A stretch of 64,000 nucleotides of DNA from Ignavibacteriales bacterium (GTDB lineage: Bacteria; Bacteroidota; Ignavibacteria; Ignavibacteriales; Ignavibacteriaceae), in contig JAGUYG010000050.1 in assembly GCA_020061465.1 (NCBI GenBank), positions 1 through 64,000 of the forward strand, read 5' to 3'. A program made the position numbers and the translations under genes. Below the pieces are notes generated by a model. That model saw nothing but the letters and a program-made list of their open reading frames with translations. It was not told where the DNA came from and did no database searches. The number at the start of each line of letters is the position of its first letter. The first letter of the stretch is position 1. Shown here piece after piece: positions 1-64,000 of this stretch.

Positions 1-22
1 AGTTGGAGGTTTTTTGATGACA

Positions 23-142
23 AACCTCCGATGTTACCCGGGACAAACCAGCGTGCAAACATCGGAGGTTGCTAATTGAGAGTTTTTGTGCGTGTAATGG
101 TTTAAGTAACCTCCAACGTCTAAAGCAGTGACGTTGGAGGTT
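23..142. repeat. Two adjacent hairpins sharing an AACCTCC/GGAGGTT core
   Basis: Two perfect inverted repeats follow each other. The first has 13-base arms at 23-35 and 58-70 (AACCTCCGATGTT against AACATCGGAGGTT) with a 22-base loop. The second has 13-base arms at 108-120 and 130-142 (AACCTCCAACGTC against GACGTTGGAGGTT) with a 9-base loop. A half-arm, GTTGGAGGTT, sits at 2-11. The outer seven bases of each arm are constant, while the inner six differ between hairpins yet still pair. This is seen directly. It suggests a REP-like or structured-RNA repeat; the function is not known. Confidence 0.7.
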
Positions 143-297
143 TGGATACCGAAACCATGTTAGTGTGGGAATGAAAATCCGAAGGATCAATGAATATTAA
201 ACATTTAATGCACAACATCCTTCGGACACGGAATGAAAAATGAATAATGTTCGATTCAATTCAAAAGATTGATATAAGACATCGAGACAAGAATACG

Positions 298-322
298 AAG
301 CCTGATTTATCAGGCTTTTTTT
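298..322 (+). terminator. Rho-independent terminator
   Basis: A seven-base stem (AGCCTGA at 299-305 with TCAGGCT at 310-316) with a four-base loop runs into a tract of seven T residues. It would end transcription entering from the left edge of the window. The gene it serves lies outside the window. Confidence 0.75.
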
Positions 323-574
323 GGTTAGAGGCTGACTAATCCATCCGAAGGATCCTTTGGAAAGGGTCGTTCCGAAAAGTAAGAATTGTCATTTTCCGAA
401 GGATCTTTTAGACCAAAGGATCATTTGATCGACCCCGACCGTAGGTTCATTTGGAAAAGCATTTCCTTAGTCCAAGGATCCTCGGAGAACCTTCGGTCGG
501 GGGAGAAATCTTGTCCGAAGGATCAATTTGAATCTTAGCACCCAACGGAAAGATTTCTCGGTCAAAGACTCCCT

Positions 575-593
575 CCTGCCTGCAGCAGGCAGG
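575..593. repeat. Small G+C-rich palindrome
   Basis: Nine-base arms, CCTGCCTGC and GCAGGCAGG, flank a single A. It is far more G+C-rich than its surroundings and sits inside the repeat-filled leader region. It may be a hairpin-forming mobile repeat. There is no T tract, so it is not a typical terminator. Confidence 0.55.
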
Positions 594-1057
594 CGAAATG
601 ACAGGACATTTTGTTTTTGGTCACCTTCGTAATTTCATATATCTACGGTGACGCTTTTTTAGATTTAAGTTAAAAAATTTCTATCTTTGCACATAAAACA
701 CTAACCAAAAATATTTGTCCAAAGGATTCATTCGAAAAATTTTAATTGTAAGTAAAAAACAAATAACAAAACTCAAATTATCCGTAGGATCCATAGGACA
801 AATAAACACCAAATAACAAATTCAAAATCGTATCGAAACAATTCCGTCCCGAAAGCTTTTCCTAAGGAACCTTCGGTCGGGATCCTTCGGAAATACATTC
901 GGGAAAAGCTTGTCACGCTTCGGTTTGATTTATTGATATTAGAAGATTGAACATTATTTGTAATTTGTTTTTTGAGATTTGTCCAAAGGACTCCTTTGGA
1001 GGAATTTTATAACTAAGAGATTTTCTCTTAATTTCTAAAGATTAAGAATCTAAGAAT

Positions 1058-2248
1058 ATGCGTATGAAAAATCTTATCCTCATGCTCGCCTTTATTTTGA
1101 CTGTCAATTTATTCCCACAAGAAAAATTATTGATGGAAGAAGCACAAAAAATTTATGAAGAAGTAAAACGCAATTTTGCACCGGATAAAAGAACCGCTAT
1201 GTTTGACATCAAGCTGACAATGGAAAAGGATTCTATAATACTTGAAGGAGAGACAAATTTGGAAGAAGCAAAAAATGAACTTGTCGACCAGCTAACAAAA
1301 GCAGGCTACAATCTAAAGGATGAAGTGGAGCTTCTGCCTGCTAAAGAATTGGGAGATAATATTTTCGGTGTGGTTAATTTATCTGTTGCAAATATCCGCG
1401 CTAAATCCGAGCATTCGTCCGAGCTTGTTACTCAGGCGCTGTTAGGCTCGCCGGTGAAGGTTTATAAGAAAAATAGAGGGTGGTATCTTATTCAAACTAC
1501 CGATGACTATCTTGGCTGGGTTGACGATGACGGAATAGAATTAATGAATAAATCTTCTTTCGACGACTGGAATAAAACCAAAAAAGTTATTTATACCCGT
1601 ATCTTTGGAATGAGCTATTCCGAAAAAGACAAACACTCGATTCCTGTTTCGGATGTGGTGGCAGGTGATCTTTTCGTTAAGCTTGAGGAAGAAAATCAAT
1701 ACATCAAAGTTATGTATCCTGATGGCAGAATCGCATATCTCGAAGCAAATGAAGCTAAAGATTATAAATCGTGGTTATCTTCACTGAAGATTAACAGCGA
1801 TAATATTATTTCAACCGCAAAATCCTTAATGGGGCTTCCTTATCTATGGGGAGGGACTTCCGTAAAAGGTGTAGATTGCAGCGGTTACACAAAAACCGTT
1901 TTTTTCTTAAATGGTATTCTTCTTCCACGTGACGCTTCACAGCAGGCGCACGTTGGCGAACTAATCGAGACAAAAGATGGATTTGATAATTTGCTGCCGG
2001 GCGATTTATTGTTCTTCGGTTCGAAAGAAACCGAAGACAAACCCGAAAGAATTATTCACGTCGGTATTTACATTGGCAATATGGAATTCATTCACTCATC
2101 AGGCAGAGTAAAGATTAATAGTCTCGATAGATCAAAAGAAAATTTTAGCGAATATAGATTTAATACTTTCGTAAAAGCGAAAAGGATTCTAACATCCATA
2201 GGCAAGAACGGGGTAAAGCTTGTTCAAAAAGAATTACTCAATCAATAA
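1058..2248 (+). CDS. Exported NlpC/P60 peptidase with SH3-like domains
   Basis: A murein endopeptidase of the NlpC/P60 family, expected to cut between D-Glu and diaminopimelate in peptidoglycan peptides. An uncleaved or cleavable signal segment covers residues 1-20 and ends in FPQ. Residues about 100-240 look like two bacterial SH3 domains (an LNVRxxxS-like stretch, then GWYLIQTTDDYLGWV). The catalytic domain is C-terminal: Cys274 in VDCSGY, His334 in IIHVGIY and the polar third residue His346. The start could also be the ATG two codons later. The epimerase gene begins 15 bases downstream; the pair resembles the Bacillus ykfC-ykfB arrangement, which supports a role in murein peptide recycling. 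Confidence 0.85.
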   Translation: MRMKNLILMLAFILTVNLFPQEKLLMEEAQKIYEEVKRNFAPDKRTAMFDIKLTMEKDSIILEGETNLEEAKNELVDQLTKAGYNLKDEVELLPAKELGDNIFGVVNLSVANIRAKSEHSSELVTQALLGSPVKVYKKNRGWYLIQTTDDYLGWVDDDGIELMNKSSFDDWNKTKKVIYTRIFGMSYSEKDKHSIPVSDVVAGDLFVKLEEENQYIKVMYPDGRIAYLEANEAKDYKSWLSSLKINSDNIISTAKSLMGLPYLWGGTSVKGVDCSGYTKTVFFLNGILLPRDASQQAHVGELIETKDGFDNLLPGDLLFFGSKETEDKPERIIHVGIYIGNMEFIHSSGRVKINSLDRSKENFSEYRFNTFVKAKRILTSIGKNGVKLVQKELLNQ

Positions 2249-2263
2249 CGGAGCTGAAATCAG

Positions 2264-3403
2264 ATGAAACAGAATCGAAGGAAATTCTTAAAAACATCTG
2301 GCTTGTTAGCCGGTGCTGCAATAACTTCCGGTTACTTAACGAATATTCACCCCATTACAAAAAAATCTGGAGCTAAAATGTCCGGAAAGATGAAATTATC
2401 ATACAAACCATATACACTCCAATTGAAGCACGTCTTTACTGTCGCCACAAGTTCAAGAACCACAACGCCTGTAGTCTTAACCGAAATTGAATATGAAGGA
2501 ATTACCGGTTACGGTGAAGCATCGATGCCGCCGTATCTTGGTGAATCTCATGAATCCGTTTTGAATTTTTTATCCAAGGTTGACCTTTCCATATATGATA
2601 ACGTATTTGACTTAGAAAAAATATTTAATGACATCGATAAAATTGCTCCCGGTAATCCGGCGGCTAAAGCCTCTGTAGATATTGCACTTCACGATTTAAT
2701 TGGTAAGCTGCTTAATAAACCGTGGTATAACATCTGGGGATTTAACAAGCATAATACTCCTTACACCTCATTCACCATTGGTATAGATACACCCGGGGTA
2801 GTAAGGCAAAAAGTAAAAGAAGCCGAAGAGTATAAAGTATTAAAAGTGAAGCTGGGTCGTGATACCGACAAAGAGATGATCGAAACGATCCGTTCGGTTA
2901 CCGATAAGCCGCTTACTGTGGATGTAAATCAAGGGTGGAAGGATAAACACTTTGCTTTAGACATGATCCATTGGTTAAGCGAGCAAAATGTTGAATTTGT
3001 TGAGCAGCCAATGCCAAAAGAAAATATAGACGATATGGCGTGGTTAACTGAAAGAAGTCCATTGCCTACGATTGCAGACGAATCGATTCAAAGGCTGTCG
3101 GATGTAATAAAAGCGCATGGTGTTTTTAATGGAATAAACATTAAGCTGATGAAATGCACCGGAATGCGCGAGGCTCATAAAATGTTAACATTAGCCCGTT
3201 CATTAGGAATGAAGGTAATGATCGGATGCATGACTGAAACTTCATGCGCAATATCAGCCGCTTCTCATTTATCCACTATGGTTGATTGGGCAGATCTCGA
3301 CGGAGCGCTTTTAATTAGCAATGATGTGTTTGACGGTACAAAAATAATTGACGGAAAGGTAACTTTGAACGACCGCCCGGGTATAGGCGTAGTAAAAATT
3401 TAG
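2264..3403 (+). CDS. Dipeptide (L-Ala-D/L-Glu) epimerase, enolase superfamily
   Basis: A muconate-lactonizing-type enolase superfamily enzyme. The KxK base motif is at Lys194/Lys196 (LKVKLGRD), the metal ligands are at Asp220 (VDVNQ), Glu247 (VEQP) and Asp272 (IADES), and the second base is Lys294 (IKLMKC). This spacing fits L-Ala-D/L-Glu epimerases. The N-terminus carries a twin-arginine-like signal (NRRKFLKTSGLLAG), so the enzyme may be exported folded; that is unusual for this normally cytoplasmic activity. It follows the NlpC/P60 gene in one transcription unit, so its substrate could be the L-Ala-D-Glu released by that peptidase. Substrate specificity is inferred from context and motifs only. 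Confidence 0.82.
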   Translation: MKQNRRKFLKTSGLLAGAAITSGYLTNIHPITKKSGAKMSGKMKLSYKPYTLQLKHVFTVATSSRTTTPVVLTEIEYEGITGYGEASMPPYLGESHESVLNFLSKVDLSIYDNVFDLEKIFNDIDKIAPGNPAAKASVDIALHDLIGKLLNKPWYNIWGFNKHNTPYTSFTIGIDTPGVVRQKVKEAEEYKVLKVKLGRDTDKEMIETIRSVTDKPLTVDVNQGWKDKHFALDMIHWLSEQNVEFVEQPMPKENIDDMAWLTERSPLPTIADESIQRLSDVIKAHGVFNGINIKLMKCTGMREAHKMLTLARSLGMKVMIGCMTETSCAISAASHLSTMVDWADLDGALLISNDVFDGTKIIDGKVTLNDRPGIGVVKI

Positions 3404-3500
3404 CGTTTGACGAAAAACAATTTTTATTATTTGAATAAATTGTTAAATTGTTGGCGAATTCAAAACGATCCTTCGGAAAAAATAATTAAGGAATATCAAC

Positions 3501-4166
3501 ATGCCAAAGAACTTTGTATCTAATAAAGATGAAACCGTAAGGATGTTCGACAATGATATTCTCGAAGCTCTCTCGCGCGTTCATCCGGCTGTTCCTGCTA
3601 TTATTTATTTGCCGGTGATATCTTATTTCGCTTTTCGCTCAATTGTAATTTATGAACTTAGTGCTGGGGTTATCGTCGCTTATATTCTATTAGGAATTTT
3701 CATCTGGACCTTTACGGAATACTCGCTGCATCGTTTTGTCTTTCACTACCAACCAAAATCATGGATCGGTGAAAAGATACACTTCATCTTTCACGGAGTG
3801 CATCACGATTATCCGAGCGATTCGAGACGGTTGGTTATGCCTCCATCGGTTAGCATTCCATTAGCAGTTCTTTTTTACTTTTTATTTGAAGCGATTTTGG
3901 GCGCAGTTGCAGTATCGACATTCTTTATCGGCTTTTTAATCGGTTATTTGTTCTATGATTTGACTCATTATGCAATTCATCATTTTAATATGCATAATAA
4001 GTTTTGGCTTGCGATTAAAAATCATCACATGAGGCATCATTACTTAAATCCGGGTCGTGGTTTCGGCGTTAGTTCACCTCTTTGGGATGGAGTAATAGGC
4101 ACTAATTTTCCCAAAAAGACCGAAGGTTCCCGACCGTCGGAACGATCCTTTGGAAAGGTTCTCTAA
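3501..4166 (+). CDS. Membrane fatty acid hydroxylase superfamily protein
   Basis: A di-iron membrane hydroxylase of the sterol desaturase/fatty acid hydroxylase superfamily, similar in layout to the catalytic part of fatty acid 2-hydroxylases and lacking a cytochrome b5 domain. The histidine clusters are HRFVFH, HGVHHD, HYAIHH and HHMRHH, separated by about four hydrophobic helices. The substrate is probably an acyl chain of a membrane lipid (inference). The last 15 or so residues (from about KKTEGSRPSERS) are encoded by the TCCGAAGGATC-type repeat rather than by family sequence, so the original C-terminus has probably been replaced by repeat spread. Confidence 0.82.
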   Translation: MPKNFVSNKDETVRMFDNDILEALSRVHPAVPAIIYLPVISYFAFRSIVIYELSAGVIVAYILLGIFIWTFTEYSLHRFVFHYQPKSWIGEKIHFIFHGVHHDYPSDSRRLVMPPSVSIPLAVLFYFLFEAILGAVAVSTFFIGFLIGYLFYDLTHYAIHHFNMHNKFWLAIKNHHMRHHYLNPGRGFGVSSPLWDGVIGTNFPKKTEGSRPSERSFGKVL

Positions 4167-4215
4167 AGATCCTTCGGACTTAGGAAAAGCTTTTCCTAAG
4201 GAACCTTCGGTCGGG
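4127..4215. repeat. Repeat cluster overlapping the end of the hydroxylase gene
   Basis: The words CCGAAGGTTCCCGACC, GATCCTTTGGAAAGG, GATCCTTCGGA (4168-4178) and CCTTCGGTCGGG are packed together here, the same family as in the leader region. The cluster supplies the hydroxylase C-terminus and a spurious in-frame extension ahead of the next gene. Confidence 0.7.
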
Positions 4216-4269
4216 AAAAGAAGAAACAGCAAGTGCAAAATAATAATTTACATTTTACAGTATAACTTA

Positions 4270-4668
4270 ATGCAAACAGATTCAAGCTCAGGGGATAAAC
4301 CGGAGTTACAGCGAAAGCGAATTTTGATTATTGAGGATAATACAGACACCCAAGTTATATTCAAAATTTATTTACGCGATCATTACGATGTTGATACTTC
4401 TAACTCTGCCGAGAAGGGACTTGAGATGCTTAAAGCTCACAATTACAGTCTCCTTCTGCTCGACATTAATCTTCAAGGTAAACCGGCGGGAACCGAATTA
4501 CTTCCAAGGCTAAGGAACGAAATGAAATTAAAAATTCCGGTGTTAGTAGTTACGGCTTATTCCTCAAGTCAGGATAAGGGAAAATTTCTAAGTCTCGGTG
4601 CAAATGATTTTATAGCTAAACCGGTTGATAAAAATACTTTGATAGAAAAAATAAAAGCAATGGTTTGA
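4270..4668 (+). CDS. Stand-alone response-regulator receiver protein
   Basis: A single receiver domain of 132 residues with no output domain. Acidic residues are in the first loop (IEDN), the phospho-acceptor is Asp65 in LLLLDINLQG, the switch Thr is in VVTAYS and the conserved Lys117 is in AKPVD. The reading frame stays open upstream to 4150, but that part is repeat-derived, so the ATG at 4270 is chosen. The D-I-N-L-Q-G phosphorylation site is shared with the receiver domain of the hybrid sensor at 19849-23157, which may hint at a common phosphorelay (inference). Confidence 0.83.
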   Translation: MQTDSSSGDKPELQRKRILIIEDNTDTQVIFKIYLRDHYDVDTSNSAEKGLEMLKAHNYSLLLLDINLQGKPAGTELLPRLRNEMKLKIPVLVVTAYSSSQDKGKFLSLGANDFIAKPVDKNTLIEKIKAMV

Positions 4669-4862
4669 TTAGCTATGTACCATCTAATTAAATTCTAATA
4701 CATAAACCGAGTTTAATCAATATAAAATTTAATTCTAAAGTGAGAATTAATTACTCTTCTTACGCAGAAACTAATAAAACCTTGTAATAAAGATCCCGAC
4801 CGAAGGTTCCTAAGGAAACGCATTCGGGAAAGGTTTAGTTGCGTAACGTGAGTTAATTACTT

Positions 4863-5046
4863 ACTCAAGTTGAACGTTTAAGTTCTTTATGGATCAAAAA
4901 CCGTTGAAACGGTTTCATTCTCATGGTTTTGTTTTCAGCAGCCCACGACTTAAGTCGTGGGTTGCTTAAGAAAAGTTCAACTTATAAACCGTTTTATCCG
5001 AGGATCCTATGGAACGGTTTCTATTTCAAACGGTTAACTTGAGTTA
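4863..5046. repeat. Nested inverted repeats, REP/MITE-like
   Basis: The 420-base gap between the receiver gene and the glycosidase holds nested palindromes. A perfect 20-base palindrome centred on ACTTAAGT lies at 4942-4961. An inner hairpin lies at 4898-4915 (AAACCGTT and AACGGTTT). Outer arms AAGTTGAAC at 4867-4875 and GTTCAACTT at 4975-4983 enclose both. ACTCAAGTT at 4863-4871 is echoed as AACTTGAGT near 5036. TCCGAAGGATC-family words lie just upstream (about 4795-4830). No coding potential was seen. The structure looks like a small non-autonomous repeat element. Confidence 0.55.
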
Positions 5047-5088
5047 CTTAAATATTAAGCTTCGGTTATCATAACTCAAAATTATTAT

Positions 5089-6738
5089 ATGCAAAAAAAC
5101 TTTATCGTAACACTTTTCGTTTTCATATCTTCTTTTCAATTCAGTTGCTCAGCTTCAAATCCCAATCAAATTTTTATCAGAGCAAATCAAGTCGGATTTT
5201 TACCTGAAGATATTAAATCCGCAGTTGTCTTTTCGGAATATCCTCTTTATTCCAAAGAATTTAAAATATTAAACGTTCAAAATGGAAAGACAATATTTGA
5301 ATCGGAAGTTTCTGACAGCGGTTATAATTATTCAAAATTTAGCCATTGCTACACAGTTGATTTTTCTGAATTAAATAAACCCGGCATGTACTTACTTGAA
5401 ATAGATGGACAGAAATCTTATCCATTTAAAATTGATAAGAGGGTTTTTAACAGCGTTAGAGATTCATTAATGATATTCTTTTCGGTTCAAAGATGTGGTC
5501 CGACAAATCCATATCTGCATGGTCCATGTCATCTTTCTGATGTTGCAAGATTAATTGGAGACCCCGATACTGAAATGGCAGATTTAACCGGCGGCTGGCA
5601 TGATGCGGGTGACTATCTCAAATTTCTTTCTACTACGGCTTACACAACTTATATGCTGATTTTCTCTTATGAATTTAATAAGCAAAAATTCGGCTTCGAT
5701 AATAATAAAGACGGTGTTCCCGATGTATTAGCAGAAGCCCGGGTAGGAATCGACTGGCTGCTTCGATGTAACTACGATGGAAACAAACTTGTAACTCAAG
5801 TGCAGGATTTAAGAGATCACGATGTAGGTTGGCGTATGCCGGAGGAAGATACGCTTCGTTATGACCGCCCCGGATTTGTTGCGATCGGTAAAAACCAAAT
5901 AGGAATGTTTTCGGCAGCCTTAGCACTTGCCTCCAAAGTTTGGGCAGAACGATTCCTGGATTATGAATTTGCAGAGAAATGTTTAAATGCCGCCGAGAAG
6001 TTATATCAAATTAGAAACAATGTTCCTGACATAGATGAAAGTCCTTCTGGCTTTTATCAAGATAATCACTTTTATGGCAAATTAGCTTTAGCTGCAATTG
6101 AGCTTTTTTTAACAACGAAGGATGAGCAATATTTATTAGATGCCAAGGAATATGCTGATAGTGCCGATTCGGACTATTGGTGGAGCTGGGGAAATTTAAA
6201 TTCGTTAGCACATTACCGTCTTGGTAAAATAGAACCGCGTTATATTGATTATATAGCTAATAGTCTTAGGCATTACGATGAGACGAAAAACTCATCAATT
6301 TTTAAAGAAGGAATTCCTTATTCATGGGGAACGACCAACTCACTTTTAGGCGTTACGCTTCAGGCTATTCTTTACAAACATCTTACGGGAAAAAATGATT
6401 TTGATTCATTAGCAGTTTATCAAAGAGACTATGTGCTGGGAAGAAATCCATGGGGTATATCTTTCATTTATAATATAGGTTCAGTTTTTCCTAAAAATTT
6501 TCATTCACAAATTGCTTATTTTAAAGGAGGATATTTGCCGGGTGCTTTGTCTGCAGGTCCAGCACCATTAGATTTACTGGAAAATTATAACATCGAGAGG
6601 ACGAATTTTACATACGACTATTTCAATACAGATTCAATAAAATATTATGACGACAGAATGGATTACATAACTAACGAGCCGACTATTGTTGGGAATGCAA
6701 CGGCGCTTTTTGTGTACGGTTATTATTCGAACAGATAA
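5089..6738 (+). CDS. Glycoside hydrolase family 9, secreted endoglucanase-like
   Basis: A secreted family 9 glycosidase, expected to cut beta-1,4-glucans or related beta-glucans. A signal peptide ends in FSCSA and may be a lipoprotein signal. Residues about 28-115 form the N-terminal immunoglobulin-like domain (FIRANQVGFLP). The (alpha/alpha)6 catalytic domain follows, with Asp172 and Asp175 in GGWHDAGDY, the C-terminal DYVLGRNPWG region and the acid Glu530 in TNEPTIVGN. It stands alone, followed by 260 bases before the first KaiC-like gene. It could act on the polysaccharide made by the neighbouring locus, but nothing in the sequence proves this. Confidence 0.85.
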   Translation: MQKNFIVTLFVFISSFQFSCSASNPNQIFIRANQVGFLPEDIKSAVVFSEYPLYSKEFKILNVQNGKTIFESEVSDSGYNYSKFSHCYTVDFSELNKPGMYLLEIDGQKSYPFKIDKRVFNSVRDSLMIFFSVQRCGPTNPYLHGPCHLSDVARLIGDPDTEMADLTGGWHDAGDYLKFLSTTAYTTYMLIFSYEFNKQKFGFDNNKDGVPDVLAEARVGIDWLLRCNYDGNKLVTQVQDLRDHDVGWRMPEEDTLRYDRPGFVAIGKNQIGMFSAALALASKVWAERFLDYEFAEKCLNAAEKLYQIRNNVPDIDESPSGFYQDNHFYGKLALAAIELFLTTKDEQYLLDAKEYADSADSDYWWSWGNLNSLAHYRLGKIEPRYIDYIANSLRHYDETKNSSIFKEGIPYSWGTTNSLLGVTLQAILYKHLTGKNDFDSLAVYQRDYVLGRNPWGISFIYNIGSVFPKNFHSQIAYFKGGYLPGALSAGPAPLDLLENYNIERTNFTYDYFNTDSIKYYDDRMDYITNEPTIVGNATALFVYGYYSNR

Positions 6739-7000
6739 AACCTGTTTCATTAAACTTCTCGAACCAAAAAAACATAAGTAATTCAGATATCTGTACTTAC
6801 TCTGCGTACTATCCTCATTAATTGTTCATTCATTCCCACAACAATAGTTGAAAATATTACATGTAACATTGTAGTACACGCCTAAATGTTATGTCTCTTA
6901 TTAAACCAAAAAAATGCGAATAAGTGCGGTATTAAACAATTATTGCAAGACATTTGGCGGCATGGTATTTGGAAAACTATCAGAAAAAAATAGAATAATT

Positions 7001-7846
7001 ATGAGAAAAAAAGTACAAATTTTGCCTTCCGGTATACCTTTAGTGGATAAAATCTGGAGGGGTTTTTACAGGGGCGGTTCTTATTTGCTAATCGGTCAGC
7101 ATAAAACAGGAAAAACTTTGTTGGGACTACAATATGCCAGAGAATGCGTTAAGCAGAAGGAAGTTTGTCTTTACTTCACATCCATCCGCCCAAAAGAGCT
7201 GCTAATCCATGCAGCATCTGTCGATTTTGATATTCAGCACTATATGGATCAAAATCAGATAATACTTATAAGAGTTACACCCCCCGAAGAACTTTACGAC
7301 GGCAGCGATGCAGATTCATTCTTGATGGAATATATGAAAGACCTTGAATTGGTTGTGGAACAGGCTGAACCGGACAAAATTGTATTTGATGAGATGACCC
7401 CTTTTATCGGATTTCAGGACAGTGAACTGTTAAAAGATGTGTATGCACATACTACTGAGATAATTGAAGAGGCTGGTATTACAAGTTTATATGTTTTACG
7501 GGATCCGGCTACGGTTGCGGCTAAGCAACTGGTGGATTCAATAGTTAGTCTTTCAACCGGCGTTGTTTATCTTGAAAAGAAAACCGATGAGAAGAAAGGA
7601 GAGATGATTATTACTCCTAACATCGGGCATTATGAAGGACAAGTTAAATCGGAATATATTATTGAGCCGCACAAAGGTGTGGTTTTGGAATTGATTGATG
7701 AAGAAATAAAGAAAAAAATTTCTACCGGAGGAAACGGTAAACGTTTGGAAGGGAACACCCCAAAATTTCTAAGTTTAAAGCGAAGAGGGTTGAAGACTGA
7801 ACCCAAAGCTTCGGCAAATTATAAATACAGCCTAAACATACTGTAA
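7001..7846 (+). CDS. KaiC/RAD55-like RecA-fold ATPase, intact Walker A
   Basis: A single-domain KaiC-like ATPase of about 281 residues. Walker A is GQHKTGKT (residues 32-39, Lys38) and Walker B is KIVFDE with Asp130 and Glu131. The frame is open back to 6914, but the ATG at 7001 aligns exactly with the start of the paralog at 7895 (both begin with M, three basic residues and a short hydrophobic stretch before SGxxLVD), so it is preferred. It lacks the second KaiC domain of the cyanobacterial clock protein. Forty-eight bases separate it from its paralog, and the two lead an operon ending in an outer-membrane TPR-barrel gene. A signalling or regulatory ATPase role is likely; the target is unknown. 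Confidence 0.8.
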   Translation: MRKKVQILPSGIPLVDKIWRGFYRGGSYLLIGQHKTGKTLLGLQYARECVKQKEVCLYFTSIRPKELLIHAASVDFDIQHYMDQNQIILIRVTPPEELYDGSDADSFLMEYMKDLELVVEQAEPDKIVFDEMTPFIGFQDSELLKDVYAHTTEIIEEAGITSLYVLRDPATVAAKQLVDSIVSLSTGVVYLEKKTDEKKGEMIITPNIGHYEGQVKSEYIIEPHKGVVLELIDEEIKKKISTGGNGKRLEGNTPKFLSLKRRGLKTEPKASANYKYSLNIL

Positions 7847-7894
7847 TTTTTTTATTATGAGCTGTAAAATTTTGACAATAAAAGTGATAAGGAA

Positions 7895-9142
7895 ATGAAA
7901 AAGAAAATAGAACTAATCACGTCTGGTGTCTCTTTGGTTGACGGCGCATGGGGTGGATTCTATCGGGGGGGTACCTATCTGATGGTAGGACCGCGTAAGT
8001 CGGGTAGAACATTGCTCGGCTTACAATATGCAATGGAATGTGCCAGACAAAAGGAGGTGTGCTTATACTTTACAAGTATGCGCCCGAAAGATTTGATGAT
8101 CCATGCAGCATCGATCGACTTCGACCTTCAGCACTATATGAATCAGAACCTTATCATAGTCGTTAGGGTTGCTCCTCCTGCAGATTTGTATGAGGTTGGC
8201 AACCCTGATGATTTTCTTGTTGAATACTTAAAGGACATCGTAACGGTAGTAGAGCAATATCAACCGCAAAAAATTGTTTTTGATGAGCTGACACCTTTTG
8301 TGGGATTTGATGACGTTAATCTTTTATACCATGTTTTTCTTCAAACATGCGAAACAATAGAGGAAAGCGGAATTACCAGCTTGTTCATAGTAGGTGAACC
8401 TGCAACGCCGGCTACAAAAGAAATCGTCGATGCTCTTTCAGCAAACGTAACAGGAATGATTTTTCTACAGCGTCCTAAAGATACTGAAGGAAGAACTCAA
8501 GGCGGAAGAATGAGCATTATTCCAAATATCGGTCATACCGAAGGAGAATTTACAGCAAACTACTATATAGAGCCGTATAAAGGAATTGTGGTTGAGCATG
8601 AAGCTTCCATACCGGTTGCCCGGGCTGCTGCAGCTAAACCGGTACGCACGGAAGAAAAATATACCATCCTTGCCAATATGGATTTACCGAAAGAGGACTA
8701 TTCATATTCTAATTTTTACAATGCGAATGATTTTAAGTTAATTCTTAACAATCAAATTGCGCTATTTAAAAGCACCGGACAGGTGTTTACCATTCTTTCG
8801 TTCAAGTTTGATCACACAGCCGAACAAATGGGCTTATTAACATTGAATCAGTTAAAGAATGCAATCAGGCTTTCCACCGATAAGAAAGATAAAATTTGTG
8901 TTATTGAGGATAAGGTTGTAGTGCTGATAACAAAAGAAGATCAACAGGCAATAAAAAATATTATTGCAAAAGTAAAAAGTAATTTACCAGGCGACGATCC
9001 TTCATACATCACTAAGGTAGTGCAGTATATTTCCGTTTATGCAATTAGAGTGGATGAGAAAACGAGGAATGCCGACGAGATGCTGCACGAGCTGTTGTTG
9101 GAAAATGTTTCCGAAAAAAATAGACTTGGATTTTTTAATTAA
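7895..9142 (+). CDS. KaiC-like ATPase paralog with altered Walker A and extra C-terminal domain
   Basis: A close paralog of the preceding protein over residues 1-250. Its P-loop reads GPRKSGRT (32-39): the essential Lys is Arg38, so ATP hydrolysis may be lost or weakened. Walker B (KIVFDE) is kept. After a linker, residues about 270-400 form a second alpha/beta domain (TGQVFTILSFKFDH, then VIEDKVVVLITKED) whose pattern resembles a worn GGDEF or GAF-like fold. No GG(D/E)EF signature remains, so that assignment is tentative. A partner or sensor subunit for the active paralog is a reasonable guess. The next gene begins 12 bases downstream. Confidence 0.78.
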   Translation: MKKKIELITSGVSLVDGAWGGFYRGGTYLMVGPRKSGRTLLGLQYAMECARQKEVCLYFTSMRPKDLMIHAASIDFDLQHYMNQNLIIVVRVAPPADLYEVGNPDDFLVEYLKDIVTVVEQYQPQKIVFDELTPFVGFDDVNLLYHVFLQTCETIEESGITSLFIVGEPATPATKEIVDALSANVTGMIFLQRPKDTEGRTQGGRMSIIPNIGHTEGEFTANYYIEPYKGIVVEHEASIPVARAAAAKPVRTEEKYTILANMDLPKEDYSYSNFYNANDFKLILNNQIALFKSTGQVFTILSFKFDHTAEQMGLLTLNQLKNAIRLSTDKKDKICVIEDKVVVLITKEDQQAIKNIIAKVKSNLPGDDPSYITKVVQYISVYAIRVDEKTRNADEMLHELLLENVSEKNRLGFFN

Positions 9143-9154
9143 AAGAAAGCGGCT

Positions 9155-12010
9155 ATGAAAACTAAATTGATAATTACGGCAATTCTTTTAATTACGTTCG
9201 TATCTGGCTTTACAGCAGCACAAAATTCGGTAACTGCACTTAAGAGTGAAGCACAAAAACAAATGCAGGTCGGAAGATATGGAGAGGCTATCGATTTATT
9301 GAATAGATATGTTTCTGCCAGACCGCAGGAAGCCGCCGGTTTCAATCTAAGAGGGCTGTGTTATGAAAAGCGCGGTCAGTACGAAATGGCTGTCTATGAT
9401 TTCAGATCTGCACGAAAACTCGAACCTACGAACAGAGAAATTAATGAAAACCTAAGCCGGGCGACAAACGATTGGTACAAGCTTCTCTATAATAAGATCG
9501 AAGGTCATCGCAGGGAGATTGCATTAAATCCGAACAAGGCATTGAATTATCTTGAAATAGGAAAATCATACAAGAACTTAGGCGAGTGGGCTTTGGCTGA
9601 GGAATGGTACGATCAATACCTGCTAAGAGAAAAAGCATCACCTGACGAAATTATAAGATATTCGGAAATCCTGGCAAAAAACGGGCATATCGCAAAAGGA
9701 GAACCCATACTTAAAAGATACACGGAAGAATTCCCGACTGATCAAAGGTTGTGGTCGAGGTATGGTTATTTTACTCTATGGCTTGGCAAAAACAAAATAG
9801 CGATAGAGGCATTTGAGAATGCCCTGGAGATAAAACCCTTCTTCAAGGAAGCGATGGATGGATTAGATCAGGCACGCGGAAAAGGGTATATCTATACAGT
9901 TAATGATACTTCGGTAAAACATACTTACGGCATTGCACCAAAACCACCTGTCTATGAGTATGCAATAGACCGTTACTACAGAATACTCCGAAGGAATCCC
10001 GGCGATACAAATTCTCGGTTCAAGCTGGTAGAAGAGCTTGTGAATGCAAATAGATATGAAGAAGCGTATAATCAGCTTCAGATTTTGGCTGAGACTCAAT
10101 CCAGCAATACAAGATTTATCGACCTCTGGCAGAGTGTTACCAAAGCAAGAAATGATTACTATGCCGCACAGATTGATAAATACAAGTCTCGATTGGAATC
10201 CGATCCTTATGACAGGGAAGCCACATTGAAGTTAGCTGAATATTATGCTTATATGAAGGAATACGACACTGCAATGGGCATTCTTCAAAAGTATTTGCAG
10301 ATGAAACCCGAAGATCAAGTTGTTAATTTCCGCCTAGCACAGTACGCACAGTGGAATAAGGACTATGCTTTATCAAAAGAGATTTTAGATGGTTTGCTTT
10401 ATCTTGATCCAAACAAAACCGACTACCAATTGTTAAGAGCTCAAATAGCGGTATGGTCTAATGAAGATCTTGACAAAGCACAAACACTTTTAGAGAGTGT
10501 TCTTAGAAAAGATCCTCAGAATATGCAGGCACTTATTGCACTGGGTATGCTGAATTTCCAGAAGCAGGATTATGTATCGGCTCAAAAATATTTAAGCAGT
10601 GCGAAAAGTATCGATCCGAATGATGCAGATGTGAAGCAGCTTCAATTTAATCTTGATCTTCAAAAAGAAAGAAACCGCGAAGCAGCGTTGTATTCTATAC
10701 TTGAAGAAGCAAGAAAAGAAGTATTTGATGAGAATTGCTCACGAGCAATCGAGCTTTATAATTCTTATCTGACCAAAACCGAAGCTTCGGTAAAAGTTTG
10801 GGAGGAAATAGCTCAAGCTTACGTTTGTGCAAAAAACTATGACAAAGCTGTGCAGATTTATTCAGATTTAATTGAGAAAAACAATAGTTTTGAATTACGC
10901 AGACAGAGGGCGAAGGTTTATTATTGGGCAGGCGATTCGCTCCTTGCACTGCAAGAATTTGAAAAGCTTGTTGCCGAAAATCCCGATGATATTGAATCCA
11001 GAATTTATTTAGGCGATTCATACATGGCAATAAAAGATTACGATAAAGCTTATGAAATTTATGACCGGCTCTTAACCGAGTATCCTTCATCCCAAATTAT
11101 ACAAATGAGAATGGATTGGCTGGGTAAAGGTGAACCCGGCTTAGGCTATCCCGGAGAATTTCCTACATATTTTCTTATAAGTCCGGAAGCCAGTTATTTT
11201 GCAGATAACTTAAAATTCAGGTATGATTTACAGGGATTAAGAGTTGAAGTGGGAATAACAAGCTTTCTCGCTGCCGGTGCTTCGGCATTTCGCGGAGGAA
11301 TTGAAAATGATGCCGACCGCTTAAACTTGAGTGTTTTCAGAGGGCACCTGTACGGCAGGATTAGTAAACTCGTTACAACTTATGGCAGCTTAGGACAAAC
11401 TATTTTCAGCAATAAAGAAAGTTCACCGGTAATTGAAGCAAGTCTTAGAGCAGAAAAGCCGGAAAAATTCTTAGCAGGAATATATTATACTTCAATGGAT
11501 GCCGTCCAAATTCTTTACTCTCCATACCTCGTAACCGAAAGACTGCGGGTTCATGATTTTACGGCTAAAGGTTATTATCACCTTGAAACGGGTCTGTTTT
11601 TATCGGGTAAAAATACATACTTGAATGTTTCGGATGGAAATTCCGGTAACAGTTTCGAGCTTCGAGTAGGCAAAACGTTTGAAAAAGATTTTAGAGCCGG
11701 TTATGAATATTACTATTTGAATTTTAATAACAGATCTACGTTGTATTGGTCACCGGCTAATTACCAATCGCACAGCGGCTGGGCAGAATGGGATATTATA
11801 AGCGATAGAACTTCAGTAATTACTTTCGGAGGTAAACTAGGAATAATTCCTGAAAACAACTATATTCTTCGAGAAATTTTTGGTGCAGCAAGGATAAAAT
11901 TAGTAGAAGGTTTTACAATTCAAGCTAGATTAGCTACCGGAAGCACCGTGCAGCAAAGATTGGGATATAGTTCAACTTCATTCGGTATCGCCGCATTCTG
12001 GACGTTCTAA
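9155..12010 (+). CDS. TPR protein with C-terminal outer-membrane beta-barrel (PgaA/BcsC-like layout)
   Basis: A 951-residue exported protein. A signal peptide ends near residue 22 (FTAAQ). Residues about 25-670 are a run of tetratricopeptide repeats with the usual A/G/Y/A/P spacing (for example YEKRGQYEMAVYDFRSA). Residues about 675-951 are beta-rich with alternating aromatic residues and end in a terminal Phe (FWTF), as in outer-membrane barrels. The TPR-then-barrel layout matches the polysaccharide export porins PgaA, BcsC and PelB, although no close match is claimed. The position between KaiC-like ATPases and a processive glycosyltransferase supports exopolysaccharide export. A strong terminator follows at 12041. 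Confidence 0.83.
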   Translation: MKTKLIITAILLITFVSGFTAAQNSVTALKSEAQKQMQVGRYGEAIDLLNRYVSARPQEAAGFNLRGLCYEKRGQYEMAVYDFRSARKLEPTNREINENLSRATNDWYKLLYNKIEGHRREIALNPNKALNYLEIGKSYKNLGEWALAEEWYDQYLLREKASPDEIIRYSEILAKNGHIAKGEPILKRYTEEFPTDQRLWSRYGYFTLWLGKNKIAIEAFENALEIKPFFKEAMDGLDQARGKGYIYTVNDTSVKHTYGIAPKPPVYEYAIDRYYRILRRNPGDTNSRFKLVEELVNANRYEEAYNQLQILAETQSSNTRFIDLWQSVTKARNDYYAAQIDKYKSRLESDPYDREATLKLAEYYAYMKEYDTAMGILQKYLQMKPEDQVVNFRLAQYAQWNKDYALSKEILDGLLYLDPNKTDYQLLRAQIAVWSNEDLDKAQTLLESVLRKDPQNMQALIALGMLNFQKQDYVSAQKYLSSAKSIDPNDADVKQLQFNLDLQKERNREAALYSILEEARKEVFDENCSRAIELYNSYLTKTEASVKVWEEIAQAYVCAKNYDKAVQIYSDLIEKNNSFELRRQRAKVYYWAGDSLLALQEFEKLVAENPDDIESRIYLGDSYMAIKDYDKAYEIYDRLLTEYPSSQIIQMRMDWLGKGEPGLGYPGEFPTYFLISPEASYFADNLKFRYDLQGLRVEVGITSFLAAGASAFRGGIENDADRLNLSVFRGHLYGRISKLVTTYGSLGQTIFSNKESSPVIEASLRAEKPEKFLAGIYYTSMDAVQILYSPYLVTERLRVHDFTAKGYYHLETGLFLSGKNTYLNVSDGNSGNSFELRVGKTFEKDFRAGYEYYYLNFNNRSTLYWSPANYQSHSGWAEWDIISDRTSVITFGGKLGIIPENNYILREIFGAARIKLVEGFTIQARLATGSTVQQRLGYSSTSFGIAAFWTF

Positions 12011-12040
12011 TTTTTAGTCCCTCGTTTCTTTTATCTCATT

Positions 12041-12075
12041 AAGCGGAAGTGACTCATTACTTCCGCTTTTTTTTT
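12041..12075 (+). terminator. Rho-independent terminator after the TPR-barrel gene
   Basis: A perfect ten-base stem (AAGCGGAAGT at 12041-12050, ACTTCCGCTT at 12059-12068) with an eight-base loop is followed by an uninterrupted T run to 12075. It closes the KaiC-KaiC-TPR transcription unit and separates it from the glycosyltransferase unit. Confidence 0.9.
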
Positions 12076-12229
12076 GACTTAGAAAATCAACCTGCTGTTC
12101 TTGCAAACATAAGTCAGGCTACGCTAATAATCCTGAAATGACTGTTCTTAGAATCCTTCGGAAATACTGGATTTATGAGTGCACCAAATTTCAATTTACT
12201 ATTGGATTTAATTTCACTAATTTATACCA

Positions 12230-12444
12230 AAATTAAGTTGGTCTTAATTTTTCGCGGCTGATATTCTTATCCTGAAATATGAGTTAAACATCAACGGCAT
12301 TAAATAAAAATGGTCTCAATTTTTAATTGATAAAGCAACTGCTTGTTCTAATATGATACATGGAAAAATTTTATCTTATGATAGAACAAGAATAGTGAAA
12401 TAAAACATCATATTTGGGTTATTTCAAGGTGGCATTAAAATTGA
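12230..12444. promoter_or_regulatory. Leader of the glycosyltransferase unit with inverted repeats
   Basis: The 400-base gap ahead of the glycosyltransferase gene holds no gene. An inverted repeat AAATTAAG/CTTAATTT lies at 12230-12250. A longer one, CTTGTTCTA at 12342-12350 and TAGAACAAG at 12382-12390, could be an operator or leader hairpin. At 12430-12444 TGGCAT-N5-TTGA resembles a sigma-54 promoter, except that the -12 GC is GA. An NtrC-type activator is encoded at 31044-32399, but no link is shown. Confidence 0.3.
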
Positions 12445-12475
12445 GTTTATTAGCAAAAAACAAAGATTTATCGAT

Positions 12476-13876
12476 ATGAAAACAGATCAAAAAACAAAAA
12501 AATCTACGCTAATTTTAGATAACTACGAGCCGCTGCCGGCTGCTGAGAATATTGAATCTAAACTTATCAAACGAATTTTAGTGAGCGGAATAATTTCACT
12601 TGTTCTTATACTAATTATTGCATATACCCTTCCGAATACTGTATTGTCGTTTGAATCTCTGCTTGAGTATGCTGTAATAGTGGCTTTGGTAATCTTCCTT
12701 TTTGTTTTGCTTGTTAGATATTTCGCTATACTCGTATTGGCGTATTTGTACATTAACCAATATACATTCAAAGCCGTGAATGGTTATTATCCGTTCGTAT
12801 CGATTATTGTTCCTGTTTACAACGAAGAAAAGGTTGTGGCAGATTCGGTAGGATCTTTACTGAAATTGAACTACTCAAATTATGAAATTATTATAGTTAA
12901 CGATGGTTCAAAAGATAAAACAAAAGAAGTAGCCGAAAAGTTAGTGGGTTATCAAAAAGGAAAATACGGTGACGTGAAAGTTTCGTTAATAAATAAACCT
13001 AACGGAGGAAAATCACGTGCATTAAATGCCGGAATACGTTACTCAAACGCTGAATTTGTACTTTGCATGGACGGCGATTCGCAATTATCTCCCGATTCAA
13101 TTAGAGTGGCTGTGCGACATTTTGTCAATCCCGAAATTGGCGCTGTAGCAGGTAATGTAAAAGTTCTTAATAGAAAAAAATTCTTAACTGATTTGCAGGC
13201 GCTTGAATACATTGAAGGTTTGAATATGGCTCGAAGCGCACAGAGTTATGTAAGAATGGTTAACATAATTCCCGGTCCCATAGGTTTATTCAGAAGGAAA
13301 GCAATTGAAGAAGCGGGATTTTATTCCAGCGATACATTTGCGGAAGATGCCGACTTAACGCTAAAGATACTTGCCAACGGCTGGAAGATATATTATGAAC
13401 CGAACTCGATTTCCTGGACAGAAGCTCCGGCAAAACTGCAGCAATTATTGAAACAACGTTACCGATGGACACGGGGTATTCTCCAATCAATCAGAAAGCA
13501 TAAGAATTTGCTGGTTAATCCTACAATTAACTTTGGCGATACATTCATACTCTGGACAATGTTCTATGAAGTATTGATTTGGCCAACAATGAACATTGCA
13601 GCAAATCTCTTCTTCATAACTGCAGCGCTTGCATTTGGTTTTACACAGCTTCTTTTCTTCTGGTGGGCTGGTTTGGCGCTGTTAGATTTAGTTACAGCTC
13701 TCTATTGCGTTGCAGTAGAGAAAGAGGAATTCAGGTTAGTGGGTTATGCTATAATTTACAGGATGTTTTTTATTCTGGTAATTGATATCTGTAAGGCGAT
13801 GTCAACCATTGAAGAATTTGTGGGAATAAAAATGACCTGGGGAAAATTACAGCGGGTAGGAACGGCAAAGGTATAA
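12476..13876 (+). CDS. Processive family 2 glycosyltransferase (polysaccharide synthase)
   Basis: A membrane-embedded beta-glycan synthase similar in layout to PgaC/IcaA and cellulose or hyaluronan synthases. Two N-terminal membrane segments (about 34-50 and 63-90) precede a GT-A domain with Asp143 (VNDGS), the DxD-type Asp199/Asp201 (MDGDS), the catalytic Glu290-Asp291 (AEDAD) and QRYRW at 327-331. Several C-terminal membrane helices follow. The QxxRW motif marks a processive enzyme. The sugar donor cannot be read from sequence. There is no PilZ domain, so regulation by cyclic di-GMP, if any, must come through partners. It heads a second unit of five or so genes. Confidence 0.88.
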   Translation: MKTDQKTKKSTLILDNYEPLPAAENIESKLIKRILVSGIISLVLILIIAYTLPNTVLSFESLLEYAVIVALVIFLFVLLVRYFAILVLAYLYINQYTFKAVNGYYPFVSIIVPVYNEEKVVADSVGSLLKLNYSNYEIIIVNDGSKDKTKEVAEKLVGYQKGKYGDVKVSLINKPNGGKSRALNAGIRYSNAEFVLCMDGDSQLSPDSIRVAVRHFVNPEIGAVAGNVKVLNRKKFLTDLQALEYIEGLNMARSAQSYVRMVNIIPGPIGLFRRKAIEEAGFYSSDTFAEDADLTLKILANGWKIYYEPNSISWTEAPAKLQQLLKQRYRWTRGILQSIRKHKNLLVNPTINFGDTFILWTMFYEVLIWPTMNIAANLFFITAALAFGFTQLLFFWWAGLALLDLVTALYCVAVEKEEFRLVGYAIIYRMFFILVIDICKAMSTIEEFVGIKMTWGKLQRVGTAKV

Positions 13877-13913
13877 TTTTTAACTAATAATAAATATAAA
13901 CTGAGAGGTTCTC

Positions 13914-14402
13914 ATGGAACTAATTCCGATATTATCAACGATTATTCTGGTTGCAACAATCAGTACTTTTTTCTTAGCAATCGGAGCGTACATCCTTTAT
14001 AAAATAAGGGAAAGAAGAGGACAGGAAGTACCTGCTATTCAACCGGCAACGGTTAGAGCCGAGCTTGTTACTCCTGCAGAGGCTCCTGCCAGAGAATACG
14101 CGCCGCAACCTGCATACTATGAACCGCAGCCCGCACCGGCTGGTTACCAAGCTGAAAGACAGCCGGTATTTGCGCAGCAGCAGGGTCGTCCGGCTCCGGC
14201 ATATATGCAAGGCAGGCAGTTTTCTCAACCCAGGCAGCCCGGCGCGCCAGGTTATACAAGACCGCAAGCTTATCAAGGACCAAGTTTCATTCCTCCACAA
14301 CAGGAAAGAAAGACGGGTGAAACAAAATTCTTTAAATATACTTCTGAAGGCTATGTACCGGCTAAAGAAGATAAACAATCAGGAGCATTAAAGTGGCGGT
14401 AA
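13914..14402 (+). CDS. Small membrane protein with Pro/Gln-rich cytoplasmic or periplasmic tail
   Basis: I do not recognise a family. Residues 5-30 form one membrane helix (ILSTIILVATISTFFLAIGA) followed by basic residues, then a low-complexity tail of about 110 residues rich in Pro, Gln, Ala and Tyr, ending in a short charged segment (ETKFFKYTSEGYVPAKEDK). A purine-rich GAGAGG lies just ahead of the ATG. Its position next to the synthase is like that of PgaD or other small synthase partners, but there is no sequence argument for homology. It overlaps the next gene by ten bases, so the two are probably co-translated. Confidence 0.72.
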   Translation: MELIPILSTIILVATISTFFLAIGAYILYKIRERRGQEVPAIQPATVRAELVTPAEAPAREYAPQPAYYEPQPAPAGYQAERQPVFAQQQGRPAPAYMQGRQFSQPRQPGAPGYTRPQAYQGPSFIPPQQERKTGETKFFKYTSEGYVPAKEDKQSGALKWR

Positions 14403-16318
14403 ACAATCGAATGGGAGCCCAGAGGAACATATCTCCTTATAGGAGCAGCGTTAATCATTTTACGATTTTCGTAACGGGTATGATCATTCTTATAGGTGCT
14501 ATCATCGTTTATTTGTTTGTTCTGCGCGGTATATTCGGAAAGTTTAATCCTGGAGATTTAATTCCTAGTTCCAGTGTAGTTAAAAGCGTTGTTGAGGGCG
14601 GAGAACCGACTATCGGGATACTCTATTCAAAATATACCGAGAATATGTTTGCCGAAGGTAGTACATGGTTAAATGACAATATTACCACATGGAAAAAATT
14701 TCTAGATAATTCCAAGCTGCGTTATGACATAATTTCCGATGCCGATATCGAATTAGGCAGGCATATCAAATATCAAATGCTGGTACTGCCTGGCTCAAGA
14801 TCGCTTAGTGATAAAGAAATATCACAGCTAAAAAAATATATCGATAGAGGCGGAAGTGTTTTTGCTACCAGCGGTATTGCTTCATACTCCAGCGACGGTA
14901 AATGGAGGGGCTGGGAATTTATATCGCAAGTATTCGGGCTTGAATTTAGTAAAGAAATCGAAAATGATGATATTACAAAAATTCATACCTTAAGAGGCGG
15001 GCTTCCCCTTACTGCAAATATTCCCACCGGCTTTCCGCTTAAGGTTGCCACGTGGGATAGACCAATGTCAGTTAAAGTCTTAGACCCCCGTACAACACAA
15101 GTAAGTTTCTGGTACAACTACCGGTTGGAAGATGGGTTAGTTAGAGAGGAAGTGAAGAAAAGCGCAGGTATTGTGTACGGTACGTATAACAAAGGCAGGT
15201 TTGTATGGATGGGATTTGAGATCAACTCTGTTATTGGAGTGCAGGAAGATTATGTTTACTTTGAAAAATTATTCAATAACTGTATCAACTGGCTCACATA
15301 CGGACCCGTTGCATATATTAAAGACTGGCCAACCGGATTCAGGGCTGCAGCCATGATTGCTCCAACATTAAAGGAAGATGTTGAAAATGTTAATTATTTA
15401 TTAGATGTTCTGCGGTCTGAACGGGCTCCGGTCACATTCTTCGTTTCACCGCTTGAAGCAGAAGCCAGACCAAATTTAATTAAATCGCTCTCAAGATATG
15501 GCGAGGTTGCCGCTATAGTTGATGTAGGGTACTTAACATCGGTTAACGATACCGTTAATCAGCTTGATGATTATGATATACAATATGATAAACTGGCTAA
15601 TGCCAGATCAGCTATCGAAAAAGCCACCGGCGCTAAAACCTTTGGCAGCATTCCTTACTACGGATTATTTGATCCGAACACAATAAAAGCGGCAATCGAT
15701 GCAGGCTATAAATATGTGTTAACTGATTCTTTAACTGACAGGTCAGTGCCAAAAACAATTATACGGGGTGAAAATAGAATAATAACAATGACAAAAACTG
15801 CGCGGGATGATTATGAGGTTATCCGCGATTTTGGCTTAACCGCTCCAGAATTTCAGTTTTATACTTATCAGGAAGATATTGATAGAGTATTGTTTGAAGG
15901 AGGCATGTATATATTTAAGTTCCATACTGACTATCAATGCCAGCCCGCCAATGTGAATGTTGTACGGGATGTTATACGAGACCTTAAGAAAAAGGGATTC
16001 TGGATTGCTACCGGTACCGAAATACAAGAATGGTTTGCAAAGAAAGACTATATCGAGATGAGAACGGAAAAAAGAGGAGAAACACGTGTTGCTCTCATCG
16101 TGTCCAATCCCGGTGTTAAAACCATTAATCAATTGGTTGTTGAAGTTGACTTGAACGATCCTGCCCGTAATATTATGTTAAATACTGAAATTATCGGTAC
16201 AAAGCCTGCAAGATTTGAACATAAAGAAGGAAGCAAGGTTCTTTTTCTTCATATCGACGACCTAAAACCAAAAGAATCGCGCACCTATTATATAGATTAT
16301 GATAAACCAAATGCTTAG
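14393..16318 (+). CDS. Membrane-anchored deacetylase-like protein lacking catalytic motifs
   Basis: GTG start overlapping the previous gene. One N-terminal membrane helix (about 25-48) is followed by a flavodoxin- or amidotransferase-like domain (about 70-290; YQMLVLPGSRSLSDKE, then IDRGGSVFATSG). A polysaccharide-deacetylase-like barrel follows (about 310-530; APVTFFVSPLEAEARP, IPYYGLFDPNTIKAAI). The metal-binding Asp-Asp and His-x3-His motifs expected in active NodB-type deacetylases are absent. A C-terminal beta-sandwich (about 545-640) ends the protein. It resembles a pseudo-enzyme PgaB or PelA partner. A paralog follows 40 bases downstream. Confidence 0.75.
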   Translation: MAVNNRMGAQRNISPYRSSVNHFTIFVTGMIILIGAIIVYLFVLRGIFGKFNPGDLIPSSSVVKSVVEGGEPTIGILYSKYTENMFAEGSTWLNDNITTWKKFLDNSKLRYDIISDADIELGRHIKYQMLVLPGSRSLSDKEISQLKKYIDRGGSVFATSGIASYSSDGKWRGWEFISQVFGLEFSKEIENDDITKIHTLRGGLPLTANIPTGFPLKVATWDRPMSVKVLDPRTTQVSFWYNYRLEDGLVREEVKKSAGIVYGTYNKGRFVWMGFEINSVIGVQEDYVYFEKLFNNCINWLTYGPVAYIKDWPTGFRAAAMIAPTLKEDVENVNYLLDVLRSERAPVTFFVSPLEAEARPNLIKSLSRYGEVAAIVDVGYLTSVNDTVNQLDDYDIQYDKLANARSAIEKATGAKTFGSIPYYGLFDPNTIKAAIDAGYKYVLTDSLTDRSVPKTIIRGENRIITMTKTARDDYEVIRDFGLTAPEFQFYTYQEDIDRVLFEGGMYIFKFHTDYQCQPANVNVVRDVIRDLKKKGFWIATGTEIQEWFAKKDYIEMRTEKRGETRVALIVSNPGVKTINQLVVEVDLNDPARNIMLNTEIIGTKPARFEHKEGSKVLFLHIDDLKPKESRTYYIDYDKPNA

Positions 16319-16358
16319 TCGAAAAAAGATTATCGAATTAATTTTTTCGGAATAATTA

Positions 16359-18092
16359 ATGAAACTGAACGTTACAATATCGTTTACTTTCCTGGCAGCT
16401 TTGCTATTCGTTTTTGCGCTGAACATTTCTGCGCAAAATAGAATTGGATTGGTTTATTCGGCGAACACAAAAAATATTATTTCCCCCGGGCAGCCTTCTG
16501 CCTCTGATGCATGGGAATTATATTTCATGAATAATAAGATCGCCTATAAAATCATTACCGATGACGATTTAGAAGATAACGACTTAGACGATGTTGATTT
16601 GCTAATATTCCCGAACGTTCAGGTGCTTAACGAAGATCAATTATCTAACATCAAAGATTTTCTTATTGAGAAGAAAGGAATTTTTATTCTAGGTAATTTC
16701 GGTACGTACAATGACGACGGAAAAATGCGCAGCACATCTTACCTGCAATCATTAACAGGATTCGAAGCCGAAGAAGTCCGTACCGATAGTAAAATTTCGC
16801 TGATCCACACGTTAGGAGGTAACTCCGCATTAACGCACAATATTGAAGGGGGAACTAAATTATTAGTTAGTGCTAGACCTCTTCCTCTTGCGGTATCTAA
16901 TCCTGTAGTGCCGGTTAATTACTTGGGAGAATATCTACTTTCCGGGAATTTTATCAAAAGCGATGAGCAGGCGGTAAAGCACGGCGCTGCTTCATTAGAG
17001 CTGCGGGACGGCAGAATAGTTTGGTTAGGTTTTGGTTTAGAACAATTAATTGGAGGCAGTGCGGAAAAAGCTGTCTTTGATTCCTTTTTACGTAACGTAT
17101 TCGATTGGTTGGGCACAACGCCTATTGCATTTGTTAACACGTGGCCCAAAAAATACGAAGCTGCGGCTGTTTTTACTGCATACATCGATCCGCAATATTT
17201 GAACATAAATGAATTCGAGAATTCTCTAAACAGGTTAGCAGTTAAAGGAAATTTCTTTTTGTCTTATACATCCGCTGCTCTTTACACTAAAGTATTATCT
17301 TCTTTAGGTTTGCTCGGCGAGGTTAACCTTACGTGGGATGAGTTCAGCTTTTACCAAATGACGATACAAGATAAACGAGATTGGTTAAGACAGGCTATCG
17401 GATTATTAAAAAGCGTATCGGGTCAAAACAGTTTTGGTTTAAGAGTTTTCGGTCCAATTGTTTCTTCAGAAAATCTTAAGTTAATAAAAGAATCAGGATT
17501 TGATTATATTTTTACCAATGGAACCAACGCTTCGCTGCTGCCCGAAAAGAACACTGTTAACGGATTATTTGTTCTAACCAAAGAAAATAGAGAAGCAGAC
17601 GAAGTTTTTAAGTCGCCCCGGCATCGTTCTAACCTTGATTTGGCTGCCGCTGTTTATAAGAGCGATTATGATAGAGTTAAAAATCATGGCGGATTGTATG
17701 TCTTGAATTTTTTAAATCAAATAAATAAAATTGACGGAAGTTACGAATACCAATTTCTTTCCGACTTAAAAAGATATTTAGAGAAAAACGGTGCATGGAT
17801 AACAACTTTCTCAAAAGTGATTGAGTGGCTGAATATAAAAAGGGATATTAGAATATCTATACTTAAAAGAGATGAAGAAAGATTCTCACTGCAGGTTTCT
17901 AACAACGCTGCAAAAAACGCACAGGATATAAACATAGTGGTTTCAATTCCTCAGCGCATTTCCGGGCTTCAGTTAGAAACCGGTTCGAAAGATTATACTG
18001 TTGCATTCGATGAGGCTAAAAAAAACTTTTTTTTAACTATTCCCTCGCTTAGATCAAGGGAAAGTTTGACCATAGAATTATATGGAAAATAA
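16359..18092 (+). CDS. Exported paralog of the deacetylase-like protein
   Basis: Signal peptide at residues 1-25 (ending NISAQ), then the same order as the preceding protein: an amidotransferase-like domain (DLLIFPNVQVLNEDQ, then GIFILGNFGTYNDDGK), a deacetylase-like barrel (GNFFLSYTSAALYT, FGPIVSSENLKLIKESGF) and a short C-terminal beta domain. Again there is no His-x3-His and no TFDD-type motif. The protein is secreted rather than membrane-anchored. Tandem duplication with loss of catalysis in both copies suggests a structural or glycan-binding role in the export machine (inference). Confidence 0.75.
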   Translation: MKLNVTISFTFLAALLFVFALNISAQNRIGLVYSANTKNIISPGQPSASDAWELYFMNNKIAYKIITDDDLEDNDLDDVDLLIFPNVQVLNEDQLSNIKDFLIEKKGIFILGNFGTYNDDGKMRSTSYLQSLTGFEAEEVRTDSKISLIHTLGGNSALTHNIEGGTKLLVSARPLPLAVSNPVVPVNYLGEYLLSGNFIKSDEQAVKHGAASLELRDGRIVWLGFGLEQLIGGSAEKAVFDSFLRNVFDWLGTTPIAFVNTWPKKYEAAAVFTAYIDPQYLNINEFENSLNRLAVKGNFFLSYTSAALYTKVLSSLGLLGEVNLTWDEFSFYQMTIQDKRDWLRQAIGLLKSVSGQNSFGLRVFGPIVSSENLKLIKESGFDYIFTNGTNASLLPEKNTVNGLFVLTKENREADEVFKSPRHRSNLDLAAAVYKSDYDRVKNHGGLYVLNFLNQINKIDGSYEYQFLSDLKRYLEKNGAWITTFSKVIEWLNIKRDIRISILKRDEERFSLQVSNNAAKNAQDINIVVSIPQRISGLQLETGSKDYTVAFDEAKKNFFLTIPSLRSRESLTIELYGK

Positions 18093-18093
18093 A

Positions 18094-19650
18094 ATGAAAA
18101 CATTATTCAAATTCTGGATTTATGTGTTCCTTCCATTACTGGCAATTACGGATGGATGCACAAATTTTACAGATCCGGAAGATTTTGGCACCGGCACTGC
18201 CGGAAAAATTGAAATTCATTATCCGGCTACTAACTCCGCTATCTCGCAAGGATATACAAAAATTGATTATACTGTTAGCAGCCCGGGTTCAATGAAATTC
18301 ATTGAGCTATACGTTAATAGTCAGTTTATTCAGAATTTCCCGCCAAAACCAAACGGCTCAAAACCGGATATAATTTTAGATTTGGATACAACGATTATAG
18401 GACAGACCATCAGTATATATTTAATTTATTATGATAACAATGGCGGTTCGAGCAAGAGTAATGTTGCTTCTAACATCACTGTTACGGAGAATAAAAATCC
18501 ACCATATGCGCCTTATAATATCAGGGTTATTCGGTTATCATTAACGTCACTAAACATCACCTGGAGCGATTCTTCTACTAACGTTGAGGGTTATGAGATT
18601 TGGCGAAAAGCGGGAATAGACGGTACGTATGAAAAAATAATTGAGGCATCTGCAACAGCATTCAATAAAAATGATGAAAATCTCGATCCAAATATCAATT
18701 ACTTTTATAAAGTTAGAGGTTTTAACTCTTTCGGAACATCGGGTTTCAGTAGCGAGGTTAACTCAAACGGCACAAGCGGCTCAGGCAGCTTAGCACCGCC
18801 GAGCAACTTAACTGTAACCGCAGCCGGAAGCAGAAAAATAAGATTGTCATGGAAAGATAATTCCAATAATGAAAACTTCTTCAAAATTATGCGCAAAATG
18901 ACCTGGCAGGAATATGAACCGATCGGATTCGTTCCGGCTAATGTTACCGAATACACCGACAGCTTAAATGGGCTAAATCCAGGACAGGTTTATTACTACA
19001 GAATTATTGCTTATTCCGAGAGCGATTCGGCAATGTCCAACGAAGCATTTGCGCAAACATATCCTTATGATATGAAAAGACCTACAGACCTGACGGCGGT
19101 ATTTAATGTTGTTCAGCGTAAAGTCGAGCTAATTTGGAATGATCCCGATCTTTACAATACTTTCTTCGAAATTGAGAGAAAGGAAGCAGGCGGAACCTTT
19201 GCAGTTATAGCCGTAATTGTCGGAACATTAAATAGCTATAAGGACTCGGTACTTTCGATCGATAAATATTACACTTATAGGGTAAGATCCAGTGATGGTT
19301 TATATTATTCCGATTACTCAAATGAAGCAACCGTGTTTACGGGTATTCCACCCGTATTGCCTCCGCAAAACTTTAAAGGAGAATATATTCCGGACGGAAA
19401 AAAAGTCCGGCTTACCTGGGAATACAACAGCCCGGCATATCCATTAACGCACTTTCAGATAGAACGAAGAAGTGTTTCAGGAGGAGGTACTTTCTTTAAG
19501 ATAGCCGAAGTGTCAGGCAGTACGTTCCAATACGACGATTTGAACACTGTAGGACCTGTAGAATATGCGTACAGAATCAGAGGACGGAAGGACAATAGTT
19601 TCTTCACTCCTTATTCAGATACCGTTAATGTAACGAATCCCGGATTATAG
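18094..19650 (+). CDS. Lipoprotein with fibronectin type III repeats
   Basis: An exported, probably lipidated protein: a hydrophobic segment ends in ITDGC, with the Cys followed by TNFTDPED. An N-terminal Ig-like region (about 35-130) is followed by four fibronectin III domains, each with the conserved Trp and Tyr positions (LNITWSD, IRLSWKD, VELIWND, VRLTWEY). The ATG at 18094, one base after the preceding stop, is chosen; an in-frame ATG four codons earlier would overlap that gene. The domains suggest surface adhesion or carbohydrate interaction. It is the last gene of the synthase unit. Confidence 0.78.
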   Translation: MKTLFKFWIYVFLPLLAITDGCTNFTDPEDFGTGTAGKIEIHYPATNSAISQGYTKIDYTVSSPGSMKFIELYVNSQFIQNFPPKPNGSKPDIILDLDTTIIGQTISIYLIYYDNNGGSSKSNVASNITVTENKNPPYAPYNIRVIRLSLTSLNITWSDSSTNVEGYEIWRKAGIDGTYEKIIEASATAFNKNDENLDPNINYFYKVRGFNSFGTSGFSSEVNSNGTSGSGSLAPPSNLTVTAAGSRKIRLSWKDNSNNENFFKIMRKMTWQEYEPIGFVPANVTEYTDSLNGLNPGQVYYYRIIAYSESDSAMSNEAFAQTYPYDMKRPTDLTAVFNVVQRKVELIWNDPDLYNTFFEIERKEAGGTFAVIAVIVGTLNSYKDSVLSIDKYYTYRVRSSDGLYYSDYSNEATVFTGIPPVLPPQNFKGEYIPDGKKVRLTWEYNSPAYPLTHFQIERRSVSGGGTFFKIAEVSGSTFQYDDLNTVGPVEYAYRIRGRKDNSFFTPYSDTVNVTNPGL

Positions 19651-19765
19651 TTTTGATTATTCGGTAGGTAAAAGGAAATAGAAGGCAAAAGTTTAATTTA
19701 TAAATAGTTAGACAAAAAGAGGTGTTCTAAATATAGTCGGGTCATTATAAATAATTCCATAAAAT

Positions 19766-19796
19766 GAATGCTGTGTGCTAATAGCCTGCAGCATTC
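19766..19796 (+). promoter_or_regulatory. Hairpin between the lipoprotein and sensor genes
   Basis: Stem GAATGCTG (19766-19773) pairs with CAGCATTC (19789-19796), with further GCT/AGC pairing in the loop. No T tract follows, so it is a weak terminator at best. It may shape expression of the sensor gene, whose TTG start lies 53 bases downstream. Confidence 0.4.
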
Positions 19797-19848
19797 TTAA
19801 ATAATAAATTATTATCTTTCGGCTAAAATAAAACCATGTTGAATCAAC

Positions 19849-22800
19849 TTGCAATCCGAATATAAATTAAATAGTAACTTACTAAGTGCTCTCAATGAAA
19901 ACATTTTAAACCCATTTATAGTATTTGACAAGCACGGCAATATTCTTTCCATAAACAAAGAAGCCACTACATTATTATCTGTTCAGCAAACCCCCCGCAA
20001 TATTTTCGATCTTGTTGATGAATCTTATTATGATGAGATCAGAGAGCTGTTCAAAAAATCGATTAGCCAAAGTAAACCATACTCAGAAAATATCCGGGTG
20101 CTGCTGAAATCAGGTGAAGAATTGAATCTGAACCTTTCTATCAATAAGTATATTGAAGAGGGACAGCTCTTTCTATTCTGCTCACTTAAGGAAGAAAAAT
20201 TTATAATTGAACCTAAAGGGAAAGCATCGCTGAAAGTAATAACCGGAGAAGTAAGCGATGTTATTACAAACAAACAAATAATTTCCGTTTTAGAGCAGGT
20301 AAAATCATTATATCCTTTTACATTTATCGGGAAAGAAAAAATCCGCAAAGAGATAAATAGTCTTGAAGAATCATTTTGGATTAAAGATAATGAAGGCAGA
20401 TACGTAATTGTAAATGACAAATTAGCTCAAAGTTTGGGTGTGAAAACTACTCAGTTGGAGGGAAAGTACGAAAAATCATTTATCCCGGAGTATTTTTTAA
20501 CTCTCTACGGTTCAGTTGAAAAATTTATTCAGGAATCATTAAACAGTGTAATTATTGAGGGCATTCCTTTAAAAGGAATCGCATTTGCTGAAAATTTTCA
20601 AACGATTGAGATTCCGTTGAGCGATGCCGATAACAATGTAATTGCCATCATAGGTATAATACAGAAAACCCGTAGCAGGGTAACAAGAACAACCAAAACA
20701 GAAATAAAATCAGTTTTTGATAAACTATTAAACAGCATTCCTATTGCTGCCGCCATGTTGGGTGCAGATTCAACTTTCAAGCATGCCAACAAAGATTTTT
20801 GTAAATTACTCCTGACTAATATTGATAAATTAAGAGGACTAAAGCAGGAAGAAGTTTTTTCGGAAGAAGTTGCCGGTAAATTGAAAGCATTTTTAGAGTT
20901 ATCCGACACTTCGCAAAAGTTCGATTTTTTTGGTACTTTTACAGAGTCGTTTGAGAATCTTCGCGGTTATAAGATTGCCCTAAATAAAATATTCAACAAA
21001 GAGAGGCAGCTTGAGAGAATTATCATCTTAATTGAAGAGGACAATTCTGAAAATGAGTTAGAAAAAATAATTATTCGGCGAGGAAGAATGTTTGAAATAC
21101 TAATAAAAAATAACCCGGAACCTATTTACATCTATGATAAAGAAAATTTAAGGTTCCTGGAGGTTAATGACGCCGCACTGAACTTATATGGTTTTCGAAG
21201 GGATGAGTTCCTTCAGATGGACCTAACAGACCTCTATACACCGGAAGACATTCAAACATTGCTCGATTCTTCAGCCGCTAAAACTAGGGAAGGAAATTTC
21301 GGTGGACCTTACAGGCATAAAAGGAAAGACGGGGCGTTTATTCTGGTAGAGATTAGCAAGATTAGTTTTAAGTTCAAAGACAGGGATGCACACTTTAACA
21401 TCATTAAGGACGTTACTGAAAAGTTAGAGCTCGAAAAGAAAGCACAAATTTTCAAATCTGCTTTTGAACATACCGACGATTTATTATTCATTACCGACAG
21501 CAGCGGATTCATCTCCTACGTTAATAAGGAAGTGCTTGGATATTTGAATTATTCACGTGAAGATATTATAGATTCTTCATTTGCTTCCCTCGTTCGCGAC
21601 GAAGAAAGAGGAACAATCAATACAACTATCTTCCATTCTCATTTAAAAGACAGTGTTACCATTGTGATGGACATAAAGCGAAAGGGGGGAAACTTTAGAG
21701 AAGTAGAAATTACTGCATCACCGATCCTGAATTATAACGGTGAGATAGACTCCTTTGTTATTCTTGGGAAATATGAGAAGGATGTAAAACCTCCTAAGGA
21801 AATAATTAAAGAAGTTATAAAAGAAGTAATCGTCGAGAAACCGGTTAAAATAAAGGAAGAAGCATCTGTTATCGATCAAAATCAAACCGCATTTCTTTCA
21901 AGCATGTTCCATGAAATCTTAACGCCAATCAACGTTATACTCGGGTTTGTTCAAGAACTAACGGGCAGCATCAAGACCCTTTCTCCGGAACAGAAGGAAG
22001 CTGCATCAATTATTGATCAGAACAGAAATAGTTTATTGAGTATCATGAACTCTGTGGTTGAATATTCCAATATTGAGCAGGGTAAAACGGAATTAAGTTT
22101 ACGCGAGATCAGCATAACTGAAATTATTGATCAAATACAAAAGGATATTGAGAATTTTCGAAATGTAAGGGAGGTTGAATTTGCATACGGGAAAATTTCG
22201 TCATCCTTAAACTTTATTTCTGACAAACAAAAATTTCAACATTTGGTTTCGCTGCTGCTAAAAATTATCATCCAACTAAGCAAAGCAAAAAAAATATATT
22301 TTTCGGCAATATTAATAGATGAGGAAACCTTTGCAATTTCAGTTAAAGATAGTTACTCATCCGTGTCAGACAATTTGTTGAATAACATTTCTGCAATATT
22401 CCAGAAGGATGAAACTTCAATAGATAAAGATTACGGAATTTCGAAGCTAACTTCCAGGCTGGCTAAGCAGCTTCTATCTTTGCTGAAAGGTAACTTTGAA
22501 ATTATCGAAAAGGATACAGGAAGATTCGATTACGGCTTTATCTTTCCGATTGATTACACGGCTTATAGAATACCGCAGCCTGAAGAAGAGATTGTCTATC
22601 AGCAAGCGCCAAGCTCATTTAAAATCGAAGAAACAGAATCGGAAGAAACTGAAGAAATTGTGTCATCCGAGTCTGCAGAAGAAATTAGTGAGAAAGAGGA
22701 AAAGGAACTTTTTGAAGAAGAGGAAACTAAGGAGTATGCAGCCGGAATATATGATACAAAATCTTCCGGTCAGCTTGATTTATCTAGACTCAGATGTTTA

Positions 22801-23157
22801 TACATCGAAGACCAGGTTGATTCTCAGATTCTCTTCAAGGTGCAAATGAAGGAACTTAAAGAGATAAAATTCGCCGTAAGTTTTGAAGAAGCCTTACCTC
22901 TGCTTGACAGCGACAATTTTGATTTTATAGTGATGGATATTAACCTTCAAGGCGAGTACAACGGTCTTGATGCATTAAAAATAATTCATAAAATGTCCGG
23001 ATACGAAAAAATCCCTATCGTTGCAGTTACTGCCTATGTTCTTCCGGGCGATAAGGAAAAATTCATTGCAACAGGATTTCACGACTTTATTTCTAAACCC
23101 ATCTTCCGTGAAAAAATGATTGACTCTTTAGAGAAGATTTTCTTAATGCAGATGTAA
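19849..23157 (+). CDS. Multi-PAS hybrid sensor kinase with receiver domain and poorly conserved ATPase domain
   Basis: A 1102-residue soluble sensor. Several PAS domains fill residues about 10-640 (for example NPFIVFDKHGNILSINK, EPIYIYDKENLRFLEV). A charged linker of KEVIKEVIVEK type leads to the dimerisation/phosphoacceptor domain with His688 in FHEILTPIN. The following ATPase region (about 790-905) lacks a clear N box and DxGxG motif, having KDSYSSVSD instead, so autophosphorylation is doubtful. After an acidic linker (about 925-970) comes a receiver domain with Asp1030 (VMDINLQG). The start is TTG: an in-frame stop at 19840 rules out anything further upstream, and no ATG occurs in frame for hundreds of codons. 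It is probably the regulator of the adjoining locus. Confidence 0.82.
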   Translation: MQSEYKLNSNLLSALNENILNPFIVFDKHGNILSINKEATTLLSVQQTPRNIFDLVDESYYDEIRELFKKSISQSKPYSENIRVLLKSGEELNLNLSINKYIEEGQLFLFCSLKEEKFIIEPKGKASLKVITGEVSDVITNKQIISVLEQVKSLYPFTFIGKEKIRKEINSLEESFWIKDNEGRYVIVNDKLAQSLGVKTTQLEGKYEKSFIPEYFLTLYGSVEKFIQESLNSVIIEGIPLKGIAFAENFQTIEIPLSDADNNVIAIIGIIQKTRSRVTRTTKTEIKSVFDKLLNSIPIAAAMLGADSTFKHANKDFCKLLLTNIDKLRGLKQEEVFSEEVAGKLKAFLELSDTSQKFDFFGTFTESFENLRGYKIALNKIFNKERQLERIIILIEEDNSENELEKIIIRRGRMFEILIKNNPEPIYIYDKENLRFLEVNDAALNLYGFRRDEFLQMDLTDLYTPEDIQTLLDSSAAKTREGNFGGPYRHKRKDGAFILVEISKISFKFKDRDAHFNIIKDVTEKLELEKKAQIFKSAFEHTDDLLFITDSSGFISYVNKEVLGYLNYSREDIIDSSFASLVRDEERGTINTTIFHSHLKDSVTIVMDIKRKGGNFREVEITASPILNYNGEIDSFVILGKYEKDVKPPKEIIKEVIKEVIVEKPVKIKEEASVIDQNQTAFLSSMFHEILTPINVILGFVQELTGSIKTLSPEQKEAASIIDQNRNSLLSIMNSVVEYSNIEQGKTELSLREISITEIIDQIQKDIENFRNVREVEFAYGKISSSLNFISDKQKFQHLVSLLLKIIIQLSKAKKIYFSAILIDEETFAISVKDSYSSVSDNLLNNISAIFQKDETSIDKDYGISKLTSRLAKQLLSLLKGNFEIIEKDTGRFDYGFIFPIDYTAYRIPQPEEEIVYQQAPSSFKIEETESEETEEIVSSESAEEISEKEEKELFEEEETKEYAAGIYDTKSSGQLDLSRLRCLYIEDQVDSQILFKVQMKELKEIKFAVSFEEALPLLDSDNFDFIVMDINLQGEYNGLDALKIIHKMSGYEKIPIVAVTAYVLPGDKEKFIATGFHDFISKPIFREKMIDSLEKIFLMQM

Positions 23158-23213
23158 TTTTTCTTCTTACCATACCTCTCACTTAAACATTCTATCTGCT
23201 GAAAAATAAGCCC

Positions 23214-23260
23214 TTGACAATTGTCTTTGCCTTTTATAATTTACCATACAAATGTATGGT
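23214..23260 (+). promoter_or_regulatory. lexA promoter with palindromic operator
   Basis: TTGACA at 23214-23219 and TATAAT at 23235-23240 (15-base spacing) resemble a sigma-70 promoter. Immediately downstream a perfect palindrome, ACCATACA-AA-TGTATGGT, lies at 23243-23260, where a repressor would block initiation. Being about 95 bases ahead of lexA, it is a good candidate for a lineage-specific LexA box and autoregulation. I did not find a clear second copy ahead of dinB. Confidence 0.55.
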
Positions 23261-23355
23261 ATTTATATCAAACTAATTTTTACTTCAATTATAGTAACTG
23301 GTAAAAGTTTAGAGTAATTGCCGGATAACAATAATTAAGAAAAACAAGGTGCGGC

Positions 23356-23979
23356 ATGGCGAAAGAATTAACTGAAATTCAAAAGAAAATTCTCGAATTT
23401 CTTATTGAACAAAAAACAAGGTTGGGTATTCCACCCACATTAGCAGAAATAGCAAAGTTTTTCGGATATAAAAACCGCGCAACCGTGCAGCAGCATTTGC
23501 AAGCTTTAGAGAGGAAAGGATTCATAAAGAAAAACAAAAAACTTTCCCGCAGTATTGAATTGACTTTAGAAGATAAGTTTTTTATTCCACGTCCGGTGTT
23601 AGGAGAAGTAGCAGCAGGCAATCCGCTGATAATTTATCCCGATGCCATTGACACCGTTGAACTGCCCACGATTGCGCGAATGCCGAAGGATTCTTTCCTG
23701 TTAAAGGTAAAAGGTGACAGCCTAAAAGATGCTTATATCTTCAGCGGTGATATCGTAATTGTAAATCCTAATCTTGAGCCAAAGAACGGTCAATTTGTAA
23801 TTGCAATTCTTGATGATGCCGCAGTAGTAAAAAGATTTTTTAAGAAGCGGAGTGAAATTGAACTTGTTTCTGAAAATCCGGAATATAAACCGATAGTGAT
23901 TCCTAAAAATCATCCGGCATTTAAGCTAGTTGGAATTGTTATTGGCGTTTATAGAAGCATGGGTAAAAAAGCGGGATAA
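23356..23979 (+). CDS. lexA: LexA repressor
   Basis: SOS-response repressor and self-cleaving serine protease. A winged-helix DNA-binding domain (residues 1-65; PPTLAEIAKFFGYKNRATV) is followed by the peptidase domain with the Ala87-Gly88 cleavage site (GEVAAGNP), Ser122 (KGDSLKDA) and Lys159 (AAVVKRF), the same spacing as in E. coli LexA. The length of 207 residues is typical. dinB lies 2.6 kb downstream on the same strand, so the DUF72 gene and dinB are probably its ancestral neighbours, now separated by toxin-antitoxin modules. Confidence 0.95.
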   Translation: MAKELTEIQKKILEFLIEQKTRLGIPPTLAEIAKFFGYKNRATVQQHLQALERKGFIKKNKKLSRSIELTLEDKFFIPRPVLGEVAAGNPLIIYPDAIDTVELPTIARMPKDSFLLKVKGDSLKDAYIFSGDIVIVNPNLEPKNGQFVIAILDDAAVVKRFFKKRSEIELVSENPEYKPIVIPKNHPAFKLVGIVIGVYRSMGKKAG

Positions 23980-24039
23980 TTTATACAAAGGATCCGTTGG
24001 ATACAGAAACGGAAAATTTAACAATTAAGCAATTAAACA

Positions 24040-24945
24040 ATGATTAAGTATAATATCGGTACAGCCGGCTGGTCCTATAAAGATTGGGTGCCGAATTTTT
24101 ATCCTAAAAATCAATCAACAGGATTTGATTGGCTGCGGTTTTATTCACACTACTTCAATTGTGTTGAAGTAAACTCAACTTACTATACTTATATTAGTCC
24201 AAAAATAGTTGAAGGCTGGATTAAGAAAGTTTCGGATAACGACGATTTTATTTTTCATATAAAACTACATCAGGATTTTACTCACAAAAGAAAGTTCGAT
24301 GAGCAGAATATAAAAGCTGTTCGTTACAATATTGATTTGTTAAAAAAATCTGAACGGTTAGGCGGATTGTTAGTTCAGTTTCCATATTCATTTAATTTTG
24401 ATGGAAGTTCGGTTCAACATATTCAAAAGATAAGAGATATTTTTTCAGACATCAGTTGTTTCATTGAAGTGCGTAACTCTTCGTGGAAGAACATTCGTGC
24501 ATTAGAATTCTTTAAGCAGAATGATTTAACCCTTTGCACAATTGATCAACCGCAGATAGGGCAATCAATACCGTTCGAGCCAATAGTTACCAATGGTAAA
24601 GCATACGTTCGCTTTCACGGAAGGAATGTTGAAGCCTGGAAAAAATCACTTTCTAATTTTGGTAAAGAACAAACTTACAAGGAACAAAGCTCGAGATATC
24701 ATTATCTATACTCGCCGGGAGAATTAATTGAAATTGCTCAACAGATTAAATCAATTGAAAGTAAAGTGAAAGAAATAAATATTATAATGAACAACCATCC
24801 GCAGGGCGATGCAGTTGCAAATGCTTTTGAGCTTATACATTTATTAGAAAGAAAAGATAAAGTCGAAATGCCGTCTGCAATTGTTAAGGCGTATCCTCGG
24901 TTGGAAGAAATTGTTCTTAAAACGTATAGATTATTAGATATATAA
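24040..24945 (+). CDS. DUF72 (YecE-like) family protein
   Basis: A TIM-barrel-like protein of the DUF72 family, recognised by the N-terminal IGTAGWSYKDW, the FNCVEVNSTYY motif and the C-terminal NNHPQGDAVANA motif. The biochemical role is not established. The length (301 residues) is slightly above the usual 240-280. The last 53 codons (24758-24915) are repeated downstream of the hicBA pair at about 95% identity, so the 3' end of this gene may have been replaced during insertion of that module. Confidence 0.88.
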   Translation: MIKYNIGTAGWSYKDWVPNFYPKNQSTGFDWLRFYSHYFNCVEVNSTYYTYISPKIVEGWIKKVSDNDDFIFHIKLHQDFTHKRKFDEQNIKAVRYNIDLLKKSERLGGLLVQFPYSFNFDGSSVQHIQKIRDIFSDISCFIEVRNSSWKNIRALEFFKQNDLTLCTIDQPQIGQSIPFEPIVTNGKAYVRFHGRNVEAWKKSLSNFGKEQTYKEQSSRYHYLYSPGELIEIAQQIKSIESKVKEINIIMNNHPQGDAVANAFELIHLLERKDKVEMPSAIVKAYPRLEEIVLKTYRLLDI

Positions 24946-24983
24946 AGTTTATTTTAATCCAAAATAAAATATGGTATAGTATT

Positions 24984-25211
24984 ATGAAAGTATTTAATTA
25001 TAAAGTAATAATAGAAGAGTGTGAAGAAGGCGGATTTTACGCCGAATGTCCTGCTTTCCCCGGCTGCCATGTTGAGGGTGAAACTTATGAAGAAACATTG
25101 CTGGAAATTAAAGAAGCAGTAAAGAATTTTATTGAAGACTATAAAAGTCGGGGCGAAGAAGTTCCAAGTGACCACTTTGCCGTAACGTCTGTACAAATTA
25201 CTTATGACTAG
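24984..25211 (+). CDS. hicB: HicB-family antitoxin
   Basis: A 75-residue HicB-like antitoxin with the partial RNase-H-like fold: YKVIIEECEEGGFYAECP, then PGCHVEGETYEETLLEIKEAV. There is no separate DNA-binding domain. It overlaps hicA by eight bases, with the antitoxin gene first. It starts 38 bases after the DUF72 gene. Confidence 0.87.
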   Translation: MKVFNYKVIIEECEEGGFYAECPAFPGCHVEGETYEETLLEIKEAVKNFIEDYKSRGEEVPSDHFAVTSVQITYD

Positions 25212-25437
25212 TCTATTCCCTATCGTTTCATCAAAGGAAATTGTTAAGGTTCTAAATAAGCTAGGTTTTCAACTTATTAGACAAAGTGGAAGCAGTCACG
25301 CAATATTTAGAAGAGAAGATGACGGCGTAAGAACAACAGTTCCAATGCACGGCAAAAAGTCACTTAAGAGAAAAACTATCAAGTCAATTTGTAAAGATAT
25401 CGGGATTTCGATAGAAGATTTGAAAAAGCACCTTTAA
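25204..25437 (+). CDS. hicA: HicA-family mRNA interferase toxin
   Basis: A 77-residue toxin with the double-stranded-RNA-binding-like HicA fold. The N-terminal KEIVKVLNKLGFQLIRQSGSSH and the catalytic His32 in SSHAIF are present, followed by TVPMHGKKSLKRKTIKSI. Expected to cleave mRNA when free of HicB. It appears intact. Confidence 0.88.
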   Translation: MTSLFPIVSSKEIVKVLNKLGFQLIRQSGSSHAIFRREDDGVRTTVPMHGKKSLKRKTIKSICKDIGISIEDLKKHL

Positions 25438-25479
25438 AATGTATAGTATCGAGAATTATAAAACTTATTCGCTTCTATA

Positions 25480-25649
25480 AAAGTAAAGTGAAAAAAATAA
25501 ATATAATAATAAACAACCATCCGCAAGGCGATGCAGTTGCAAATGCTTTTGAGCTTATACATTTATTAGAAAGAAAAGATAAAGTCGATGTGCCGGCTGC
25601 AATTGTTAAGGCATATCCTCGGTTGGAAGAAATTGTTTTTGTTAATTGA
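25480..25649 (+). pseudogene. Second copy of the 3' end of the DUF72 gene
   Basis: Bases 25480-25637 match 24758-24915 at a constant offset of 722 with eight mismatches and no gaps. The fragment keeps the DUF72 reading frame (NNHPQGDAVANAFELIH) to a TGA at 25647-25649. The changes are mostly conservative or silent, as expected for the tail of a related allele and not for a decaying copy. It has no start and is not a gene by itself. It marks the far boundary of the hicBA insertion. Confidence 0.88.
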
Positions 25650-25687
25650 GTATTGCTTTAATGTTTAAGTTTTATTTATGAGGCGTA

Positions 25688-25770
25688 TCTAAAAAGGTCT
25701 CATTTGCAAATTTAGTATTCGAATATTCTGAATAATCGAAACATTTCTTTGATGAAAATACCTTTTTAGA
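25688..25770. repeat. Inverted repeat in a 165-base gene-free gap
   Basis: Arms TCTAAAAAGGT (25688-25698) and ACCTTTTTAGA (25760-25770) flank 61 bases that include the palindrome TATTCGAATA. It could be a small transposon remnant or a control region for the toxin-antitoxin pair that follows. Nothing else is visible between the DUF72 fragment and 25815. Confidence 0.4.
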
Positions 25771-25814
25771 GAAGACTCATTGATTATTTTACAAGAAACT
25801 AATGAAGGTTTATT

Positions 25815-26042
25815 ATGCAGGATTATAAAAATATTATCACAATTGAACCCGGAAAGCGGGGAGGGAAACCTTGCATCAGAGGAATGCGTATTACAGTTTA
25901 TGATGTTTTAAGTTATCTTGCTTCCGGTATGACTGTTGAACAAATCCTTGAAGATTTTCCGTATTTAACCAGGGAAGATATTTATGCCTGTCTGAGTTAC
26001 GCATCTGACAGGGAAAGCAGGATAACTTCAATAATATCATGA
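25815..26042 (+). CDS. DUF433 antitoxin-like protein
   Basis: A 75-residue protein of the DUF433 family, a helix-turn-helix antitoxin type: ITIEPGKRGGKPCIRGMRI, then VYDVLSYLASGMTVEQIL and DFPYLTREDIYACLSYA. It overlaps the PIN-like gene by four bases, the usual arrangement of a DUF433/DUF5615 toxin-antitoxin pair. Confidence 0.85.
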   Translation: MQDYKNIITIEPGKRGGKPCIRGMRITVYDVLSYLASGMTVEQILEDFPYLTREDIYACLSYASDRESRITSIIS

Positions 26043-26371
26043 AATTATTATTTGATCAAAATATTTCTCCGAAGTTAGTAGATACTTTAGCAGATTTATT
26101 TCCTGATTCGATTCATGTTAAGGAAACTGAATTAGATAAAGCATTGGATATTGATATCTGGAATTTTGCAAAGAATAATGATTATATCATAATTTCAAAA
26201 GATGCTGATTTTGCTGAACGAAGTTTATTGTTTGGTTATCCACCATTCGTTTTGTGGATTAGAAGAGGGAACTGTTCTACCGGGGATATTATTAGAATCC
26301 TAAAACAAAATTTTGATTTGATCAAATCCTTTGTAGAGGCAAAACAATCAGGTCTTCTTAATATTTATTGA
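26039..26371 (+). CDS. DUF5615 PIN-like toxin
   Basis: A 110-residue PIN-like nuclease-fold protein: LLFDQNISPKLVDTL at the N-terminus supplies the first acidic residue, IISKDADFAERSL a second acidic cluster, and PPFVLWIRRGNCST the typical C-terminal part. It is probably the toxin partner of the DUF433 protein; ribonuclease activity is inferred from the fold. Confidence 0.85.
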   Translation: MKLLFDQNISPKLVDTLADLFPDSIHVKETELDKALDIDIWNFAKNNDYIIISKDADFAERSLLFGYPPFVLWIRRGNCSTGDIIRILKQNFDLIKSFVEAKQSGLLNIY

Positions 26372-26378
26372 TTATGGA

Positions 26379-26564
26379 TTTAAAATTGATAAAAAAGCAT
26401 TTTCTGTTGTATCGTTAAAAGATAAAAACGGACAGCGGGAATATTGGATGAGCAAAAGCCCATCCGAAAGAATTATGGCAGTTGAATTTTTAAGGCAACC
26501 ACTTTATGGTTATGATCCACTTACATCCATGCTTCAAAGAGTTTTTGAGATTATTAAACGTTAA
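26379..26564 (+). pseudogene. Start-less remnant of a small toxin-antitoxin-associated protein
   Basis: An open frame without any ATG, GTG or TTG for its first part reads FKIDKKAFSVVSLKDKNGQ, later SKSPSERIMAVEFLRQ and LQRVFEIIKR, ending at 26562-26564. The pattern of a short beta segment followed by a (S/T)PxER-AxEFLRR motif and a C-terminal QRVFE is, from memory, that of small proteins encoded beside nucleotidyltransferase-type toxin genes. The 5' end is missing and the partner gene is gone, so I read it as a remnant. Confidence 0.55.
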
Positions 26565-26585
26565 TGAAGTTGAATATTAATTTTT

Positions 26586-27731
26586 ATGCGTACCATCTTT
26601 CATCTCGATCTCGATGCTTTCTTCGTTTCGGTAGAGAGGATTCTCGATCCGTCTCTTAACGGCAAACCCGTAATTGTCGGCGGCGATCCTAAATACGGCA
26701 GGGGAGTGGTTGCTGCCTGTTCTTATGAAGCACGCGCTTTCGGTCTCCACTCGGCTATGCCAATTAGACAAGCTTATAGGCTTTGTCCCCATGGAATTTA
26801 TGTGCACGGACACGGAGAAGAGTATACAAGATTTTCGAAAGCTGTAAAAAATATTTTAGAGCAATACGCTCCATTAATTGAGCAGGCATCCATTGATGAA
26901 TTTTATCTTGATATGACCGGAACACAGCGGGTGTACGGCTCTATGTTTGCATTCGCTTCTCATATTCAAAAAGAAATTTGGGATAAGCTTTCTCTTCCAT
27001 GCTCAATCGGAATTGGAAGCAATAAAACTGTTGCAAAGATTGGCTCGGATTGTATGAAGCCGATGGGAATAACTTATATTCTGCCCGGAATGGAAAAAGA
27101 ATTTCTTGCACCAATGCCGGTTGAATCTATACCCGGCGTGGGAAAGGTAACTTTAAGGGAACTGCAAAGCAGAGGCTTCTATAAAATAGGCGATGTTGCA
27201 AAAATGCCGCTTGATTATTTTGCCGCTGCTTTCGGTAAATACGGCATTGACTTATGGCGCAAGGCTAACGGAGAGGGAACGGAATATTTAACCATAGAAC
27301 GCGGAAGAAAAAGCATATCAAGAGAAACTACTTTCGGTGAAGATGTGATGGATAGAGAATATATTAAACAGGTTTTATTTCAACTTACAGGAAAAGTTTG
27401 CCATTCTCTAAGAAAAAGAAATTGGCAGGCTTCAACAGTAAATATAAAATTGAGATATTCCGATTTTCAAACTATTACCAGAGCAAAAACTATTAAGCCG
27501 ACCAACGATGATAAAGTAGTTTTTGAAACAGCGTGGAATTTAATGAGCAAAGCACACACACGCCGAATTGCAGTTAGACTAATCGGCGTTGGAGTTACAA
27601 ATTTTTCTCCATTAGGCGAGCAGGAATATTTGTTTGATGAGTATGAAATAAAAAGAAAAAAAATGTTAAGAGCAGTTACAAGGATAAGAACTAAGTATGG
27701 GTATAAGATGATAAGGATTGGGTTTACTTAA
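26586..27731 (+). CDS. dinB: DNA polymerase IV (Y family)
   Basis: Error-prone translesion polymerase. The metal ligands are in HLDLDAFFVSVE near the N-terminus and in ASIDEFYLD, with the steric and finger motifs VAACSYEARAFG between. A helix-hairpin-helix (SIPGVGKVTLRELQSRG) and a little-finger domain follow. 381 residues is normal. Its last ~100 bases have a diverged, frameshifted second copy after the RelE-type pair downstream, so its 3' end may be a recombination junction. It is likely under LexA control, though no matching operator was found just upstream. Confidence 0.94.
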   Translation: MRTIFHLDLDAFFVSVERILDPSLNGKPVIVGGDPKYGRGVVAACSYEARAFGLHSAMPIRQAYRLCPHGIYVHGHGEEYTRFSKAVKNILEQYAPLIEQASIDEFYLDMTGTQRVYGSMFAFASHIQKEIWDKLSLPCSIGIGSNKTVAKIGSDCMKPMGITYILPGMEKEFLAPMPVESIPGVGKVTLRELQSRGFYKIGDVAKMPLDYFAAAFGKYGIDLWRKANGEGTEYLTIERGRKSISRETTFGEDVMDREYIKQVLFQLTGKVCHSLRKRNWQASTVNIKLRYSDFQTITRAKTIKPTNDDKVVFETAWNLMSKAHTRRIAVRLIGVGVTNFSPLGEQEYLFDEYEIKRKKMLRAVTRIRTKYGYKMIRIGFT

Positions 27732-27776
27732 AAGTAATTAGTTGATATATTAACAGCAATAAATAAGGAAAAAGTT

Positions 27777-27968
27777 ATGACTACAACGGATATCAAAACC
27801 ATCGAAATACAAAAACCTTCAGTAATAATCCCAAAAGAAGAATATGAAGGATTACTGGAAACTCTTGAGATTTTATCAGATAATAATCTCCTAAAAGATA
27901 TTTCTGAGGCATTGTCAGAAAAAAAAGAATATAGAATAGATCATAAAGATTTGTTTGGTAAAAAATAG
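27777..27968 (+). CDS. Small Phd/RelB-like antitoxin
   Basis: A 63-residue acidic protein: KPSVIIPKEEYEGLLETLEI is typical of the dimerisation part of Phd/YefM-type antitoxins, and the C-terminal third is charged and probably toxin-binding. It overlaps the toxin gene by one base. The family call rests on the short motif and its partner. Confidence 0.72.
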   Translation: MTTTDIKTIEIQKPSVIIPKEEYEGLLETLEILSDNNLLKDISEALSEKKEYRIDHKDLFGKK

Positions 27969-28219
27969 TGTGGAAGATCCAGTATACTCAAAAATCTGCT
28001 AAATTTTTAAGTAAGCTAAATTCTGATATTAAAGAAAGATTGCGAAAAGGCATTGAAGAATTAGGATTGAATCCAGATCTGGGTAAGCAACTAGCAGGTC
28101 CATTAAAAGGTTCAAGTTCTTTAAGGATTGGGGATTATAGGGTTATTTATAAAAAAGAAATAGATACTTTGGTGATATTGATTGTTGCAATTGGTCATAG
28201 AAAGGAAATATACCGATGA
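27968..28219 (+). CDS. RelE/ParE-superfamily toxin
   Basis: An 83-residue RelE-type protein: YTQKSAKFLSKLNSDIKERL, then LAGPLKGSSSLRIGDYRVIY and the C-terminal IVAIGHRKEIYR. The Arg residues of the beta-sheet core and the C-terminal HR(K/R)xxYR motif are kept, so it is probably an active ribosome-dependent mRNA interferase. GTG start overlaps the antitoxin stop. Its own stop lies directly against a dinB tail fragment. Confidence 0.87.
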   Translation: MWKIQYTQKSAKFLSKLNSDIKERLRKGIEELGLNPDLGKQLAGPLKGSSSLRIGDYRVIYKKEIDTLVILIVAIGHRKEIYR

Positions 28220-28333
28220 AGAAAGGACTACTTTGTTTGAAGATTATGAAATAAATAGAAAGAAAATGCTGAGAACCGTTACAAGTTAAGAGATAAGTAT
28301 GGGTATAAGATGATAAGAATTGGTTTTGAATAA
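28213..28333 (+). pseudogene. Diverged second copy of the dinB 3' end
   Basis: Bases 28234-28333 align with the dinB end at 27631-27731 with about 80% identity and one single-base deletion that breaks the frame. It reads TLFEDYEINRKKMLRTVT where dinB has YLFDEYEIKRKKMLRAVT. It starts right at the toxin stop codon. It looks like the tail of another dinB allele, displaced when the toxin-antitoxin pair arrived. Confidence 0.85.
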
Positions 28334-28457
28334 AAATATTTTGTTTATATATCATTTCTATAAAATTCATCATTATTATTAGATTTTTAACATAACTAAC
28401 TATGGAAACAATTTTTTGGATTATTTTCTTTGTAGCCCTATCAGGAGTTGCTTATTT

Positions 28458-29924
28458 AGTCAACCCTTAAAAACCCATTTTTCTTTTTGATAGAAAAAAT
28501 TTGGATTGCAAAAAGAGAAAAATGGCGAAATAAAAAAGCGATAAAAAAATTGCAAAAAAGATGATTTCCATTTTCTCATCATCCTTTTGAAATTAAATGC
28601 TGCTGCTGAAAGCATTACATTGATGGCATCACCAACTTCTCCCTTATAAAAATTGCGACTTAACCGATGATCACTTTTTAGATGACCTATTATCGGTTCT
28701 ATTGCTGCTCTTTTCCTGAAATGTTTTTTTAATTTACCTTGTTTATACTTCGTCTGATTTTTATTATTAAATGGCTTTGGTGTTTGAATCTCTACATCAT
28801 TTATTTTACTTGTTCCTCTATACCCCCTGTCTACTGTGGCAGTTTTTATACTATTTTTTCCCAATAACTTTTCGGCTTGCTCTAATGCAGGCTTTAGTGT
28901 GTGACCATCATAAGGATTCCTGAAACTTAATGCCCCCACGATTACTCCAGTGCTTTGCGTTAATATGATTGATGCTTTATTGCCAAACTCATATTTCTTA
29001 TGTTCTTTACCTTTAGATATACATTGAACTTCAGGTTCATGTAATGAATACACTTTGTTTTTATCATCCTTTCTTTGGCTTAATACTCTCTTAAATAATT
29101 CTAAATCCGATTGATACGGTGAATTTGGCTCTAAATTTCGCTCCAATTCCCTTACCAAACGACCTGCTATTGTTTTTACTTTCTTGTCTGCCTTCCGAAC
29201 CTTGCTTTTATTTTTAGGATGATTACGAAATCGTTGTGCTACTGATAGATTCTTTAGTGTCCGGGTGTACGTCTGACGAACTGGTAAGTCTTCCTTTTCT
29301 GATATAGCTTTACATTTTGTAATTATTTTTCTGTATAATTTGTTGTCTGTCGGATAGGTGATGTTTTTTTCTTGAACAGTTGTATCTATGCTTACATTTG
29401 AATCAAAACTATCATCTCCATTTATCCGAATACTTTCCCTTAAAATAAGTTCTATCCCGGTCTCTGCTATGCGGTTGCGGAAATGTACTAATTCCGATGC
29501 CTCGCAAGGACTATCAGCAATAAATTCCGAACCTCCGCACAGATACTGGTAGTATACATTTTCCGACCATTGTTCTACTACACTTTCATCTGAAACATTA
29601 CGAATATGTTTTAATATTAGTAGTCCGACCATTAAACGGATTGGCAGGGCTGGGCGTCCATTATCTTCGCAATACAACGGACTGAAAGCATCTTCAAATT
29701 GCTTCCAGTTAATTTTATTTGCCAATATGTATAAGGGATGTTTCTGATTTAGTGTGTCTTTTAACGAAAAGAACATACTGATTTGGGTTTTTTCTGCTGC
29801 TTTTTTCAACATATAATTTGCAAGATTTTTGAAATAAACTTACAATATCTTGCATTATTTAACAACTAAAATTATCCCTATCCTCTTATTATTAAAGAAG
29901 ATAAATGGTTTTTAAGGGAAGACT
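28458..29924 (-). mobile_element. Complete IS5-type insertion sequence with ATTT target duplication
   Basis: The element is 1467 bases long. The left end AGTCAACCCTTAAAAACCC is matched by the inverted right end AGTCTTCCCTTAAAAACC with two mismatches near the tip. The 4-base direct repeat ATTT lies outside both ends (28454-28457 and 29925-29928). It carries one transposase gene on the minus strand, whose stop codon is inside the left terminal repeat. Intact ends and gene suggest recent insertion. Confidence 0.88.
28460..29812 (-). CDS. IS5-family DDE transposase
   Basis: A 450-residue transposase with an N-terminal DUF772-like domain (GRPALPIRLMVGLLILKHI) and a DDE catalytic domain: Asp143 in VSIDTTVQEK, Asp328 in TATVDRGYRG and Glu372 in RAAIEPIIGHLKSDHR. 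The insertion between the second Asp and Glu is of normal length, and there is no stop or frameshift. It fills almost all of the element. Confidence 0.9.
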   Translation of the reverse strand: MLKKAAEKTQISMFFSLKDTLNQKHPLYILANKINWKQFEDAFSPLYCEDNGRPALPIRLMVGLLILKHIRNVSDESVVEQWSENVYYQYLCGGSEFIADSPCEASELVHFRNRIAETGIELILRESIRINGDDSFDSNVSIDTTVQEKNITYPTDNKLYRKIITKCKAISEKEDLPVRQTYTRTLKNLSVAQRFRNHPKNKSKVRKADKKVKTIAGRLVRELERNLEPNSPYQSDLELFKRVLSQRKDDKNKVYSLHEPEVQCISKGKEHKKYEFGNKASIILTQSTGVIVGALSFRNPYDGHTLKPALEQAEKLLGKNSIKTATVDRGYRGTSKINDVEIQTPKPFNNKNQTKYKQGKLKKHFRKRAAIEPIIGHLKSDHRLSRNFYKGEVGDAINVMLSAAAFNFKRMMRKWKSSFLQFFYRFFISPFFSFCNPNFFYQKEKWVFKG

Positions 29925-30693
29925 ATTTATTTTTTTTCAAGAGGGATTTGTTTGATAAATACAAAGGTTTTATTGAGATTGTTGCTGTAATCTTCACTGT
30001 ATTCTTTGCTATCTATCAATTGAGAAGTTCTGCTGAAGATTTTGATGAGATAGTTAGTAGAATGGAAGGTATAATCAGGAGTGCTGAAGAATCTAAGGTA
30101 TCTCTAAAACAGGTGGAAAAAAGTTTGACCGATCTTCCTGATAAAATTAATACTTTTTCAATATCTATTGATTCGTTAAATACTATCGTTTCAAAACAAA
30201 GAGATCAACTATCAAATACTTTAGAAGGGTTTAATTCAAGCATTAAAGGTTTTCAGAATTCAGTAGATGCGATGGCAGAAAGATTCAATAGACAGCCAAA
30301 ATTAAAAATTGATATTCGTAAAGAAGAAAATGATACTACAGTTTATGTTGACCGCATTATAATAACAAATTTAGGAAATTTATTAGCAAACATTTATATG
30401 ATTCGTTTCCAAATTGAAGAAGAATATCTTATTAGTTTTGAATTGCAATATTCAAGAGAAACTCATAAACAAGACAATATGTTATCATATCAAATTGATT
30501 ACGAAGATCAATATATATTTCCAAATGAACGGAGACCACTTATACTTGATTGTAAAATTAACATACGAAAAGGATTGAAGTCAGTATTTGTTGTTTTTAT
30601 TTATTATACGGCTCCATTTGGAAATGATGGTGATGATTTTGCTGAATTTCTATTTAAACCTTCCAACTAAGAAAAAATCGACTCTTAAAAAAA

Positions 30694-31041
30694 TCATCCC
30701 GGCGGCCACTTCATTTGCCTGCCGCCTAATAAGTGCATGTGTAAATGATAAACTTCCTGTCCGGCATCTCTTCCGCAATTTAATACAAGTCTGAATCCGC
30801 TTTCGGCTATTTCCATTTGCTTTGCTATTTGGTTGGCAGCATCAAACATATCCGCAAGCAATGAAGCGTGTTCACTTCCCTTTATATCGGTAATGGTTGG
30901 TATTTCAATCTTAGGAATTATAAGAATGTGAATGGGTGCCTGCGGATTGATGTCCTTAAAAGCGAGAACGGTGTCGGATTCAAAAACAATATTTGCAGGA
31001 ATTTCTTTGCTGATAATTTTCGAAAAGATTGTTGAACCCAT
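30694..31041 (-). CDS. hinT: HIT-family nucleotide hydrolase
   Basis: A 115-residue histidine-triad protein of the HinT type, a purine nucleoside phosphoramidase. The N-terminal TIFSKIISKEIPANIVFE and the catalytic His triad in VYHLHMHLLGG are intact. It is the last gene of a minus-strand unit, two bases after the NtrC-type regulator. Confidence 0.93.
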   Translation of the reverse strand: MGSTIFSKIISKEIPANIVFESDTVLAFKDINPQAPIHILIIPKIEIPTITDIKGSEHASLLADMFDAANQIAKQMEIAESGFRLVLNCGRDAGQEVYHLHMHLLGGRQMKWPPG

Positions 31042-31043
31042 AA

Positions 31044-32399
31044 TTATCCTTCCTTTTCTATTCCATATTTTTTCATTTTGTTATAGAGGTGACTTCTTTG
31101 AATATCCAATATTTCAGCCGTTTTACTAATGTTCCAATTGTTTGCTTTTAACTGCTTAAGAATGAAAGCTCTTTCGGCTTTTTCTTTAAATTCCTGGAAT
31201 GAATTGCTGCCGCCGATAATATCGTCAATAGTCGATTGACCGGCAGCAAAAAGAAACTCCATATCGTCTTTTGAGATTTCTCTTTTATCTACCAAAATTA
31301 TAATTCGCTCTATTACGTTTCTCAGCTCTCTAACATTACCGCTCCATGACAAGCTTTGCAAAAATTTTATCGCATCTTCCTTGAACTTAATGGCAGGTTT
31401 TTTATGCCTTGCAACAATGTCATTTGCAAAATGCTCAACAAGAATAGGAATATCTTCAATTCTTTCTTTAAGAGGTGGAATATGAAGCGGAATAACGTTC
31501 AAGCGGTGAAACAGATCTTCTCGAAAGTTTCCTTTTTCTATTTCTTCTTTTAAGTTTTTATTCGTTGCCGCTATGACTCTAACATCAACCTCTATTTTTT
31601 TTGCTCCCCCAACACGTTCAATTTTTCCGTCTTCAATTGCTCTTAGAACTTTTGCTTGAGCATTTAAGCTCATGTCGCCTATTTCATCCAGGAATATCGT
31701 CCCCTTATTTGCCAGTTCGAATTTTCCGATTCTCTGCTGAACTGCACCTGTGAACGAACCCTTTTCATGTCCGAAGAGTTCCGATTCGATCAATTCATTC
31801 GGAATAGCCGCACAGTTTACTTCAACGAACGGTTTATCTTTTCGCGGACTTGCATTGTGAATTGCTCTTGCTACTAATTCTTTTCCGGTTCCGTTATCTC
31901 CGGTAATCAGAATTCTGGTATCAATTGGTGCAACCTTCTCGATAGTCTCTATTATCTTTTGAATAGCTTTGCTTTTGCCAAGAATTTTTCCTTCGCCGAA
32001 TAAAGACTTTTTTATTTCTTTATTTTCCAGCAGCAGCTTGGTTTGTTCGACTCCGTTTCTTACACTGATGATTAATTTCTCTCTGTCAATGGGTTTCTCT
32101 ATAAAATCGAATGCACCAAGTTTAGTAGCTTTAATTGCATTCTCAAGGCTGCCGTGAGCGGAAATGATTATAACAGAAATATCGAAATTCTGTTCTTTAA
32201 TTTTTTTTAGCACTTCAAATCCGCTCATGCCGGGCATTTGAATATCGAGCAGTAAAACGACAAATTGCTTTGAGGATAATTTCTCTAATCCGGCTGCCGC
32301 ATTGGTGGAGTATTCAATTGAATATCCTTCGTACTCAAGTATCATTTTGATACTTTCGCAGATTTCCAATTCATCATCTATTATAAGAATGTTGTTCAT
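31044..32399 (-). CDS. Sigma-54-dependent NtrC-family response regulator
   Basis: A receiver domain (residues 1-120; LLLDIQMPGMSG with the phospho-acceptor Asp, and a Lys in FIEKPID) is followed by an AAA+ domain with Walker A (GDNGTGKE), the sigma-54-contacting GSFTGA loop and Walker B (GTIFLDEIGD). A Fis-type helix-turn-helix ends the protein (WNISKTAEILDIQRSHLYNK). All parts look functional. It overlaps the upstream gene by four bases. No sensor kinase gene is adjacent, so it is orphan in this window. Confidence 0.93.
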   Translation of the reverse strand: MNNILIIDDELEICESIKMILEYEGYSIEYSTNAAAGLEKLSSKQFVVLLLDIQMPGMSGFEVLKKIKEQNFDISVIIISAHGSLENAIKATKLGAFDFIEKPIDREKLIISVRNGVEQTKLLLENKEIKKSLFGEGKILGKSKAIQKIIETIEKVAPIDTRILITGDNGTGKELVARAIHNASPRKDKPFVEVNCAAIPNELIESELFGHEKGSFTGAVQQRIGKFELANKGTIFLDEIGDMSLNAQAKVLRAIEDGKIERVGGAKKIEVDVRVIAATNKNLKEEIEKGNFREDLFHRLNVIPLHIPPLKERIEDIPILVEHFANDIVARHKKPAIKFKEDAIKFLQSLSWSGNVRELRNVIERIIILVDKREISKDDMEFLFAAGQSTIDDIIGGSNSFQEFKEKAERAFILKQLKANNWNISKTAEILDIQRSHLYNKMKKYGIEKEG

Positions 32400-33034
32400 A
32401 TATTAAATCTAAAATGATATAAGGTTGGCATAATTAATATTTGTGAAGGCATTGCATCTTTTTTTCTTTTTAATATTTTTCCAAAAAGATTTCCAAGCCT
32501 GTTTGTAGTTAGATCCCGTTCGTCAATTTCGGACTGCACTTTGAATTTCTCCTCAAAAACTTCCACAAAATAACCAATTAAATTACCTAAATCAAAGATG
32601 TTAGAAGCATAAGAAAGATATGCGCTTCCGAAGAAATGAGCAAGCTTATCCTTATCGCCATAGTTATCGGTGGGAGTATCAAAAAAAATATAGCGTGGCA
32701 GATTTTCATTTTTCTTTAGAAAGGTTTCTTCATCTGCTGAAATTAATGGGTAGTATAAAATCAATTTTATTATTGGCAATTGGATAGGTGCTTCTCTATA
32801 CGGAACTGTTGTAAAAGTTAAGGTTAAAAACGCTTCGGAGTAATTGTAATTTGAAAATTTTAAAGCCGTGTAAAAAATTGAATCAACGGCTTGAAGGTCT
32901 CCGTATTTATTTTTAATCTCTAAAAATTTGTCCGAAGCTATATGAGCGGAAAGAGTATTTACCGAACCTGAAAGCTTACTTTGTTGGGGGAATAAGCTGC
33001 AACATAAAATCAACATTATGAGAATGAGATACAC
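32396..33034 (-). CDS. Exported protein of unknown function with DKxxHF motif
   Basis: I do not recognise a named family. A signal peptide ends near residue 17 (LFPQQ). The middle carries YGDKDKLAHFFGSAYLSYAS, a DKxxHF-x3-Y pattern seen in DUF2279- or VanZ-like proteins, followed by an acidic region with DLTTNRLGNLFGK. It is 212 residues and co-transcribed with the NtrC-type regulator through a four-base overlap, so it may belong to the same signalling unit. Confidence 0.65.
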   Translation of the reverse strand: MYLILIMLILCCSLFPQQSKLSGSVNTLSAHIASDKFLEIKNKYGDLQAVDSIFYTALKFSNYNYSEAFLTLTFTTVPYREAPIQLPIIKLILYYPLISADEETFLKKNENLPRYIFFDTPTDNYGDKDKLAHFFGSAYLSYASNIFDLGNLIGYFVEVFEEKFKVQSEIDERDLTTNRLGNLFGKILKRKKDAMPSQILIMPTLYHFRFNI

Positions 33035-33093
33035 TTATCTTTTTCACTTCATTTAAAACAAAAATTAATCGCCTATAGTTTGAAAAACTTCCA

Positions 33094-33150
33094 GCCACTA
33101 ATTAACACGAATTTTCACGAATAGAAAAACATTAGTGTTAATTCGTGTCT
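33094..33150. repeat. Dispersed hairpin repeat, copy 1 of 3
   Basis: An imperfect inverted repeat whose arms begin CCACTAATTAACACGAAT and end ATTAGTGTTAATTCGTG. It is related to the copies at 55893-55950 and 56152-56209. It lies in the gap between two minus-strand units. No coding potential was seen in the rest of the 234-base gap. Confidence 0.7.
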
Positions 33151-33268
33151 AAAAAGAATGACTCACAAATTGACATTAAAATTCAAGAAAATAGGATATA
33201 CATGTCTTCCATAATAAATGCTCAGATCTTGTTAACAAATTCATCAATTATGTTTTCATTTTGTCATA

Positions 33269-34933
33269 CTATGTCTGTATAACTCCCGGATTAAACCTCG
33301 GCATTTCCGGATTGTTATCCGCGGCTTCAATAGCCATCGAGATATATTCTCGTGTAAGTGCAGGATCAATAATTTCATCTATCCATAATCTTGCAGCCGC
33401 ATAAAGTGGATTGCTTTTGCTTTCATAAGATTCGGTAATTTCAGCTAAAAATCTCTTTTTATCTTCTTCAGTAATTTCTTTACCCGACTTTTTTGCTTGT
33501 CCTATTTTAATATCTAATAAAACACTGCTCGCTTGCGCCCCGCCCATAACTGCTATCTTGGCATTAGGATATGCAAATATAAAACGCGGATCGTAAGCCT
33601 TGCCGCACATTGCATAGTTGCCGGCGCCAAAGCTGTTCCCGATAATGATTGTAATTTTTGGTACGACGGAGTTTGCAACTGCATTTACCATCTTGGCACC
33701 GTCTTTAATGATACCGCCATGTTCAGCGCGGCTGCCCACCATAAATCCTGTTACATCTTGTAGAAACACTAACGGAATTTTTTTCTGGTTACAGTTCATT
33801 ATAAATCTTGTCGCTTTGTCGGCACTATCGGAATAGATAACTCCTCCTACTTGCATTTCGCCTGTTTCTGTTTTAACAATGCTGCGCTGGTTGGCAACAA
33901 TACCAACAGCCCAGCCGTCTATTCGTGCATAAGCAGTGATAATAGTTTTTCCGTAACCTGCTTTATATTCATCTATTTCCGAATCGTCGACAATCCGTGC
34001 TAATACTTCATACATATCGTAAGGTTTTATCTGATCTTCCGGAAGTATCCCGTAAATTTCTTTCGAATCGAATTTTGGCGGCTTTGGATTTGCTCTGTTA
34101 AATCCTGCTTTTGGGAATTTACCTAATTTTTCAACAAGACTTCTTATCTGTTTCAAACACTCGTCATCATCTTTCATGATATAATCAGTAACACCGGAAA
34201 TATTTGATTGAACTTTTGCACCTCCGAGACTTTCATTATCTATCACTTCACCTATGGCGGCTTTTACCAAATGCGCTCCAGCAAGAAAAACGGAACCCTC
34301 ACCTTCAACTATCAACGCTTCATCGCTCATTATAGGAAGATAAGCGCCGCCGGCAACACACGAACCCATTATAGCTGCAATTTGAGGAATTCCCATAGAA
34401 GACATGACGGCATTGTTTCTAAATATTCTGCCAAAATGTTCTTTATCCGGGAAAATTTCTTCCTGGAGCGGAAGAAAAACGCCTGCACTATCTACAAGAT
34501 AAACTACCGGAAGTCTATTCTGCATAGCGATCTCCTGTGCCCGAAGATTTTTCTTTGCAGTGATAGGAAACCAAGCGCCTGCTTTTACCGTTGCATCATT
34601 GGCAACTAAAACAAAATTTCTGTTATGAATTTTCCCGATGCCGAAAATTGTACCGGATGAAGGTGCACCGCCATAATCGGAATACATTCCGTAAGCAGCA
34701 AAGAGATTAAGTTCAAAAAATTTGCTGTCCTTATCGATTAGCTTATTGATTCTTTCCCTCGCGGTAAGCTTGCCTTTAGCTTTATGCTTTTCGATGGCTT
34801 TTTTACCTCCGCCTAACATAATTTCATCCTTTACGGCGGAAAGTTTTCTTAAAAGATTTTGTTGATAATCTTCCCGCTTAAGATAAGCTTCCTCTTTCGA
34901 TATGTTCTTGCCGATTTTTTTCATAGCGCTCAA
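33269..34933 (-). CDS. Acyl-CoA carboxylase, carboxyltransferase (beta) subunit
   Basis: A 554-residue biotin-dependent carboxyltransferase most like the methylcrotonoyl-CoA carboxylase beta subunit. The crotonase-type halves are visible: GGAPSSGTIFGIGKI with MGSCVAGGAYLPIMSDEAL in the first, and GFMVGSRAEHGGIIKDGAKM with GNSFGAGNYAMCGKAYDPRF in the second. It overlaps an acyl-CoA dehydrogenase gene by four bases, which fits leucine or other branched-chain acyl-CoA breakdown. The biotin-carboxylase subunit is not in this window. Propionyl- or geranyl-CoA as substrate cannot be excluded. Confidence 0.87.
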   Translation of the reverse strand: MSAMKKIGKNISKEEAYLKREDYQQNLLRKLSAVKDEIMLGGGKKAIEKHKAKGKLTARERINKLIDKDSKFFELNLFAAYGMYSDYGGAPSSGTIFGIGKIHNRNFVLVANDATVKAGAWFPITAKKNLRAQEIAMQNRLPVVYLVDSAGVFLPLQEEIFPDKEHFGRIFRNNAVMSSMGIPQIAAIMGSCVAGGAYLPIMSDEALIVEGEGSVFLAGAHLVKAAIGEVIDNESLGGAKVQSNISGVTDYIMKDDDECLKQIRSLVEKLGKFPKAGFNRANPKPPKFDSKEIYGILPEDQIKPYDMYEVLARIVDDSEIDEYKAGYGKTIITAYARIDGWAVGIVANQRSIVKTETGEMQVGGVIYSDSADKATRFIMNCNQKKIPLVFLQDVTGFMVGSRAEHGGIIKDGAKMVNAVANSVVPKITIIIGNSFGAGNYAMCGKAYDPRFIFAYPNAKIAVMGGAQASSVLLDIKIGQAKKSGKEITEEDKKRFLAEITESYESKSNPLYAAARLWIDEIIDPALTREYISMAIEAADNNPEMPRFNPGVIQT

Positions 34934-36096
34934 TCTTTGTTTAACAAATTTTTTGCTATTACAATTCTTTGAATTTCAGAAGTGCCTTCACCGATTGTGC
35001 ATAGTTTTACATCGCGGTAAAACTTTTCAACCGGATAATCTTTTATGAAACCGTAGCCGCCGAATATTTGTACCGCTTCGCTTGCAGCTCTCTCTGCTAT
35101 TTCACTAGCGTATAGTTTTGCAATAGCTGCTTCATTTATATTCTCTTTCCCGAGATCTTTATTATATGCAGCACGGTAGGTTAGTAATCTAGCAGCTTCA
35201 ATATTAGTTGCCATCTCGGCAAGCTTAAACTGTATTGCCTGGAACTCGCTTAAAGTCTTTCCGAATTGTTTCCTTTGGCGAGCATAATTTAATGAATTAT
35301 CGAGACATCCTTGAGCAAGCCCAACGCTGAGTGCAGCAATTGATATTCTGCCGCCTTCTAGAATTTTCATTGCCTGTATAAATCCTTCACCTTCTTTACC
35401 GATTATATTTTCTTTCGGCACTTTACAGTTTTCAAATGTAAGCTGGGTTGTATCGCTTGCTCTCATGCCGAGTTTATTTTCTTTTTTGCCTGTGATTAAA
35501 CCGGGCATACCCTTTTCGAGTACGAAAGCGGAAATTCCTTTTTTGCCTTTCGATTTATCGGTAATAGCCATTACTACTAAAATTTCACCCACTGTTCCAT
35601 GAGTAGTAAATGTCTTACTTCCATTTAGTAAAAAATGATCTCCTTTATCCTCTGCAAAGGATTTTAATCCTGCTGCATCGCTGCCTGAAATCGATTCGGT
35701 TAAGCCCCAAGCGCCAAACTTTTTACCGCTTACAAGATGCGGAAGGTATTTTTTCTTTTGTTCTTCATTGCAAAATGTATTCATGTGATTGGTGCAAAGT
35801 CCATTATGAGCTGCAACTGAAAGTGAGATAGAGGGATCGATTCGTGCAAGCTCTTCAACAACTATTACAAATTCTGTATAGCCTAACCCTGCTCCGCCGT
35901 ATTCTTCAGGCACTAACATTCCAAGAAATCCTAATTCACCCAACTCTTGCATTATTTCGGTGGGAAAAGTTTGGGTTTCGTCAAATTCCATTACACGGGG
36001 ACGAATTTTGTTCTCGGCAAAATCGCGGATTGTATCCCGAATAGCAATTTGATTTTCATCTAAATCTACTAAGAAAGGAATATTTGGCTGGCTCAT
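34930..36096 (-). CDS. Acyl-CoA dehydrogenase
   Basis: An FAD flavoenzyme that introduces a trans-2 double bond in acyl-CoA. Signatures are GAWGLTESISGSDAAG and the C-terminal QIFGGYGFIKDYPVEKFYRD with the catalytic-loop region GTSEIQRIVIAKNLL. The length of 388 residues is standard. The pairing with the carboxylase beta subunit suggests isovaleryl- or another short branched-chain acyl-CoA as substrate (inference). Confidence 0.9.
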   Translation of the reverse strand: MSQPNIPFLVDLDENQIAIRDTIRDFAENKIRPRVMEFDETQTFPTEIMQELGELGFLGMLVPEEYGGAGLGYTEFVIVVEELARIDPSISLSVAAHNGLCTNHMNTFCNEEQKKKYLPHLVSGKKFGAWGLTESISGSDAAGLKSFAEDKGDHFLLNGSKTFTTHGTVGEILVVMAITDKSKGKKGISAFVLEKGMPGLITGKKENKLGMRASDTTQLTFENCKVPKENIIGKEGEGFIQAMKILEGGRISIAALSVGLAQGCLDNSLNYARQRKQFGKTLSEFQAIQFKLAEMATNIEAARLLTYRAAYNKDLGKENINEAAIAKLYASEIAERAASEAVQIFGGYGFIKDYPVEKFYRDVKLCTIGEGTSEIQRIVIAKNLLNKD

Positions 36097-36198
36097 TTTT
36101 AACCTTTCACAATTTGTTATTACGGCTTGTAGCTGTATTTAATCCGGATTAAAAAATCTTTTGGATTTTCAATCCGCTTATTAAAAAAAGGAATTCAG

Positions 36199-37152
36199 TC
36201 AAAAATTATTTTTGTAATTAGTCAGTATTTCCTCTGCGACGTGGTAGGGAGAAAGACTTCCCGGAACCACTTTATCTATAAAGTAATTTAAGGAATTTTC
36301 ACCTTCTTCGCTCCATAATTCGTGTCTGATTTTATTTTCTACAATCTCTTTTATACGATTTTTTGCCTGCTTTCCTCGTTTCGCAAAAAACAAATTCATG
36401 TCGATGAGAAATTGATGGTGCCTAAAAATTTCTTTGGCAAGTTTATCTATGCCAACATTCTCTGAAGCAACAGTTTTAATTATATCGGGCAGCCAGGTTT
36501 TTTCATCATGTTCTTTCATCATCAAAGTAGTTTTAAGTGCAGCAACGGCTTGTTCGGCTCCAGGTCTATCTGCTTTGTTCAGTACAAAAATATCAGCGAT
36601 TTCCATCAAACCAGCTTTCATTGCCTGGATTGAATCCCCTGATTCAGGAACAAGTACCACTATTGTAGTATCGGCAGCCTTCACGATATCAAGTTCAGAT
36701 TGCCCGACTCCGACAGTTTCCAAAATTATAAAATCATTTCCGGCGGCATCTAAAACATCGGCTGCATCAATGGTCATCTTACTTAAACCGCCAAGGCTGC
36801 CGCGTGATGCCATGCTTCTTATGAAAACACCGGGGTCTTGACCGATGTCTGTCATTCGTACACGATCGCCCAATAATGCCCCGCCTGTATAGGGGCTTGT
36901 GGGGTCTACGGCAATTATCCCAACAGATTTATTTTCTTTGCGAAGGAGCTTTGTTAGCTGATTGGTAATCGTACTTTTACCGGCACCCGGAGGACCCGTA
37001 ATTCCAATTCTATATCCTTTGCCTACACGGGGATAAATTTTTTTAATAAGTTCACCGGCTTTTAAGTTTCCGGATTCGACTATAGAAATTGATCTCGCCA
37101 CAGAGCGACGGTCATTAAGCAATAGTTTATTCACCAAATCTTCCGGTATCAT
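36199..37152 (-). CDS. meaB: MeaB/ArgK-type GTPase, methylmalonyl-CoA mutase chaperone
   Basis: A SIMIBI-class GTPase that protects and reloads the B12 cofactor of methylmalonyl-CoA mutase. The P-loop is GPPGAGKST, the switch region includes VDPTSPYTGGALLGDRVRM, and ETVGVGQSE and NKADRPGAE (guanine specificity) are present. The mutase itself is not in this window. It overlaps the epimerase gene by four bases, so translation is probably coupled, and it stands 102 bases ahead of the acyl-CoA dehydrogenase gene. Confidence 0.93.
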   Translation of the reverse strand: MIPEDLVNKLLLNDRRSVARSISIVESGNLKAGELIKKIYPRVGKGYRIGITGPPGAGKSTITNQLTKLLRKENKSVGIIAVDPTSPYTGGALLGDRVRMTDIGQDPGVFIRSMASRGSLGGLSKMTIDAADVLDAAGNDFIILETVGVGQSELDIVKAADTTIVVLVPESGDSIQAMKAGLMEIADIFVLNKADRPGAEQAVAALKTTLMMKEHDEKTWLPDIIKTVASENVGIDKLAKEIFRHHQFLIDMNLFFAKRGKQAKNRIKEIVENKIRHELWSEEGENSLNYFIDKVVPGSLSPYHVAEEILTNYKNNF

Positions 37153-38084
37153 GAAAATGAATCTTGAATTTCGTTTTTAAAATAATCAACCGTAAGCTTT
37201 AAACCTTCTTCGAGTGTTATAGAAGGTTTCCAACCAAATTTCTGAATCATTTTTTCAGAAGAAATAACACTGCGTAATTGTTCGCCGGGTGCTGCGGGTC
37301 CATGTTTCTGCTGTTTGCCTGCACCTGTAATATCATTAAGAAAATTAAATATTTTAATCACGTTCGTTTCTACACCAATTCCTACATTATAAATATCACT
37401 CGAGTTATCATTCAAAGCTAATAAATTTGCATTTACTACGTCAGATACATATACATAATCTCTCGTTTGTTCTCCTGAGCCGTTAATAATTGGCTGCGAT
37501 CCGGTTAATAGCTTTGAAGTAAAGATAGCTACTACACCAGCTTCACCAAACGGATTTTGTCTGGGACCATAAACATTTGCATACCTCAAAATTGTATAAT
37601 TCAAATTGTACTGAGCATTATAAAAGTACAAATATTTTTCTACTGCGAGCTTTGAAATTCCATAAGGAGAGAGAGGTTTAGTGGGATGCGATTCATCGGC
37701 GGGAAAAATTAATTGTTCGCCGTAAACAGCCCCGCCGGTTGATGCAAAAATAAATTTCTTAACTCCTGTGTTAATACAATTTTGAAGAAGATTTAAAGTG
37801 CCAAGAATATTTGTGTCGGCGTCGAATAGAGGATCATTCACCGAACGTCGTACATCCATCTGTGCGGCATGATGATTTACCACATCAAATTTTTCTTTAA
37901 TAAACAAATCGTGTAAAGACGAATCCTTAATATCAGCTTTAATGAAATTGGCTCTAAGATTTATATTCTTTTCAAATCCGGAAGATAAATCGTCGAGCAC
38001 AACAACTTGATGACCCTGCTCAATGTATGCATCGCAAACATGAGATCCGATGAAACCGGCACCTCCGGTTAATAATATTTTCAC
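37149..38084 (-). CDS. NAD-dependent epimerase/dehydratase (GalE-like)
   Basis: An extended short-chain dehydrogenase acting on a nucleotide sugar. The Rossmann motif is LLTGGAGFIGSHV, and the catalytic Tyr-x3-Lys is in YGISKLAVEKY with a preceding Ser/Thr (FASTGGAVYG). The 311 residues fit UDP-glucose 4-epimerase-like enzymes. Substrate specificity cannot be read from sequence. It lies two bases after nadD. Confidence 0.87.
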   Translation of the reverse strand: MKILLTGGAGFIGSHVCDAYIEQGHQVVVLDDLSSGFEKNINLRANFIKADIKDSSLHDLFIKEKFDVVNHHAAQMDVRRSVNDPLFDADTNILGTLNLLQNCINTGVKKFIFASTGGAVYGEQLIFPADESHPTKPLSPYGISKLAVEKYLYFYNAQYNLNYTILRYANVYGPRQNPFGEAGVVAIFTSKLLTGSQPIINGSGEQTRDYVYVSDVVNANLLALNDNSSDIYNVGIGVETNVIKIFNFLNDITGAGKQQKHGPAAPGEQLRSVISSEKMIQKFGWKPSITLEEGLKLTVDYFKNEIQDSFS

Positions 38085-38086
38085 TA

Positions 38087-38665
38087 TTAGTCCTTGTATA
38101 ATTTGTGTTTATAAATATATTCCATAACCTTTTGCGGGACAAGATAATTTATCGGCAATCCTGACTTAACTCTCTGTCTTATATTAGCACCACTGATTTG
38201 GATTATTGGTGTATCTAAAAAAAACGCTTCATCGAAAAATGATGTCCTTGGTAATTGAGGTGAATCGCTCATTCGATTTAATACAACAAGTTTTGCCAGT
38301 TTAAGTATTTCTTCGGGTTCTTTCCATAGATGAAACTTCATTAAATTATCGTAACCGATTATTAATTCAATCTCATCATATTTCTCCTTTAATTTTTGCA
38401 GAGTAAATACCGTATACGATACGGTTTCGTTATTAATTTCAATGTCGGATATTTCAAAATATGGATGAGCTTCAATTGCGAGTTTCAACATATTCATTCG
38501 ATGCTCGGCATCCGAAGGCGTAAAGTGTGTTTTGTGGGGTGAAATATAAGAAGGGATGAAAATTATTTTTTCAAGGTTTCGCATTTCCCTCACAAATTGT
38601 GTGGTAATCAAATGTCCGTTATGTACAGGATCGAACGTCCCGCCAAAAATTGCTACCGGTTTCAT
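38087..38665 (-). CDS. nadD: Nicotinate-nucleotide adenylyltransferase
   Basis: NAD biosynthesis enzyme joining nicotinate mononucleotide and ATP. The nucleotidyltransferase motif GGTFDPVHNGHL opens the protein, IPSYISPHK follows, and ISGANIRQRVKSG near the end is the second ATP-binding motif. The 192 residues are typical. It overlaps the preceding gene by four bases. Confidence 0.94.
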   Translation of the reverse strand: MKPVAIFGGTFDPVHNGHLITTQFVREMRNLEKIIFIPSYISPHKTHFTPSDAEHRMNMLKLAIEAHPYFEISDIEINNETVSYTVFTLQKLKEKYDEIELIIGYDNLMKFHLWKEPEEILKLAKLVVLNRMSDSPQLPRTSFFDEAFFLDTPIIQISGANIRQRVKSGLPINYLVPQKVMEYIYKHKLYKD

Positions 38666-39363
38666 TTTAAAATTTCCTTATACTCAATGAAAAGATGTGT
38701 GAACTTTTCGTGCATGCTTTGGCTGCAATAAGCTGTACTTTCTTTCTTAGAAAGTTCACGGTATAAATCCTTAAAATCCTTAATTGAATTTATAGTTAAA
38801 AAACTCCTATTTAGTACGTAAATAAAATTATCAAAAAAGCAAGCCCTTTCTAAAAATTTCTCATACTTCAAGTTTTTCAAATCGGAGGGAAAAAATAGAT
38901 TATTATTATATTTATTAAAACCTATCATTGCAACTGTTTCATCTGTTGATTTACCGATTATTAAAACTTCATCTTCCATCCCCAACAAGCACATAGCCTT
39001 CTCAATATCTTCAAGCCGATAGCCGATAGAGCTTGAAAGAATAATGATATTGTATTCAGAATGGGGAAAGTATCTTTCGTTTAAAATATCGAAGGGGAAA
39101 AGAGGATGATTAGAATTTCCAAAAATTAAGTCTGCGCCACTGCCGCATAATTCCGAAGGAATCAAATCTTTGTCCGATTCATCAAAACAATAAACAATTT
39201 TATAATTACCGGCTGCTTTTTTAAGAAGTTCGTGGTGATTAAGCAGCAACGAAGTATAAAGCAAATGAGAATTATCCAAATCGAATGGCTCAAACAGCGG
39301 GATTTTTTCTATATTGAAGATAGGATGCAACGTGAGAAGATAGATACAATATTTTGATTTCAT
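38662..39363 (-). CDS. Unrecognised cytoplasmic protein, possibly nucleotidyltransferase-like
   Basis: I do not recognise this 233-residue protein with confidence. It has no signal or membrane segment. LLLNHHELLKKAAGNYKIVYCFDE followed by an acidic stretch and EVLIIGKSTDETVAMIGFN distantly recalls DUF2064/GT-A-type transferases, in which the last element reads like PALGGG-YLLGL. The key residues are not conserved. It is translationally coupled to nadD by a four-base overlap and lies nine bases after the PrsW-type gene. Confidence 0.6.
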   Translation of the reverse strand: MKSKYCIYLLTLHPIFNIEKIPLFEPFDLDNSHLLYTSLLLNHHELLKKAAGNYKIVYCFDESDKDLIPSELCGSGADLIFGNSNHPLFPFDILNERYFPHSEYNIIILSSSIGYRLEDIEKAMCLLGMEDEVLIIGKSTDETVAMIGFNKYNNNLFFPSDLKNLKYEKFLERACFFDNFIYVLNRSFLTINSIKDFKDLYRELSKKESTAYCSQSMHEKFTHLFIEYKEILK

Positions 39364-39372
39364 ATTTAATTA

Positions 39373-40320
39373 TTACCGTGCGATTTCTAATAAGCTTTGA
39401 ATATAATTTCGGTAGTAATCCACTTCTTTTTGGTAGATTGAGCGATTGAATCCCGTTGAATTTTTGTACTGCATTTTTCTGAATGCCAATGTAATTGCCG
39501 CTCTAATATAGAGTTTCCTTATATTTTCATCAACCCAGCCAAAGCTATTTCTTTTTGAAGAATTTAGAAACGGAAGATGATCAAACGGAATTATTCCTTC
39601 TTTACTTTCCTCCAAAAGCTCTTTAAAAATTATCCTGCGCTCGCTCATTAACGAAACGGAGAAGATGACAATAAAAATTGCGACGGTTATTGTCATAAAC
39701 ACAAATCCAAGAAGCGCTGTTGATTCAAAACTTACGCTTACATTCCATGCAAAATGAATGAACATTGCAATCGACATACCGAGCATGGGAAACAGAATTC
39801 TCAAAGCACCGCTTGAAAATTTTGCATAACCTAAAAAAGCGCCGAAGGTTGCCGTAGCAACACAGTGCATCACCGCCGAAAATAATGTTCTAATTATCAC
39901 CAAAAGAATCCAATTAGATAAAGTGGTTCCGTAAGAAATAAAGTAGAGAAAATTTTCCGTCATTCCGAAGCCAAGTCCAATTGCACCTCCGTAAACTATG
40001 CCATCAGTAATATTATCAAACTTTTTATTTGATACGGTAACGAAAAGAAACATTCCCTTTGTAATCTCTTCAACAAAAGGCGCGATTAGAATTGTCTCTG
40101 CATGTCCCCGAATCACTTTGTCCTCAATAAAAAAGGATAGAATAGTCGAAAGAGAAGTACTTGCCGCTAAAGTTAAAAGTATCGCACCGAAAGCTCCCCA
40201 GAAATAATTTTGTAACACTAACCCAAATGGTTCGCGGTCATAACTATCTAACTTCCATATCAATAGAAGGTAAAATAACATAGGAAGCACGGCGGCGAAA
40301 AGCGATGCAATTATTAACAT
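39373..40320 (-). CDS. PrsW-family intramembrane metalloprotease
   Basis: A polytopic membrane protein (about eight helices) of the PrsW/CPBP-like group. The EE motif is in FVEEITKGMFLF, the second acidic motif in FGFGMTENFLYF, and His residues are in VMHCVATATFGAF and HFAWN, the expected metal ligands. In Bacillus PrsW cuts an anti-sigma factor; no anti-sigma gene lies nearby here, so the target is unknown. It is the first gene of the minus-strand unit running down to the carboxylase. Confidence 0.85.
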   Translation of the reverse strand: MLIIASLFAAVLPMLFYLLLIWKLDSYDREPFGLVLQNYFWGAFGAILLTLAASTSLSTILSFFIEDKVIRGHAETILIAPFVEEITKGMFLFVTVSNKKFDNITDGIVYGGAIGLGFGMTENFLYFISYGTTLSNWILLVIIRTLFSAVMHCVATATFGAFLGYAKFSSGALRILFPMLGMSIAMFIHFAWNVSVSFESTALLGFVFMTITVAIFIVIFSVSLMSERRIIFKELLEESKEGIIPFDHLPFLNSSKRNSFGWVDENIRKLYIRAAITLAFRKMQYKNSTGFNRSIYQKEVDYYRNYIQSLLEIAR

Positions 40321-40523
40321 GTTAATTTGCTGTATGATTTAATGAAATCGAGATTAAGATTTATTCGTGAAAATTCCCTTCTAAATATTAAAAGCTGTGC
40401 ATTAAATTCAAAATAAAATTTTTTCAACGCATTACTTCAAACGTAAAACTAAAATTCTGAATGCACATTTATGGTGTTATCGAACTGTATAATTGAAAGC
40501 GAATGATAAATTCTGATTGGCAA

Positions 40524-41768
40524 TTATTTTTCTTTAAGCCACAAGATCAATTCTTTTAATGAAGGTAATTTTCCGTATGATAAAATTCCGATTCTGAAAA
40601 TTTTTGCCGATACTATTATTGTTAAATAAATTGAGAAAATCATAATTAGTATCGTAACAACTATTTCTTCAATAGGAACGGGTGCTACTTTAAATCTGAT
40701 AATCATTATTGACGGAAGTGTAAGCGGAATGTATGATAAAATTTTTACATAATTTGAATCGGGTGCTTCTATTGCTCCTATTATAAAAATTACAGGCAGA
40801 AGGATAATCAAACTTAGGTAAGCGGTAATTTGCTGGGCTTCCTGCTCGGTAGTTACTATCGATCCTAATCCTACAAAAATTGAAGTATAAAATAAAAATC
40901 CAAGAAGAAAATAAATTAACATCGGTAAAATATTCGAAAAAGCTTCATCCGGAATAATATGGCTGCCGGCTAACGCTATTGCTACCAATGCCCAAATAAA
41001 CATCTGGAATAAACCGAGTATACTTAAACCAATAATTTTTCCCGCTAACAGCTCATCCGGTTTACAGCTTGATACGAGAATTTCTATCAACCTGTTAGAT
41101 TTCTCTTCAACGAGGCTTCTTATTAACATACCGCCGGATGAGATAATAATCATCAGCAAGAGCATTATTAAAATTAAAGCAGAAAAAAATACAACTAAAA
41201 AATCCGAGCCGGATTCCTTTCCTTCCTTATCCAATCGAATGGAGTTGACTTCTATTTTCTTTGTGAATAGTATTGCTTCCGAAGGTTCTATTCCAACTTT
41301 TTGCAGCTTTTTATTTATGATAGCTGTGTTTACTGCTTCTTCAATCCTTCTTAAATCTTTTAAGCCGGGAATACTTTTGCTTCTAAATTCTACGGTTATG
41401 GAATCGTGAATTTCATGAGTTAAAATTAAACAGCCAAATAGAGTTTGTTCGGTAATTTGCTTATCTGCATTCTCTTTTAACTCATGAATAGATTTATTTT
41501 CTTCGGTTAAATTTACAATAAGATAATTCGGCTGATTGTCTTTTAATTTATATTTCTCAAGCTCGGATGCAATCATTCGGATATAAGTTTTAGAAGTATC
41601 AATAATTCCGATTGCTTTAATTCCTGCTTCCTCATCACCGGCTAACAAGGTGGGTAAAAGAGCAAAACTTATGATGATTAGTGGTGTGAGAAAAATTGAG
41701 ATAATGAACGACTTGGTCTTAACTTTCTCTACGAACTCCCACAAAGCAATTGTAAAAATCTTTTTCAT
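40524..41768 (-). CDS. ABC-2-type exporter permease (NatB-like)
   Basis: Membrane subunit of an ABC exporter. The first helix (residues about 20-42) is followed by a large external domain (about 45-190) and then five or six helices, with the ABC-2 signature EEKSNRLIEILVSSCKPDELL before the second. This layout is that of NatB/YhaP-type sodium or drug exporters. It follows its ATPase gene by ten bases. Confidence 0.87.
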   Translation of the reverse strand: MKKIFTIALWEFVEKVKTKSFIISIFLTPLIIISFALLPTLLAGDEEAGIKAIGIIDTSKTYIRMIASELEKYKLKDNQPNYLIVNLTEENKSIHELKENADKQITEQTLFGCLILTHEIHDSITVEFRSKSIPGLKDLRRIEEAVNTAIINKKLQKVGIEPSEAILFTKKIEVNSIRLDKEGKESGSDFLVVFFSALILIMLLLMIIISSGGMLIRSLVEEKSNRLIEILVSSCKPDELLAGKIIGLSILGLFQMFIWALVAIALAGSHIIPDEAFSNILPMLIYFLLGFLFYTSIFVGLGSIVTTEQEAQQITAYLSLIILLPVIFIIGAIEAPDSNYVKILSYIPLTLPSIMIIRFKVAPVPIEEIVVTILIMIFSIYLTIIVSAKIFRIGILSYGKLPSLKELILWLKEK

Positions 41769-41778
41769 AATGAAATAT

Positions 41779-42672
41779 TCAGGTTGATTTTTTTACCGCG
41801 TCTATAAAAATGCGGTCCAACGTCGGTTCTATTACTGAAAAATGAGATATTTCAAGATCCGATGAAATAAGTCTTAGAAACTCATGCGGTTTAACTCTCT
41901 CATCAATCTGAACTTCCGAATAGTTATTGTATTGTTCAAATTCTTTAATAAACGGGATTGAGCGAATCAATTCAGGATTACCCTTGAACTGAATTCGAAT
42001 ATAATTTCCCCCGAATTTTTGTTTTATTTCAGAAAGGCTTCCTTTCAAAATGGTTCTGCCTTTATCCATCAAAAGAATATCCGAGCATAGTTTTTCCGCA
42101 GTGTCCATATAATGGGTTGAGAGTAAAATTATCTTTCCTTCATCTATAAATGAGAGAATTAATTCTTTTACTACTTGTTGATTTATAGGGTCTAAGCCGC
42201 CAAAGGGTTCGTCTAATATTAATAGTTTAGGATTATGAATAACAGACAAAATAAATTGAACTTTCTGTTGATTACCTTTTGATAGCTCTTGAATTTTTTT
42301 ATCCTTAAACTCCAGAAGTGAAAGCGATTTTAACCACTTAATTCCCTCGTTAAACGCATGCGATTTAGAAAGATTTTTTAATCTCCCAAAATAAATTAGT
42401 ACATCTACAACTCTGCTCTTCTTATACAAACCGCGCTCTTCCGGTAAATATCCAACCATATTGAAAAAGTTTTCGTTTATCAGTTTTCCGGAGAAGGTAA
42501 TTTCGCCTGTGGTTGGCTTGATGATATTTAGTATCATTCTGATTGTAGTAGTTTTTCCGGCACCATTCGGTCCGAGCAGCCCAAAAATTTTACCTTCTTG
42601 AACTTCAAATGACAAATCATTTACTGCCGTGATGGTATTAAAATTCTTACTTAAGTTTTTTACAATCAACAT
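41779..42672 (-). CDS. ABC exporter ATP-binding protein (NatA-like)
   Basis: Nucleotide-binding subunit: Walker A GPNGAGKTT, signature LSKGNQQKVQF, Walker B LLILDEPFGGLDP and the switch His in LLSTHYMDTAE. An accessory C-terminal domain follows. The frame is open to 42738, but the ATG at 42672 (MLIVKNLSKNF) matches the usual family start and is chosen. The partner permease is directly downstream. Confidence 0.93.
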   Translation of the reverse strand: MLIVKNLSKNFNTITAVNDLSFEVQEGKIFGLLGPNGAGKTTTIRMILNIIKPTTGEITFSGKLINENFFNMVGYLPEERGLYKKSRVVDVLIYFGRLKNLSKSHAFNEGIKWLKSLSLLEFKDKKIQELSKGNQQKVQFILSVIHNPKLLILDEPFGGLDPINQQVVKELILSFIDEGKIILLSTHYMDTAEKLCSDILLMDKGRTILKGSLSEIKQKFGGNYIRIQFKGNPELIRSIPFIKEFEQYNNYSEVQIDERVKPHEFLRLISSDLEISHFSVIEPTLDRIFIDAVKKST

Positions 42673-42904
42673 TATTATAAAATGAATAAAGTGTATGTTA
42701 ACTGACTCAAAAATAAACCATCTTGAGGCAAAAAACATAAAAGATAAATTGAAGCGAATCTTTTATTCCACTCAAAGACAAAAGTGATCTATGAAAGATT
42801 ATAGGAAGCAAATAAGTAAAAATGGGTATCGGGTGAATGGTTGACTATCAAACCAAGTATCTATATATTTTGTCTTGTTTTTTGCTCTTTTCTTCAAAAA
42901 AAAC

Positions 42905-43411
42905 ATGAAAATTAAGATTTCAAACTTAAGTGAGGGTATCCATCCCTTCTCATTTGATGAATTGATTGGCGAAGTGGGATTGGAAACTCCGTTCTTTGGA
43001 ATGGTGGCTGTAATAGGTGAACTAAATAAACTCCATAATCAGATAGTTCTTGATGCGAAGATAAGTGTTTACGCTAATTTCGAATGTGACCGTTGCACTA
43101 CTGCGTATAAAAATTTAATCGAAAGCAACTACCGTATGGTTTACCTGTTCGGGAAAGAACCTGATAAGGAAGATGCATTGAACGTCACTTATCTTTCTAT
43201 TGATGCGGACAAAATTATCCTCGACAAAGATGTAAGAGATTACTCAATGCTGGCAATTCCCATGAAGAAGCTTTGTGATGAAGACTGTAAAGGCTTATGT
43301 TACAAATGCGGGAAAAATTTGAATGAAGGTGAATGCGAATGTTCAACCGAAGATATAGATATCAGATGGCAGCCGCTGCTTGACTTGAAAAAGAAATTAA
43401 ATATTAGTTAA
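42905..43411 (+). CDS. DUF177 (YceD-like) protein
   Basis: A DUF177 protein, the group encoded just ahead of rpmF in most bacteria and linked to 23S rRNA processing. FECDRCTTAY and the C-terminal CKGLCYKCGKNLNEGECEC form a likely zinc site. The frame extends to 42875, but the ATG at 42905 (MKIKISNL) is the natural start. It opens the lipid-synthesis operon. Confidence 0.9.
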   Translation: MKIKISNLSEGIHPFSFDELIGEVGLETPFFGMVAVIGELNKLHNQIVLDAKISVYANFECDRCTTAYKNLIESNYRMVYLFGKEPDKEDALNVTYLSIDADKIILDKDVRDYSMLAIPMKKLCDEDCKGLCYKCGKNLNEGECECSTEDIDIRWQPLLDLKKKLNIS

Positions 43412-43431
43412 CAAAATAAAACGGAAAATAA

Positions 43432-43611
43432 ATGCCTAATCCAAAACGTAAATGGTCCAAGAGCAGAAGAGATAAACGAAGGACGCATTATAAAGCCACA
43501 CCTCCAACATTAGGAACGTGCTCCAACTGCGGTGAAATGAAATTATCCCACCGTGCCTGTCCTTCCTGCGGCTATTATAATGAACGCTCAATGTTTTTAC
43601 CAAAAAGTTAA
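43432..43611 (+). CDS. rpmF: Ribosomal protein bL32
   Basis: A 59-residue gene easily missed because of its size. It reads [17 protein letters not shown] at the N-terminus, with two zinc-binding pairs, CSNC and CPSC, further on, and ends FLPKS. It lies 20 bases after the DUF177 gene and 17 bases before plsX, the standard order. Confidence 0.97.
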
Positions 43612-43628
43612 TTTTTTAGAACCTTCTA

Positions 43629-44663
43629 ATGTCCAATTCTGATTTTAACAGACCAAAATGTCGAATAATTGTAGATGCAATGGGGGGAGATTTTGCTCCC
43701 CTTAACGCTATTCAGGGTGCTATAGATGCATTAAACGAAAATCCCGATTTTGAGCTTTATCTGGTTGGAAAAGAAGATAAAATAGACGAGATAATTAAGA
43801 CCCAAAAATTAAAATTTAACCGCAGCGACATCATTAATGCCACTCAAGTAATTGATATGGCAGAAGCTCCTACTACAGCGCTTAAAAGTAAACCCGATTC
43901 ATCAATAATAGTAGGTTCAAAGCTTGTAAAAGAAGGCAAGGCAGATGCCTTTGTTAGTGCTGGAAATACAGGTGCCGTAATGGCTGCTGCCACCTTAATA
44001 ATGGGCAGAATAGCCGGAGTAGGAAGACCAACAATAGGATCATTCATTCCAAATTTATCCGGTATCAGTACTCTGTATGATGTGGGTGCCAGTGTCGATT
44101 CCAAACCGCGACATCTGCTTGAATATGCCATTATGGGTTCTATATTTGTAAAAGAAATTTATGGGATTGAAAATCCAAAAGTTGCCGTATTAAGTGTGGG
44201 CGAAGAAGAGACTAAAGGCAATGAATTGGTTTTTGCCGCAGCAGAATTGCTGAAAAAGACAAATCTAAATTTCATTGGAAATGTGGAAGGAAGAGATATT
44301 CTAAAAGGTACAGCACATGTAGTGGTATGTGATGGTTTTGTTGGGAATGTTTTGTTAAAATTCGGCGAGGGTTTCTTAACTTTTTTGAAAACTAAGTTGA
44401 AAGACTATGCCGGTAAAAGTTTTTTTAATATGTTAAAGTTGGGTCTAATTAAAAGTTCGCTTAAAAATATTTTGAAAGATTTCGATTATCAGGAATACGG
44501 CGGTGTGCCGTTACTCGGTGTGAATGGCATTTGTATTATAGGGCATGGCTCAAGCACAGCTAAGGCTATTAAAAATATGGTGCTTAGGGCAAAAGAAATG
44601 TATGATAAAAATTTAGTTTCTAAAATTGAATACTCATTAAAAAATTACTCAAATTTATCCTAA
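43629..44663 (+). CDS. plsX: Phosphate acyltransferase PlsX
   Basis: Makes acyl-phosphate from acyl-ACP for phospholipid synthesis. The N-terminal IIVDAMGGDFAP, the middle SAGNTGAVMAAATLIMGRI and the C-terminal region LLGVNGICIIGHGSS are diagnostic. 344 residues is normal. It is followed by fabH after 11 bases. Confidence 0.97.
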   Translation: MSNSDFNRPKCRIIVDAMGGDFAPLNAIQGAIDALNENPDFELYLVGKEDKIDEIIKTQKLKFNRSDIINATQVIDMAEAPTTALKSKPDSSIIVGSKLVKEGKADAFVSAGNTGAVMAAATLIMGRIAGVGRPTIGSFIPNLSGISTLYDVGASVDSKPRHLLEYAIMGSIFVKEIYGIENPKVAVLSVGEEETKGNELVFAAAELLKKTNLNFIGNVEGRDILKGTAHVVVCDGFVGNVLLKFGEGFLTFLKTKLKDYAGKSFFNMLKLGLIKSSLKNILKDFDYQEYGGVPLLGVNGICIIGHGSSTAKAIKNMVLRAKEMYDKNLVSKIEYSLKNYSNLS

Positions 44664-44674
44664 TCGGTTTTATT

Positions 44675-45673
44675 ATGAAGACGAAAAGATATAATGCCGT
44701 TATTACAGGGCTGGGCATGTATGTTCCCGAAAAGATTCTCGATAATGCTTTTTTTGAAAGAATTGTTGATACTACAGACGAATGGATTCGAACAAGAACG
44801 GGAATCAGAGAAAGAAGAATACTTGAAAAGGGTGCAACAAGCGATCTAGCTGCAAAGGCTGCTGAGGACTTGCTTAAGACAAAAAATATGTCACCTGACG
44901 ATATCGAGGTTATAATTGTAGCTACTGTAACGCCCGATATGTTCTTTCCGGCTACGGCTTGCTTAGTTCAAAATACTATCGGTGCTAAAAATGCATGGGG
45001 TTTCGATCTTTCCGCTGCTTGCTCAGGTTTTTTATTTGCCTATCAAACTGCCTGCTCACTCGTAGAAAGCGGTACTTATAAAAATGTAATGGTTATTGGT
45101 GCCGATAAGATGAGTTCAATTGTTGATTATACCGACCGGAATAACTGCATTCTATTTGGCGATGCAGCCGCCGCAATTTTAATTGAACGGACAGAAGATA
45201 ATTTATACGGACATAGAGGTTCTCTTCTTAAAATAGACGGTTCAGGTCATGATGCGCTTTATATGAAAGGCGGCGGTAGTCTAAATCCTCCCTCGCATGA
45301 AACAGTTGATAAAAAAATGCACTACCTATATCAAGACGGTAAAGCCGTATTCAAAGTCGCGGTAAGAGGAATGGCAGATATATCTTATGAAATCATGAAA
45401 AAGAATAACCTCACTCCCGATGATATTGCTTATCTTGTACCGCATCAGGCGAACATGAGAATAATAGATGCTACTGCTGAAAGAATGGGATTAAGCAAAG
45501 ACAAGGTTATGATAAACATCGATAAATATGGAAACACTACGGCAGCTACTATTCCGCTTTGTTTAGTTGAATACCACCGTGAAGGGAAAGTAAAAAAAGG
45601 AGATAAGATAATTCTAGCAGCTTTTGGAGCAGGGTATACATGGGGTGCAAGCTATCTTATTTGGGGGATGTAA
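44675..45673 (+). CDS. fabH: 3-oxoacyl-ACP synthase III
   Basis: Initiates fatty acid synthesis by condensing acyl-CoA with malonyl-ACP. The active-site Cys is in DLSAACSGFLF, the His in LVPHQANMRI and the Asn in YGNTTAAT. 332 residues, complete. Substrate preference for straight or branched primers cannot be told from sequence. Confidence 0.97.
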   Translation: MKTKRYNAVITGLGMYVPEKILDNAFFERIVDTTDEWIRTRTGIRERRILEKGATSDLAAKAAEDLLKTKNMSPDDIEVIIVATVTPDMFFPATACLVQNTIGAKNAWGFDLSAACSGFLFAYQTACSLVESGTYKNVMVIGADKMSSIVDYTDRNNCILFGDAAAAILIERTEDNLYGHRGSLLKIDGSGHDALYMKGGGSLNPPSHETVDKKMHYLYQDGKAVFKVAVRGMADISYEIMKKNNLTPDDIAYLVPHQANMRIIDATAERMGLSKDKVMINIDKYGNTTAATIPLCLVEYHREGKVKKGDKIILAAFGAGYTWGASYLIWGM

Positions 45674-45697
45674 TTTTCTTATACTTACAATAAACTT

Positions 45698-46612
45698 ATG
45701 GTAAAAAAAGCTTTTCTGTTCCCCGGTCAGGGTTCACAATACGTTGGGATGGCTCATGATTTATTCGAGCATTCCGTTGAAGCTAAAGAAATGATTAGAA
45801 CTGCTGACGATGCACTCGGAGTGAATCTTTCATACATCATGTTTAATGGACCGGAAGAGCAATTGCGGCAAACAGAGTTTACTCAACCGGCAATTTTTCT
45901 TCACAGCGTTGTGCTGGCAAGTCTTATAAGAACGCTTCAAGCAGATGCGGCAGCAGGACATTCATTAGGTGAGTATTCGGCATTGGTATTGGCAGGCGCC
46001 ATTCAATTTTACGAAGCGATAAAAGTTGTTCATGTCCGCAGCAAATCAATGCAGCAGGCAGGAATTGACAACCCGGGAACCATGGCTGCGGTTGTGGGGC
46101 TTGATCCTGAAGCCGTTGATAACTGTTGTTCAAATGCTGCAGCCGAAGGAATTGTGCAAAGTGCAAACTTCAACTCACCAGGGCAAATAGTAATTTCGGG
46201 TACGATAACAGGTGTCAGAAAAGCAATGCAATTATGTAAGGAAAAAGGTGCTAAGCTTGTTAAGGAATTGGTCGTCAGCGGAGCGTTCCATTCCCCTTTA
46301 ATGCATTCCGCTAAAGATAAATTGAAAGCCAAACTTGATGCAACTCATTTTTATGATAACCGCATTCCCGTTTATGCAAATGTTACTGCAAAATCGGTTA
46401 CAAATAAAGATGAAATAAAAAATCTTCTTTTCGAGCAGGTTACTTCTCCGGTTCGATGGGAAGAAACAATAGTTAATATGATAAACGACGGTATTGAAGA
46501 ATTTTATGAGATAGGTCCCGGCAAAGTGCTGCAAGGTTTAGTGAAAAGAATTAATCCTGATGTTCAATGTTACGGCATCGATAAATTTACCGATGTGGAG
46601 AAGTACCTATAA
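45698..46612 (+). CDS. fabD: Malonyl-CoA:ACP transacylase
   Basis: Loads malonyl groups onto ACP. FPGQGSQYVGM opens the protein, the nucleophile Ser is in AGHSLGEYSAL, the Arg in VHVRSKSMQQ and the His in GAFHSPLM. 304 residues. The stop codon overlaps the next start by one base. Confidence 0.96.
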   Translation: MVKKAFLFPGQGSQYVGMAHDLFEHSVEAKEMIRTADDALGVNLSYIMFNGPEEQLRQTEFTQPAIFLHSVVLASLIRTLQADAAAGHSLGEYSALVLAGAIQFYEAIKVVHVRSKSMQQAGIDNPGTMAAVVGLDPEAVDNCCSNAAAEGIVQSANFNSPGQIVISGTITGVRKAMQLCKEKGAKLVKELVVSGAFHSPLMHSAKDKLKAKLDATHFYDNRIPVYANVTAKSVTNKDEIKNLLFEQVTSPVRWEETIVNMINDGIEEFYEIGPGKVLQGLVKRINPDVQCYGIDKFTDVEKYL

Positions 46613-47187
46613 TGAATGAATATCCCGCAAAAATTATAAAAGGATTAAAGATTGATCCACAAATCTTTACATTCAGGTTTAGTTGTAAATGCAGCGGCGA
46701 GTGTTGTCTTTACGGCGTTTTTACGGATTTTAAAGAATTCGAAAAAATCATCTCTATAAAAGACAAAGTAATTCCGTTCTTAGACGAAACCCAATCTGCA
46801 GATACGAAGAAATGGTTTGAACCGCCGGAAGAAGATGAAGATTTTGAATCGGGAGTGGCAGTAGGAACAAATATAGTTAATTCTAAATGTGCTTTCCTGG
46901 ATAAAAACGGTTTATGTACGCTTCAAAAACTTGCAGATACGGAGGGGATACATAAATGGGCTTACAAACCTATCTATTGTGTTCTTTTCCCCCTAACGGT
47001 TTACGAAGGATCATTAACTATCGACGATGAGCATATCGATAGATTAAAAACTTGTAATAAAAATCCGATTTCCGAAACCACAATTTTTGAAGCTTGTCGT
47101 GAAGAGTTACGTCACTTCTTTGGGGAGGAGGCATTCAACGAGCTTGAACTGTATAAAGACGAATACTTAAATATACTAAAAGCATAA
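46612..47187 (+). CDS. DUF3109 cysteine-rich protein
   Basis: A 191-residue protein of the DUF3109 group, related to YkgJ-type metal-binding proteins. Cys clusters FSCKCSGECCLYG, CAFLDKNGLCTLQ and YCVLFPL are probable metal or iron-sulfur ligands. Function unknown. It is inserted between fabD and fabG with a one-base overlap and an eight-base gap, so it is made together with fatty acid synthesis enzymes. Confidence 0.82.
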   Translation: MNEYPAKIIKGLKIDPQIFTFRFSCKCSGECCLYGVFTDFKEFEKIISIKDKVIPFLDETQSADTKKWFEPPEEDEDFESGVAVGTNIVNSKCAFLDKNGLCTLQKLADTEGIHKWAYKPIYCVLFPLTVYEGSLTIDDEHIDRLKTCNKNPISETTIFEACREELRHFFGEEAFNELELYKDEYLNILKA

Positions 47188-47195
47188 GAGGTAGC

Positions 47196-47939
47196 ATGAA
47201 ATTAAAGGATAAGAAAGCAATTGTAACCGGCGGAACAAGAGGTATTGGGAAAGCTATAGTTTATGAATTAGCCTCTGAAGGTTGTAACGTCGTTTTTACT
47301 TTTCATTCTTCACATGAAGCGGCGAAAGTAATAGAAGCCGATGCTGAAAAATTCGGTGTAAAAATTTTAAGTATAAAAGCCGATGCATCGTCGTTTAAAG
47401 ACGCCGAAAAAACGGTAAGTTTTGCTTTGGAAAATTTAGGCGGTTTAGATATTTTAGTGAACAATGCAGGTATTAATAAAGATAATCTTTTACTTAGGAT
47501 GAGCGAGGATGATTTTGACGCCGTCATCAACGCAAACTTAAAAGGGGTATTTAATTACACCAAAGCATCGATCAAGCAGATGATGAACCAAAGAAGCGGC
47601 AAAATAATTAATATTTCTTCGGTTGTGGCGTTATCCGGTAATGCAGGGCAAGCGAATTACGTAGCTTCCAAAGCCGGCATCATTGGCTTTACTAAGGCGG
47701 CTGCTAAGGAGTTTGCTTCAAGAAATATTACTGTAAATGCAATAGCGCCCGGATTTATTACAACAGATATGACCGACCGTTTAAATGAAAAACAAAAAGA
47801 AGCTATGCTTTCACTAATCCCTATGAAACGAATAGGGCTTCCTTCGGAAGTGGCTAAGACAGTTACCTTTTTAGCCTCGGAGGATTCTAGTTATATTACA
47901 GGGGAAGTAATCTCTGTCAACGGCGGAATTTATATGTGA
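47196..47939 (+). CDS. fabG: 3-oxoacyl-ACP reductase
   Basis: NADPH-dependent reductase of fatty acid elongation. The Rossmann motif is TGGTRGIGKAI, the NNAG motif NNAGINKD, the catalytic Ser and Tyr-x3-Lys are in INISSVVAL and YVASKAGII, and the C-terminus is ITGEVISVNGGIYM. 247 residues, typical. Confidence 0.96.
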   Translation: MKLKDKKAIVTGGTRGIGKAIVYELASEGCNVVFTFHSSHEAAKVIEADAEKFGVKILSIKADASSFKDAEKTVSFALENLGGLDILVNNAGINKDNLLLRMSEDDFDAVINANLKGVFNYTKASIKQMMNQRSGKIINISSVVALSGNAGQANYVASKAGIIGFTKAAAKEFASRNITVNAIAPGFITTDMTDRLNEKQKEAMLSLIPMKRIGLPSEVAKTVTFLASEDSSYITGEVISVNGGIYM

Positions 47940-47998
47940 AACGAATTTATTTTTCAATCTAACTAAAAACATCATTCAATCATAATAGGAGAAATAAT

Positions 47999-48232
47999 AT
48001 GGATATTGAAGCCAAAGTAAAAGAAATCATTATGGATAAGTTGGGAGTAGAAGAATCGCAAATTACACCCGAGGCTTCGTTCACTAATGATTTAGGCGCC
48101 GACTCGCTCGATATAGTTGAGCTTGTTATGGGTTTCGAGAGCGCTTTTCAGGTTTCTATTCCCGACGAAGACGCGGAAAAAATCAGCACAGTAGGAGATG
48201 CGACCAAATATCTGAAAGAAAAATTAGGATAA
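47999..48232 (+). CDS. acpP: Acyl carrier protein
   Basis: A 77-residue acidic ACP. The 4'-phosphopantetheine attachment Ser is in [15 protein letters not shown]. It sits between fabG and fabF as usual. The 300 bases between its stop and the fabF start hold no gene; the only visible structure is the palindrome GGTTATAACC at 48274-48283. Confidence 0.97.
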
Positions 48233-48532
48233 GATTTTAAGGTTGTCCAAAATATTTTTAAAGAATTATTGCCGGTTATAACCTGGAAAGCCATTACTCT
48301 TTCTATTCCGAGCTTTCTATTCATAATCAGTGATTATAAGTAGTTGTATTTTGGGCTGCGTACTGATGCAATCGAATTATTTTACCGACAAACTTTAGCG
48401 GGTTTATTTTGACGAATGTATATTTAAAACCCTATATAGATCTGGTTGGGTTTAAAGAGAAAACAATTCTGCAAAGTAGACCCCGAATTCAAAAATCTTT
48501 TAACACGCTTTGTATTTAATCCGAGGAGATAT

Positions 48533-49780
48533 ATGAAAAGGCGGAGAGTAGCAATTACCGGAATGGGTGCAATCACACCCATCGGAATTGGACTAAAAGA
48601 GTATTGGGAAGGCTTGGTGAACGGAAAAAACGGAGCCGGACTTATCACAAAATTTAACGCATCAAATTTTGAAACTCAGTTTGCTTTCGAAGTAAAAAAC
48701 TTTAATCCGGAAGATTATTTTGAGAAAAAATCTATCAAAAGGATGGATACTTTTGCTCTTTATTCTCTTGTAAGTGCCGATATGGCTATAAAGGATTCAC
48801 AGTTAAATCTCGATCAAGTGAACAAGGATAAATTTGGTGTTATCTACGGCAGCGGAATCGGGGGCATGGAAACTTTACAGAAGCAGCATTGGATTTATTT
48901 TGAAAGCAAAGATCCACGCAAAATCTCCCCCTTTTTTGTAACCATGATGATCTCCGATATTGCAGCCGGACAGATTTCAATCAAATACGGATTGAAAGGA
49001 CCCAACTACGCCACCACCTCAGCGTGTGCAACTTCATCACATGCCATTTCGGATGCGTTTATTCTCATTCAACGAGGCAGTGCGGATTTAATGCTTTGCG
49101 GAGGTTCCGAAGCCGCAATAACCGAAATGTCTATTGCCGGATTTAATGCAATGAGAGCTATTTCCAGATGGAACCATCGATACATGGAAGCTTCAAGACC
49201 ATTCGACAAAGACCGGAATGGTTTTGTGATGGGAGAAGGTGCGGCTGCACTTATTCTTGAGGAGTATGAACATGCCTTACAACGCGGTGCGCATATCTAT
49301 GCTGAGATTGCCGGAGTAGGTTTAACCGGCGATGCTCATCATATTACGGCACCGCCGCCGGGTGGTGAGGGTGCCGTTCGTTCGATGAAGGAAGCAATCC
49401 TTGATGCAGGGCTTGATATAAAAGATATCGATTACATAAATGCCCATGGAACATCAACTCCCTATAATGATGTTACCGAAACTCAGGCAATCAAAGCTCT
49501 TTTTGGAAGCCATGCTTATGATTTAATTGTAAGCTCAACCAAATCGATGACAGGACACTTGCTTGGTGCCGCCGGCGGAATTGAAGCAGTGGCTACAATT
49601 TTGTCTGTTGAAAACAATTTAGTGCCGCCTACAATCAATTTAACTAACCCCGATCCCGAGTGCGATCTTAATTACAGCGCACTTTATTCTACAAAAAAGA
49701 CTATTAATTGTGCAATTAGCAATACTTTCGGATTTGGAGGACATAATGCGTCATTGTTATTTAAGAAGGCAGGGATTTGA
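48533..49780 (+). CDS. fabF: 3-oxoacyl-ACP synthase II
   Basis: Elongating condensing enzyme. The active-site Cys is in TTSACATSSH and the two His in INAHGTSTP and SMTGHLLGAAGG. The frame is open to 48446, but the ATG at 48533 (MKRRRVAITGMG) is preceded by GAGGAG at the right distance and matches the family start, giving 415 residues. It overlaps rnc by four bases. Confidence 0.96.
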   Translation: MKRRRVAITGMGAITPIGIGLKEYWEGLVNGKNGAGLITKFNASNFETQFAFEVKNFNPEDYFEKKSIKRMDTFALYSLVSADMAIKDSQLNLDQVNKDKFGVIYGSGIGGMETLQKQHWIYFESKDPRKISPFFVTMMISDIAAGQISIKYGLKGPNYATTSACATSSHAISDAFILIQRGSADLMLCGGSEAAITEMSIAGFNAMRAISRWNHRYMEASRPFDKDRNGFVMGEGAAALILEEYEHALQRGAHIYAEIAGVGLTGDAHHITAPPPGGEGAVRSMKEAILDAGLDIKDIDYINAHGTSTPYNDVTETQAIKALFGSHAYDLIVSSTKSMTGHLLGAAGGIEAVATILSVENNLVPPTINLTNPDPECDLNYSALYSTKKTINCAISNTFGFGGHNASLLFKKAGI

Positions 49781-50571
49781 GCTTGGGTAGATTTCTCTCT
49801 TGGATATTCAATAAGCTTAGGCAGCGAGAAGAAAACCGGAAAAGAGAAATAATAAACCGGCTTTTTACACGCCAAAAATTTGCCGAACTTGAAGAGCTTG
49901 TCGGTATCAATATTAAAAACAAGTCCTACTTTATTCAGGCTTTAATGCATCGTTCCTTTCTCGAACAAAATTCCGAATACGACATTTCAAACGAAAGACT
50001 TGAATTTCTTGGCGATTCTGTGCTGAACCTGATAATTGCCGATTTTCTTTTCGATGAATTTCCCGATAAAGATGAGGGCTTTCTTACTAAGGTTAGGGCA
50101 AAATTAGTTAACAGAGTAACCTTAGCCGACTCAGCAGAAAAAATAAATCTATCTAAATATCTTTTGGTTAGTAAAAATCTTTCCAATTCTTTTACTAACG
50201 GATCAAGAACCGTTCTTTGCGATGCTTTAGAAGCTTTGATCGGAGCTGTTTATTTGGAAGGAGGCTTGGAAGCGGCAAAAAATTTCATAGAAAAAATTTT
50301 AATTGAACCATTTTCGAAAGCAAACGATTATTTAATTGATGAAAATTTTAAAAGCCAGCTCTTAGAATACGCTCAAGCTAAGCGGCTGGAAAATCCAACC
50401 TACTTGGTAATTAAAGAGGAAGGACCTCAGCACAACAGGTTATTTACCGTGCAGGCTGTAATAGGGGATAAATCTTTCGGTATCGGCAAAGGTAGAAATA
50501 AAAAAAGTGCCGAACAAAAAGCCGCTCAAGCTGCCTTAGCCGTGATTCGTAAGGAAGAAACTTCCAAGTAA
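49777..50571 (+). CDS. rnc: Ribonuclease III
   Basis: Double-stranded-RNA endonuclease. The signature NERLEFLGDSVLNL and a second acidic site (LEALIGAVYLEGG) form the active centre; a double-stranded-RNA-binding domain fills residues about 185-262 (GKGRNKKSAEQKAAQAAL). The TTG start overlaps the fabF stop, which implies translational coupling. A basic N-terminal extension of about 35 residues precedes the catalytic domain. Confidence 0.95.
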   Translation: MSLGRFLSWIFNKLRQREENRKREIINRLFTRQKFAELEELVGINIKNKSYFIQALMHRSFLEQNSEYDISNERLEFLGDSVLNLIIADFLFDEFPDKDEGFLTKVRAKLVNRVTLADSAEKINLSKYLLVSKNLSNSFTNGSRTVLCDALEALIGAVYLEGGLEAAKNFIEKILIEPFSKANDYLIDENFKSQLLEYAQAKRLENPTYLVIKEEGPQHNRLFTVQAVIGDKSFGIGKGRNKKSAEQKAAQAALAVIRKEETSK

Positions 50572-50738
50572 ATCTTAATTCATTTCCCCCGGCATTATAT
50601 CCTCAAAAAATCAATTTAGAGAAGCCAAGTTAGATTATGTTCGGAATTAGTTAAATTTCGTTTGTAAAAAATATTCATTAATCACTCTGCTAAATAGAGA
50701 AGTGAAACTCTGATTGCACAATAGAAAGAAGAATATAA

Positions 50739-53636
50739 ATGAAATCGCTTTTTTACCATGACAAATTTATGAATAGACATATCGGTCCGAATAACTCTGA
50801 ACTTAATGAAATGTTAAATGTTATCGGTTTGGATTCTATGGATGAGCTAATAAACCAAACCATTCCTTCCGGAATAAAACTACATGAAAAGTTAAATCTT
50901 GATGAACCTATTACCGAATGGGAATTTATCGAAAAATTAAGACCGATTGCCCAAAAGAATAAAATATTTAAAACTTACATCGGGATGGGATACTATCCCA
51001 CAACAACACCTCCGGTAATACAAAGAAACATTCTGGAAAATCCGGGATGGTATACTCAATACACACCTTATCAAGCGGAAATTTCGCAGGGTAGACTTGA
51101 AGCCTTAATGAATTTTCAAACGATGGTGAGCGATCTAACCGGCTTACCGATTGCCAATGCATCTCTGCTGGACGAAGGAACCGCTGCCGGTGAAGCTATG
51201 TCCATGTTTTATTCTTTACGAAAAAATAAAAATGCCAACAAATTTTTCGTATCGGAAGATTGCTTTCCGCAAACGATCGAAGTGCTGAAAACAAGAACTA
51301 ATCCGATTGGAATAGAATTGATTATCGGGGACTATAAGTCCGTCGAATTAATAGAGGATATATTCGGATTATTAGTTCAATATCCTTCGGGTAAAGGAGA
51401 AGTAAATGATTACACAAACTTTTTCCGAGCAGCGAGAGAGAAAAATATTTTTATAGTTGCTGCTGTCGATCTTCTAAGTCTTGCATTGCTCACACCGCCG
51501 GGAGAACTTGGAGCCGATGCTTGTGTAGGAAGTTCGCAGCGCTTTGGTGTGCCAATGGGCTTTGGAGGTCCTCATGCTGCTTTTCTTTCAACTAAGGAGG
51601 AGTTCAAACGAAATATTCCCGGAAGAATTATCGGAGCTTCAATTGATTCACAGGGGAACCTCGCATTTCGGATGGCGCTGCAAACACGCGAACAGCATAT
51701 ACGCCGTGAGAAAGCTACAAGCAATATATGTACTGCACAGGTACTTCTTGCAATTATGGCAGGAATGTACGCAGTATATCACGGTCCAAATGGAATCAAA
51801 GCTATCGCCGAAAGAATTCATAAACTAACAAGAATCTTGGAGTTCGGCTTAAAGTCATTAGGAATTAAACAGACAAACCGAATTTACTTTGATACTCTTC
51901 GTATTGTTTATGAACACTCATCGAATGAATTAGTTGAAAACATCCGGAAAATATCTCTTGGAATGGAGATTAATCTTCGTTACCTGGAAGACAACTCAAT
52001 CGGAATATCCTTAAATGAATTAACGGGTCTAAATGATGTCTTTAAAATTCTTTCAATTTTTGAAACCGCACTTGATACCAAATCAGACAGAAAACCAGTT
52101 TTAGACTTTGCCGATAATGTAAGAATAGAATTTCCGCAGCCGTTAATGCGAACAAGCAAGTTCTTACAGCATTCTGTATTTAATTCATATCATTCTGAAA
52201 CCGAAATGCTAAGATATTTGAAACGGCTTGAGAATAAAGACCTATCGTTAACCCATTCTATGATTCCGCTTGGTTCTTGTACGATGAAACTGAACGCCGC
52301 CGCTGAAATGGCTGGAATTACCTGGAAAGAATATACCGACCTTCACCCATTTGCTCCACTTGATCAGGCTGAGGGATATCTCGAAATATTTAAAGAGCTT
52401 GAAAAAGATTTATCAATAATAACAGGCTTGCCTGCAATATCATTACAACCCAATTCCGGTGCTCAAGGTGAATTTACCGGTCTAATGGTAATTAGGGCTT
52501 ATCACAAAAGCAGAAATGAGGGACACAGAAATGTAGTTGTAATTCCATCATCTGCACACGGTACTAATCCCGCAAGTGCTGTAATGTCAGGAATGAAAGT
52601 AGTGGTGGTAAATTGCGATCAATTCGGAAACGTTGATTTAACCGATTTAAAGAAGAAGTGCGAATTACATAAAGAAAATCTCGCCGCACTTATGATAACT
52701 TATCCTTCTACTCATGGAGTATTCGAAGAAGCGATTAAAGAAATTTGTTCTATCGTTCACCTGAACGGGGGACAGGTTTATATGGATGGCGCGAACTTAA
52801 ATGCACAGGTAGGGTTAACAAGCCCGGCTCTAATTGGTTCAGACGTATGTCATTTGAATTTGCATAAAACGTTTTGCATTCCTCACGGCGGCGGTGGACC
52901 CGGCATGGGACCGATTGCTGTAGCAGAACATTTAATTCCGTTTCTTCCCGATCATCCGATAATAAAACTTGGCAGAGATAAGGGGATTACTGCAGTTTCT
53001 TCGGCACCATGGGGAAGTCCAAATATTCTTATTATTTCATACGCTTATATAAAGATGATGGGAGACGAAGGATTAAGAAAAGCGAGCATCGTTTCAATTA
53101 TTAATGCAAACTATATCAAAGCAAAATTGGAAGGAAGCTATAAAGTTTTATATACTGGCAAAAATGGACGAGTTGCGCATGAACTAATTTTCGATACACG
53201 TGAGTTTAAAACTTCAGCCAATGTTGAAGTAGAAGATATCGCTAAAAGATTGATGGACTACGGCTATCATGCCCCAACAGTTTCATTTCCGGTGCCAGGT
53301 ACATTGATGGTTGAACCAACAGAAAGTGAATCTAAAACAGAACTGGACCGTTTCTGCAATGCGATGCTTTGTATTAGAGAAGAGATTAAAGAGATTGAAA
53401 ATAACATGGTTGACAAAAATGATAATGTTTTAAAGAATGCGCCGCATACCGCCCGCATGGTAATTTCCGATGAATGGAAGCATCCATATAGCAGAGAAAA
53501 AGCGGCTTTTCCGGTGGAATGGATAAAGCATAATAAATTTTGGCCCAGCGTAGGGCGTGTAAATAATGCCTATGGAGATAGACATCTTATATGCAGTTGT
53601 AATTTGATTTCCGATTATTCGGAAGCTACAGTATAG
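50739..53636 (+). CDS. gcvP: Glycine dehydrogenase (decarboxylating), P protein
   Basis: Full-length, single-chain P protein of the glycine cleavage system. The N-terminal half contains the inactive-like aminotransferase fold ([25 protein letters not shown]). The C-terminal half has the PLP-binding Lys in [17 protein letters not shown] and [10 protein letters not shown]. 965 residues is typical of the fused form. An alternative ATG ten codons later is possible. No riboswitch-like structure was recognised in the 167-base gap upstream. The T, H and L protein genes are not in the window. Confidence 0.95.
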
Positions 53637-53822
53637 TTTGCTTATAAAATAAAATTGAATTTAATACGCGATTAATAATTTACCGGCATATAGCGAAAGT
53701 GCTGCAGGGCATTTTACTTTTTGCATTTTCTATGTAAACCTTAACTTTAAAAAAAGATTAACGCTTGTTAAACGCTTCGGGTTTAAGATTATCAAAAATT
53801 TATTACACAACAATTCCACTAA

Positions 53823-55151
53823 ATGATTAGATTATTAACAACAACATTTACTTTACTCCTCACTGTAAGCCTGCTTGCTCAGTATACGGATAGTATTCAG
53901 AATGGAACTATACACAAAGTAAAAGTCGATTCAATTTCAATCATCGGGAATGAAATAACAGAAGAGGATATCATTTTGCGTGAATTAACTTTTGAGTCCG
54001 GTGATGAAATTGATACTCATATTTTAAACTACAATAAAGAAAGAATATATAGCCTTGGTATTTTTAATCGTGTAGAGCTTTATCCGCTTTCCTTCGAAGG
54101 GAAGAACGTTATAATAATTTTAGTTGAAGAAAGCTGGTATATTTATCCCATTCCTTTTATTGAATTAAAAGATAAAGATTGGGATAAAGTTTCGTATGGT
54201 ATGGATTTCAGCGTCAGAAATTTTAGGGGCAGAAATGAAACGGTGCGTGCACGTTTAGCGCTCGGATATGATCCGTCTCTTTTCCTTGCTTATTATGTTC
54301 CGTATCTCATCAAACAAGAAGCAATTTCTTTCAGCATTGAAACGATGTATAAGGACGTAAGAAATAAAAGCAGAATAGCCGCAAGTTTATACGGAAAAAA
54401 TTTTGATCAAAAATTTATAAGCAGCTATTTAGTGCTTGGCAAAAGGCTGGGCATTTATCACACTGCAAGCTTAAACATTGGTTTTAATTACATCGAAACT
54501 CCGTTTTATCTTGAAGGTATTTCTGCATCCGGGGAAAGGATAGATAGAATTCTTTCGGCAGGTGCATCATATATTTATGATACGCGCGACTTGATTCAAT
54601 ATCCTAAAGAAGGCATCTTAGCGTGGATAAGTTATCAACTTAAAGGATTCGGCTTTAAAGATATAAATTATCAAATATTAAATATAGATTTTCGGGAATA
54701 CAGGAAGATAATCGGAGATTTAACGGCTAAGTGGAGATTTACTTCAAGGATGACTTTCGGTAAGCTTATCCCTTATTATGATTATTCGTACATCGGCTTT
54801 GTAGAAAGAATACGCGGACATTTCGCAACCGAGCAGGAAGGAAATGATTATTACATCAGCTCTCTCGAGCTGTTTCATCCAATCTTTAAGGATGTTCACA
54901 TTAGCTTTGATAATATTCCGCTTCTTCCCAAAGAATTATTTTCTTATCGCATTGGATTATATGCTCAATTATTCCTAGATACAGGAGCAACGCGTTTTCG
55001 GGGAAGCGCATTACGTTCAAGAGATTTTTTATCCGGTTACGGAGCGGGACTGACACTTCTCATTCTTCCATATAATATTTTAAGAATTGAATTTGCATTA
55101 GACGAATACCGCAATCACGAAATAATTTTTGATCTTGGAATCTCCTTCTAA
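53823..55151 (+). CDS. POTRA-containing outer-membrane barrel protein (BamA/TamA-like)
   Basis: Signal peptide (residues 1-19), one POTRA-like domain (about 30-108; VDSISIIGNEITEEDIILRE, then YSLGIFNRVELYPL) and an Omp85-type barrel ending in a terminal Phe (LGISF). With one POTRA domain and 442 residues it is much shorter than BamA, so it is an accessory member, not the core assembly factor. The rsmE reading frame begins inside its last codons. Confidence 0.82.
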   Translation: MIRLLTTTFTLLLTVSLLAQYTDSIQNGTIHKVKVDSISIIGNEITEEDIILRELTFESGDEIDTHILNYNKERIYSLGIFNRVELYPLSFEGKNVIIILVEESWYIYPIPFIELKDKDWDKVSYGMDFSVRNFRGRNETVRARLALGYDPSLFLAYYVPYLIKQEAISFSIETMYKDVRNKSRIAASLYGKNFDQKFISSYLVLGKRLGIYHTASLNIGFNYIETPFYLEGISASGERIDRILSAGASYIYDTRDLIQYPKEGILAWISYQLKGFGFKDINYQILNIDFREYRKIIGDLTAKWRFTSRMTFGKLIPYYDYSYIGFVERIRGHFATEQEGNDYYISSLELFHPIFKDVHISFDNIPLLPKELFSYRIGLYAQLFLDTGATRFRGSALRSRDFLSGYGAGLTLLILPYNILRIEFALDEYRNHEIIFDLGISF

Positions 55152-55833
55152 CATAGAGCTTTTTTATACAGAAAAAATTCAAGTGGATAATACCGCCATA
55201 ATCGACGGCGACGAATTTATTCATTTAGCCAAAGTTATGCGGCACCAAGGCGGCGATGCTGTTTTCCTAACAAACGGTAAAGGAAAACTGTTCAACGGAA
55301 TAATTGAAAGAATGACCGGTTATTCCGCTTTAGTTAGAATTGAAAACGAAGGGTATTTCGAAAATAAAAAAGAGCACATCTGTTTCTGCATTCCGAAATT
55401 AAAAAATCATAATCGTTTTGAATTTGCACTTGAAAAATGTGTTGAGCTTGGAATTACAAATTTTATAATTCTTGAAACAGCGAGAACGATATCTAAATCA
55501 AATAAAATTGATAGGTGGAAGAATATTTTGGTGTCCGCCATGAAGCAATCGCTGAGGACACACCTTCCGAAGATTTTAAGTGTTATGACAATTGGAAATA
55601 TTGCTATAAGCGAAATTGATTTTTTAGTTTTCGATCAATCCAGCGAAAAGTTTTTTCCCCAGAATAGCAAGTTGGATACTAAATGTAAATATTACTTTAT
55701 CTTCGGTCCCGAGGGTGGATTATCCGGTGAAGAGTTAAAATTATTTAGACAGGAAAACATTTTCAGATTATCAGCTAATCGTTTAAGAACGGAAACTGCT
55801 ATAATTAAATGCGCTGCACTTTTAAATTGTTAA
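55129..55833 (+). CDS. rsmE: 16S rRNA (uracil-1498-N3)-methyltransferase
   Basis: SPOUT-class methyltransferase. The N-terminal PUA-like part (HLAKVMRHQGGDAVFLTNGKG) and the knot motif FIFGPEGGLSGEELKLF with NRLRTETAI are diagnostic. The proposed TTG start overlaps the preceding gene by 23 bases, and another TTG two codons on is equally possible; no ATG fits, since the domain begins at once. Confidence 0.92.
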   Translation: MILESPSNIELFYTEKIQVDNTAIIDGDEFIHLAKVMRHQGGDAVFLTNGKGKLFNGIIERMTGYSALVRIENEGYFENKKEHICFCIPKLKNHNRFEFALEKCVELGITNFIILETARTISKSNKIDRWKNILVSAMKQSLRTHLPKILSVMTIGNIAISEIDFLVFDQSSEKFFPQNSKLDTKCKYYFIFGPEGGLSGEELKLFRQENIFRLSANRLRTETAIIKCAALLNC

Positions 55834-55892
55834 GCAATTAGTTCCGGAATAATCTTTTGAAATAGGATTCCATCTTTTTGTAAGAATCAAAA

Positions 55893-55950
55893 GCCACTAA
55901 TGGACACGAATTTTCACTAATATTCGTGCTAATTAGTGTTAATTCGTGGC
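55893..55950. repeat. Dispersed hairpin repeat, copy 2 of 3
   Basis: A 58-base inverted-repeat unit, beginning GCCACTAATGGACACGAAT and ending ATTAGTGTTAATTCGTGGC. It is nearly identical to copy 3 at 56152-56209 and related to copy 1 at 33094-33150. Confidence 0.8.
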
Positions 55951-56151
55951 TGAAATTCTTCAGTCCTGCGGAACAAATAATTATTATTAGTTGCCGATGC
56001 AAATAAAATCGTTGCCATAAATAATAGTCTTACTAATATTAACTGTATTCCAAATCAAGATACACGAAGATTTTAATTAAAAATAAAGAACAATAGGAGT
56101 AATCAAGATTGTTCAATGTTAGTTTTGGGTGTTCCAATGCGTAAGTCTAAA

Positions 56152-56209
56152 GCCACTAATGGACACGAATTTTCACTAATATTCGTGGTAATTAGTGTTA
56201 ATTCGTGGC
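56152..56209. repeat. Dispersed hairpin repeat, copy 3 of 3
   Basis: Differs from copy 2 by a single base (GTGGTAATT against GTGCTAATT). It is 70 bases ahead of the RlpA-like start codon. Confidence 0.8.
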
Positions 56210-56279
56210 TGAAATTATTCAGTCCTGTGGAACAAATAATTATTATTAGTTGCCGATGCAAATAAAATCGTTATCATAA

Positions 56280-56702
56280 ATGATTAAAATAGTATCGTTA
56301 ATATTAGCTGTGATTATTTTCTATGGCTGCAGCAGTACACCTCGCATCGTAAAAGGCGGCAGCGGTTCAGCAGATCGAATAATAAGATATAAAACCGAAA
56401 AATCCGTAGAAGTTGGAACAGCTTCGTTTTACGCGCATAAGTATCATGGTAAACTTACAGCTAACGGTGAGATTTACGATATGAGTGAGTTAACAGCGGC
56501 TCACGGCAGCCTGCCGTTTAATACTGTTGTTAAAGTAACAAATCTAAAAAACAGCCGCACAGTGATTCTGAGAATAAACGATCGAATGCCTTATTATAAA
56601 GGAAGAATAATTGATGTATCCTACCGCGCCGCTAAGGAACTCGGTATGTTAACAAGCGGATTAGCAAAAGTTCAAATCGAAATCCTTAAATGGGGGGATT
56701 AA
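56280..56702 (+). CDS. rlpA: RlpA-like double-psi barrel lipoprotein
   Basis: A 140-residue lipoprotein with lipobox IFYGC-SS and one RlpA-type domain: VGTASFYAHKYHGKLTANGE, then LPFNTVVKVTNL and RINDRMPY with the catalytic-type Asp. There is no SPOR domain, so it is shorter than E. coli RlpA and may not be septal. Expected to act on peptidoglycan glycan strands. Confidence 0.87.
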   Translation: MIKIVSLILAVIIFYGCSSTPRIVKGGSGSADRIIRYKTEKSVEVGTASFYAHKYHGKLTANGEIYDMSELTAAHGSLPFNTVVKVTNLKNSRTVILRINDRMPYYKGRIIDVSYRAAKELGMLTSGLAKVQIEILKWGD

Positions 56703-56715
56703 CTTTTCCCTTCTA

Positions 56716-58293
56716 TCACTCCGTCGGGAATTCATCTAATCGTACCTTGGCATCGAGATTGGCAACAGCCTTTAAAACGTTGTAAGTCAACTCCGACATT
56801 CGTAATAATTTTTTATAGTTTATTTTATCCGGTGTATCTGTAGGCTTGTGATAATCCTCTCGCATATCGTCGAAGAAAAATGCGATAGGAATATTTTTAT
56901 TTGCATAATGATAGTGATCGCTTCGATAATAATATCTATTTGGATCGGCAGGATCGTCAAATTTATAGTTAAAATAGAAATTGCTTGTTTCGGCATTTAC
57001 GTTTTTTATCAAATCGTACAATTGACTGCTTATTTTCTTTGAACCGATAACGAAAATGCTGTCCTCGTGTCCTCGTCCAACCATATCGAGATTAACAAGC
57101 GCCGATATGTCTCCAATCCATGTGTAATTATTTGTAAGGTAAAGCGAGCCTAAGAGACCTTTTTCCTCTGCTGTATGCAATATGAATAGAACTGAACGAC
57201 GGTTATCAGGCTTAATTGAAAAAGCCTTTGCTGTTTCAAGTACTACTACAGTTCCTGAGCCGTCGTCATCCGCACCGTTATAGACTTCACCGTTGATAAG
57301 TCCGACATGATCGTAATGTGCACTTACGGCAACAAATTCGTTTTTTAATAATTCATCATGTCCCTCAATAATACCAATTACGTTGCGGGCGGTTTTACTT
57401 TCGGAAAGAATACTAACTTTTAATTTAATTGAATTAGTTAATAGAAAGGAATTCAATTGTTCGCCAGAAATACTTTTTGCTAATATTTCATCAAGAGAAA
57501 ATCCACTGCCTTCGAAGATCATTTCAGCGGTTTCTGAATTAATTGTGAATGCTGGAATCGTTTCTTTTCTTAAGCTGTCTTTTTCTAAATCTTCTAATAG
57601 AGTAATTGAAGGAATCTTAAGATACTTTTGGTATCGATCCCATTTTTCAATCACATCCTCCGGTGCGATAAAAAATATACCGGATACACCGTGCTTTTGT
57701 GCAGTTTCAATTTTGTAATTGATTTCAGAATATTTTCTGTTTTGCCGCTGTTCGAAAAATTCTGCTGCTTCCCCTTGGGGCGTGCCGCTTAAAACAACAG
57801 CGAATTTACCGTTTACATCAGCATTTTTATAATCGTTATAACCGATTTCATCTGCTTCAATTCCATATCCGGCAAATACTATGTTACATATTAAATCATA
57901 ATCGTTAAAACCCCGGGCAGCCCTGAAAAATCCATTTAAATAATTTGTTGAGAGCACCTCATCACCGGTTTCATTAAAAACTTTTATATATGAAAGAGTA
58001 TCAATTATTCTGGAAATAACATGAAAGCTTTGGAAATAAGTTCCGTTATCGCCAAAAGGTTTAACACCGTATTTCGTTAATTGGTTAGCAATAAATAATG
58101 AAGCAATATTTTCTCCTCGTGTTGCTGCTTCTCTTCCTTCAAGTTCGTCGGATGCTAAGAATTCAAGATTAGCTTTAAGACTCACTTCACTGATGAATTT
58201 TTCATAGGCAGTTTTGTGCTGAGTTGTAAGCTCTCTGCTGCTGCAGCCAATTAAAAATAAAACAGCAAAGAGAAATAATAATTTAAAATTCAT
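56716..58293 (-). CDS. M28-family zinc aminopeptidase lipoprotein
   Basis: An exported peptidase. Lipobox FLIGCSS; a protease-associated domain (about 140-230; FAGYGIEADEIGYNDYKNA); the catalytic domain with zinc ligands in VSAHYDHVG, NGADDDGSGT, TAEEKGLLGS and NLDMVGRG, and the last His in RSDHYHYANK. 525 residues, apparently intact. Its 3' end faces the rlpA 3' end. Confidence 0.91.
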   Translation of the reverse strand: MNFKLLFLFAVLFLIGCSSRELTTQHKTAYEKFISEVSLKANLEFLASDELEGREAATRGENIASLFIANQLTKYGVKPFGDNGTYFQSFHVISRIIDTLSYIKVFNETGDEVLSTNYLNGFFRAARGFNDYDLICNIVFAGYGIEADEIGYNDYKNADVNGKFAVVLSGTPQGEAAEFFEQRQNRKYSEINYKIETAQKHGVSGIFFIAPEDVIEKWDRYQKYLKIPSITLLEDLEKDSLRKETIPAFTINSETAEMIFEGSGFSLDEILAKSISGEQLNSFLLTNSIKLKVSILSESKTARNVIGIIEGHDELLKNEFVAVSAHYDHVGLINGEVYNGADDDGSGTVVVLETAKAFSIKPDNRRSVLFILHTAEEKGLLGSLYLTNNYTWIGDISALVNLDMVGRGHEDSIFVIGSKKISSQLYDLIKNVNAETSNFYFNYKFDDPADPNRYYYRSDHYHYANKNIPIAFFFDDMREDYHKPTDTPDKINYKKLLRMSELTYNVLKAVANLDAKVRLDEFPTE

Positions 58294-58477
58294 GAATAAA
58301 TCCTTTCAATAATCTAACACGTATAATATAAGGATTAGGGATAAACTTTTTGTGTGGAGATAAAAATAATTAAGATTTTGCTGAATTGATCATAAGTACA
58401 TTGTTGCAAGGGAGAATGATTACCTACCTTCTACTTTAATATATGATTATTGAGAAATTAGACAGAGAAATAAATAA

Positions 58478-58502
58478 CCGCCTCCCTCAGGAAGGGAGGC
58501 GG
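58478..58502 (-). terminator. Terminator of the TonB-dependent receptor gene
   Basis: A perfect ten-base G+C-rich stem (CCGCCTCCCT at 58478-58487, AGGGAGGCGG at 58493-58502) with a five-base loop lies 19 bases beyond the receptor stop. Read on the minus strand it is followed by a T-rich stretch. Confidence 0.78.
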
Positions 58503-58521
58503 CATGAAATTGGGGTAAATA

Positions 58522-61500
58522 TCAATTAAAAATATATCTTATACCGAATTGTATCCTGTAAACATCATCAACAGTAAGAGATTGCTCGGTAGAGTTACTT
58601 AGTAATTGATTACCAACATTTCTTAACCGGTAAAGTGCTTTACCTTCGGAATCCGCTCCACGTGCAATTAAAGGCTGGGTGGTAACTAATCTTTCAGCCA
58701 CACCCCATTCTTTGTTCAACAAATTACCAATATTCAGTATGTCTAATCTAAATTGCAGAGTATTTCGTTTGTTGAATAAATCCATAAATACTTCTTGAAC
58801 TATACTTAAATCAGCTCTGAATACTAAAGGTAATCGAACACCGCCGCGCTCAGCATACTTTCCTCTGTTCTGGCTCAAATAATCATCCTGCTCAATAAAT
58901 GCGTTCCAGGCTTCGGCTTGTTGTTGTGAAGTGAAAGTAGTGGTTACTCCGGAAACTGTTACGGAATATTCATCAAAATTCATTTCAAAAGTATTTTGAT
59001 GAATGTAAATCAAGTCATTGCTCGTTCCACCGTCGCCGTTTAAGTCGCCGCTGAAGGTATAACTAGCTGAGCGTGCAAATGCATTAAATGGATCCGGAGA
59101 GGGTGCCAATCCTTCCCAGAATAATGAAATTGTTGTAGCTCCAAAATTGAAATACTCTTTTCGGTAAGAAACAGCAGCAAATACACGGTGTCCTGGTGAA
59201 TAAGCCGAGAAACCCAATCCCGGATTGTTTGGATTACCGGAGTGTTGATTATTATTCCATGAACCGAAAGCTATAGAGCCGGGATCTATAGTATTTTTAG
59301 ATTCACCAAAGCTGTATGCCGCCTTTGCAAACCATCCATCACTCCAGGGTTTTTCTAACGAGGCACTGATGTTCCATGAATAGCCTTCATTTTGATTTTT
59401 CAATACAATCGCGTTATCAATTTTTGAATTGATCTTATTTCCCGTGGTCCATCGTGGACGATTATCAACCCCTGCGAAAGCTGTATTTGGTTCCGAAAGG
59501 TTCGCATTGATATAATAGATTCCATTAACATCACGGTTATACAAGAACTCAACCGTACCGACTAGACCTAGGGGAAGTTTTTGATCAACGGCGAGGTTTG
59601 TTCTCCAAAGTTGAGGAAATCTGAAATCAGGATCTGTGAAGGCAAGTTCGTAACTCGAAGCAGGTGCGCCGGTAACATTAGTCGGTTTATAGTTATTCGG
59701 ATTAGGGTTAAAAGGTCTTTGATAAGTATTATCTAATCTTTGGAATCCGGTTAATACTCCGTTATTTCCTATCTGATTAGAAATCCAAACATAAGCCGGT
59801 TTACCAGTAAATATACCGGTCCCACCCCGAACTTGAGTGCTTCTGTCACCGGTTGCATCCCAGTTGAATCCTAGTCTTGGAGAGAAAAGGATATTGGGAT
59901 CAGGGAGTTTGCTGGTTGAATATTTTACAGTATTACCATCTTCATCTTTGAAGGACATTCCGTCAACCTCATCATTTTTAAATCCTGTATCTCCAAAGAA
60001 GGGCATATCAGCTCTTAAACCAATAGTGAGTCTAAGATTATCATTAACCTGCCATTCATCTTGTGCATATAACCCAGCATAAAATACTTCAAGGGGCTGA
60101 ATAGGTTTTTCCATCCCTGGCTGGTTTGACCATCTAACCTGAAAACGACGAAGTTGTATATTGGAAGTATCTCTGTTTGGATTTTGAAGATAACCATTTG
60201 CATCTGCATAAAAATCATCCAATGAATTATAAACATAAACACTTTGTGAACCTGGGAAAAATACGTTTTCGGATTCATATCGCTCTGCACTTAATCCAAA
60301 TGTAAAATAATGATCATCGCGGGAATAGGTGAAATTGTTTTGCAATTGAAAGCTCTTGTAACGCAACTCATTATTCGGTGTGAAAGGCTCGAAACCGAAG
60401 GAGGTGTAAACTGAACCGCCTGACAGTACATCGACAAACGGAAACATAGTGCCTTTAGAATCACGGCTTTCATCATTGTAAGTATAACCCACAATAAGAT
60501 TATTCGACATGTTATTGCTAATGGCTGAGTTCCATTCCCCAACGATTGAGCGAATATTTTCAAGAATAATATAATTAGAATTTTGGAAATTCAGACCGGT
60601 CAAGCTGCTTCTTCTGCTGCCAAAGCCTAATGAAGAAGAATTAGAAACCAATACATCTGTTTGAGAGTCGAGATGTGTATAACGTAAGCTTAGTTTGTTC
60701 CGATCGTCAAGGTTATAATCGAACCTTATCAGAAATCTGGTTGCCGGTATTTCATGATCATAACCCTGGTAAGATCCTGTTTCGTAATTAAAGTTAGTTT
60801 TAAGGAAACTGCTTAATTGATTTAAATCGGAAGCGAGTACTCTTGTTACATTTCCTCCTTCAGTAACTCCGCCGGGATTTGCAATATATGTTGTACCTGG
60901 TTGTGTTAATTCATCAGTTTCAAAACTGGTAAAGAAGAATAATTTATTCTTTACAATGGGACCGCCTAAGCGCAATCCGATTTGGTTATATTTAAATGTG
61001 CCCGGGTCAAATTCTTTATCGCCGGCTTTTGTACCTACAAGATCTTCATTACGGAACTGATAATAAGCTGAACCTGATAACTCGTTAGTTCCACTGCGAG
61101 TTACGGTATTAACACCCGCACCTACAAAATTTCCCTGGCGAACATCGTAAGGAGCGATATTCACCTGCACTTGTTCAATAGCATCTAACGCTATAGGGGC
61201 AACTCCGGTTCTGTCACCTGGCTGCCCTGCAAGACCAAAAGAGTTGTTAAAATAAGAACCGTCGACAGTAATGTTATTGAAGCGGTTATCCTGACCGGCA
61301 AATGAAGAACCGGTAGATTGTGGTGTAAGTCTTGTGAAATCATTTATTCTTCTTGAAATAGTAGGCATCATTTCAAGAGATTCTCTTTGAATTGAAGTAG
61401 CTGCACCACTTCTATTAGGACTGAAAATTGCATCACGCTGTGCGGTAACTGTAACTTCGCCAAGTTCAATCATAGTATCGCTCATGACAAAGTCAAGATT

Positions 61501-61824
61501 TGTCGTTACTCCAAGCGAGAGATAGATATTATCTCTTACCTGATTCTGGAAACCGACAAATGTAACAACTATCGAGTAGGGTCCGCCGACTCTCATACCG
61601 GAAATGGTAAATCTACCATTTTCTCGAGTGGTTGTACCGTATTGGGTTCCTGAGGATACATGTGTTACAAGAACAGTTGCAGCAGGAAGCGGATCACCGT
61701 TTTGGTCAGTTACCGTTCCACTCATTGATGATGAGGTTACCCCTTGAGCATATAGAGAACTAGTTCCTGAGAGAAGGACCAGCAGCAGAACCAACAACGG
61801 AAGTTTTGTTAAAATAAACTTCAT
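58522..61824 (-). CDS. TonB-dependent receptor with carboxypeptidase-regulatory-like domain (Oar-like)
   Basis: A 1100-residue outer-membrane receptor. The signal peptide ends LYAQG. Residues about 33-115 are a CarboxypepD-regulatory-like domain (SGTVTDQNGDPLPAATVLV). The plug (about 120-240; NNITVDGSYFNNSFG, then AIEQVQVNIAPYDVRQG) and a large barrel ending FGIRYIFN follow. The layout is that of the Oar/OmpA-related receptors of Bacteroidota-type bacteria, whose ligands are usually unknown. It is a single-gene unit with its own terminator. Confidence 0.9.
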   Translation of the reverse strand: MKFILTKLPLLVLLLVLLSGTSSLYAQGVTSSSMSGTVTDQNGDPLPAATVLVTHVSSGTQYGTTTRENGRFTISGMRVGGPYSIVVTFVGFQNQVRDNIYLSLGVTTNLDFVMSDTMIELGEVTVTAQRDAIFSPNRSGAATSIQRESLEMMPTISRRINDFTRLTPQSTGSSFAGQDNRFNNITVDGSYFNNSFGLAGQPGDRTGVAPIALDAIEQVQVNIAPYDVRQGNFVGAGVNTVTRSGTNELSGSAYYQFRNEDLVGTKAGDKEFDPGTFKYNQIGLRLGGPIVKNKLFFFTSFETDELTQPGTTYIANPGGVTEGGNVTRVLASDLNQLSSFLKTNFNYETGSYQGYDHEIPATRFLIRFDYNLDDRNKLSLRYTHLDSQTDVLVSNSSSLGFGSRRSSLTGLNFQNSNYIILENIRSIVGEWNSAISNNMSNNLIVGYTYNDESRDSKGTMFPFVDVLSGGSVYTSFGFEPFTPNNELRYKSFQLQNNFTYSRDDHYFTFGLSAERYESENVFFPGSQSVYVYNSLDDFYADANGYLQNPNRDTSNIQLRRFQVRWSNQPGMEKPIQPLEVFYAGLYAQDEWQVNDNLRLTIGLRADMPFFGDTGFKNDEVDGMSFKDEDGNTVKYSTSKLPDPNILFSPRLGFNWDATGDRSTQVRGGTGIFTGKPAYVWISNQIGNNGVLTGFQRLDNTYQRPFNPNPNNYKPTNVTGAPASSYELAFTDPDFRFPQLWRTNLAVDQKLPLGLVGTVEFLYNRDVNGIYYINANLSEPNTAFAGVDNRPRWTTGNKINSKIDNAIVLKNQNEGYSWNISASLEKPWSDGWFAKAAYSFGESKNTIDPGSIAFGSWNNNQHSGNPNNPGLGFSAYSPGHRVFAAVSYRKEYFNFGATTISLFWEGLAPSPDPFNAFARSASYTFSGDLNGDGGTSNDLIYIHQNTFEMNFDEYSVTVSGVTTTFTSQQQAEAWNAFIEQDDYLSQNRGKYAERGGVRLPLVFRADLSIVQEVFMDLFNKRNTLQFRLDILNIGNLLNKEWGVAERLVTTQPLIARGADSEGKALYRLRNVGNQLLSNSTEQSLTVDDVYRIQFGIRYIFN

Positions 61825-62466
61825 ATACCTCTCCTTAAGTTATAATAAGTTAATAAGTTAGTGTTAGTTATGGAATTAAATAGATGAATGTTTACATAGT
61901 GATTAGAAATTACACCCGTAAATATCCAGTAGGAAAGAATATCTATCAATCTTGATTTAAACATTTATAACGATTTAATAGATTCTTAATTATTCCTTAA
62001 TAAAAAGATAATTTTGCTTTTAAATTCAGATCTTCAACAACGCCCGAGCTAATCTATTTCATAAGATCTGCTTGATAAGAATGGATTCGAAAAATTCACA
62101 CCTGTTCTGATAATGATTCAGTAGACAATAAGGTCATTATTTAATGACCAAAAGTAACTTAATAAAATTTAAGACTTAGAGCAATATTTATTTTATTATT
62201 TGAATAATTATTTTACATTTTTTTAGTTGATTTTTTCGGATTCATTTGTTCTAAAGAGGAGATAAATTTACGTTTAAGTCTGCCCAATCGAATAAATTTT
62301 CCTACCATCTGAATAAATATAAGCGAAACTAAGTCTTTGACGATTAGTCATGTTGAACTTATGGAATATGGCTGAATTTAATTGCATGACTAGATCGCAT
62401 AATTCTTCAAACTTTTCAGATATAAAATTATTTGAGTATTTTTCGCCGTTAAAAAATTAGATTAAA
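61825..62466. other. Divergent 640-base intergenic region
   Basis: It separates the receptor gene (minus) from rnhC (plus) and must carry both promoters. It is very AT-rich with long A and T runs. The segment ATAATAAGTTAATAAGTTAG next to the receptor start contains a short tandem TAATAAGT repeat. I see no RNA gene, strong hairpin or clear promoter. Confidence 0.5.
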
Positions 62467-63393
62467 GTGAATTCAACCGAACTGCAAGCGCTTAAAATAA
62501 TAGAATTTAACCGTTCTAAGATATTAAATGCCGGATTAAGTGTTAGTGATTTACAGCGCCAAGATTATAATTATGAATTTATAGTCTCTGATAGAAAGGA
62601 CAGATGTAAGATTTTATCGTACTTCGGGAAGAAAGGTGTTAAAACAGATATTCAGGGGAATTCCGAGAGTAAGCTTTATTCAATAGTTAATGAAATTATT
62701 CACGGCATTGAACTTTTCAACAGCATAAAAGATGAGATTGATGAACCCGCATCTTATATCGGCACTGACGAATCAGGAAAAGGAGATTTTTTCGGTCCGT
62801 TAGTTGTAGCCGGTGTATACGCTCATGGAGATATTTTAGTACAGCTCAAACAGATTGGTGTAAAGGATAGTAAGCTTATAAGCGATAACGAAATTCAGAC
62901 ACTCTCAGCTAGTATTAGGCGACTAATAAAAGATGATTATGACATCATAGTAATAAATCCTGAAAAGTATAACCGGCTTTATGCGAGCTTCGGTAATCTA
63001 AATAAAATTCTGGCTTGGGCTCACGCTAAAGTAATTGAGAACTTATTAACCCGAATAAATACCGCACAAGTAATAAGCGATAAATTCGGAGATGAAAAGC
63101 TAATAAAAAACTCATTACAATCACGAGGAAAAGAAGTGAATTTGATGCAGGTAACTAAAGCCGAAAGGTATACGGCTGTGGCAGCAGCATCGATATTAGC
63201 GCGGTATAAATTTAACGAATGGTTTTATATTCAAAAGAAAAAATTTAAGCATGAAATTCCCAAAGGGGCGTCGGATGCGGTTGTTAGCTCGGCTGAAAGA
63301 TTAACCGATGAACTTGGTAGTGATCAACTTCATAAATTTGTAAAGATTCACTTTAAAACAATGAAAAAATTAAACATAGATAAAATTGGGTAA
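62467..63393 (+). CDS. rnhC: Ribonuclease HIII
   Basis: Removes RNA from RNA-DNA hybrids. An N-terminal substrate-binding (DUF3378/TBP-like) domain of about 85 residues is followed by the type 2 RNase H domain with GTDESGKGDFFGPLVVAG, VKDSKLISD and the acidic residues in ISDKFGDE. GTG start. The GKGDFFGP form and the N-terminal domain mark HIII instead of HII. pfkA starts 18 bases later. Confidence 0.93.
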   Translation: MNSTELQALKIIEFNRSKILNAGLSVSDLQRQDYNYEFIVSDRKDRCKILSYFGKKGVKTDIQGNSESKLYSIVNEIIHGIELFNSIKDEIDEPASYIGTDESGKGDFFGPLVVAGVYAHGDILVQLKQIGVKDSKLISDNEIQTLSASIRRLIKDDYDIIVINPEKYNRLYASFGNLNKILAWAHAKVIENLLTRINTAQVISDKFGDEKLIKNSLQSRGKEVNLMQVTKAERYTAVAAASILARYKFNEWFYIQKKKFKHEIPKGASDAVVSSAERLTDELGSDQLHKFVKIHFKTMKKLNIDKIG

Positions 63394-63411
63394 CCCAATA
63401 GAAGGATAAAA

Positions 63412-64000
63412 ATGGCTGTTAAATCAAAAGTAAGGAGAATTGGAATTATTACCGGAGGCGGTGATTGTCCGGGATTGAATGCTGTAATCAGAGGTGTAAC
63501 TAAACCGGCTCAAGATTATGGAATGAGCGTTTTCGGAATTTTAGACGGATTTGAGGGTTTGGTAGAGGGAAGAGCACGCGAATTAAAGAATGAAGATGTA
63601 TCGGGTATATTAGCTCGCGGCGGAACTATTTTAGGTTCATCAAATAAAGGCGACCCGTTCCATTGGCCCATTAATAAAGATGGTAAAATTGAAATTGTGG
63701 ATAAATCGGAAGCTGCACTAAAAAATTATAAAGCATGGAACCTTGATGCTATTATAGCCATCGGGGGTGATGGAACGATGCATATCTGCAAGAAGCTCTC
63801 CGATATGGGAATGAATATGATCGGTGTTCCCAAAACTATCGATAATGATCTCGATGCAACCGATCTAACTTTCGGTCATGATTCTGCCGTCTTTGTGGTA
63901 TCCGAAGCATTGGACAGATTACATACTACTGCATCTTCGCACCACAGAGTTATTGTAGTTGAAGTAATGGGCAGGTATGCCGGATGGATAGCATTAAACG
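63412..64000 (+). CDS. pfkA: 6-phosphofructokinase, 5' part (cut by window end)
   Basis: The first 196 codons are present, preceded by GAAGGA. ITGGGDCPGLNAVIRG is the substrate-phosphate-binding start. IGGDGTM has Gly at the position equivalent to E. coli 104 (ATP-type), while VPKTIDNDL has Lys at the position equivalent to 124 (common in pyrophosphate-type and mixed-group enzymes). The donor is therefore uncertain. The catalytic Asp is in TIDND, and EVMGRYAGWIAL follows. Confidence 0.93.
   Translation, partial: MAVKSKVRRIGIITGGGDCPGLNAVIRGVTKPAQDYGMSVFGILDGFEGLVEGRARELKNEDVSGILARGGTILGSSNKGDPFHWPINKDGKIEIVDKSEAALKNYKAWNLDAIIAIGGDGTMHICKKLSDMGMNMIGVPKTIDNDLDATDLTFGHDSAVFVVSEALDRLHTTASSHHRVIVVEVMGRYAGWIALN

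Follow-up and report, generated by a model that had tools for sequence, protein, structure and literature searches.

Deacetylation is described as needed for biofilm formation in PNAG systems. The same has been reported for the Pel system, in which the deacetylase PelA (CE21) is encoded in an exopolysaccharide operon and has the export protein PelB as its partner (available text of PMC12022489). PelA combines a ThuA/IFT52-like alpha/beta domain, a deacetylase and a beta-rich domain (same source), as do the two proteins analysed here, P1 and P2, which differ from it in having no glycoside hydrolase domain and no catalytic residues. The domain order of P1 and P2 is also that of Agd3 (CE18 with CBM87), the GAG deacetylase of Aspergillus fumigatus, which consists of an amidotransferase-like alpha/beta domain with a conserved Trp, a NodB-like CE domain and a C-terminal beta-sandwich, and the nearest folds of Agd3, 3QBU and 3RXZ, are among the best matches of P1 (available text of PMC7229062 and PMC10967932). 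Agd3 is an active metal enzyme, however, whereas P1 and P2 of the window lack the motifs, including those of CE18 (CM1-4, Asp-Asp with His-x3-His). Agd3 is absent among the best 50 structure matches listed and PelA from the structure lists, which is no evidence against kinship; a match to either was likewise looked for, and not seen, among PDB sequences with P1, P2, P0003, A1 and A3.

The PNAG deacetylases PgaB and IcaB resemble the present locus in their PgaC-like synthase and TPR neighbours and their periplasmic deacetylase fold. In these NodB2 enzymes MT5 lies at the N-terminus (available text of PMC10967932), whereas the MT5-like H511 of P1 comes last, late in the NodB sequence. Membership of P1 in the PgaB family was rejected, as there is neither circular permutation nor an added hydrolase.

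Pseudo-CE4 proteins are already known, and what is new is their setting here. BA3943, Ba0150 and EcCDA share with P1 a NodB fold in which catalysis is absent or presumed absent (BA3943 matches P1 with Z 19.8), and BA0330/BA0331 keep Asp-His-His with no activity found. In the available text of the sources, none of these five is described as part of a polysaccharide synthase operon, nor known CE4 pseudoenzymes as standing in tandem with a partner that keeps the motifs in a relative. Titles and abstract openings, mostly of open-access papers, on pseudo-deacetylases, exopolysaccharide deacetylase systems and Ignavibacteria contain no description of this operon, and the available text of PMC7112194 does not mention Ignavibacteria.

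Operon and domain organization of P1 and P2

The window, the whole stretch of 64,000 nucleotides that was analysed, comes from an Ignavibacteriales bacterium. An earlier note had described a tandem pair of deacetylase-like proteins in it, one membrane-anchored and the other secreted, both with an amidotransferase-like, a deacetylase-like and a beta-sandwich part. Both open reading frames were confirmed (Table 1), and P1 and P2 are homologous over nearly their full length (27% identity over 576 columns, E 7e-54). The hydropathy scan bears out the difference in localization, with hydrophobic 19-mers at residues 25-43 of P1 and 5-23 of P2 and none past residue 80 in either protein.

Table 1 Features of the P1-P2 locus (positions in the window).
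Feature	Position	Strand	Details
KaiC-like ATPase, head of conserved operon	7895..9142	+	
TPR protein with putative C-terminal beta-barrel, export candidate	9155..12010	+	barrel inferred from sequence only
Processive GT2 synthase, PgaC/IcaA-like	12476..13876	+	DGDS/AEDAD/QRYRW intact
Small single-TM, Pro-rich protein	13914..14402	+	gene overlaps P1
Overlap of small TM gene end and P1 start, 10 nt	14393..14402	+	identical length in 61/61 loci
P1, predicted inner-membrane-anchored three-domain pseudo-deacetylase	14393..16318	+	641 aa, GTG start
P1 transmembrane helix, residues 20-48	14450..14536	+	AlphaFold2 model helix; hydropathy 2.8 at 25-43
P1 ThuA/amidotransferase-like alpha/beta domain, residues 74-303	14612..15301	+	Pfam, P2 homology, model
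P1 NodB deacetylase fold, residues about 308-554	15314..16051	+	fold comparison, alignments
P1 C-terminal beta-rich domain, residues 555-635	16055..16297	+	secondary structure of AlphaFold2 model
P2, secreted P1 paralog, deacetylase fold without catalytic motifs	16359..18092	+	577 aa, ATG start
P2 signal-peptide-like N-terminal segment, residues 1-25	16359..16433	+	hydropathy 2.3 at 5-23; sequence
P2 ThuA/GH42-trimerisation-like alpha/beta domain, residues 28-255	16440..17123	+	Z 16.9 to 5xb7, 15.8 to 1t0b
P2 NodB fold, residues 260-497	17136..17849	+	Z 20.6 to 3rxz, 20.2 to 3qbu
P2 C-terminal beta-rich domain, residues 498-577	17850..18089	+	secondary structure of AlphaFold2 model
FN3 lipoprotein downstream of P2	18082..19650	+	
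Multi-PAS hybrid histidine kinase, downstream	19849..23157	+	

The three-part order is supported in both proteins by the AlphaFold2 models (P1: pLDDT 75.5, pTM 0.70; P2: pLDDT 76.3, pTM 0.78) and their fold matches, and for the all-beta C-terminal parts by secondary structure. The NodB region of P1 matches 3rxz with Z 27.4; PuuE (3cl6), with Z 24.8, and the related 1z7a, with Z 25.0, also rank among its best matches. The assignment of the N-terminal domain of P1, part of which has low pLDDT (192-257), is based only on homology to P2 and on weak Pfam matches; P1 has a weak hit to IFT52. This domain, which follows the TM helix, carries five invariant Trp residues (W171, W174, W240, W272 and W300). 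No glycoside hydrolase domain exceeds its Pfam cut-off in P1, where GH42 trimerisation and GH57 give hits below the cut-off only, and P2 is over no Pfam cut-off at all in the profile search.

In most genomes of the window's order the genes run KaiC-like, TPR/barrel, GT2, small TM, P1, (P2), FN3 and PAS kinase, and other families of the phylum share the core KaiC-TPR-GT2-small-P1-P2. The DxD, ED and QxxRW motifs of a processive GT2 are present in all 30 full-length orthologs of the synthase. TPRs were found in the candidate exporter, but its putative barrel is matched by no family model in the Pfam and family profile searches.

Lost and retained catalytic motifs

The motif scan, which covered 70 distinct P1 and 28 distinct P2 sequences, confirmed that neither protein of the window has an H-x3-H or a TFDD (D-x-D/E-type) motif. 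Both CE4 motifs occur together in 0/70 P1, and chance or single-genome loss was rejected on this count. They occur in 2/28 P2, both from one genus (g29), and these intact proteins carry the full CE4 set: SCDVE, HGDDH, FRPPE and NxH.

Residue counts on 54 distinct P1 rows show that the catalytic positions vary freely: the base position 325 is T14/V10/E6/S5 with others, the metal position 327 is S25/G10/T9 with others, and the MT3 Arg position 420 is L13/M12/I9 with others. D445, P453, D472, D473 and Q515, by comparison, are found in 54/54 rows and H511 in 53/54. P1 retains the NodB (beta/alpha)7 fold and, by alignment, the MT4-like D445 and the MT5-like H511, whereas the MT1 base, most metal-ligand positions, the MT2 H-x3-H and the MT3 Arg are all missing; in the window's P2 the MT5 His is missing as well. 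By the CE4 criterion P1 and the window's P2 are non-catalytic, as far as their sequences tell.

The six near-invariant residues are all common to the intact P2; H511, D445, D472 and D473 are therefore not new ligands of P1. Of the NodB columns at least 95% conserved in P1, 16/28 have the identical residue in both intact P2. On these alignments the NodB domain of P1 has lost the base, the MT3 Arg and most of its metal triad but keeps the remaining conserved NodB surface. D386 is P1-specific: it is Asp in 52/54 rows and aligned to the second metal His, in a region where the MT2 alignment is gap-dependent (the first His falls opposite T382 in one alignment and I375 in another). A non-classical metal site in P1 may thus exist, and this counts against the preferred reading given below.

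Distribution and duplication history

P1 was found in 55/59 relatives and occurs in most genomes of the order. The eight genomes without P1 that were tested all lack a GT2 match above 37% identity, GT2 orthologs being 66-94% identical among the pairs listed. Outside the window's order, the P1-P2 tandem is kept in 10/13 loci; the synteny counts leave out one locus with a weak match (L106 of G283, 51 bits). A duplication confined to the window's genome was rejected on the tandem in other families and on the tree.

In the unrooted tree of 47 rows, P1 and P2 fall on opposite sides of one branch (SH-aLRT 97), and the duplication is therefore old. The P2 side has two full-CE4-motif proteins, so that the ancestral protein most likely still had catalytic activity when its gene was duplicated, with separate losses afterwards. 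Judged from the alignments and tree, catalysis was probably lost once in P1 and later and repeatedly in P2, contrary to the earlier proposal of duplication after loss.

P1 identity exceeds P2 identity in 91/91 genome pairs. P2 itself is found in only 14/62 loci; among the pairs listed, the P2 of the window shares 22-30% identity with its counterparts, whereas the P1 values are 48-63%. At three loci (L042, L008 and L009) P2 is just 250-258 aa. The last three observations would fit a window's P2 that is a decaying duplicate devoid of function, a reading that is possible but less likely than not. Against it, an open reading frame and a hydrophobic N-terminal segment persist in many P2, structure prediction still yields the fold, and the tandem is kept outside the order as counted above.

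The converse history, in which loss preceded duplication and the intact g29 P2 goes back to a distinct gene, either older or acquired by transfer, draws on the tree being unrooted and on the branch grouping g29 P2 with six degenerate P2 having an SH-aLRT of just 84. We regard it as improbable, since that group was sampled in the window's order only and an older paralog there would need many losses elsewhere, the remaining six proteins in it are degenerate too, and g29 P2 holds the same operon place as other P2.

Proposed role of the pair

The reading we favour, at a probability of about 60%, is that P1 is a fixed pseudo-deacetylase that guides the polymer of a synthase-dependent polysaccharide system, and P2 an old duplicate that lost catalysis later. 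The growing chain would be bound by membrane-anchored P1, in the groove of the former active site and in the Trp-rich alpha/beta domain, and P1 would then hand it on from the synthase to the TPR/barrel exporter with no deacetylation on the way. P2 would have arisen by old tandem duplication and stayed catalytic in at least one genus, the loss of its activity coming later and more than once; the window's copy, one of those lost, appears to be diverging fast, as a helper or in decay. The match of the GT2 to TIGR03937 (202 bits, under the equivalog cut-off of 422) was counted against this reading, and so was the failure of every family model used to pick up the exporter's barrel. Of the roles in glycan guidance or assembly proposed before, glycan handling fits the operon; a new role is presumed, and plain decay is possible for the window's P2.

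P1 might instead still be an enzyme with other chemistry, like the allantoinase PuuE, a NodB fold without the metal site that keeps the MT4 Asp and MT5 His. In 3CL6 neither the Asp of MT1 nor the second His of MT2 is present, and MT4/MT5 are retained (available text of PMC10967932), and its place among the best fold matches and the D445 and H511 retained in P1 agree with this. In P1, however, the MT3 Arg and the first His of MT2 are missing too, and its freely varying MT1 positions are unlike a reused active site, which makes such chemistry quite improbable. There is equally little chance that another deacetylase of the genome acts on the polymer in trans, with P1 serving only to recruit it: the genome has three other PF01522 genes, of which those behind L182 and L183 carry TFDD and H-x3-H, but all three are located away from the operon on different contigs, and nothing ties them to it.

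A broader version of the favoured reading, offered tentatively, is that in part of this phylum the periplasmic deacetylase of a polysaccharide system became an obligatory non-catalytic guide at the synthase before a deep lineage split, its twin keeping catalysis for a while and then being silenced lineage by lineage, which made polymer deacetylation optional. Most of one order keeps the deacetylase body without its chemistry and one genus still has an intact twin; this natural series would let a polymer-guiding role be separated from a catalytic one. P1 matches Polysacc_deac_1 of Pfam from profile position 19 on, with 30.5 bits against a cut-off of 23.1, and the resulting annotation as a polysaccharide deacetylase would mislead.

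Domain architecture and predicted fold of P1 and P2

The membrane-anchored protein P1 and its tandem paralog P2, which carries a signal peptide, are 27% identical over 576 columns (BLASTP, E 7e-54). In the Pfam search, P1 exceeded the Polysacc_deac_1 cut-off with 30.5 bits, and P2 scored above no Pfam cut-off. AlphaFold2 models built from 31-row alignments yielded pLDDT values of 75.5 for P1 and 76.3 for P2, with low model confidence in the P1 alpha/beta domain at approximately residues 192-257. In the fold comparison, P1 residues 308-554 match 3rxz (Z 27.4, 2.2 Å over 234 residues); other matches are 1z7a (Z 25.0), PuuE (3cl6, Z 24.8), 3qbu (Z 24.8) and the CE4 pseudoenzyme BA3943 (Z 19.8). 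The P2 model matches 3rxz with a Z of 20.6, and its first domain matches GH42 trimerisation (Z 16.9) and ThuA-like (Z 15.8) domains. Each protein ends in a beta-rich segment at its C-terminus. The resulting domain order is that of Agd3, given as CBM87-CE18-beta sandwich in excerpts of PMC7229062, and it also agrees with the three C-terminal domains of PelA, as these appear in excerpts of PMC12022489.

Coordinates of the tandem pair in the window
Protein	Position	Strand	Length
P1	14393-16318	+	641 aa
P2	16359-18092	+	577 aa

Catalytic motifs and the probable history of their loss

A motif scan of distinct sequences (70 P1 and 28 P2) found the H-x3-H motif together with a D-x-D/E-type motif in none of the 70 P1 and in two of the 28 P2. 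The two motif-bearing, or intact, P2 proteins are P0003, the P2 of locus L064, with a 100% match in genome G369, and the P2 of locus L107 in genome G028, and both genomes belong to the same genus, g29. The pair carries SCDVE, HGDDH, FRPPE and either NIHTQ or NFHTQ, and part of the P0003 motif region aligns with CE4 structures.

Residues at the corresponding P1 positions were counted in 54 distinct rows. The catalytic base position is occupied by T (14 rows), V (10), E (6), S (5) and others, the metal Asp/Glu position by S (25), G (10), T (9) and others, and the position of the third-motif Arg by L (13), M (12), I (9) and others. The first His position holds A (17), S (11), T (10) and others, or L (25) and I (22) under an alternative alignment; the second is D in 52 of the 54 rows. 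Several residues common to both intact P2 proteins are retained in P1, namely P421 (51 rows), D445 (54), D449 (51), R450 (52), P453 (54), D472 (54), D473 (54), H511 (53) and Q515 (54). Twenty-eight NodB columns reach at least 95% in P1, and 16 of these match the residue of both intact P2 proteins. Tryptophan is present in all 54 rows at W171, W174, W240, W272, W300 and W312.

Two points count against reading P1 as a non-catalytic polymer guide. D386 is near-invariant and specific to P1, and may belong to an odd metal site. PuuE, according to excerpts of PMC10967932, is a precedent for a NodB protein that lost its metal and yet stays an enzyme.

In an unrooted tree of 47 rows (25 P1 and 22 P2), obtained by a quick search without bootstrap, a single branch separates P1 from P2 with an SH-aLRT of 97; L169_P2 and L109_P2, the P2 proteins of two loci, form long branches. 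If the root lies on the P1/P2 branch, catalysis would have disappeared from P1 in a single event that predates the split of the lineages, and a reading of the drawn topology gives a minimum of two and a maximum of four losses in P2. P1 is more similar than P2 between the two genomes in each of the 91 pairs compared by identity, and therefore P2 evolves faster.

Distribution and gene order

P1 is present in 55 of 59 relatives. With an intact P2 as query, matches were obtained in 134 of the 164 genomes from the order to which the window belongs. A phylum sample yielded 38 of 296 genomes; 27 of these belong to the order, and the other 11 come from other families. A census of the operon genes at 34 genome-contig loci, some of which end at contig ends, recovered the family 2 glycosyltransferase (GT2) at 32, the small transmembrane (TM) protein at 32, the TPR/barrel protein at 29, the PAS kinase at 28, the FN3 protein at 25 and the KaiC-like protein at 24. 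The order KaiC-like, TPR/barrel, GT2, small TM protein, P1 also occurs in other families of the phylum, contig extent permitting. P2 follows P1 in tandem at 10 of 13 loci from these other families, and within the order it occurs at 14 of 62 loci, a count drawn from two partly overlapping locus sources. At the three loci of family f26 P1 stands alone, without P2, and a match to the small TM protein is absent; an unrelated-looking ORF of 335-336 aa replaces it at L104:6372-7379 and L105:6224-7234. Genus g163 has an additional 405-aa ORF between the TPR/barrel gene and GT2 (L177:4467-5684 and L178:3327-4544). None of eight tested genomes lacking P1 had a GT2 match above 37% identity.

Synthase, proposed polymer route and neighboring signalling genes

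GT2 is a processive synthase whose motifs are intact in 30 of 30 full-length orthologs; it comes closest to PgaC, with a score below the PgaC cut-off. The small TM gene and the P1 gene that begins inside it share 10 nt (window 14393-14402) at 61 of 61 loci. This constant overlap suggests that the small TM protein and P1 are produced together at the inner membrane. In most of the sequences listed, the small TM protein has KWR or KWK as its last residues.

In the proposed route, the polymer would be bound by P1, in its retained groove and its Trp-rich domain, and passed on towards the TPR/barrel protein. The genome contains three further PF01522 genes outside the operon, two of them with classical motifs, so that deacetylation of the polymer in trans is possible.

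Two KaiC-like ATPases stand at the head of the polysaccharide operon (window 6914-9142). Downstream, a multi-PAS hybrid kinase with a receiver domain (window 19849-23979) is followed in many loci by a LexA-like gene. The KaiC-like ATPase of another locus (L097:761-2317) has a weak C-terminal GGDEF-like match (PF17853, E 0.0042, below the cut-off), which hints at a degenerate GGDEF domain here and at a connection with signalling.
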